Program-made: the position numbers and the translations under genes
In this document: positions 1-20,412 of the stretch, piece by piece
Layout: each line of letters opens with the position of its first letter
Position numbering within the stretch: the first letter of the stretch is position 1
From: a virus
Strand: one strand, 5' to 3'
IMG/VR virus record: IMGVR_UViG_3300036466_000094
Span: 1 to 20,412 of that record
Length of the DNA: 20,412 bases
The notes under the pieces: generated by a model
Seen by the model: the letters and a program-made list of their open reading frames with translations, nothing else
Databases searched by the model: none
Told to the model about the DNA's origin: nothing

Positions 1-5
1 AAGAC

Positions 6-41
6 AAAAATGGCAGTCATATAGTAATGACTGCCATTTTT
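6..41 (-). terminator. Strong hairpin terminator
   Basis: A perfect 15-bp inverted repeat (AAAAATGGCAGTCAT and its complement) surrounds a 6-base loop, with A and T runs on the two sides. It lies 18 bases beyond the stop of the 121-residue gene, so it probably ends the minus-strand transcript from the primase region. Because both sides have A/T runs it could also work on the plus strand. Confidence 0.88.
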
Positions 42-58
42 ATTATACTAATATCGCA

Positions 59-424
59 CTATCGAAGGTAAGTATCACCAGATAAGTCAATATAATCAGC
101 ACTCAATTCTGGTTTATATGAACGGATGTTAATATAATTAAAATCTTGAACATACAACATAATTGATGCAAATTGGTTTGGTTTTAACACCATTGTAACT
201 TCACCGATAGTTGAATTCTGCATTTTTGTCAATACAGCTTCAGTTTGTGTTAGGTTGATGCCTAATACGACGGCTAATTGGGTCTGTAGTGCTAGTAATT
301 CGGATGCATTTAGTCGAACTGACGCAGTGCCATCATCACCATCACTATCAAATTCTTTGGTTAAGTCATATGGTTTATCAACCAATGTGACTACAACGTT
401 TGAACCTAGATATTTCGTTTCCAT
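59..424 (-). CDS. Hypothetical protein, 121 residues
   Basis: I do not recognise a family. The protein is soluble, with no signal peptide or membrane segment. It has an acidic patch at about residues 25-32 (EFDSDGDDG) and a predicted helix around residues 40-56, followed by alternating beta-like segments. The ATG at 424 follows the stop of the CsrA-like gene after three bases, and the AAAGGG at the end of that gene serves as its ribosome binding site, so the two are probably translationally coupled. It is the last gene before the terminator at 6-41. Function unknown; the coding call itself is firm because of the packing and the good start signal. Confidence 0.8.
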   Translation of the reverse strand: METKYLGSNVVVTLVDKPYDLTKEFDSDGDDGTASVRLNASELLALQTQLAVVLGINLTQTEAVLTKMQNSTIGEVTMVLKPNQFASIMLYVQDFNYINIRSYKPELSADYIDLSGDTYLR

Positions 425-427
425 ATA

Positions 428-736
428 TTACCCTTTGATTTTTGCTTCGCGGATTTCTTCGCGGTCTATTGGTACATACTTTTCAGCTTGAAATGCCAAT
501 TTAACGCATCGTGTGTTTGCTTCAACAGTAGTAATATATATGTCTTCAATATCGTTGAGGACTACGTGGAAAATCCGGCTATCTATGCGCTTAATTGTTA
601 CATTTCCCTTTTCGCGAAATGATAAAGTGCCATTGCCAGATGTATCTACTACTGTAACTGTGACTTGATGTTCGCCACTACCAATAAAAACCGACTGTCC
701 CGCATTTCTACATAAAACTAAATTTCCATGTGCCAT
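428..736 (-). CDS. CsrA-like RNA-binding translational regulator with internal insertion
   Basis: The two ends match bacterial CsrA/RsmA, a small dimeric protein that binds GGA motifs in mRNA leaders and controls translation. Residues 6-31 (LVLCR, then GQSVFIGSGEHQVTVTVV) correspond to CsrA strands 1 and 2. Residues 75-97 (TRCVKLAFQAEKYVPIDREE) correspond to strands 3 to 5. The two RNA-contacting arginines of CsrA appear conserved as R10 and R92. Between the halves, about residues 33-74 are an insertion absent from ordinary CsrA, which is about 60 residues long. The usual TRR/TRK is CRN here. The start has AGG about 9 bases upstream. Whether the protein targets host or phage mRNA, or titrates host sRNAs, cannot be told. 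The CsrA assignment rests on motif resemblance read by eye. Confidence 0.72.
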   Translation of the reverse strand: MAHGNLVLCRNAGQSVFIGSGEHQVTVTVVDTSGNGTLSFREKGNVTIKRIDSRIFHVVLNDIEDIYITTVEANTRCVKLAFQAEKYVPIDREEIREAKIKG

Positions 737-777
737 TGATTTATACCTATTCTATATTCCATAAGTCCATTTAGTCT

Positions 778-786
778 GTTATACCA
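778..786 (-). promoter_or_regulatory. Possible extended -10 promoter element
   Basis: In the 62-base gap upstream of the CsrA-like gene the minus strand reads TGGTATAAC, an extended -10 type element (TGnTATAAT with one mismatch). I see no convincing -35 hexamer 17 bases upstream. It could give the CsrA-like gene and the 121-residue gene their own start, but the call is weak. Confidence 0.25.
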
Positions 787-798
787 TTCTCCGAATGA

Positions 799-1014
799 TT
801 AAATTAATTGTGTGCTTGGTTCGATCATCATTAGAAATTGATTAAATCCACCAACATTAACTACTTTAGCTTTGACATTGCCGTCACCATCAACGAAGTC
901 ACAACAACCATCTTTATTATTTACTTGAGTTAGTTTACCAACATTAATCATAACATGCAAATCATATTCCGAGATTACTATACTTGTCTCGATTTCGCGT
1001 TGTTCTTCGTTCAC
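799..1014 (-). CDS. Hypothetical protein, about 71 residues
   Basis: This small acidic protein, with no recognised family, overlaps the 3' end of the primase gene in another frame. The frame is open from a TTG at 1038, but that codon has no nearby ribosome binding site. I prefer the GTG at 1014, which has AAAAGG about 7 bases upstream; an ATG at 951 is a third possibility. The middle of the protein (KDGCCDFVDGDGNVKAKVVNV) looks like a beta-hairpin segment with two adjacent cysteines. It sits between primase and the CsrA-like gene on the same strand and is likely co-transcribed with primase. Confidence 0.6.
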   Translation of the reverse strand: MNEEQREIETSIVISEYDLHVMINVGKLTQVNNKDGCCDFVDGDGNVKAKVVNVGGFNQFLMMIEPSTQLI

Positions 1015-2281
1015 TTGTGCACCTTTTCCATTTTCCAAATTCTAGATTAGCCTCCATACCATAGTATGTATTATTTCGGATAATCTCGTTAAGTTGAAAT
1101 TCAGTAAGACCCAATTTGAGGATCATATCATTGCCATCATATTTTTCGGGAATTGATTTTGGCCAAATAACGATTTTTTCACCATTGTCAATTGCACGTT
1201 GCATCCTTTTACAAATGTCGACATTGCGAGGTTCATTATCATATATTAGCACATAATCATCAAAATATGAAGCCGGATTTGCATCGGCTCCGGCCATAGC
1301 CACCGCATTAACTCCAAAAAGTGAGTCAAGCGGCCCTTCCCATACTTGGACAATTTTATTAAAGTCTATTCGTTCAAGTCCGTAAATTTTCGGAAAATCA
1401 TCGTCACACTTAATCGAAAAATACCTTATTTTGGCATCTTTCGAAAATGACCGACCTTGGATCATCATCAATTGGCCATCCTTATCATAAAAAGGAATGA
1501 TCAATCGTGGTTCTTCGAAGTTTTCCACCATAAACGGTTTAAATGAATCAGGCTTCCACTCATTGCACCATGTATAAAATTTCCATACCAGATACATTTT
1601 ATCATAAAAACGTTCCGGTATCTTTCTTTTTTCGAGATATTTGCGCGCGCCGTGCGTTAACGGAAGGTCACATATTTTACGTAAATCGCCCATTTTAGGT
1701 CGTCTAACATTTGAAAAATCGTCTTCGAAGTCGGACAAGTCGGGAATTTCGAGTGCAATTTCACTATGTCCGGATTTAGCTCGGTTAGCGAATGGGCTTG
1801 TGGATACGTATTCAATGTGTGTTTCGCAATCGTCGTTAGACTCGTTCCCCTCGGTAGGATCCTCCACGTATATACTTTCATCTTCATCATGTTTTACCTT
1901 TTTAAATTGTGGTTTGCTAACGATGTCTAGAAATTCATCATCGTCATCTTTTGGTTCCGGCTTTTCATCAATAAAATCATTTCGCTTAATTCCACGCATT
2001 GATTCGAAAATATACTCTTCGTATAAATTGTGGTCGAAGTCTTTAAGCCATGATTGAAATGAACACGCTTCACCGTGTAATCCACCACAATTATGACACA
2101 CAAATGAATATCCAGTGCGTTTTTTATTGACGTAAAAATAACCGCGCTTTTTCGACTGGTCTTGGTGTGAATCGCCACATATATTACACCGAAAATTATA
2201 AGCTCTGGAACCTTTGGCCCCAAACCGATTTAATCTTCGACCTACTTGTAATATATATTGTTGGTCTAATTGTAAACTCAT
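962..2281 (-). CDS. 61: DNA primase (T4 gp61-like)
   Basis: Primase makes the short RNA primers for lagging-strand synthesis and works with the gp41 helicase. An N-terminal zinc ribbon uses C32, C35, C62 and C65 (FRCNICGDS, then FVCHNCGG), very close to T4 gp61. The TOPRIM core follows: EPRLIIPFYDKDG at about 258-269, IYGLER at 299-304, EGPLDS at 315-320 with E315 and D319 as metal ligands, and YDNEPR at 347-352. At 439 residues it is about 100 longer than T4 gp61. The extra length is mainly an acidic, low-complexity linker at about residues 100-195 between the zinc ribbon and the catalytic core. The ATG at 2281 has GAGG six bases upstream. The 3' end overlaps the next small gene. Confidence 0.95.
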   Translation of the reverse strand: MSLQLDQQYILQVGRRLNRFGAKGSRAYNFRCNICGDSHQDQSKKRGYFYVNKKRTGYSFVCHNCGGLHGEACSFQSWLKDFDHNLYEEYIFESMRGIKRNDFIDEKPEPKDDDDEFLDIVSKPQFKKVKHDEDESIYVEDPTEGNESNDDCETHIEYVSTSPFANRAKSGHSEIALEIPDLSDFEDDFSNVRRPKMGDLRKICDLPLTHGARKYLEKRKIPERFYDKMYLVWKFYTWCNEWKPDSFKPFMVENFEEPRLIIPFYDKDGQLMMIQGRSFSKDAKIRYFSIKCDDDFPKIYGLERIDFNKIVQVWEGPLDSLFGVNAVAMAGADANPASYFDDYVLIYDNEPRNVDICKRMQRAIDNGEKIVIWPKSIPEKYDGNDMILKLGLTEFQLNEIIRNNTYYGMEANLEFGKWKRCTSERRTTRNRDKYSNLGI

Positions 2282-2300
2282 AATATCCTCAAATTTCCAG

Positions 2301-2308
2301 TATAAATA
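2301..2308 (+). promoter_or_regulatory. T4-type late promoter box TATAAATA
   Basis: An exact TATAAATA, the T4 late promoter consensus read by gp55-containing polymerase, faces right in the divergent gap between primase and the only plus-strand gene. T4 late promoters start about 13 bases after the first T of the box, so the transcript would begin near 2314, leaving a leader of about 33 bases before the preferred ATG at 2347. Confidence 0.8.
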
Positions 2309-2346
2309 TTAACATGGCAACCACTATAACACAACAGGTATTTAAT

Positions 2347-2811
2347 ATGGCTTCAGATGACGCTCGATTGGCTATGGTCGAAAAGCAGACAGAAACCAAC
2401 TCTAGCTTACTAACTACAATGGGCGAAACCATGATTCAACTACGCATTATTGCTGAGTCGAGTCAGAAATTACTAGAAATCCATGACAAAGGTATTGCTG
2501 AGTTGCACCGTCGCGAAACTGAACGTGAACACCGTAACGACAATCGACATGATCAATCCGTAGAAAAATTCCACGAAACTCAATTACGATTGGAACAACA
2601 ACACGCAGAAGATTTAAAATTAATCCAAAGTGCGTTGGCATTATCACAACAATGTAATGATGCAGTTGTATCTAACACAAAAAACGATGAAAAAATGGCT
2701 ATCCGCATAACCCATCTTGAAAATTACAAGTGGAGGTTTGCTGGTATTATTAGCACCATAATTTTTGCATTGTCAATTGCAGTACCTTACGCATTGAAGG
2801 TTTTTGGTTAG
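2347..2811 (+). CDS. Tail-anchored coiled-coil membrane protein (XhlA/holin-accessory-like)
   Basis: This is the only plus-strand gene of the window. The frame is open from an ATG at 2314, but that ATG falls at the predicted transcription start. I choose the ATG at 2347, which has CAGGTA about 8 bases upstream and gives 154 residues. Most of the chain is charged and helical, a likely coiled coil with many E, R, H and Q residues. It ends in a basic-aromatic boundary (YKWR), one hydrophobic segment of about 20 residues (FAGIISTIIFALSIAVPYAL) and a short tail. This layout resembles XhlA-type phage proteins and holin-associated proteins, and a late promoter fits a role at lysis or in the envelope. 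The family match is by architecture only. The stop overlaps the stop of the facing gene by four bases. Confidence 0.75.
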   Translation: MASDDARLAMVEKQTETNSSLLTTMGETMIQLRIIAESSQKLLEIHDKGIAELHRRETEREHRNDNRHDQSVEKFHETQLRLEQQHAEDLKLIQSALALSQQCNDAVVSNTKNDEKMAIRITHLENYKWRFAGIISTIIFALSIAVPYALKVFG

Positions 2812-3281
2812 TACAGTCCATCGCTTTTGCAGTCCTTTATAACTTCCATAACAAATCTCAAACAGGTATGAAATGATATGCCAACTATGTTAAGATTTTT
2901 CGGAACGTCCATACTGAGGGTTAAATGCGGTTTGAATTCTTCATATTGGCATTTAATCCCTTCTCTTTCTAGTTCATCGCGTCTTAATTCCATTTCTTTG
3001 GATTCAAACACAATAACAAGTGCATATTTTACCCCATAGCCCTTATCGGTTAATGGCCAAATTTCCAACTTGTAATCAGACACACTAATGTCACAATGTG
3101 GCTTCGGTGTAATTCTGGCCGTCTTGTTCATAGAGTGAATTAATGTGCAATGTAAATGATTTGATGATACTGGATGTTGGAGTCTCAAATAACGAGAAAG
3201 TTCCCCAACAATTATTTTTGTTGATCGATCGGGAATCAAAGATACAAAACACCCGCTGACCTTTGTCACCCAATCATTCAT
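2808..3281 (-). CDS. acb1: 2H phosphoesterase, Acb1-like anti-CBASS protein
   Basis: The protein has the two HxT motifs of the 2H phosphoesterase superfamily, HCT at residues 44-46 (in LHCTLIHS) and HLT at 119-121 (in KPHLTLSMD). They are spaced as in Acb1, the enzyme of T4 (gene 57B) and related phages that hydrolyses the cyclic nucleotide signals of host CBASS immunity. Length (157 residues) and the N-terminal pattern (GCFVSLIPD, then HPVSSNHLHCT) also fit Acb1 as I remember it. The TTG at 3296 is rejected. The ATG at 3281 overlaps the upstream stop as ATGA, indicating coupling, with GGGA about 10 bases upstream. Other 2H enzymes, such as 2'-5' RNA ligase-like phosphodiesterases, remain possible. 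Confidence 0.75.
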   Translation of the reverse strand: MNDWVTKVSGCFVSLIPDRSTKIIVGELSRYLRLQHPVSSNHLHCTLIHSMNKTARITPKPHCDISVSDYKLEIWPLTDKGYGVKYALVIVFESKEMELRRDELEREGIKCQYEEFKPHLTLSMDVPKNLNIVGISFHTCLRFVMEVIKDCKSDGLY

Positions 3282-3523
3282 AATCCAGATTCCCAACCAG
3301 CAAGATAATCACCAATAGCAACAATAGCTGCCTTTCTTGTATTAGGTTGGTCTAATGATACTCGCAAATAAGTTGGAACCCAATCTGCCGGATATTCATC
3401 TTGATCACATTCGGCACGACCAATATCAAACATGGTCACAATATCGTCATTCCATTTAATATCGGCCTGACGAGCTTTGATTGCATAACTCTTATGTTTG
3501 GTGGTTTTGACACAATACATCAT
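3278..3523 (-). CDS. Hypothetical protein, 81 residues, coupled to the Acb1-like gene
   Basis: No family is recognised. I choose the ATG at 3523 (protein begins MMYCVKTTKHK) because GTGGAG lies about 10 bases upstream. The upstream extension of the frame to 3577 runs through the terminator hairpin and is an artefact. The protein is small and soluble, with an acidic centre (RAECDQDEYPADW) and several tryptophans. Its stop overlaps the next start (ATGA), so it is translated together with the Acb1-like gene. The two form a separate unit bounded upstream by the terminator/promoter element at 3556-3590. By position it may also act on host defence, but nothing in the sequence shows this. Confidence 0.75.
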   Translation of the reverse strand: MMYCVKTTKHKSYAIKARQADIKWNDDIVTMFDIGRAECDQDEYPADWVPTYLRVSLDQPNTRKAAIVAIGDYLAGWESGL

Positions 3524-3555
3524 GATTTTAATTCTCCACTTTAGTGTATGTATTA

Positions 3556-3590
3556 AGGATAGCAAAAAGGCCTGCATGATGCAAGCCTTA
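3556..3590 (-). terminator. Hairpin terminator fused to a putative extended -10 promoter, copy 1
   Basis: On the minus strand a hairpin (AAGGCTTGC, loop ATCAT, GCAGGCCTT; 3567-3589) is followed by a T run, a good intrinsic terminator for the gp41 unit. One stem pair is G-U in minus-strand RNA but would be a C-A mismatch in plus-strand RNA, so the stem is kept for minus-strand transcripts. The same DNA reads as a promoter: TTGCAT (3579-3584), 17 bases, then TGC and TATCCT (3556-3561). A second copy lies at 19185-19220. The terminator is firm; the promoter is inferred. Confidence 0.8.
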
Positions 3591-3610
3591 ATACTACTTT
3601 TATACTACTG

Positions 3611-4063
3611 TTATTTAACTTTAAAGATTTTACCACCATCGGATGGCTTCCCGCGCTTGACCCAATCTTCAGAACGACGAACAACAGTTTTAGCCACTAA
3701 CTCCAAATCGCCGTTTTTGTCTTTAACAAACGTGAATGGAATATTGAGTCGATTTGACACTTTCAAGAAATGTGCATCTTCTTTATCGCGCAAACCTTTC
3801 AATTTGTCCTGATTAGTCCGGAAGTTTTCACGGAATACATCGCGCAATTGAGCAACTGTGATTGGTTCATCTTTATTGCGTTCATCATTAACGCGTTCTA
3901 AAAAGTGTCTGGTAAACTCAACATCAATATCGAGTTCTTTAAATAAACTATCTAGGTATTTCTCAAGCTGTTTTAATTGACTTGTTGAAACACTTTCATC
4001 AAGAATATAGTTTTCGTTAATATCGCGCGCGATATTCATTACATGGTCGAATGATTTACCCAT
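3611..4063 (-). CDS. Conserved phage protein of unknown function, 150 residues
   Basis: The protein has a mainly helical N-terminal half and a conserved-looking central motif, HFLERVNDERN, around residues 53-63. It ends in a segment (FVKDKNGDLELVAKTVVRR) that I associate with a recurrent domain in T4-like marine phages, whose function I do not know. The start is uncertain. A TTG at 4072 lies only two bases after AAAGG, so I prefer the ATG at 4063, with AAGG 11 bases upstream. It follows the gp41 gene on the same strand after 35 bases and ends just before the terminator at 3567-3589, so it is probably the last gene of the gp41 transcript. Confidence 0.72.
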   Translation of the reverse strand: MGKSFDHVMNIARDINENYILDESVSTSQLKQLEKYLDSLFKELDIDVEFTRHFLERVNDERNKDEPITVAQLRDVFRENFRTNQDKLKGLRDKEDAHFLKVSNRLNIPFTFVKDKNGDLELVAKTVVRRSEDWVKRGKPSDGGKIFKVK

Positions 4064-4098
4064 TATTGACAATACCTTTATTTGTAGACTACTTATAT

Positions 4099-5535
4099 TT
4101 ATTCGAAAACAAAGCCATTAAAATCAGGAACTGCCGTTTCAAGTTTGGCCTTTTTACCAAATTGTGGGGTCTGCATGGCGGCTTCTAATACATCCTTTTG
4201 AGATTTAGATTCAGCTTTACCCATAATTGATATATTGTCCTGTGCGCTTTCTTCTGGGTCATATAATCGCATTTTAGCACGATTGATACCAACAACAAAT
4301 TTATCCCCATCCCCACCAATAGCACCATAACGGTTTTTCAACTGTTTGTACATGATCAAGTTTTGCTCATCAAGTTCAGGTGTTGTGATTGCTGCGATGA
4401 AGAAATCCGCGGTCGCTGGCAAACCAAAACTTTCGGACGTATTTTCCAAACCAACATCACTATCAGAATAACCTGAACGGTTTGTCTGTGTTGCTGACCA
4501 AATTGGGACATCAAATTCAACAGCAAGGCCGCGAATTTCTTCTGCAATAGACTTTACTAATGTATATGAATTTTCACCGCCACGACAACGAGAACTCGCA
4601 CAAATGTTAAGGTAATCGATATAAATGATATCAGCCTTAAAATCTTTCTTGAGTGACAATTCACGTAATAAATGCCTAAAATGACCAGCATGTGCACTGG
4701 CAGTTGGGTATTCTTTGATGATCAGTCGGCCGGACGTTTGTTGTTTAATTGCGTTGATTTTACGGACATACTCTTCGCGATCCATATCCTTAAGATAGTC
4801 CATTTCGCAATCCAACATATTAGCATCAATACGTTCGGCGACACGTTCTTCTGATAATTCAAGTGTGATGTAAAGTACGTTTTTTCCGGCGAATAAATTG
4901 GACGCGGCAAAATGACACATCGTACCGGATTTAAAGCCACCAGTGCCACCCATAATAATATTTAGAGTTTTGTTCGGAGTACCGCCTTTGGTAATCTTAT
5001 TAAAATAATCAATATCAAATGGAACACGTTGTAACGCTTCATTATAGAAATCATATCGACATTCGGCGTCTTCTAAAAAATCATGACCGATTGACTGATC
5101 AAACGATATAGATAGCGATTTTTGCAATAGTTCAGGCAATGAATTGACGGTCATTTCTTTGTCTTCGCCACGCACAATCATAATAGAACGTTGGATCGCT
5201 AATATTAAATCACGCTCTTTGCACCACGATTCAGTTTCATCGGTTAGCCAATCTTTTTCAATTGTTTCATTTTTACGTGAATCCATTTCGACTAATAAGG
5301 TTCTGGATTCTTGATAAATTTCGTCGGTGATATCATCGCGTTTATTAATTGCGATTCCAATGGCATCAATCGACGGACTCTTATTGTATTTTTCTACATA
5401 TTGGCTTAATGCTTCATAGACTATTCGGTGTGAATCTTCTTCAAAATAACGGAGTTCAATATGTGGAATAACCCCGCGCATATAATCATCATTATACAAG
5501 CAACCTTGTATAATGCTGTTTGTGATATCGGACAT
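4099..5535 (-). CDS. 41: Replicative DNA helicase (T4 gp41-like, DnaB family)
   Basis: The hexameric helicase moves 5' to 3' on the lagging strand and recruits primase. At 478 residues it matches T4 gp41 (475) along its length, with shared blocks such as SISFDxxxGHD, RIDANMLD, GRLIIKEYPT, DYLNICxS and ESFGLPATADF. The Walker A loop at about residues 195-202 reads GGTGGFKS, so the usual glycine before the lysine is phenylalanine. Walker B is IIYIDY (T4: IIIVDY), and SATQTNRS corresponds to the T4 AAQ segment. AGG lies 7-8 bases before the ATG at 5535, inside the end of the upstream gene, so the two are coupled. It probably belongs to the transcript started at the promoter at 5881-5909. Confidence 0.96.
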   Translation of the reverse strand: MSDITNSIIQGCLYNDDYMRGVIPHIELRYFEEDSHRIVYEALSQYVEKYNKSPSIDAIGIAINKRDDITDEIYQESRTLLVEMDSRKNETIEKDWLTDETESWCKERDLILAIQRSIMIVRGEDKEMTVNSLPELLQKSLSISFDQSIGHDFLEDAECRYDFYNEALQRVPFDIDYFNKITKGGTPNKTLNIIMGGTGGFKSGTMCHFAASNLFAGKNVLYITLELSEERVAERIDANMLDCEMDYLKDMDREEYVRKINAIKQQTSGRLIIKEYPTASAHAGHFRHLLRELSLKKDFKADIIYIDYLNICASSRCRGGENSYTLVKSIAEEIRGLAVEFDVPIWSATQTNRSGYSDSDVGLENTSESFGLPATADFFIAAITTPELDEQNLIMYKQLKNRYGAIGGDGDKFVVGINRAKMRLYDPEESAQDNISIMGKAESKSQKDVLEAAMQTPQFGKKAKLETAVPDFNGFVFE

Positions 5536-5538
5536 AAA

Positions 5539-5850
5539 TTACCTAAGTTGTTTTGAGTCTAATTCGCTCCTAATCCATGATCCAACTAACATTTCGAAGT
5601 CTTCATTCCCCATAGATTCGATGTACTCATTACCTTCGAATATGTCATATGTGAATGATAAAATACCGAACTCTTTTTCCTGCCATCCCGACGGGGGTGC
5701 GGTAAATTTAACGTTCGTAACTTCTATCATAAAATTTCGATTTTTAAAGAACATTCGTTCGTCGTGAATTGCAACTTGATAATCGCCATCACTCACATCA
5801 CTTTTTAATTCTGGGGGTTTTTTCTTACTAAATCTGCTAAAAATTCCCAT
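5539..5850 (-). CDS. Hypothetical protein, 103 residues
   Basis: The family is not recognised. The protein begins with a basic, glycine-containing tail (MGIFSRFSKKKPPELK) and continues as a soluble alpha/beta chain with a tryptophan-rich end (GWQEKEFGI, then VGSWIRSEL). The ATG at 5850 has GAGGT five bases upstream. It is the first gene after the promoter at 5881-5909, and its stop lies three bases before the gp41 start, whose ribosome binding site it contains. Position suggests an early protein co-expressed with the helicase. No evidence identifies it with T4 gp40 or another known neighbour of gp41. Confidence 0.78.
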   Translation of the reverse strand: MGIFSRFSKKKPPELKSDVSDGDYQVAIHDERMFFKNRNFMIEVTNVKFTAPPSGWQEKEFGILSFTYDIFEGNEYIESMGNEDFEMLVGSWIRSELDSKQLR

Positions 5851-5880
5851 GCTAACCTCATGATTTTAATTATACGGTCA

Positions 5881-5909
5881 ATTTTACTCTTAAATGCATA
5901 TTGTGTCAA
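5881..5909 (-). promoter_or_regulatory. Sigma70-type (early) promoter for the gp41 unit
   Basis: On the minus strand a perfect -35 hexamer TTGACA (5904-5909) is followed by 17 bases and TAAAAT (5881-5886), one base off the -10 consensus. Transcription would start near 5874 and give a leader of about 24 bases before the ATG at 5850. A second TATAAT lies just downstream at 5869-5874 without a good -35. This is the best host-type promoter I see in the window. Confidence 0.82.
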
Positions 5910-5996
5910 TGAAAAATAATTTTATTTAAATGTCGGCTGTAACCCGCATTGCGCCGTTGAAATGTGAAATGTTGAAGTTTTGGGCCTGAAAATTAA

Positions 5997-6004
5997 TATA
6001 AATA
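5997..6004 (+). promoter_or_regulatory. Candidate plus-strand T4-type late promoter box
   Basis: An exact TATAAATA faces right inside the non-coding region. A transcript would start near 6010, pass through the inverted repeat at 6096-6163 and run antisense to the end of the polymerase gene. No convincing protein follows. In this AT-rich sequence the box could be chance, but its place in an intergenic region makes it worth noting. Confidence 0.4.
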
Positions 6005-6095
6005 ATTCTGAGTCCTCAACCACTATACAAACCACATTCGCCGCGCTACGCACGTTGGTCGACATTAATAATATAGAGCAAAAGCAAAGAAGTTG

Positions 6096-6163
6096 TAGCC
6101 ATGTATTTTATTCCTTTCACTGCGTTCAATCCCTTCGGGAACACGGAATAAAATACATGGCTA
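6096..6163. repeat. 19-bp perfect inverted repeat with 30-base structured loop
   Basis: The left arm TAGCCATGTATTTTATTCC (6096-6114) and the right arm (6145-6163) are perfect complements. The 30-base loop between them is GC-richer and contains an inner hairpin (TCCC, TTC, GGGA). It begins 22 bases past the polymerase stop. No T run follows on the minus strand, so it is not an obvious terminator. It may protect the 3' end of the polymerase mRNA, be an RNA element, or be the trace of a mobile or template-switch event. Confidence 0.85.
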
Positions 6164-6184
6164 TCGCGTTGCGAGTTTACCGGA

Positions 6185-9100
6185 TTACATAAAAAAGGCT
6201 TCCAGTGTGGCAACTTCTTCAGGATTCCACTTTAAGATCTCCATGAATCGCTTTAATGGCGATAAAAAGTTTTTCTCAAATGCAAGGTTGTAGTCAATAT
6301 AATCGTGAAGACCCAATCGCTCATCGAGGAATGAAGGGAATGCCACTTTTGAATATTTAACTGGGTTTGGTTCTTTCAACTCAATAAGTTTAACCTTATC
6401 ACCATCGATAATTTTATCGACTTCATTTTCCAAACCTAACACATCAATTTGGTGATTATACAGAATACCACATCTAGCTTGCCAACTGGCTTCCTGTTTA
6501 TAAATCGTCACCGGATCACTGTTTTTATTGATACCATTACATGATGAGTTTTTAGCAATCACATGTACAGGTAAAGTTTTCCATTCAGCTTTATATTCAG
6601 CAATTTTGGCTTGGAATGCCTTTTCATCTTTGTCAACGATGATTTTATACATTACCTTTAACCAACCGCGCACAATTTCGGGTGTTGTCGACTTGATAGC
6701 ATCTTGTCCCATCACTTTCCAGTATGGATCGCCATCGGCAGATCTTACACCTTCCATATCCCAACACTTGAGAATATAACGCTTTTTAGCTGTCCAGAAT
6801 CCGGCCTGTGCGATTGCTTCACGCGACATATTCATTTTCTGTACTTTGGCATTAGTATACACTTTAAGTTCTTCGTATGCATCATCCATGAACTTTTGCA
6901 GGTACTTATTGCCGAAGTTATCCAAGAAATCCACAATTCGATTTTTAGCTTGTTCATCACCAGCTTCAGCAAGATCATAATCTTCGCGGCGATGTTTTTT
7001 AACAATGCCATCGACATTAATATAATTCGAGTCTGTATCAATTGCGATTACCTGATTTTCGATATATTCGCCGTTTGCATCTTTTGGCGTACCCAATAAA
7101 CGATTTAGGTCATTGGATAGACGCTCTGCAATAAATTGAATTGCAACTTGACCGGACAACGTGATCGCTTCAGCTAATTTAATATTAAAGAATCTGAAAT
7201 AACGGTTACCGATGGCACCATATGCTGAGTTTAACAAAATCTTCTTTGCCATTTGCATACAGTTTAATCGTGCGGCTTCGTTGTCACATTGTTTTGCCAT
7301 TTGTAAGGCTTCAACTCGTGATAGTCCAGATTTGTTTTTAAATAACAACTCTTCTTTCAATTTGCCAATTTTACGCTTATCGGTCATCAATTCTTCACGC
7401 ACAACAAACTCTTGGTTTTCTGCGTAGGTTTTCCACCAAACCGATTCTTGTTCCATTGCCAACATTTGACGTTTGTCGAATTTACGACCTTTATAGTTGA
7501 ATTCCATCAACTCAGAAATAAACGACTGTTTGCGATTGTCGAAACATGCCAAGTTACCAGCCATGCCAATAGGATATTTTTTAAGTGCCGATAAATCTGG
7601 CTCGAATTTGGCAAATCGCATGATATAAGCATCGCGGCCACGTTCGCCATCAATAACTGGATCACCATATTCATCAAAATCATAACCTTCGATATTGTCG
7701 AGCATCATTCGTATTGGATCTGGTAATTTGTGTTCAGGGATCAATGTTTCTGGGCCGATATTCCACTGCATGATTAAGTGTGGATATAGTGAATCCAAAT
7801 CGACTGATAACAACCAACCTTTTTTGCCAAGTTGAGGATCTTTAACAAACGCACCAGCATATCGACGAGGTTTATCTGATAATTTCATCGCCGGAACAAC
7901 TTGTTTTCGAGTATCCATGAGGTAATTCGTTATGATCACATCCCACGTTCGAACGGGTGAATTTGTATCTTCATAGTTGATCTTTGCATAATATGCAACA
8001 GTTAATACAACATCAATAAAGTGCTTTTTACGCTCGATACGCTCGACACACAAAATATCAACCGCGTTGTATTCCACATATTTTTGGAAATCCATTCTGA
8101 ATAGCTTGCGCAAGCTGCCAGCTTCTTCATATGATAGTTTACCGTCTTTAAGTTCAACGTGTGATATGTGGTTGAGTGTATAGGATTCTTGCGCCTTATA
8201 GGTATACTTTTTATAAAGTGCCATGTAATCGAGTTGAGCGACCCCCATGATATCAAACACATCACGCATGTTACCATAATCGTCTTCTTTTTGACGCTTA
8301 TTGACAACCCGCCACGGTGATAATTCTTTGACCGATTCTTCACCCAACACTTTTTCGATTCGGTTGCATAAATACGGAGTATCAAAACCTTCGCTGTTCC
8401 AACCAGTGTATATGTGTGGTGTGTTTTCGGCCCAAAACTTTATAAATTCGCGTAAAGTTTCAGATTCATCTTCACAATCATGGTATATGATATCATCCGG
8501 TGTTAAGTCATGTTGTGGGCCATGTGCTTCGATATTGTCAGCATGTGCTTTAGCATTATATGATTTACATGCAACAATTGGATCCCAATCAAGATTTCCA
8601 AATCCAAAAATATGGTATTTTTTATCGTATGAGTCCAACACACCAACCAAAGTGACAGGCCATTCTGCTAATTCTGGTTTTGGGAATGCATCATCATGAG
8701 TGAATCGGAAATATTTGATCGGCTTCCAACCATCATGAGTTTCAATTTCAACACCATTCATTGTGTTTAATTTTGGCATCATGGCTTGAATTTGTTTTCT
8801 ACCGATAAGTTTTTCGACACCTTTCATTCGAATTTTCATTTCTTGTCGTTCGCCATACATTTGCACGGCCGACTGAACTTCGATATCTAAATTGAATAGT
8901 CGTATTTTTGATTGGTCATATTGGATTTCACCGCTATATTCACGAGCGATAAACTGTGATACAAAATCATCATTTCCGTATACTTGGAACCCATCAACAC
9001 CATCATATTTTGATACAAATTCGGTAGCATCTCGCATGGTTTCGAATTTTACGGGATCGAGCGCTTCGCCAGTAACGGCATGATAATTTGCAGATTTAGG

Positions 9101-9238
9101 GTCTTTTGAACGTGTAAACAAAACAGGTTTGAATTTAATCTTGCGTTGAACTTCCCGATCTTGATCCACATTCCATTCGCGCAATAAGATCATGTTTCCA
9201 CGTCTAACTGCGTTTAGATAGAAATTTCGTGTGTGCAT
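6185..9238 (-). CDS. 43: DNA polymerase (T4 gp43-like, family B with 3'-5' exonuclease)
   Basis: This is the replicative polymerase. Exonuclease motifs are ExoI LDIE (D118, E120), ExoII NSEGFD (281-286, with D286) and ExoIII YNAVD (Y390, D394). Polymerase motif A is DLDSLYP (480-486), motif B is KILLNSAYG (666-674) and motif C is IDTDS (733-737). The C-terminal 30 residues, like those of T4 gp43, should contact the sliding clamp. At 1017 residues it is about 120 longer than T4 gp43 (898), with the extra length spread over insertions rather than one added domain. The ATG at 9238 has AAAGGT seven bases upstream, just after the Dam gene. All motifs are intact, with no intron or split. Confidence 0.98.
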   Translation of the reverse strand: MHTRNFYLNAVRRGNMILLREWNVDQDREVQRKIKFKPVLFTRSKDPKSANYHAVTGEALDPVKFETMRDATEFVSKYDGVDGFQVYGNDDFVSQFIAREYSGEIQYDQSKIRLFNLDIEVQSAVQMYGERQEMKIRMKGVEKLIGRKQIQAMMPKLNTMNGVEIETHDGWKPIKYFRFTHDDAFPKPELAEWPVTLVGVLDSYDKKYHIFGFGNLDWDPIVACKSYNAKAHADNIEAHGPQHDLTPDDIIYHDCEDESETLREFIKFWAENTPHIYTGWNSEGFDTPYLCNRIEKVLGEESVKELSPWRVVNKRQKEDDYGNMRDVFDIMGVAQLDYMALYKKYTYKAQESYTLNHISHVELKDGKLSYEEAGSLRKLFRMDFQKYVEYNAVDILCVERIERKKHFIDVVLTVAYYAKINYEDTNSPVRTWDVIITNYLMDTRKQVVPAMKLSDKPRRYAGAFVKDPQLGKKGWLLSVDLDSLYPHLIMQWNIGPETLIPEHKLPDPIRMMLDNIEGYDFDEYGDPVIDGERGRDAYIMRFAKFEPDLSALKKYPIGMAGNLACFDNRKQSFISELMEFNYKGRKFDKRQMLAMEQESVWWKTYAENQEFVVREELMTDKRKIGKLKEELLFKNKSGLSRVEALQMAKQCDNEAARLNCMQMAKKILLNSAYGAIGNRYFRFFNIKLAEAITLSGQVAIQFIAERLSNDLNRLLGTPKDANGEYIENQVIAIDTDSNYINVDGIVKKHRREDYDLAEAGDEQAKNRIVDFLDNFGNKYLQKFMDDAYEELKVYTNAKVQKMNMSREAIAQAGFWTAKKRYILKCWDMEGVRSADGDPYWKVMGQDAIKSTTPEIVRGWLKVMYKIIVDKDEKAFQAKIAEYKAEWKTLPVHVIAKNSSCNGINKNSDPVTIYKQEASWQARCGILYNHQIDVLGLENEVDKIIDGDKVKLIELKEPNPVKYSKVAFPSFLDERLGLHDYIDYNLAFEKNFLSPLKRFMEILKWNPEEVATLEAFFM

Positions 9239-9248
9239 AGATTACCTT

Positions 9249-10136
9249 TTAATATAAAAAATCTTCAAGTGTACCCAAATTGCAAAGAGGAATGTTAGTT
9301 ACAATCACCTCAACGGTTTTATTGCTATCGTCGGAGGTACGGCCGATCCGATAGTTCTTATTCACATATAATACATTATATTTGCTCATCCAGTCAATTA
9401 GAATTTGATTTATTTGACCTTTGTGTTTTGTAACGTTTGATAATATAAATCGACCGCCACTTTCGACACGTTGATCTATCATCGCATACAATAGTCGATC
9501 CGTATCTGCTTCCCAACCATGATTGTAAACTGCTTTGGTGATTAAGTAAGGTGGGTCGATATAATCAAGTGTGTTTTTATCAGCCGGATGTTTGCGCATA
9601 AACTCGATAAATGATTCATTATGTAATTCAACTCTTTCTAATGCATCATGAGTTTGGTGCAACTCATCCATCCACATATCATTAAAATCCCAAGTTCGTT
9701 TACCAAATGGCATATTAAATCCGGTCTTTTTGCTCCATCGGCACGTTGATGAAAATGCATGGCGTGTTAATACGATGTCAAAAATACCAACACTTGGTGG
9801 TACATTTCGAATTGAGTTTATATGATCTTTCGCGCGTAGGTAACCATCTTCATTTTCTTTAGTAAGATGAAACTCTTCGATGGTGTTTTTGACGATGGTG
9901 GCCACGGTAACCGCGCTATAATTTTTAAGATCATAAACCATTTGAAAAACATTATGATCTAATTCATTATATTCTATTTTAGTATGTGGGAATGTATCAG
10001 CAGCATTAATTGCAAAACAACCAGAACCGCCAAAGATATCATTAATTTTTGATATCCCAATTTTTGGAATTAATTTAAAAACGTATGGCAATAGCTCGAA
10101 CTTAGCACCACTGTATGGAATTATATTTTGTATCAT
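9249..10136 (-). CDS. dam: DNA adenine-N6 methyltransferase (Dam-like)
   Basis: This class-alpha adenine methyltransferase transfers a methyl group from S-adenosylmethionine to adenine, in T4 Dam within GATC. Near the N-terminus is PYSGAKFELLP (T4: AYTGNKQSLLP). The SAM-binding loop is FGGSGCFA (35-42), and the catalytic DPPYLIT lies at 194-200, identical to T4 Dam. MPFGKRT (142-148) also matches T4 (TPFGKRT). Length is 295 against 259 in T4. The ATG has GAGGT six bases upstream, and the gene lies 10 bases before the polymerase gene. It probably protects phage DNA from host restriction or marks it; GATC specificity is inferred from similarity. Confidence 0.92.
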   Translation of the reverse strand: MIQNIIPYSGAKFELLPYVFKLIPKIGISKINDIFGGSGCFAINAADTFPHTKIEYNELDHNVFQMVYDLKNYSAVTVATIVKNTIEEFHLTKENEDGYLRAKDHINSIRNVPPSVGIFDIVLTRHAFSSTCRWSKKTGFNMPFGKRTWDFNDMWMDELHQTHDALERVELHNESFIEFMRKHPADKNTLDYIDPPYLITKAVYNHGWEADTDRLLYAMIDQRVESGGRFILSNVTKHKGQINQILIDWMSKYNVLYVNKNYRIGRTSDDSNKTVEVIVTNIPLCNLGTLEDFLY

Positions 10137-10144
10137 TGGTTACC

Positions 10145-10477
10145 TCAATCGAAAAAATCTTCAAATGGATTATCATCTAATAAGTCGGCATAAACTTCGC
10201 CGTGGCAAGCTTTTGGATTATGTTTCGACTTACAATAACATCCCAATGTTTTACCTTTGAGCAAATGCATATTATCTCGAATCCATACAGCTTCGGGATC
10301 CATAGACGAAAAAACCCACTTGCGAAATGAAAGTATACTCTCTTTTCGAGATGATACAATCCATTTTGCTTTTGTGGGTTTCTTTTTATAAGTAAATGGG
10401 TTTCCCCACGGCGTGCCTCTACATATCAGCACGTCATAGGTCGACTCTTTACAATGAACAATTTTAATTTTTGCCAT
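10145..10477 (-). CDS. DUF4326 domain protein
   Basis: The protein shows the DUF4326 pattern: RGTPWGNPF near residues 20-28, a helical middle, then LKGKTLGCYC near 74-83 and a CHGEVYADLL end. The conserved cysteines and histidine suggest a metal or nucleotide-binding fold, but the biochemical role of the family is not established. The last residues (DDNPFEDFFD) are very acidic. Its start overlaps the kinase-like gene by 14 bases, and Dam follows after 8 bases. It sits among nucleotide-handling and DNA-modifying genes, which hints at nucleotide or base chemistry, but this is only context. Confidence 0.85.
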   Translation of the reverse strand: MAKIKIVHCKESTYDVLICRGTPWGNPFTYKKKPTKAKWIVSSRKESILSFRKWVFSSMDPEAVWIRDNMHLLKGKTLGCYCKSKHNPKACHGEVYADLLDDNPFEDFFD

Positions 10478-11108
10478 TAATTTTTATATCGGCACGAGAT
10501 AATAAACCTCTGCCCCAATTAGAACCTAATAAAAAATTATCAACAATGAGCGTAATTTTTTCCAAGAAATCGAGATATTCGGCATCATTATTGGTCTTTG
10601 GCATTTTGTTTTGAATGTCGTACATGGTGCCGACGATACCATCTGGCAAATAGTCGCGACTATCAATATTAAAATTACAACCATCACGATATATTCTAAC
10701 GACTGCAATATTATCAAAACCATGTTTCTCAATCAACGGATAAAGTTCAGAAACAAAACCGCCATCACTAAACACAACAACTGGTGCATCATATTTTGCC
10801 GCAAATTCACCAAAATATTCATCACCGAAAATCGGTTTAATCACTTTTTCTGATGTATGAATCAATGCGCCACGACAAGAAAGTCCATTAAGTTCAGGCC
10901 TTGGAATTTCTTTACCTTCGCGGGTATACCAAGAATCCCAAAGTTCATCGGAAATGCAGTAAATCACCTTTGTTAATTTAAATAGTTGACCTTTAAATTC
11001 GTGATGTTCGGCATGTACATTATGTGCAATCAAATGTGATTTTGATTCTTTTGCTGCAATATCCTTGCCACTATCCGGTGGCCCATTGAAAATAATAACT
11101 TTTGTCAT
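10464..11108 (-). CDS. P-loop nucleotide kinase-like protein (dNMP kinase family?)
   Basis: An N-terminal strand and P-loop, IIFNGPPDSGKD (residues 5-16), have aspartate where the usual serine or threonine follows the lysine, as in several phage nucleotide-kinase-like proteins. The middle strand VVVFSDGGFVSE (about 110-121) and the IAVVRIYRDG segment (about 133-142) resemble the core of deoxynucleoside monophosphate kinases such as T4 gp1, and the length (214) is near that of T4 gp1 (241). Overall similarity is low, so the substrate is not assigned. The ATG at 11108 directly follows the stop of the 55-residue gene, and dUTPase is two genes upstream, which supports a role in nucleotide supply. 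Confidence 0.75.
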   Translation of the reverse strand: MTKVIIFNGPPDSGKDIAAKESKSHLIAHNVHAEHHEFKGQLFKLTKVIYCISDELWDSWYTREGKEIPRPELNGLSCRGALIHTSEKVIKPIFGDEYFGEFAAKYDAPVVVFSDGGFVSELYPLIEKHGFDNIAVVRIYRDGCNFNIDSRDYLPDGIVGTMYDIQNKMPKTNNDAEYLDFLEKITLIVDNFLLGSNWGRGLLSRADIKINGKN

Positions 11109-11276
11109 TTATTCACCTAATAATTTACAATTCATTTTTGGGATATAAACCGGAACTTTAGTATCCGAATGAATAACACAATAGTTGAAAACGTTGGCCG
11201 GAGGATCAAACATCAATCTGTGGACGGTTCCGCGCTTCAATGTGTTATATGGCTTAACGATTTCAACTTCTCTCAT
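11109..11276 (-). CDS. Small hypothetical protein, 55 residues
   Basis: A short frame exactly fills the gap between dUTPase and the kinase-like gene. The ATG at 11276 is one base after the dUTPase stop, with GGAG about 9-12 bases upstream, and its TAA (11109-11111) touches the next ATG at 11108. The sequence starts MREVEIVKPYNTLKRGTVHR and ends KMNCKLLGE. It looks like a compact beta-rich fold with two cysteines and no membrane segment. No family is recognised. The exact fit with both neighbours is strong evidence that it is real. Confidence 0.75.
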   Translation of the reverse strand: MREVEIVKPYNTLKRGTVHRLMFDPPANVFNYCVIHSDTKVPVYIPKMNCKLLGE

Positions 11277-11277
11277 G

Positions 11278-11829
11278 CTATTTTACTCCTGTGTGGCCTA
11301 GGCCACCATTGCGGCTAGTTCGTTGATCTGGCGCTGTGTCAATTACGTCAAACCCAACTTTAAGGTCTTTAACTACTTCACCTTGACATAAACGGTCACC
11401 ATGACTAAACACAAAACTTTTTTCGCTGTTATTGACGATCATCAATTGGGTTTGATGTACAAAATCCGAATCAATAACGGCTTCGCAATTCTGCAAAACA
11501 ATACCATATTTTAAAGATAAACCAGAACGTGGATGTAATCGGATTGAATAACCTTCTGGGATATCAAAAATCAATCCAGTTGGAACCAATAAACGTTCAT
11601 GTGGTCGAACTACAATTGAATGGCATTCGGTGACTACATCATCAACAAAAGTTTGTCCCAATACAACCGGAACATTGATTTTTTCATTGTTGCTTCGATA
11701 AACAGTTAGGTGATCCACATCTTTGATACATGCGCGCATATCAAAACATGCAGATTCTTCGCTACCATAATCCGGAACTTTTGCAAATGGCGACGCAAGA
11801 AATACACCAACTCGAATACTATTATTCAT
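11278..11829 (-). CDS. dut: dUTPase (trimeric dUTP diphosphatase)
   Basis: It hydrolyses dUTP to dUMP and pyrophosphate, keeping uracil out of DNA and supplying dUMP for dTTP. All five motifs of the trimeric family are present: ACFDMRA (27-33), PRSGLSLKYG (100-109), CEAVIDSDF (115-123, with the catalytic aspartate), GDRLCQ (144-149) and RNGGLGHTG (173-181). In the last motif the usual GGFG phenylalanine, which stacks over the uracil, is leucine. An extra segment at about 40-70 makes it longer (183) than typical enzymes of about 150. The ribosome binding site TAGGAAA overlaps the end of regA. T4 itself uses the unrelated gp56, so this gene is an accessory in the block. Confidence 0.93.
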   Translation of the reverse strand: MNNSIRVGVFLASPFAKVPDYGSEESACFDMRACIKDVDHLTVYRSNNEKINVPVVLGQTFVDDVVTECHSIVVRPHERLLVPTGLIFDIPEGYSIRLHPRSGLSLKYGIVLQNCEAVIDSDFVHQTQLMIVNNSEKSFVFSHGDRLCQGEVVKDLKVGFDVIDTAPDQRTSRNGGLGHTGVK

Positions 11830-11832
11830 AAT

Positions 11833-12234
11833 TTAATTTCCTATTTTATACTTTGGGGATAAGATCCAGTTAATTTTATCACTATGTCTGATAATATGCA
11901 CGTTTTGAATACATTCACGATTGATATAAAAATCTTCGTCTAGTATGGTGCACATTTTCCATTCTTGTAACAAACTCGCAATCAAATTTCGACGTTTAAT
12001 ATCGGATACTGTGATTGTGTGTCGACGACCATCAAGTGCAAATAGCTCTTTGAACCCAACGATAAAATACCGACCACGTTTATGCAAAATATGGCATGTT
12101 TGATATAAGATTTTAGCTTTTGAATTTGAGATGCCAATTCTGGTTAGAGTTTCGGCAATCTTCAAAAAATCATCTGGTGTTGTCAATTGGATTTCAAGCA
12201 TTTGGCTTGGTGACCAATCATATTCAGTATTCAT
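11833..12234 (-). CDS. regA: RegA translational repressor
   Basis: RegA binds start regions of early phage mRNAs and blocks translation. Residues 12-133 align with T4 RegA (122 residues) end to end: MLEIQLTTPDDFLKIAETLTRIGI near the start, YQTCHILHKRGRYFIVGFKE in the middle and LSPKYKIGN at the end (T4: LVPKYTIGN). The ATG at 12234 gives an 11-residue N-terminal extension and has GGGAT about 7 bases upstream; the T4-like start at residue 12 lacks a clear binding site. It lies between gp62 and dUTPase, as in the T4 order 62-regA. In T4 the protein also represses itself and genes 44 and 45. Confidence 0.95.
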   Translation of the reverse strand: MNTEYDWSPSQMLEIQLTTPDDFLKIAETLTRIGISNSKAKILYQTCHILHKRGRYFIVGFKELFALDGRRHTITVSDIKRRNLIASLLQEWKMCTILDEDFYINRECIQNVHIIRHSDKINWILSPKYKIGN

Positions 12235-12272
12235 AATGTAATCCCATAATTTAATATATAGAATTATTTAGC

Positions 12273-12689
12273 TTACTTTTTGGGTTTAGATTTAACCTTT
12301 CGACCACTGCCACCCATATCTAGTCGACTCATAATTGTCTTGACAAACTCAGGTGATAGTAATTTTTGTGCTTCAATGGCTTTTTCAATTGAGTATCCAT
12401 AATATTCGCTAATGGCTTCGAGTTCCGGAGTCATAACGCCAACTTTTGAATATACCCATTTGCGCTTCATTTTGCGAATCTTCATGGTTAGATATCGGTA
12501 TAAATCATAATCACTCATATGTGACATTTGATTTGCCTTTTCGACAATTAATACCGAATCTATATGAAATGACAATAATCTGCAAATAAAAAATGCATTA
12601 AACTCTTTCAAAGCTGCCGGATCATTAACCAACATCGCCTTTTTATTGCCAATATCATCGACAAAATCACTTGGTGAATATTGTCCCAT
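12273..12689 (-). CDS. 62: Clamp loader small subunit (T4 gp62-like)
   Basis: One gp62 with four gp44 subunits loads the sliding clamp. The protein (138 residues) is shorter than T4 gp62 (187) and resembles the compact version in T4-like marine phages: FNAFFICRLLSFHIDSV near residues 30-46, then YLTMKIRKMKRKWVYSK and EAISEYYGYSIEKAIEAQKLL. It ends in a basic tail (GGSGRKVKSKPKK). Position between gp44 and regA is that of T4. The ATG at 12689 has AGGT about 7-8 bases upstream, within the last codons of gp44, so the two are likely coupled. Confidence 0.9.
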   Translation of the reverse strand: MGQYSPSDFVDDIGNKKAMLVNDPAALKEFNAFFICRLLSFHIDSVLIVEKANQMSHMSDYDLYRYLTMKIRKMKRKWVYSKVGVMTPELEAISEYYGYSIEKAIEAQKLLSPEFVKTIMSRLDMGGSGRKVKSKPKK

Positions 12690-12698
12690 AATTGTTAC

Positions 12699-13670
12699 CT
12701 ATTTCCATTTGATTGATTTCATTAGTCCGGTACATAACGCGGCTAATGTAATTTGTGGATCACGGCTTCGGCCCATACGGTCGCTATATTCTTCGATGTA
12801 TTCGAGTGCGTCCGGTTGGCTGGCTTTGACAATATACTTGTCCATAAATTCAACACTGGCCATCTTGCGCAATACCATACCTTCATCCATATTGCCATTT
12901 GAACCTACCCACTTGCGCATTTCATCCCACTTGCCACCTTTTAGGAATCCAGCAAGCGCATTCATATCACCAGTTTCGATATCTGCTAGGATAGATGCAT
13001 CAAGTTTGCCACTCATAGAGTAACCTTGAATTTCATTTAACACGGCACGGAAATCTGGGAATTTTTGCTTGATTAATGCAGCAACGACTGATTTATCATA
13101 CTCGATTTTGACTGCATCAAGAACACGCAATGTTGCGGCGAAAAACTGCTTCATTAATGTTTGATGTTCATCTTGACGGATACTGAAGTCAATACATTTA
13201 CAACGGGAATAAATGGCTTCGATGATCTTTTCTTTGTAATTGCATGTGAATATAAAAATACAATTATGTTGAAATTCTTCAATGAAACCGCGTAATGCTT
13301 CTTGACCAGCTTTTGACATACCATCGAACTCATCGAACAATACAACACGCTTAACGGTCACATCTTCGTCGAATAGGATAGACGCACCATTAGCGGCCGC
13401 GGCAAAGTCACGAACTTCATTTCGAATAACATCAATACCTTTTAAAGATGCGTTGATCTTCAAGAAATTGCATCCAATTTGGTCAACCATTGCCAATACT
13501 AATGTAGTTTTTCCGATACCTTTCGGGCCGGACAATAGTAAGTTTGGACAACCTTTTGCGTTGACATAATCTTGGAAAATGGTTTTGTATCGTGGGGGTA
13601 AGATCACTTCGTCGATTGTTTTTGGTCTGAACTCATCTACGAGTAAAATTTCATTTAAATTGTAATCCAT
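12699..13670 (-). CDS. 44: Clamp loader ATPase subunit (T4 gp44-like)
   Basis: This AAA+ ATPase opens and loads the gp45 clamp at primer ends. It has Walker A GPKGIGKT (48-55), Walker B LFDEFD (111-116) and the clamp-loader SRC motif with the arginine finger at 155-157. The N-terminus (LVDEFRPKTIDEVILP) is typical of gp44 and RFC proteins. Length (323) matches T4 gp44 (319). AAAGGT lies seven bases before the ATG. A perfect hairpin lies between this gene and gp45 at 13699-13720. Expression is likely also controlled by RegA as in T4, though I cannot define the operator here. Confidence 0.97.
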   Translation of the reverse strand: MDYNLNEILLVDEFRPKTIDEVILPPRYKTIFQDYVNAKGCPNLLLSGPKGIGKTTLVLAMVDQIGCNFLKINASLKGIDVIRNEVRDFAAAANGASILFDEDVTVKRVVLFDEFDGMSKAGQEALRGFIEEFQHNCIFIFTCNYKEKIIEAIYSRCKCIDFSIRQDEHQTLMKQFFAATLRVLDAVKIEYDKSVVAALIKQKFPDFRAVLNEIQGYSMSGKLDASILADIETGDMNALAGFLKGGKWDEMRKWVGSNGNMDEGMVLRKMASVEFMDKYIVKASQPDALEYIEEYSDRMGRSRDPQITLAALCTGLMKSIKWK

Positions 13671-13698
13671 AATATACCTTTAAGCATTTAAAGTGGTT

Positions 13699-13720
13699 GG
13701 GTGCAATTTATGTTGCACCC
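13699..13720 (-). promoter_or_regulatory. Perfect hairpin between gp45 and gp44
   Basis: GGGTGCAA and TTGCACCC form an 8-bp stem with a 6-base loop in the 58-base gap. No T run follows on the minus strand, so it is not a full terminator. It starts 8 bases after the gp45 stop and could stabilise the gp45 mRNA end or lower read-through, so that more clamp than loader is made. Confidence 0.7.
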
Positions 13721-13728
13721 CATAATAA

Positions 13729-14421
13729 CTAAAACTTTGAGCTTTTTTCCGTTGCGATATAATAAGTTAGTGATTGTACATCATCACTATCTTGTGAAAC
13801 CCATTGCGTAATTGCTGGATGGATTGTAACAGTATAAACGCCTTTTAGCAAATTAACGTTTGTGATTAAAAAGTGTGCTTCGAAATCGTTACCATCATGC
13901 GAATCTGTCAACAATAACTTGAAATTATTCGAGTCACTATCATCAAGGTTTGTCGCTTCAAGGTAAATGTTATTACCATCGGCACGCATAATCACATCAT
14001 TCAAACCAAGAGTATTTGCAGCTTTCATGATTTGGTCAATAGAATCTGTACTGATATCAAGAGTCGCAACACCAACTGGCATATTGATTGTTTTCTTTGG
14101 TGTAGTTGTGATCAACGATGGTTCAGAATAACGATATTTTAATTTGCTGGATACACCAGTGCCACTAACAATAACCATTTTTGCTTGGAAATCGAAGGTA
14201 GGATCTTTGTAAAGGTTAGCACAACGTAGGAATTCGGCAACATTATAAATTGCAACATTGTTTGGCAAATCTTCTTCAATTGTTGCAACACCGATTACGC
14301 TTTTTGTTTCTTTCATAACACGAATCGATTTTGAATGTGCTTCGAGTAATAGACCAGTATTAATATGTGAAAAATTAGAGATGATACTAAGTGTGCGTTT
14401 TGATAACTGAATTGCTGACAT
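13729..14421 (-). CDS. 45: Sliding clamp (T4 gp45-like)
   Basis: The trimeric ring clamp tethers the polymerase to DNA and, in T4, activates late transcription with gp55 and gp33. Length (230) matches T4 gp45 (228), and the pattern is shared: LSKRTLSIISNFSHINTGLLLE at the N-terminus, VAIYNVAEFL (residues 53-62), FLITNVNLLKGVYTV towards the end, and a terminal YYIATEKSSKF. The ATG at 14421 has AAAGGA about 10 bases upstream. It is the first gene of the replication block, following the AAA+ ATPase gene after a leader with two interleaved hairpins at 14463-14496. The T4 late promoter at 2301 fits a phage that uses gp45 in late transcription. Confidence 0.95.
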   Translation of the reverse strand: MSAIQLSKRTLSIISNFSHINTGLLLEAHSKSIRVMKETKSVIGVATIEEDLPNNVAIYNVAEFLRCANLYKDPTFDFQAKMVIVSGTGVSSKLKYRYSEPSLITTTPKKTINMPVGVATLDISTDSIDQIMKAANTLGLNDVIMRADGNNIYLEATNLDDSDSNNFKLLLTDSHDGNDFEAHFLITNVNLLKGVYTVTIHPAITQWVSQDSDDVQSLTYYIATEKSSKF

Positions 14422-14462
14422 AATTTATTTTCCTTTCAAGGTGGATTTACATTTTCACTAGT

Positions 14463-14496
14463 TTGACTGATATGGCTCAATAAGTCAAGCCATATC
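14463..14496 (-). promoter_or_regulatory. Interleaved inverted repeats in the gp45 leader
   Basis: Two pairings overlap. GATATGGCT (14488-14496) pairs with AGCCATATC (14469-14477), and TTGACT (14483-14488) in the loop of the first pairs with AGTCAA (14463-14468) just after it. The arms interleave like a pseudoknot, but one crossing loop has no bases, so the two stems are more likely alternatives. The element lies about 40 bases before the gp45 start and just after the end of the frameshifted ATPase frame. No T run follows on the minus strand. Confidence 0.6.
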
Positions 14497-14505
14497 GTGT
14501 TTTAT

Positions 14506-14586
14506 TTAAAGTTTATTCATAGCTGCGATGAGTGCATCTTTGGGGGTTTCTCCCCATTCGGTGCCAAGATCCTCATCGCCACTTAC
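14506..14586 (-). CDS. C-terminal extension of the AAA+ ATPase in the -1 frame
   Basis: If ribosomes slip back one base on A-AAA-AAG at 14586-14592, they bypass the TAA at 14583 and add 26 residues, ending at the TAA at 14506-14508. The added tail runs from VSGDEDLGTEWGE to TPKDALIAAMNKL, an acidic stretch followed by a likely amphipathic helix, and has the look of real protein. The frame has no start codon of its own before its last few residues, so it is not an independent gene. A 560-residue product would result alongside the 534-residue one. Confidence 0.65.
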   Translation of the reverse strand, partial: VSGDEDLGTEWGETPKDALIAAMNKL

Positions 14587-14592
14587 TTTTTT
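14525..14592 (-). promoter_or_regulatory. Putative -1 programmed ribosomal frameshift signal
   Basis: The slippery heptamer A-AAA-AAG (14586-14592) is in the correct phase with the ATPase frame and is directly followed by its TAA stop. Six bases after the heptamer begins an 8-bp perfect stem, GCGATGAG (14572-14579) with CTCATCGC (14525-14532). Inside it are further pairings, ATCTTGG with CCAAAGAT (one bulge) and GGGG with CCCC around AGAAA. Heptamer, stop, spacer and hairpin are arranged as in the bacterial dnaX signal. Confidence 0.72.
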
Positions 14593-16187
14593 GCCATTAC
14601 ACCAGCGGCCGCGGCACGCGCATCTCGACTAGATGGTTGACGTGATGCTTTGGCTCGTTCAATTTCGATCTGTTCATCAACGGCTTGATACAATTTGGCA
14701 AATGAAGTTCGAGTCTCTTCGTTGAAACGTTCAACACCGACTTTAATTGCACGTTCCCGCGCACCAAATATAACAAATGCCTTTAATATATCAACACCAC
14801 GTCGAGTCGAGATAACATCATTTGTAGCACCAGATTCATGGCTCTGTCTGACAATATCACACCATTTAACCATACGCGAACAGAATTCACTATCGCTACT
14901 ACTTAGCTCGTTGCCGCCATCATACACAAATCTAAAATGTGCTAATGCAGTCTCGAAAATCTTAAGTTCGACTTTTGGTGATGGGTATGGATTGTGAAGC
15001 ATAATTGGGAATCGATCTAAAAATGCTTCGTTTAATATTTTTGTTCCGGCAAACTTGCCAACTGTATCACCTTGACCCTTTGTATTAGCGGTTGCGAATA
15101 CAGTGAACCCATTAACAGGTTTGACAACTTCACCAGTCTTTTTAATCAATACGGGTTTACCGGATAATACAGATTGTAAACATGACAATTTTGATGATCC
15201 ATAATCGATTTCATCTAACAGTAATGGACAACCGCGGCGCATTGCAATAACAACTGGGCCATCTTGCCAAACTGTATTCCCATTCACCAATCGGTAACCA
15301 CCTAACAAATCATCTTCGTCGGTTTCTTCGGTGATATTGACAATTAACAATTCTTTATTGAGTTCGGCACATGCCTGTTCAATACCTAATGTTTTACCGT
15401 TGCCAGATAGTCCGGTAATGTATGCTGGATAGAACATATTTCGTTCTAAAATCTTGACAATATCGGCATAAATCCCCCAACGGATGAACAATTTATCAAT
15501 ATCCGGAATATAAAAACCTTTTGGTTTTGGTGGGACATTGTGAACATCTTCTTTAGTGTTGAACACTTTTCCAAATGCACTTGCTAACTTTTCAATTGTA
15601 TCATCATCAATGCCACCAAAACTTAATGGCGATGAATCTGGCAATGGTTGGTGTGAATATGGTGATACCATCGTATTATCTAATAATTGGCTTTTAGTGT
15701 TACTAAAATCCGGAAATTCATCATCAAGATCGACGGTATTTGCTGGTTTTCCACTTGAAGTTTCAAAATCCATAAGTTCCTCTTTTGGTTCTGGTGCACC
15801 AAGTGGACACCACGGAGTATAATCGTCAGAAAAATCGTGTAAATTTTCACCAATTCTTCGTTCATGAACGGCCCAACGTGGGATATTGTGGCCATGTATA
15901 AGTTTTAGATCTTTGAGTTGTTGCGATGTGATAATAAGACTTTCATGATGTAATAGTATCTTATCACGTACAAACCCAAGTTCAAGTTCAGAATAACTTT
16001 TGTGTCTTTCATAATCCAATTCGGTGCCAATATAATATTCACCAGAACCGATAATACAAAATCCGTAAACCCAAGCTGGCACCTTAAATTCAGTTACCGA
16101 TTTCAATTCATCATACGAAATCAATTCTTTACCAAAATGCTCAATTAGCATGTTGGTTATTTTTGTATACTCTGGTGATATAATCAT
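14583..16187 (-). CDS. MoxR/CobS-like AAA+ ATPase
   Basis: The C-terminal half is an AAA+ module of the MoxR/CobS type: Walker A GLSGNGKT (259-266), Walker B PLLLDEID (321-328), sensor 1 ATANT (365-369) and arginine finger LDRF (390-393). The N-terminal 230 residues are unrecognised, with an acidic, proline- and serine-rich linker at about 140-190. Such ATPases act as hexamers with a von Willebrand A partner to insert metals or remodel proteins, and the VWA partner is two genes upstream. T4-like marine phages often carry a gene called cobS, but a role in cobalamin synthesis is not shown. The ATG at 16187 overlaps the previous stop by one base (TAATG). The gene ends in the frameshift signal at 14525-14592. 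Confidence 0.9.
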   Translation of the reverse strand: MIISPEYTKITNMLIEHFGKELISYDELKSVTEFKVPAWVYGFCIIGSGEYYIGTELDYERHKSYSELELGFVRDKILLHHESLIITSQQLKDLKLIHGHNIPRWAVHERRIGENLHDFSDDYTPWCPLGAPEPKEELMDFETSSGKPANTVDLDDEFPDFSNTKSQLLDNTMVSPYSHQPLPDSSPLSFGGIDDDTIEKLASAFGKVFNTKEDVHNVPPKPKGFYIPDIDKLFIRWGIYADIVKILERNMFYPAYITGLSGNGKTLGIEQACAELNKELLIVNITEETDEDDLLGGYRLVNGNTVWQDGPVVIAMRRGCPLLLDEIDYGSSKLSCLQSVLSGKPVLIKKTGEVVKPVNGFTVFATANTKGQGDTVGKFAGTKILNEAFLDRFPIMLHNPYPSPKVELKIFETALAHFRFVYDGGNELSSSDSEFCSRMVKWCDIVRQSHESGATNDVISTRRGVDILKAFVIFGARERAIKVGVERFNEETRTSFAKLYQAVDEQIEIERAKASRQPSSRDARAAAAGVMAKK

Positions 16188-16465
16188 TATGAATACTCTG
16201 TTAATATTGCATCTAAATTTTCAACACAAATATAATTTGCATGTTCGCGTTCATTATCATGGCGACGGCCAATCGCGCGCCATTCTGCTAATTTTGCCTT
16301 GAACATAATAATTCTTCGGCGTAATTCTGGCGAGTCCGACGGATCCAATTTCAAATCGTCGTGGCCATCTAGGTTCAACTCCGGCATAATTCCGGTTTTG
16401 TCAAACTCCTTACTTTGTGCAATTAATGCAGTAAGTAAGGTATCAAAAAATTCATTAAATTCCAT
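16187..16465 (-). CDS. Hypothetical protein, 92 residues, between VWA and AAA+ genes
   Basis: The family is not recognised. The protein is helical and highly charged: a hydrophobic N-terminal helix (EFFDTLLTALIAQ), a central segment rich in aspartate (LDGHDDLKLDPSDSPE), then a basic helix (RRRIIMFKAKLAEWRAIGRRH). Its start overlaps the end of the VWA gene by 11 bases, and its stop shares a base with the ATPase start. It is therefore co-translated with both and may be a third subunit or adaptor of the AAA+/VWA machine. That role is inferred from position only. Confidence 0.82.
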   Translation of the reverse strand: MEFNEFFDTLLTALIAQSKEFDKTGIMPELNLDGHDDLKLDPSDSPELRRRIIMFKAKLAEWRAIGRRHDNEREHANYICVENLDAILTEYS

Positions 16466-19034
16466 CGTTTGTCATCTTCTTTGATATCGTTGTGAGTAGT
16501 GTATCAGCCAAAACTTTTATTTGCAACATCTTTTTCGACTGTTCTATGAATTGAGTTGCAATACTGTTCATTGATTTAGATGAATCTAATGATAGTTCAC
16601 ATTCAACATCTCGGTCTAAACTGAAAATAATACTATCATTTCCAATAACTCCGGTTGCAGTTGTGCAATTTTGCTTTTTCAATAATCCCAAATGAGTATC
16701 GATTTCACTTCTAGGAAGTAACATTTCAATCATCATGTTCAAAAACGCACTGGCACCAATATACAAGGTTATTATCGAAGAATCAACACGATCACGATAT
16801 AAATCTGTAATAATTCGAGATAATACGATTCTAGAAGTATCATTTGGTTTAACAATATAATCATAACTTGAATATTTTTTCCTAGTTAATTCGTCATGTA
16901 TGATGAAATTATCCCGACCTCGATAATCTAACCCAATTTTAGCATCACCAGCCATACCATCGGTCAATAACATGGTACTCATAATCTCAACTGAGTGCGC
17001 TTCCTTCCACTCTTTGATAACTTGTGATGCAATCACCAATGCTTCGTTAGTTGGTGTACCCTCGAAGCGCTCACACGGCGTGATGCCATATCTAGCACCA
17101 CTATTATGTGACATCGCTTCACGATATAAATTCCGCATGATTTGGCGTTGGGTTAACATCGGCAAGTCTGAATTTATAATTTCACGTAGAACAACACGAT
17201 CAACGGATAAACTTGTCAACGAACTATCATTTTTATATTTGCCAATTTTCAATGGTATTTCAATGTTTTTAACACTGCGGTAATTATAAACCGATTGGTT
17301 TGTAAACCCATAAACAACATATGGAATATTGACCGACTGGCAAAACATGATCATGATTAATGTTTGTCTCCACGTTTGATACATTCTACTACCGGACATT
17401 GAGCCGGAAAAATCCAATAATAATGCAATTCCGTGATTTTTGCCATCTTCTACCATTGAACATGATTTGAAAATGTCTTCACTTATGCTATAAAATGCCA
17501 ATTTCTTGAGGTCTAACCTTCCAGTTTTTGCGGTACGCACCCGCCGAGACTCCGCGGCATTCTTGCGTAAATCAAACATCTGTTTCATTATTTCAATGGT
17601 TTTGGCCTCATTCTTTTGGAACTTGATCCATTGATTATTAATAGTTTTTATGGTTCGTGGTTCATCTCTTATTATTGATGCATTCCATGAAGTGTGCACA
17701 ACTTTGGCCGGATCCACGAAATCCTTTGGATTTAGTAGATTTCGAACTGCCAAATTTTTGATATCTTTCGCGTCCAAATCAACTTCATTATCCGCGATTG
17801 CATTTGCAAAGTTGGATATAGATTGAATTACGTTGGGTTGGTCTTGATTTGATGATTCATTACCACCATTTTCGATTAAGCTCCCGTCGAGAGTATCGGA
17901 TACTTCATCGCTGGAATCAGAATCCCCCGCATTACTTCCAGATCCATCGTCGCCTGATCCATCTTCGGATCCATCTTCGGTATCGTCATCAGATCCAGAT
18001 TCATCAGTGGCGTCGTTGGCATCCTCGGCATCGTCACCATCTTGGTCGGCATCTTCGTCGGAGTAGTCGGCATCATCATCGTCATCATCTTGGTCTGATC
18101 CGATCTCATTGCTTTTTTGATGATCTGGTGAATCTTCGTCTTGTTCATCATCGATTTCGGATCCATCTGTACCCGAGTTTTCAGAAACGTCGTCGTCGTC
18201 GCTGTGTTCATCTTCCAATCCATCTTCGGAATTATCAGATCCACATGATTCATCTTCGGCTTCATCATCTTCGGATTCGTCTTCGTCGGAAGTGTCACCG
18301 GAACTATCATCGGCTTCATCGAGTTCATCAGTCTCTGAATCATCGCCGTCGTCGCTTGGCTGTCCGGCGTCGTCGTCATCACAATCATCGGTGGATTCTT
18401 CCGGTTCATCGTTGGGTTTAGATTCATTTTGTTGTTCCTCATCTTTCTTGCGTTGTTCCTCATCTTTCTTGCGTTGTTCCTCTTGCAAGTATTCGATGAT
18501 ATCACGAGCCAATACACACGCATCTTTAAACGATTCAACTTTATTCAAATCATTTTTAAATGTGGTTTCAATTGGTGACATTGGAATGTCGATCCACGGT
18601 AATTTTGCCGAAATATTAAGTTTATCAACAAGATTGATATTTCCTAGATCTTTGCCACGTAGACCAAAATAATCACGATCCCAAAACTCTAGATACATTC
18701 GAGATAATGTACTTACTAAACCGGGGTATTCTATTTTTAGGAATTTGGCGGTACGTGCTTGTTCAACCATTTGGATGATTTGGCCATAACCTTCATGCAT
18801 ACCTTCTAATTTAGATTTTATTGATAGGAATTTTACTGGTGGTGTCCATAATGCGTGCGCAACTTCACTGGCCATCATTCCATCGAAAATATCACCTTCC
18901 ATCTCTTTGTAAACTGGTAGGCTTAATATTCTTTTATTCAAATCAAAATGTGCAGCAGTTATGCCACCTTCATGGATAATAGTAATGTCTTCTTTAGCTA
19001 ATAATTTAGCAAGAATACTAGTTGTTGCTGTCAT
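16455..19034 (-). CDS. CobT-like protein: degenerate peptidase-like N-terminus, acidic linker, VWA domain
   Basis: Three parts can be seen. Residues 1-180 contain SEVAHALWTPP (56-66) and MVEQARTAKFLKIEYPGL (89-106). These resemble the HExxH helix and the third-ligand helix of metallopeptidase-like domains in phage VWA proteins, but the first zinc histidine is serine here. Residues about 200-385 are an extremely acidic D/E/S-rich linker. The C-terminal VWA domain has an intact metal site, DFSGS at 541-545 with LLTDGMAG later. CobT of aerobic cobaltochelatase likewise has an acidic linker before a VWA domain, and such proteins work with an AAA+ partner, here at 14583-16187. GAGG precedes the ATG at 19034, which overlaps the upstream gene. 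The target of this machine is unknown. Confidence 0.85.
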   Translation of the reverse strand: MTATTSILAKLLAKEDITIIHEGGITAAHFDLNKRILSLPVYKEMEGDIFDGMMASEVAHALWTPPVKFLSIKSKLEGMHEGYGQIIQMVEQARTAKFLKIEYPGLVSTLSRMYLEFWDRDYFGLRGKDLGNINLVDKLNISAKLPWIDIPMSPIETTFKNDLNKVESFKDACVLARDIIEYLQEEQRKKDEEQRKKDEEQQNESKPNDEPEESTDDCDDDDAGQPSDDGDDSETDELDEADDSSGDTSDEDESEDDEAEDESCGSDNSEDGLEDEHSDDDDVSENSGTDGSEIDDEQDEDSPDHQKSNEIGSDQDDDDDDADYSDEDADQDGDDAEDANDATDESGSDDDTEDGSEDGSGDDGSGSNAGDSDSSDEVSDTLDGSLIENGGNESSNQDQPNVIQSISNFANAIADNEVDLDAKDIKNLAVRNLLNPKDFVDPAKVVHTSWNASIIRDEPRTIKTINNQWIKFQKNEAKTIEIMKQMFDLRKNAAESRRVRTAKTGRLDLKKLAFYSISEDIFKSCSMVEDGKNHGIALLLDFSGSMSGSRMYQTWRQTLIMIMFCQSVNIPYVVYGFTNQSVYNYRSVKNIEIPLKIGKYKNDSSLTSLSVDRVVLREIINSDLPMLTQRQIMRNLYREAMSHNSGARYGITPCERFEGTPTNEALVIASQVIKEWKEAHSVEIMSTMLLTDGMAGDAKIGLDYRGRDNFIIHDELTRKKYSSYDYIVKPNDTSRIVLSRIITDLYRDRVDSSIITLYIGASAFLNMMIEMLLPRSEIDTHLGLLKKQNCTTATGVIGNDSIIFSLDRDVECELSLDSSKSMNSIATQFIEQSKKMLQIKVLADTLLTTISKKMTNDGI
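18431..18482. repeat. 21-base tandem repeat in the VWA gene
   Basis: The unit GTTGTTCCTCATCTTTCTTGC occurs at 18431-18451 and 18452-18472, with ten bases of a third copy. It encodes a repeated EEQRKKD heptad just before the acidic linker, extending a charged helix. The two full copies are identical in DNA, pointing to a recent slippage duplication. Confidence 0.9.
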
Positions 19035-19158
19035 TTAATGCCTCAATTTGATCTTGAATCGCCCAAATTTGTTTAGAGATTGCTAATTTTTCGGAAGTTC
19101 GAAGACTGGCCCGATTTTGAATTCTCAATGCTTTTAATCTTGTTTTTAATTCGCTCAT
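19018..19158 (-). CDS. Small coiled-coil protein, 46 residues
   Basis: The start is the ATG at 19158, with GGAGG six bases upstream. The same frame stays open to 19206, but that part runs through the terminator hairpin and is rejected. The protein is one charged helix (SELKTRLKALRIQNR, then AISKQIWAIQDQIEALND), probably a short coiled coil. It is the first gene after the terminator/promoter element and overlaps the start of the VWA gene by 17 bases, so it is the leading member of the AAA+/VWA unit. Function unknown. Confidence 0.72.
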   Translation of the reverse strand: MSELKTRLKALRIQNRASLRTSEKLAISKQIWAIQDQIEALNDSNN

Positions 19159-19184
19159 GACTACCTCCAATAATCTATACATTA

Positions 19185-19220
19185 AAGATAGCAAAAAGGC
19201 TTGCATGATGCAAGCCTTTT
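19185..19220 (-). terminator. Hairpin terminator fused to a putative extended -10 promoter, copy 2
   Basis: AAAGGCTTGC, loop ATCAT, GCAAGCCTTT form a perfect hairpin followed by T runs on both strands, so it can stop transcription of the 55-residue/TM2 unit and perhaps in the other direction. As in copy 1, the minus strand also reads TTGCAT (19208-19213), 17 bases, TGC and TATCTT (19185-19190), a candidate promoter for the AAA+/VWA unit. Identity with copy 1 runs through the hairpin and about 15 bases beyond. Confidence 0.82.
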
Positions 19221-19237
19221 ATTTAATTTGGTCGAAT

Positions 19238-19405
19238 TTAAATCGGAGTAACTTCGGCGGTGAACATATAATGAACAACCACACTATTGGGTGCAACACA
19301 TTTATAAAAATCACATGCACCTTTTGGAGTTTTGACGGTTTCCAATACGATCAACGTGTCACCAACTTTAACATGGTGGTAATTGAATTTGCTACTTACT
19401 AACAT
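19238..19405 (-). CDS. Small hypothetical protein, 55 residues
   Basis: A short frame starts at the ATG at 19405, overlapping the TM2 gene stop by 7 bases, with GGGG about 8 bases upstream, and stops at 19238, 18 bases before the terminator stem. It begins MLVSSKFNYHHVKVGDTLIV and ends FTAEVTPI. The alternating polar and hydrophobic residues suggest a small beta barrel or hairpin fold, with two cysteines (CDFYKC) four residues apart. No family is recognised. The snug fit between the TM2 gene and the terminator supports it. Confidence 0.72.
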   Translation of the reverse strand: MLVSSKFNYHHVKVGDTLIVLETVKTPKGACDFYKCVAPNSVVVHYMFTAEVTPI

Positions 19406-19683
19406 TGTGTTTTCCCCATATTGCCACTAATCATGCTATCCATCATGGTTGCATTTAACATCGCGGCTTGATTTGATTCTTTGGCCATACCCCATAATAG
19501 GAAACAGTCGGCAATGATCATGATACCCAATAGGCCACCAGTACAAAAGTAAATCACATTGAATACGGTCAATCCGAAGTTATAAAAACGGTGTGCACCG
19601 AATAAACCCAAGAAGATGAACAATAAAAAAGTAATTCCTGTGGTTTTTTGGTTTTGCATTGCTTGAAGTTGATTGATTTGCAT
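19399..19683 (-). CDS. TM2-domain membrane protein, 94 residues
   Basis: The TM2 family consists of two membrane helices with a short turn. Here helix 1 (about residues 16-33, ITFLLFIFLGLFGAHRFY) carries the family motif GLFGAHRFYNFG. Helix 2 (about 43-65) has GGLLGIMIIADCFLL, with the conserved aspartate near its end. A polar tail with several methionines follows. TM2 proteins occur in many bacteria and phages, but their function is not settled. AAAGGA lies about 8 bases before the ATG at 19683. The 55-residue gene overlaps its end, and both stop before the terminator at 19195-19219. Confidence 0.88.
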   Translation of the reverse strand: MQINQLQAMQNQKTTGITFLLFIFLGLFGAHRFYNFGLTVFNVIYFCTGGLLGIMIIADCFLLWGMAKESNQAAMLNATMMDSMISGNMGKTQC

Positions 19684-19741
19684 AATATTTTTCCTTTGGG
19701 TTTAAGTTTGGTTGATTTTTTAATATGGTTCATTGTAAACT

Positions 19742-19763
19742 GCCTTGACTTAAAAATCAAGGC
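19742..19763 (-). terminator. Hairpin at the end of the GIY-YIG gene
   Basis: GCCTTGA and TCAAGGC form a 7-bp stem with an 8-base loop that includes the stop codon of the upstream gene. The T run after it on the minus strand is poor (AGTTTAC), so it is a weak terminator or an mRNA-end structure. Confidence 0.5.
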
Positions 19764-20412
19764 TTATTTTCAATAAATTGAATGATTCGATTAATATATT
19801 ATTGAAGCATTCCCCTTTTCCGGCAAATCCAATTCTCGGTTGATAATGATATCCAGCGTTTGTGTTTATCATTTTGATTTCTTTTTCTAAGTGGAAACAT
19901 TGATCCATATTACCGCAAAATTCTGATATTATTTCATAACTATATGGCATTCTGCTATGTCCACTAAATCGAGATTTTACATCGTGTCGTGTTATGCCAA
20001 CTTTATAGAATGATTCGGATTCATTGTATATTTTTATTATATATAATATCCCACTTAATTTCTTTCTATCTTCGGATGGCATACGTTCGTAATGAATTGT
20101 GTATTCACTTGAACATATTTTACACCCCTGACCAACTAAGTGTTTAGTTGGTGATATTGTGAATTTATGATTGTGCCTAATGCAACGGATTATAACTTTA
20201 GTTCGATCTGTTTTATAATCTACCTCAGAATAATCGTATTTATCCCCATGAATTAGGTTACATTTTTTGATGAATTCTTGTGTATTGCTGCGTTGTGTAT
20301 TGCTGCGTTGTTTACTGGCACATAGTTTGCATTGTGTCCCACTTTTGTGCGAATATGCCTCCACTTCAAACCAGCAGTTATGAAACTTACAACGGATCTT
20401 GACCTTAGATTT
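19750..20412 (-). CDS. GIY-YIG homing-endonuclease-like protein with zinc-ribbon repeats (5' end outside the window)
   Basis: The frame is open to the window edge, so the GTG at 20364 is not the true start; 220 residues are visible. The visible N-terminal part has two copies of a zinc-ribbon-like repeat, RCKFHNC then QCKLC, and RCIRHNH then GCKIC, each with CxxH and CxxC pairs. The C-terminal part is a GIY-YIG nuclease of the T5orf172/MUG113 style: ILYIIK, FYKVGIT, then R, a conserved glutamate (LEKEIKM) and GKGECFN. This layout suggests a free-standing homing endonuclease, with the ribbons binding DNA. It is the kind of gene that moves between T4-like phages, and it sits at the border of the conserved block. 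Confidence 0.82.
   Translation of the reverse strand, partial: KSKVKIRCKFHNCWFEVEAYSHKSGTQCKLCASKQRSNTQRSNTQEFIKKCNLIHGDKYDYSEVDYKTDRTKVIIRCIRHNHKFTISPTKHLVGQGCKICSSEYTIHYERMPSEDRKKLSGILYIIKIYNESESFYKVGITRHDVKSRFSGHSRMPYSYEIISEFCGNMDQCFHLEKEIKMINTNAGYHYQPRIGFAGKGECFNNILIESFNLLKISLDF
20279..20308. repeat. 15-base tandem duplication in the GIY-YIG gene
   Basis: TGTGTATTGCTGCGT occurs twice head to tail, with identical copies. It encodes a doubled RSNTQ in the linker between the two zinc-ribbon repeats. The reading frame is kept. Confidence 0.9.

Follow-up and report, generated by a model that had tools for sequence, protein, structure and literature searches.

The gene at positions 2,808 to 3,281 of the window, by which we mean the whole stretch of 20,412 bases that was analyzed, is very probably a deeply divergent acb1 encoding a small 2H phosphoesterase that linearizes CBASS-type cyclic di- and trinucleotide signals. 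Acb1 cleaves such cyclic nucleotides 3' of adenosine in a metal-independent reaction, by which the phage is protected from CBASS. The window protein adds a new and very divergent member to this known family: family, predicted fold and catalytic tetrad are direct observations, while the substrate class, mechanism and anti-defence role would follow by analogy with the characterized T4 and FBB1 enzymes. Most likely the protein is active as a cyclic-oligonucleotide phosphodiesterase, and its preference among bases should not be taken for granted. Acb1 is a characterized phage enzyme that erases CBASS signals, and its need for adenine has been traced to a single residue; a natural family member that keeps the active site intact and has a lysine there would put this explanation to a direct test, and could reveal whether phages adapt Acb1 to signals of other kinds. 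This pocket change is the single point here that a specialist would care about.

Table 1. The acb1 locus and its surroundings, in positions of the window
Feature	Position	Strand	Basis or remark
DNA primase, downstream landmark	962..2281	-	PHROG 47, 209.5 bits
acb1 homologue, 157 aa	2808..3281	-	ATG 3281, stop codon 2810-2808; Pfam PF23474 59.9 bits, PHROG 755
C-terminal residues 150-157, where Acb1 has its lid	2811..2834	-	T4 W147 not matched by a Trp
Lys149, likely at the position of T4 Glu141 (adenine N6 contact)	2835..2837	-	alignments; last strand 141-150 in the model, 133-142 (T4 numbering) in the T4 control
Met124, at the T4 Tyr118 position	2910..2912	-	Tyr in 86/86 relatives
HxT motif 2, H119-L120-T121, catalytic	2919..2927	-	T4 H113/T115; H and T in 86/86 relatives
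HxT motif 1, H44-C45-T46, catalytic	3144..3152	-	H and T in 86/86 relatives
Small upstream ORF, 81 aa	3278..3523	-	probable ATG 3523, start inferred from sequence; no family match
Terminator-like hairpin and T-run	3567..3589	-	between ORF 3611-4072 and the small ORF-acb1 pair
gp41-like replicative helicase, upstream landmark	4099..5535	-	PHROG 19, 372 bits

Family assignment and predicted fold

A sequence-only reading of the window had proposed Acb1 from two HxT motifs at residues 44-46 and 119-121 and from their LHCT and PHLTLS contexts. Motifs and contexts are all there, in the minus-strand frame that opens at ATG 3281; the reading had named no strand, and the plus strand of the same interval carries many stops. 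By themselves, the two motifs are weak evidence for Acb1: pairs of HxT motifs 50-90 residues apart arose in 24 of 2,000 shuffles of the protein, and paired H.[TS] motifs occur in 5 of the 37 stop-to-stop frames of at least 100 aa in the window. The score of the whole protein, however, is far above chance: a profile built from 86 relatives, with the query left out, gives it 85.4 bits, compared with 7.5 bits for the best of 2,000 shuffles.

Family searches likewise assigned the protein to Acb1. The Pfam Acb1 model (PF23474) matches residues 11-151 with 59.9 bits, above its cut-off of 27; known members score 202.7 (T4), 196.7 (FBB1) and 58.2 bits (BcepSauron). The sole match in a sequence search of the PDB was FBB1 Acb1 (E 5.8e-6), and an NCBIfam search returned no match. 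A weak PADLOC match to AriA (E 0.037) was taken as chance.

An AlphaFold model built with 60 relatives (pLDDT 89.8, pTM 0.83) predicts a compact 2H fold with a U-shaped pocket. In VIA-align, this model was closest to the FBB1 Acb1 structures 7t26 (Z 18.5, rmsd 1.7 Å, 137 residues aligned) and 7t27 (Z 17.9, rmsd 2.0, 138 aligned), followed by 9q2y and 9q2g, which the PDB lists as Anti-CBASS protein Acb1 (Z 16.7 and 16.0), and by the best chain of LigT (Z 11.7, rmsd 3.6). Foldseek gave the same family order of FBB1 Acb1, BCSR5 Acb1 and LigT. A stronger resemblance to RNA ligases or to another 2H family, which would have pointed away from Acb1, was looked for and not found. The identification as Acb1 draws on the family profile, the PDB sequence search, the predicted fold and the intact HxT/HxT tetrad.

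These comparisons also bear on a rival reading, in which the protein is a 2H phosphoesterase of the Acb1 fold that in nature acts on RNA, at ends or linkages such as 2',3'-cyclic phosphates and 2'-5' bonds, or on some other small cyclic phosphate, instead of on a CBASS signal. Such a reading could appeal to the label of PHROG 755, to which the protein is assigned and which is called 'RNA ligase'; to the fact that LigT and cellular 2H enzymes have the same fold (Z about 10-12); and to the loss of the adenine contact and lid Trp described below. The label is no argument against Acb1, because T4 57B, the founding Acb1, and FBB1 Acb1 fall in PHROG 755 and receive it too; it does mean that annotation can conceal an Acb1 beneath the name 'RNA ligase'. 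The protein scores 13.8 bits with Pfam LigT_PEase and 11.9 bits with 2_5_RNA_ligase2, under their respective cut-offs of 23.3 and 27, and although E. coli LigT (5ldi), an RNA 2',3'-cyclic phosphodiesterase, shares the 2H superfamily fold, the Acb1 crystal structures rank well above it. We therefore regard an RNA-type substrate as unlikely.

Relatives of the protein are numerous and distant. A tblastn search of 50,697 phage records found 1,038 with a match at E <=1, all below 60% identity, and those among the matches listed are mostly T4-like phages, several of them with the gene annotated as 57B. With the first 13 phage Acb1 sequences that were aligned, the protein shares 19-25% identity (24% with T4 and 21% with FBB1 Acb1, which are of similar length, 152 aa against 157 aa here). 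In a tree of 87 rows the window protein has the longest end branch (2.64) and the forks are weak, and we draw no kinship from the tree. Scans of viral contigs with the Acb1 protein alone, and with the sliding clamp and DNA polymerase of the window, revealed no close relative; a search of genome contigs found one relative, in Sphingobium. Acb1-like domains were also seen fused to phage structural proteins: one of the relatives (L047, 284-1519) joins a Pfam Acb1 domain (78.8 bits) to a Mu F-like protein, and the A2 profile matches the portal protein of Pam3 (PDB 8hds) in its C-terminal part (E 5.4e-15).

The active site is intact and the nucleotide pocket is partly altered

The passages of Hobbs et al. 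(PMC9117128) on the T4 pocket give H44/T46/H113/T115 as the catalytic tetrad, Y12, W74, F107 and W147 as the residues that stack on the bases, E141 as the base-specific contact to adenine N6 and residues 145-152 as the C-terminal lid; the paper reports that changing nucleotide-coordinating residues disrupts the enzyme. In an alignment with 86 relatives the tetrad of the window protein is complete (H44, T46, H119, T121), and G10, S50 and P118 are also retained. The sequence-only reading had held that missing pocket residues would weigh against Acb1, and here the result is divided. Aromatic residues remain at three of the stacking positions, with two of the three letters changed (Y12, W74 and F107 correspond to F12, W75 and Y113), but neither the Glu that contacts adenine nor the Trp of the lid is kept: the former is likely replaced by Lys149, and the Trp147 column holds Gly155, two residues before the C-terminal Tyr157. 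Further differences from T4 and FBB1 Acb1 are Tyr118 to Met124, Tyr49 to His49 and a loop at about residues 79-84 that is 4-5 residues longer.

The two lost residues are variant positions rather than family-defining ones, because many relatives are without them too. Glu stands at the Glu141 column in 69 of the 86 relatives and is missing from the other 17, Trp occupies the lid column in 59, and both are missing in 8. A Lys at the Glu141 column was found in only two relatives (L040 and L047), and a search of the literature, covering running text, found no description of Lys at this position of Acb1. The relative of BCSR5 Acb1 in BcepSauron keeps the tetrad and, like the window protein, is without Glu141, Trp147 and Tyr118; its 58.2 bits with Pfam Acb1 are accompanied by a score above the 2_5_RNA_ligase2 cut-off, below which the window protein stays. 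BCSR5 Acb1 itself, from a Burkholderia phage (9q2g, 9q2y), shares its fold with our model and differs in the C-terminal region; a literature search for a paper on the BCSR5 phosphodiesterase found none.

That the gene is an Acb1 in decay, or already inactive, would be in keeping with the long branch, the loss of the equivalents of Tyr118, Glu141 and Trp147, and a lid that is short and modeled with low confidence. The 157-codon frame is nevertheless open, the four catalytic residues are kept together with G10, S50 and P118, the predicted fold is of high confidence, and the 8 relatives that also lack both Glu141 and Trp147 have open frames as extracted. We judge decay to be very unlikely. The closed-lid structure 7t27 aligns to the final residue of the model, Tyr157, which might stand in for the lid Trp, in a part of the model (residues 154-157) where pLDDT is below 50.

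Since the claim for Lys149 rests on the register of the last strand, we compared several lines of evidence for it. Lys149 stands opposite Glu141 in four MAFFT modes, that is, in every alignment mode tried. Pfam coordinates (query residues 11-151 to profile positions 3-137, T4 residues 9-150 to 1-144) fit an offset of 8 between the two proteins, and so does the structural alignment, which ends at model residue 152 and residue 137 of the 7t26 chain, where chain residue 1 was taken from the sequence alignment to be FBB1 residue 9 and the offset is in T4 numbering. The last strand of the model spans residues 141-150, and the last long strand of a control model of T4 Acb1 (L046, pLDDT 91.3) spans 132-141, equal to T4 residues 133-142. 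A register with Glu146 at the Glu141 place, by analogy with one relative (L020; 'YIVEPL' against 'FVMEVI'), was rejected, as MAFFT, the Pfam coordinates, the structural end and the modeled strands fit offset 8. HMMER per-residue confidence drops at the C-terminal end and the structural alignment is known from its ends only; the equivalence of Lys149 and Glu141 is likely rather than proven, because profile confidence is low there.

Proposed function and nucleotide range

In the mechanism that we favor, the window Acb1 would capture cyclic di- or trinucleotide signals from CBASS-type defences and position a 3'-5' phosphate over the H44/T46/H119/T121 tetrad; attack by the ribose 2'-OH, with no metal needed, would then linearize the ring, and the CBASS effector would stay off. 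Against this explanation stand the 19-25% identity, the longest branch of the tree, the loss of Glu141, Trp147 and Tyr118, the lack of a match in NCBIfam and a gene position that is not that of T4. In its favor, PMC9117128 reports cleavage of 3'3'-cGAMP and cAAA by T4 Acb1 as well as by nine other homologues; the T4 enzyme requires at least one adenosine.

The sequence-only reading had asked about the nucleotide range of so divergent a form, and the partly altered pocket makes this question well founded. With Lys in the likely place of the Glu that contacts adenine, and with no Trp in the lid, the enzyme probably departs somewhat from T4 Acb1 in its base preference. A more far-reaching possibility is that the enzyme has been retuned to cyclic signals that T4 Acb1 spares (such as cGG, or rings of uridine and guanosine only), either against adenine-free CBASS signals or so as to spare adenine decoys such as that of Panoptes. 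Here the acceptor Glu141, which reads the amino group of adenine, would have given way to a Lys donor suited to the carbonyls of guanine or uracil, along with the altered lid. Such retuning strikes us as unlikely. Panoptes is a defence system that produces 2'3'-c-di-AMP and responds to the removal of this molecule by phage proteins; two papers (PMC12657218, PMC12657230) disagree on the extent to which T4 Acb1 triggers the system during infection.

A second position of acb1, among replication genes

The window is a complete IMG/VR record, probably a genome fragment. Its assigned genes lie nearly all on the minus strand and form, by PHROG matches, a T4-like replication block of primase, gp41-like helicase, DNA polymerase, dNMP kinase, dUTPase, RegA-like repressor, both clamp loader subunits, sliding clamp, and CobS- and CobT-like proteins. 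For the DNA polymerase, the best among the matches listed are Synechococcus phages at about 36% identity, and megablast of the window against the phage collection gave no DNA match, which together point to an unplaced T4-like lineage.

Within this block, acb1 is placed between the gp41-like helicase and the primase and not beside gp1/57A, whereas in T4, FBB1 and relatives it comes after gp1 and, where annotated, 57A. Among 80 viral-contig loci, the fetched flank held a match to gp1 or 57A in 38, to gp41 or primase in 7 and to neither in 35. The gp41-acb1-primase order of the window recurs in two of these seven, and so in two of the 80 fetched loci, L092 and L076, both from uncultured phages in IMG/VR, so that acb1 has a second position, among replication genes, in some uncultured T4-like phages. 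Over the matched part, the helicases of L092 and L076 are 52% and 46% identical to that of the window. L076 retains Glu141 and Trp147, and L092 has Gln and Phe at the positions where the window protein has Lys149 and Gly155; the tree gives no support for either as its sister.

Directly upstream of acb1 lies a small ORF, for which we prefer ATG 3523 because the listed start at 3577 would lie within a terminator-like hairpin. The TGA of this ORF overlaps the ATG of acb1 as ATGA, which suggests coupled translation, and with the hairpin ahead of the pair the two genes are probably one short unit. Terminator-like sites as such numbered 4 in 6 kb, against 4.1 expected from shuffles. Family searches of the window identified no counter-defence gene among the neighbours of acb1.

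Further observations in the window

The hairpin belongs to a 48-nt element present in two copies between genes (3542-3589 and 19171-19218, 88% identical, 15.6 kb apart), both of which contain, on the minus strand, a hairpin with T after it; the element may be a repeated terminator whose flank is conserved. On the plus strand, an ORF at 2314-2811 runs against its neighbours, tail to tail with acb1 and with a 4-bp overlap, and encodes a 165-aa protein that is rich in charged residues, has a hydrophobic C-terminal segment and gave no convincing PHROG or Pfam match. At 428-736 (-), a 102-aa CsrA-like protein (PHROG 9500, E 4.5e-9) matches its family over residues 64-99 only, with a weak match of the N-terminal part to a different regulator family; it is apparently a CsrA with a long insertion. 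The CobS-like ATPase (PHROG 249) and the CobT/peptidase-like protein (PHROG 459), the latter with a long acidic stretch, occupy 14583-19034 (-) and adjoin the sliding clamp. Finally, a perfect 19-nt inverted repeat with a 30-nt gap (6096-6163) directly follows the stop codon of the DNA polymerase.

Follow-up and report, generated by a model that had tools for sequence, protein, structure and literature searches.

The locus analyzed here raises the question of whether a phage AAA+ ATPase gene simply ends at its TAA stop codon, or whether some ribosomes slip at an A-rich heptamer abutting that stop and extend the protein in the −1 frame. The window, i.e., the whole stretch of DNA under study, was a 20.4-kb virus record from a divergent T4-like phage, with nearly all genes on the minus strand. 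Among the genes were those for a family B polymerase (best identities to phage polymerases near 36%), a DnaB-type helicase, a gp44-type clamp loader and a gp45-type clamp; a tRNA search of the whole window found none. The ATPase was ∼50% identical to cyanophage CobS over residues 227–510, and had the AAA_5 core together with the invariant family motifs GLSGNGKT, TEETDEDD and ISTRR. Cobaltochelatase CobS inserts cobalt together with CobT and CobN. A VWA-like gene, whose product gave no match in a Pfam search, adjoined the ATPase gene on its upstream side (Table 1).

Elsewhere in the window, the minus-strand gene array was interrupted by a 526-nt gap (2282–2811) holding a plus-strand ORF (2314–2811, 165 aa) with a hydrophobic segment at its C-terminus. 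A 48-nt element was present at 3542–3589 and 19171–19218, the two copies being 15.6 kb apart and 88% identical, and held a perfect hairpin with, on the minus strand, a T run behind it, resembling a terminator. Similar C-terminal peptides (...TLEAFFM, ...TLEDFLY and ...PFEDFFD), reminiscent of sliding-clamp-binding tails, occurred on the minus strand at 6185–6200, 9249–9265 and 10145–10160, in the polymerase, a methylase that looked Dam-like and a 110-aa protein. Five contigs (L238, L240, L241, L244, and L245) had one and the same apparent frame change near polymerase query residues 24–33, at the N-terminus of the protein, which may be a genuine overlap of genes or an artefact of the alignment.

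Table 1. Features at the end of the ATPase gene and in its neighborhood, in window coordinates.
Feature	Position	Strand	Basis
CobS/MoxR-like AAA+ ATPase, zero-frame product of 534 aa	14583..16187	−	ORF; Pfam AAA_5, E = 1.1e-18; cyanophage CobS homology
VWA-like partner gene, 859 aa, long acidic linker	16455..19034	−	Homologue of cyanophage 'peptidase' gene
gp45-type sliding clamp, next gene downstream of the ATPase	13729..14421	−	Pfam
Slippery heptamer A_AAA_AAG, in frame, abutting the stop	14586..14592	−	Sequence; heptamer survey
Zero-frame stop TAA, first half of the 6-nt spacer (14580–14585)	14583..14585	−	Sequence
Candidate stimulatory stem-loop, 8-bp outer stem plus inner helices, −24.5 kcal/mol	14525..14579	−	Folding
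−1 frame tail, 26 codons (14586–14509) plus TAA (14508–14506)	14506..14586	−	Open frame; codon score
Perfect 12-bp hairpin, beginning 9 nt beyond the −1 stop	14469..14496	−	Folding

The zero frame of the ATPase gene ended ATG GCA AAA AAG TAA on the minus strand. As the first-pass annotation had read it, the heptamer A_AAA_AAG (14592–14586) was in frame and finished exactly at the TAA. In the −1 frame the sequence read AAA AAA GTA AGT GGC..., translated as VSGDEDLGTEWGETPKDALIAAMNKL, up to the TAA at 14508–14506, and VSGDEDLGTEWGETPK would be the tail peptide of an extended form. The same annotation had counted 26 added residues lacking a start codon of their own, and two products of 534 and 560 residues, and both statements held when the two frames were translated: the predicted lengths were 534 aa in the zero frame and 560 aa with the −1 extension. 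Upstream, the −1 frame was open for 14 codons without ATG, GTG or TTG, and the sole ATG of the tail was 4 codons before its end, leaving the tail with no usable start of its own. An open −1 frame of 26 codons is by itself unremarkable and common by chance. The in-frame A_AAA_AAG was unique to this site among 6,255 codons, about two being predicted by codon shuffling, and AAAAAAG itself was not enriched (8 seen, 9.4 expected). In Escherichia coli, given a stimulator, A_AAA_AAG ranks in the top three heptamers for efficiency (PMC4066793).

Folding supported the earlier description of a perfect 8-bp stem six bases downstream of the heptamer with nested inner stems. The spacer was exactly 6 nt (14585–14580), inside the range of roughly 5–9 nt at which bacterial-type −1 sites have their RNA structure. 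The outer stem paired 14579–14572 with 14532–14525 over 8 bp without mismatch, and beyond it two inner helices followed, set off by small bulges. The minimum free energy of −24.5 kcal/mol corresponded to z = −4.2, and none of 200 shuffles folded equally low. When 30 in-frame X_XXY_YYZ heptamers were compared, the strongest downstream fold was found here (−24.2 kcal/mol, the next being −16.4), and only 0.1% of positions started an anchored stem with 8 bp or more and −20 kcal/mol or lower. Calibration on other gene ends gave a more sober view. Folds of −24.5 kcal/mol or lower followed the stop at 3 of the 25 gene ends in the window, this one included, and at 9 of 173 distinct homologous ATPase ends (∼5%), while hairpins of −14 kcal/mol or lower followed the ATPase stop in 47% of relatives compared with 16% of intragenic controls. 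Because strong folds after stops are fairly common here, the stem alone represents about a 5–10% event; it was dropped as strong stand-alone evidence, its weight being roughly ten- to twentyfold rather than a thousandfold. An Rfam search returned no match reaching curated thresholds, and two sub-threshold snoRNA matches near the stem were dismissed as chance. The 12-bp hairpin beyond the −1 stop is probably a gene-end hairpin, its distance of 9 nt from that stop being the median stop-to-hairpin distance in the ATPase genes of relatives.

The tail itself had the character of coding sequence. Scored with the phage's own codon usage, its log-likelihood was 7.28, the median for real 26-codon gene stretches being 5.8; a score of 7.28 or more was reached by none of 195 out-of-frame, stop-free 26-codon stretches, and the codon signal switched frame around the heptamer. 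Homologues differ from one another past the last conserved motif. Over the last 20 residues the net charge was +4 for the zero-frame end and −1 for the extended end, while 169 distinct homologous tails ranged from −9 to 0, none of them being basic like the zero-frame product. Based on the codon score, the frame switch and the match in charge to the acidic tails of homologues, the 26 codons are probably a real C-terminus, translated after the ATPase now or until recently. The tail may also form a terminal amphipathic helix, as may the ends of several homologues (...DDILSDALKND, ...AVDEAMRNV) whose sequences could not be aligned with it. Length counts against the extension: past the last conserved motif the extended form had 56 residues and the zero-frame form 30, the 95th percentile of homologues being 31, such that the zero-frame length was normal and the extended length atypical of homologous tails. 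A search with the tail alone found nothing in phages. The tail DNA at 14553–14581 was 76% identical over 29 nt to 16016–16044, in the 5′ region of the ATPase gene itself (same-frame peptides SGDEDLGTEWG and SGEYYIGTELD), a similarity which is probably due to chance.

The likely explanation of this arrangement is programmed −1 ribosomal frameshifting where the ATPase gene ends, with 534- and 560-aa forms as products. It is suggested by the unique in-frame A_AAA_AAG at the gene end, the best downstream fold at an appropriate spacing and the coding-like tail, and further by the basic zero-frame end, the hairpin 9 nt past the −1 stop and the absence of any homopolymer of 7 or more. The frameshift proposed by the first-pass annotation is thereby the best-supported reading, although its likeness to dnaX is incomplete and a precedent exists in the superfamily.

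The first-pass annotation had also warned of a miscounted A run. The true gene would then be one 560-codon frame from which an A was lost out of AAAAAAA, whether through a mistake in sequencing or assembly or through a recent mutation in this phage; heptamer and stop would be by-products of the indel. This is the main rival reading: homopolymers are prone to indels, most isolated frame transitions turn out to be errors or indel mutations (PMC3711429), and the 560-aa product would be identical under indel and frameshift. Moreover, at least one related IMG/VR contig (L285) shows frame breaks in two genes, its polymerase and helicase being broken across frames (6100–8170 and 10001–11338), suggesting an error-prone assembly. 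Nevertheless, the window contained 31 six-base homopolymers and none longer, whereas 11.5 runs of at least 7 were expected in its genes and every one of 300 synonymous shuffles produced some; related loci of similar GC content had 7.6 to 11.8 such runs per 20.4 kb. The phage thus seems to avoid homopolymers of 7 or more, and an original A7 at this position would be an exception. General technical shortening of long homopolymers would have broken several genes and inflated the number of six-base runs, and it was ruled out as neither was seen: other genes were intact, the remaining six-base runs left their reading frames unbroken, and such runs in genes were not in excess (28 seen, 27.6 expected). 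Several six-base runs near gene ends were also considered as errors and rejected, at least three of them encoding Phe-rich C-termini; the clamp aligned with homologues up to its end. Frame breaks occurred in none of 206 related ATPase loci, a set biased to intact loci, and a lost A leaves the stem at the right spacing unexplained. On this sequence evidence a seven-A run at the heptamer appears unlikely, and we consider a lost A a rather doubtful account of the locus, with a small but real chance of being correct.

It is less probable still that the gene simply ends at the TAA, with heptamer, stem and open −1 frame arising by coincidence and the stem serving as a gene-end hairpin. Downstream hairpins are indeed frequent at stops, both in this genome and among homologous ATPase genes, an open frame of this length is no surprise, the zero-frame tail of 30 residues is normal for the family and homologues end in a single frame; yet the tail had a codon score that no out-of-frame stretch attained, the basic zero-frame end falls outside the charge range of the family, and the sole in-frame A_AAA_AAG happens to be located at a stop. 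Transcriptional slippage on the A6 run, yielding a mixture of A6 and A7 mRNAs, is very improbable. Some genes use A-rich runs in this way, including Thermus dnaX with nine A residues, but known sites have more than 7 A (PMC3711429) against six here, and the phase of the heptamer, the spacer and the stem are features of ribosomal slippage.

Homologues were of limited help in deciding among these explanations. Closer relatives were sought with the ATPase, its conserved core, an ATPase alignment, the clamp, clamp loader, polymerase and helicase, and the C-terminus plus tail as queries; the nearest matches in viral and genome searches were ∼50% identical over the ATPase or 65% in the core, very near records possibly having been omitted. 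A CobS-like ATPase with a VWA partner is present in hundreds of T4-like cyanophages, and the ATPases of these cyanomyoviruses share the AAA+ core, and most of the loci retrieved have clamp and VWA-like genes close by, while the N-terminal region of the window ATPase is longer than in most of these proteins. The cyanophage genes terminate in one frame, their tails are neutral to acidic and frequently finish in ...PF, and none of them has A_AAA_AAG at the stop; likewise, the heptamer was found near the stop in none of the 173 distinct homologous ATPase ends, and distant homologues finish in one frame without a −1 tail. Since these C-termini could not be aligned with that of the window ATPase, the absence of heptamer and tail there counts little. 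In 61 of 169 distinct homologous tails (L002–L208), an acidic stretch was followed by a final PF, PY, PW or PL, reminiscent of SSB-type acidic tips.

Under the favored frameshift, ribosomes would read GCA AAA AAG and so have two lysyl-tRNAs placed on A_AAA_AAG, 6 nt short of the stem-loop. Some of these ribosomes would slip back by one base onto AAA AAA, read on through GTA AGT GGC... and gain the 26 residues, while ribosomes that do not slip would stop at the adjacent TAA. Alternatively, a lone lysyl-tRNA on AAG may slip while the TAA waits in the A site. Tandem two-tRNA and single-tRNA slippage at −1 sites yield an identical product, and the protein would be the same here. The 560-aa form would end in an acidic tail that may finish in a helix, as in homologues, whereas the 534-aa form would have a basic end and no acidic tail.

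Mechanistically, the proposed event is an ordinary bacterial −1 frameshift, and the gene is a new place for known signals. The "dnaX design" named by the first-pass annotation applies to the A_AAA_AAG heptamer, the short spacer and the downstream stem-loop. E. coli dnaX, however, has an upstream Shine-Dalgarno-like stimulator and its frameshift yields the shorter product, whereas here the shift lengthens the protein and no such stimulator was found upstream of the heptamer (best anti-SD duplex −2.8 kcal/mol), so that efficiency may be below that of dnaX. Phage T7 gene 10 (10A/10B) is similar in that frameshifting late in a phage gene extends the C-terminus of a fraction of the product, but that is a capsid gene with a G_GU type site and a distant stimulator (PMC5009743).

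Another parallel is cellular. Mg-chelatase genes of chlD type have a programmed −1 frameshift at A_AAA_AAR (PMC3711429, PMC5009743, PMC9227772), which joins two long ORFs and, when tested in E. coli, had an efficiency of as much as 63% (PMC3711429, PMC5009743). These genes and the window ATPase have in common the AAA+/VWA chelatase-like superfamily, an A-rich −1 slippery site and a downstream RNA structure; in the phage, the ATPase and VWA genes are separate and the shift merely adds 26 residues. The annotation knew of no described frameshift in this phage module, and none was found for phage CobS/MoxR-like genes in the open-access literature; in the superfamily, frameshifting is described for the cellular Mg-chelatase genes (PMC3711429, PMC5009743).

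Alongside cellular chlD, the window ATPase would be a second case of A-rich −1 frameshifting within the AAA+/VWA chelatase-like superfamily. AAA+ proteins of the CobS/MoxR kind work as ring assemblies next to a VWA partner, and for this reason mixed rings of tailed and untailed subunits would be the likeliest consequence. What the sequence shows is the signals, their departure from chance and a coding-like tail; that ribosomes slip, how often they do so and what this does to the ring we infer. More tentatively, the phage may have evolved a recoding switch in an AAA+ motor whose rings hold a set mix of tailed and tailless subunits, a possibility to which we give somewhat less than even weight. 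If true, the switch would be convergent with the cellular chelatase frameshift, and built differently. CobS-like ATPases and their VWA partners in T4-like cyanophages carry the labels of porphyrin or cobalamin enzymes; we know of no established role for them. A frameshift deciding the presence of the tail would mark the acidic tail as a functional part, and would offer a handle on the role of this module.

Follow-up and report, generated by a model that had tools for sequence, protein, structure and literature searches.

A phage MoxR/VWA adaptor whose zincin-like domain is probably a pseudo-peptidase

Tailed phages carry a CobS-like and CobT-like gene pair that has been published under two readings, which disagree. 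In T4-like cyanophages the pair consists of CobS (T4-GC 150) and a 'peptidase' (T4-GC 146, phrog_459), and cobS is listed in the core genome (PMC3037559), as is the cobST pair (PMC8651126); these and all other papers cited by PMC number are represented here by excerpts. PMC8651126, as excerpted, reads the phrog_459-type family as cobaltochelatase CobT, regards 'peptidase' as a mistaken label, and proposes that tailed viruses including cyanophages pair their CobS and CobT with a host CobN. The excerpt of PMC7824862 instead describes the family as a metallopeptidase-vWA co-chaperone that accompanies a MoxR ATPase in jumbo phages, with a suggested role in virion assembly. Our literature search found no experimental test of the function of the phage pair. 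Outside phages, NorQ/NorD likewise combines a MoxR AAA+ ATPase with a MIDAS-containing VWA adaptor and has a known client, cNOR (excerpts of PMC9976466 and PMC13036017). In NorQD, a finger of the VWA domain is inserted into the AAA+ pore, and the NorD linker is twisted and stretched by the motor (PMC13036017, excerpt). Cobaltochelatase CobT itself has an acidic linker and a MIDAS VWA domain and lacks HExxH.

The window, by which we mean the whole stretch of DNA analysed, is a virus record of 20,412 bases carrying a T4-like replication module (primase, helicase, DNA polymerase B, dam, clamp-loader and clamp genes), with nearly all genes on the minus strand. Upstream of gp45, the transcription order is a CobT-like ORF of 859 residues, an ORF of 92 residues and an AAA+ ORF of 534 residues. 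An earlier note, made from the sequence alone, had correctly placed the first of these at 16455-19034, where it lies on the minus strand. The features of the locus are as follows.

16455..19034, minus strand: CobT-like protein, 859 aa, with zincin-like N-terminal domain, acidic linker and VWA/MIDAS (ORF, phrog_459, alignment with the cyanophage T4-GC 146 'peptidase')
18465..19034, minus strand: N-terminal domain, residues 1-190, predicted zincin-like fold (AlphaFold, VIA-align)
18855..18869, minus strand: SEVAH, residues 56-60, at the HExxH position, His56 replaced by Ser (sequence, survey)
18747..18773, minus strand: QMVEQARTA, residues 88-96, at the position of motif NxxEDxR[IV]E (alignment columns, survey)
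17847..18389, minus strand: core of the acidic linker, residues 216-396, 48% D/E and 75% D/E/S/G (composition)
16470..17633, minus strand: VWA region, residues 468-855 (alignment, structural model)
16187..16465, minus strand: 92-aa protein (ORF between the CobT-like and CobS-like genes)
14583..16187, minus strand: CobS-like MoxR AAA+ ATPase, 534 aa (AAA_5, phrog_249, Walker motifs)
13729..14421, minus strand: gp45 sliding clamp, next downstream gene and conserved neighbour (family matches)
19194..19220, minus strand: terminator-like hairpin upstream of the gene group (12-pair stem, T-rich tail)

The CobT-like ORF begins with ATG, contains one stop and is open for 859 codons. The start of the 92-aa ORF overlaps the end of the CobT-like gene; at the other end of this ORF, the stop codon shares bases with the start codon of the CobS-like gene. 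Since the three ORFs overlap at their ends and starts, and the hairpin stands upstream of them, they are probably transcribed as one unit. A near-identical second copy of the hairpin lies at 3542-3589.

The 859-aa protein matches phrog_459 (E 6e-120) in two stretches that cover both conserved domains, aligns over its full length with the cyanophage T4-GC 146 protein and shares its domain order; as in that family, the CobS-like AAA+ and gp45 genes adjoin, within a neighbourhood of CobS-like, gp45, gp44, gp62 and regA genes. The order peptidase, cobS, gp45, gp44 in phages P-SSM4, S-RSM4 and P-HM1 matches that of the window, with small genes, pcyA or speD placed between some of them. Among the IMG/VR matches listed, a VWA gene precedes CobS in 81 of the 87 CobS loci with room for it, CobS lies downstream of the VWA gene in 28 of 33, and gp45 follows CobS in 55 of 67. 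The VWA/CobS order is broken in 11 listed loci; in L124 and L125 the N-terminal domain is encoded downstream of CobS. A tblastn search with the 859-aa protein found relatives in 463 of 50,697 phage records, mostly cyanophages, and the AAA+ and 859-aa searches returned equal numbers of records (Synechococcus 365, Cyanophage 61, Prochlorococcus 24). In viral_contigs, protein scans that started from the single window protein, from the 92-aa protein or from the DNA polymerase returned no relatives, and by these scans the window sequence stands alone, with no close relatives. PDB sequence searches gave nothing useful; one titin row stood at E 0.79. Relatives of the CobT-like family also occur on bacterial contigs, and the earlier suggestion of a 'phage-built' machine is not supported. 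The window protein is a variant of the known phage MoxR/VWA adaptor and does not represent a new kind of system. It differs from T4-GC 146 by the lack of HExxH and NxxEDxRIE, and from T4-GC 146/150 by its longest linker, an enlarged AAA+ N-terminus and the extra 92-aa gene between the two partners.

Cyanophage proteins with the pattern HEVGHALxTP ... NVxEDxRIE ... YPGL align with the N-terminal domain of the window protein from end to end, with SEVAH at the first motif and VEQAR (residues 90-94), followed by YPGL, at the second. An AlphaFold model computed from 44 aligned sequences, the window sequence first, has a pLDDT of 92.1 and a pTM of 0.85, and comprises a helix, three strands and then the helices that carry SEVAH (47-63) and VEQAR (83-102). 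Because the alignment spans the entire domain and a confident model places both stretches in helices, the correspondence is not a chance match, and the peptidase-like character that the earlier note read in these stretches is supported. In VIA-align, the best solved structures were ZMPSTE24 (Z 6.3, rmsd 4.1, 135 aligned) and ArdC (6.0, 4.3, 118), followed by selecase (5.7, 3.7, 95) and BlaR1 (5.6, 4.7, 116), then abylysin (5.2, 4.2, 93) and jannalysin (5.1, 4.0, 96), all of which we take, partly from general knowledge, to be zincins. These matches are modest, at Z of about 5-6, a range that VIA-align itself cautions may be non-specific; zincin families missing from its list are not thereby excluded. 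Since the solved matches agree with one another and the relatives carry HExxH, the modelled fold appears to resemble that of zincins. The structure prediction proposed in the earlier note speaks for a peptidase-like fold in its confidence and in the kind of structure it matches, and against a firm assignment in its modest Z scores and a best Foldseek E of 0.23.

The note had also proposed surveying the HExxH position in homologues. We fetched loci via the VWA half or via CobS, that is, independently of the peptidase motif; the VWA scan and the second of two CobS scans each supplied the best 80 of at least 600 matches, those nearest the VWA or CobS of the window. Among the matches listed, HExxH was intact in 71/71, 34/34 and 52/52 readable rows of these scans, and it was intact in 6/6 named phages. 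Together this makes 163 of 163 relatives whose motif could be read, with the window as the sole exception. The 163 rows correspond to 147 distinct sequences (148 with the window), some contigs having been fetched by two scans. Four domain rows cut at the motif, three from the VWA scan and one from the second CobS scan, were not counted, and the bacterial-contig loci L135-L160, mostly phage-like, as well as L216, found by a motif-directed pattern, lie outside the 163. Of the 164 readable rows of relatives among the matches listed, 162 retained the second motif, NxxEDxR[IV]E, and the other two read RID. All 26 listed VWA loci with no detected N-terminal domain were cut by a contig end, so these loci do not owe their lack of a domain to degenerate copies being overlooked. 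The Ser56 codon, AGT, is two base changes away from a His codon, and one sequencing error therefore does not account for it. As judged from these sequences, the loss of the motif in the window is real and, within the family, very rare; the replacement of the first histidine by serine and the degenerate peptidase-like character described in the earlier note are both borne out.

A further viral_contigs scan, for the motif minus its first His and with a pattern covering the commonest motif form only, returned three stretches, one of them in a family member. This protein, L216, reads KEVGH, with NIVEDARVE intact and CobS and gp45 adjoining, and could be a lone mutation. Because the rest of its motif is intact, L216 serves as a caution: loss of the first His need not imply repurposing. 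The survey as a whole argues that the 'peptidase' label is apt for most of the family and inapt for the window member, and favours, for the family, the metallopeptidase-vWA description given in the PMC7824862 excerpt, with the window protein as an exception.

The losses in the window extend beyond His56. Among the matches listed, the window differs at five of the 24 columns that are at least 99% conserved (T27A, H56S, N88Q, D92Q and E96A) and, at 97% conservation, is also changed at G59A, I95T and F122Y, while E57, H60, E91 and R94 are kept. Of the 33 listed columns conserved at 95% or more, 24 are kept and nine changed; by plain counts, the changes fall on 6 of 14 motif columns against 3 of 19 others. 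N88, D92 and E96 are spaced i, i+4 and i+8 in the predicted helix 83-102 and would thus share one helix face, and D92 or E91 may be the third metal ligand. SEVAH departs from the HExxH metal-binding motif that marks a catalytic zincin, and with a metal ligand and one face of the partner helix gone, the most likely reading is that the catalytic metal site has been lost. Retention of E57, H60 and E91 means that a weak or altered metal site may persist.

Those three residues, together with the confident model and with an HExxH so uniformly kept among the listed relatives that proteolysis probably matters in the family, would suit an active metallopeptidase with a rearranged site, in which E57, H60, E91 and another residue hold the metal and the AAA+ protein unfolds phage structural proteins for cleavage. 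A peptidase working with an AAA+ ATPase on structural proteins was proposed for group 2.2 jumbo phages, whose AAA+ and peptidase-vWA pair resembles that of the window by description (PMC7824862, excerpt). The jumbo phage protein is described there as a peptidase, whereas in the window copy the catalytic motif is missing. H56 has been lost, as have three residues that share a face of the helix after it, and the gene neighbours are replication genes rather than virion genes. We regard an active peptidase in the window as distinctly unlikely. The disappearance of residues that are near-invariant in relatives could also reflect ordinary drift in a divergent lineage, with an N-terminal domain that no longer has a function and only the VWA/AAA+ part in use. 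This seems unlikely for a domain that still models at pLDDT 92, keeps 24 of the 33 listed columns conserved at 95% or more, and is encoded in a frame open over 859 codons.

The remainder of the protein retains the features of an AAA+ adaptor. The earlier note had described some 185 residues between the two domains as being nearly all D, E, S or G; the acidic stretch is there, although less pure than claimed, with 75% D/E/S/G in its core. Nor is it exceptional in kind. Among the matches listed, 137 proteins contain both domains, with a median linker of 148 aa and 27% D/E, and the window linker is the longest (277 aa) and the second highest in D/E (39%); the acidic linker is a family trait, and the window lies at its extreme. 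The MIDAS of the VWA domain was rightly called intact: D541-x-S543-x-S545, T660 and D692 are invariant in the alignment. The VWA model (pLDDT 73.7), ranked among 997 aligned chains, best matched the midasin MIDAS (Z 17.4, rmsd 2.7, 210 aligned) and the NorD VWA domain (Z 16.1, rmsd 4.2, 231 aligned). The top eight rows were all midasin/Rea1 or NorD, both families of AAA+ partners, and other VWA proteins scored at Z of 13.8 or less. Midasin/Rea1 is a eukaryotic giant protein in which motor and MIDAS are combined, and an acidic stretch precedes its MIDAS. NorD has a different N-terminal part from the window protein.

The AAA+ partner named in the earlier note is likewise present. The CobS-like protein matches Pfam AAA_5 (E 1.1e-18) and phrog_249 ('porphyrin biosynthesis', E 2e-87), shares 51-55% identity with cyanophage CobS across the AAA region, and has an intact Walker A (GLSGNGKT at residue 259) and Walker B (LLLDEID at 322). 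The window thus holds what is expected of a MoxR AAA+/VWA pair, namely intact Walker A and B motifs and a MIDAS with D-x-S-x-S, T and D. The open frame ahead of the AAA domain is about 260 residues long, whereas it reaches no more than 210 in the 190 relatives among the matches listed. No relatives of the 92-aa protein were detected, the viral_contigs scan included, and its inclusion as a general part of the machine, as the note had it, is not upheld.

We then considered cobalamin synthesis. The window protein had no NCBIfam match at E up to 0.1 (the cut-off of the CobT model TIGR01651 is 759 bits) and no PF06213 match at E up to 1, and it reached 18.4 bits against PF11775, below the cut-off of 21. 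The CobS-like protein matched TIGR01650 at E 4.6e-19, but its 68.7 bits fall far below the cut-off of 558.55. A search for CobN found none in any of 11 relatives' records, nor was there a match among the ten window proteins scanned, the window itself being a 20 kb fragment. HExxH was present in 0 of 31 true CobTs by an alignment-free count; these comprise L178 and 30 loci kept from 61 genomes of one bacterial order, picked by the MIDAS motif. The N-terminal region of L188, read from an internal Met, was excluded, and L179-L184 form an HExxH group not counted as CobT. Alignment by eye had suggested that HNETIH of true CobT corresponds to HExxH; profile alignment did not support this, and only the alignment-free count was therefore used for CobT. 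The cobS of PMC8749415, as excerpted, is a different cobS.

Bacterial contigs hold a third set of proteins, with HExxH and a match to the CobT N-terminal model PF06213 above its cut-off. HExxH occurs in 17/17 of one such group (L161-L177), partly by construction, as it was picked by patterns containing HExxH or EDxRIE. Profile alignment linked the phage domain to the bacterial HExxH proteins with 99.3% probability and the latter to true CobT with 26% (E 7e-4), whereas aligning the phage domain directly to true CobT gave a weak match (1.8%). Through these intermediates, by profile alignments and PF06213 matches, the phage domain appears to be distantly related to CobT.

This kinship, the absence of HExxH from both the window protein and true CobTs, and the TIGR01650 match would all fit a cobaltochelatase subunit, with the phage CobS and CobT pair joining a host CobN and raising cobalamin output. 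Such a role is very unlikely in our view, given the missed curated cut-offs, the CobN searches and the fact that every other family member surveyed, among the matches listed, keeps a peptidase motif missing from all 31 true CobTs. The sequences do not support a CobT role for the window protein, and because HExxH is present in 163/163 relatives and absent from 31/31 true CobTs, the survey argues against giving the name CobT to the whole family. The warning in the earlier note that a cobalamin label would mislead is plausible on these grounds, with the host-CobN proposal of PMC8651126 still standing.

Taken together, these results lead us to favour, at a probability of roughly 0.6, a VWA adaptor that serves a phage MoxR-type AAA+ remodeller and whose zincin domain, its metal centre lost, is now a non-catalytic pseudo-peptidase. 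The window protein is thus a probable pseudo-peptidase variant of the known adaptor, and its N-terminal domain most likely docks clients on the ATP-driven remodeller. By analogy with the excerpted account of NorQD (PMC13036017), we propose a similar layout of AAA+ ring, MIDAS, linker and docking domain. The CobS-like ATPase would assemble as a ring and hydrolyse ATP, the VWA domain would dock on it, and the MIDAS metal ion would grip an acidic residue of the client. The long acidic linker may transmit force or give reach, and would let the N-terminal domain get to the client, hold it in position or shield it as the ring pulls. That domain would be able to cut in nearly all relatives and only bind in the window, where the complex would presumably act free of proteolysis. 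From the neighbouring clamp gene alone, the client might be guessed to be a component of phage replication or late transcription. Dead peptidase domains fused to vWA proteins are described as common in other MoxR-vWA systems in the excerpt of PMC7159879, a precedent that makes the pseudo-peptidase a credible route, and the window suggests that remodelling, not cutting, is the job its phage has kept.

More speculatively, a new client-recognition module might be formed in this deep phage lineage by the dead N-terminal domain together with the enlarged AAA+ N-terminus and the 92-aa orphan, the peptidase having been traded for remodelling. We consider this doubtful; if true, ATP-driven remodelling would be the core job of the family and cutting an add-on, and cellular CobT, which lacks HExxH in 31/31 cases, would have followed the same path independently. 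On the favoured reading, as a pseudo-peptidase adaptor, the window protein offers a natural member with no protease centre, which separates cutting from remodelling. Its losses point to the residues to remove in a cultured relative, where the phenotype to watch is cutting or remodelling. The same gene pair is described in haloarchaeal tailed viruses as well as in cyanophages (PMC8651126, excerpt), and among the BFVD structural matches are proteins from Haloarcula californiae tailed virus 2 and Haloarcula hispanica tailed virus 2.

The HExxH motif was absent from all 31 true cellular CobT proteins, which were chosen by their MIDAS within one bacterial order. Their N-terminal domain displayed a distant kinship with HExxH proteins, and cobaltochelatase CobT itself may have had a peptidase-like ancestor. 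HExxH CobT-like proteins were also present on bacterial contigs (Methylobacter, Geobacteraceae and others), in 17 loci picked with patterns containing HExxH or EDxRIE. A CobS-like gene was located upstream of the HExxH CobT-like gene in 13 of these loci, and at least one gene separated the two in all three loci that were read.

Among the phage relatives, a second phrog_459-family member lacking the first His, with the remaining motifs intact, was found on a viral contig (L216) retrieved with a motif-directed pattern:
4449-6398, family member, KEVGH at the HExxH position

In Pseudoalteromonas phage vB_Psh_XG4, the VWA and peptidase domains are carried by two overlapping ORFs, in reversed order:
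5902-7119 and 7110-8162, VWA and peptidase ORFs, upstream of CobS and gp45

The S-SKS1 record (HQ633071) bears no annotation for the peptidase-VWA gene (5977-8037), and contains an unannotated open frame, at about 8743-9570, where CobS usually sits. In S-CREM2, the family member at 3992-6037 is labelled "ribosome assembly protein", perhaps owing to its midasin likeness.

The window itself contains two terminator-like elements, 88% alike:
3542-3589, copy 1, hairpin and T-run
19171-19218, copy 2, hairpin and T-run
Each copy creates an ORF start, MQAFLLSL, which is probably spurious.

The window also encodes a DNA polymerase:
6185-9238, DNA polymerase B, 1017 aa
The whole protein aligned with an 856-position profile, and thus has about 160 extra residues.
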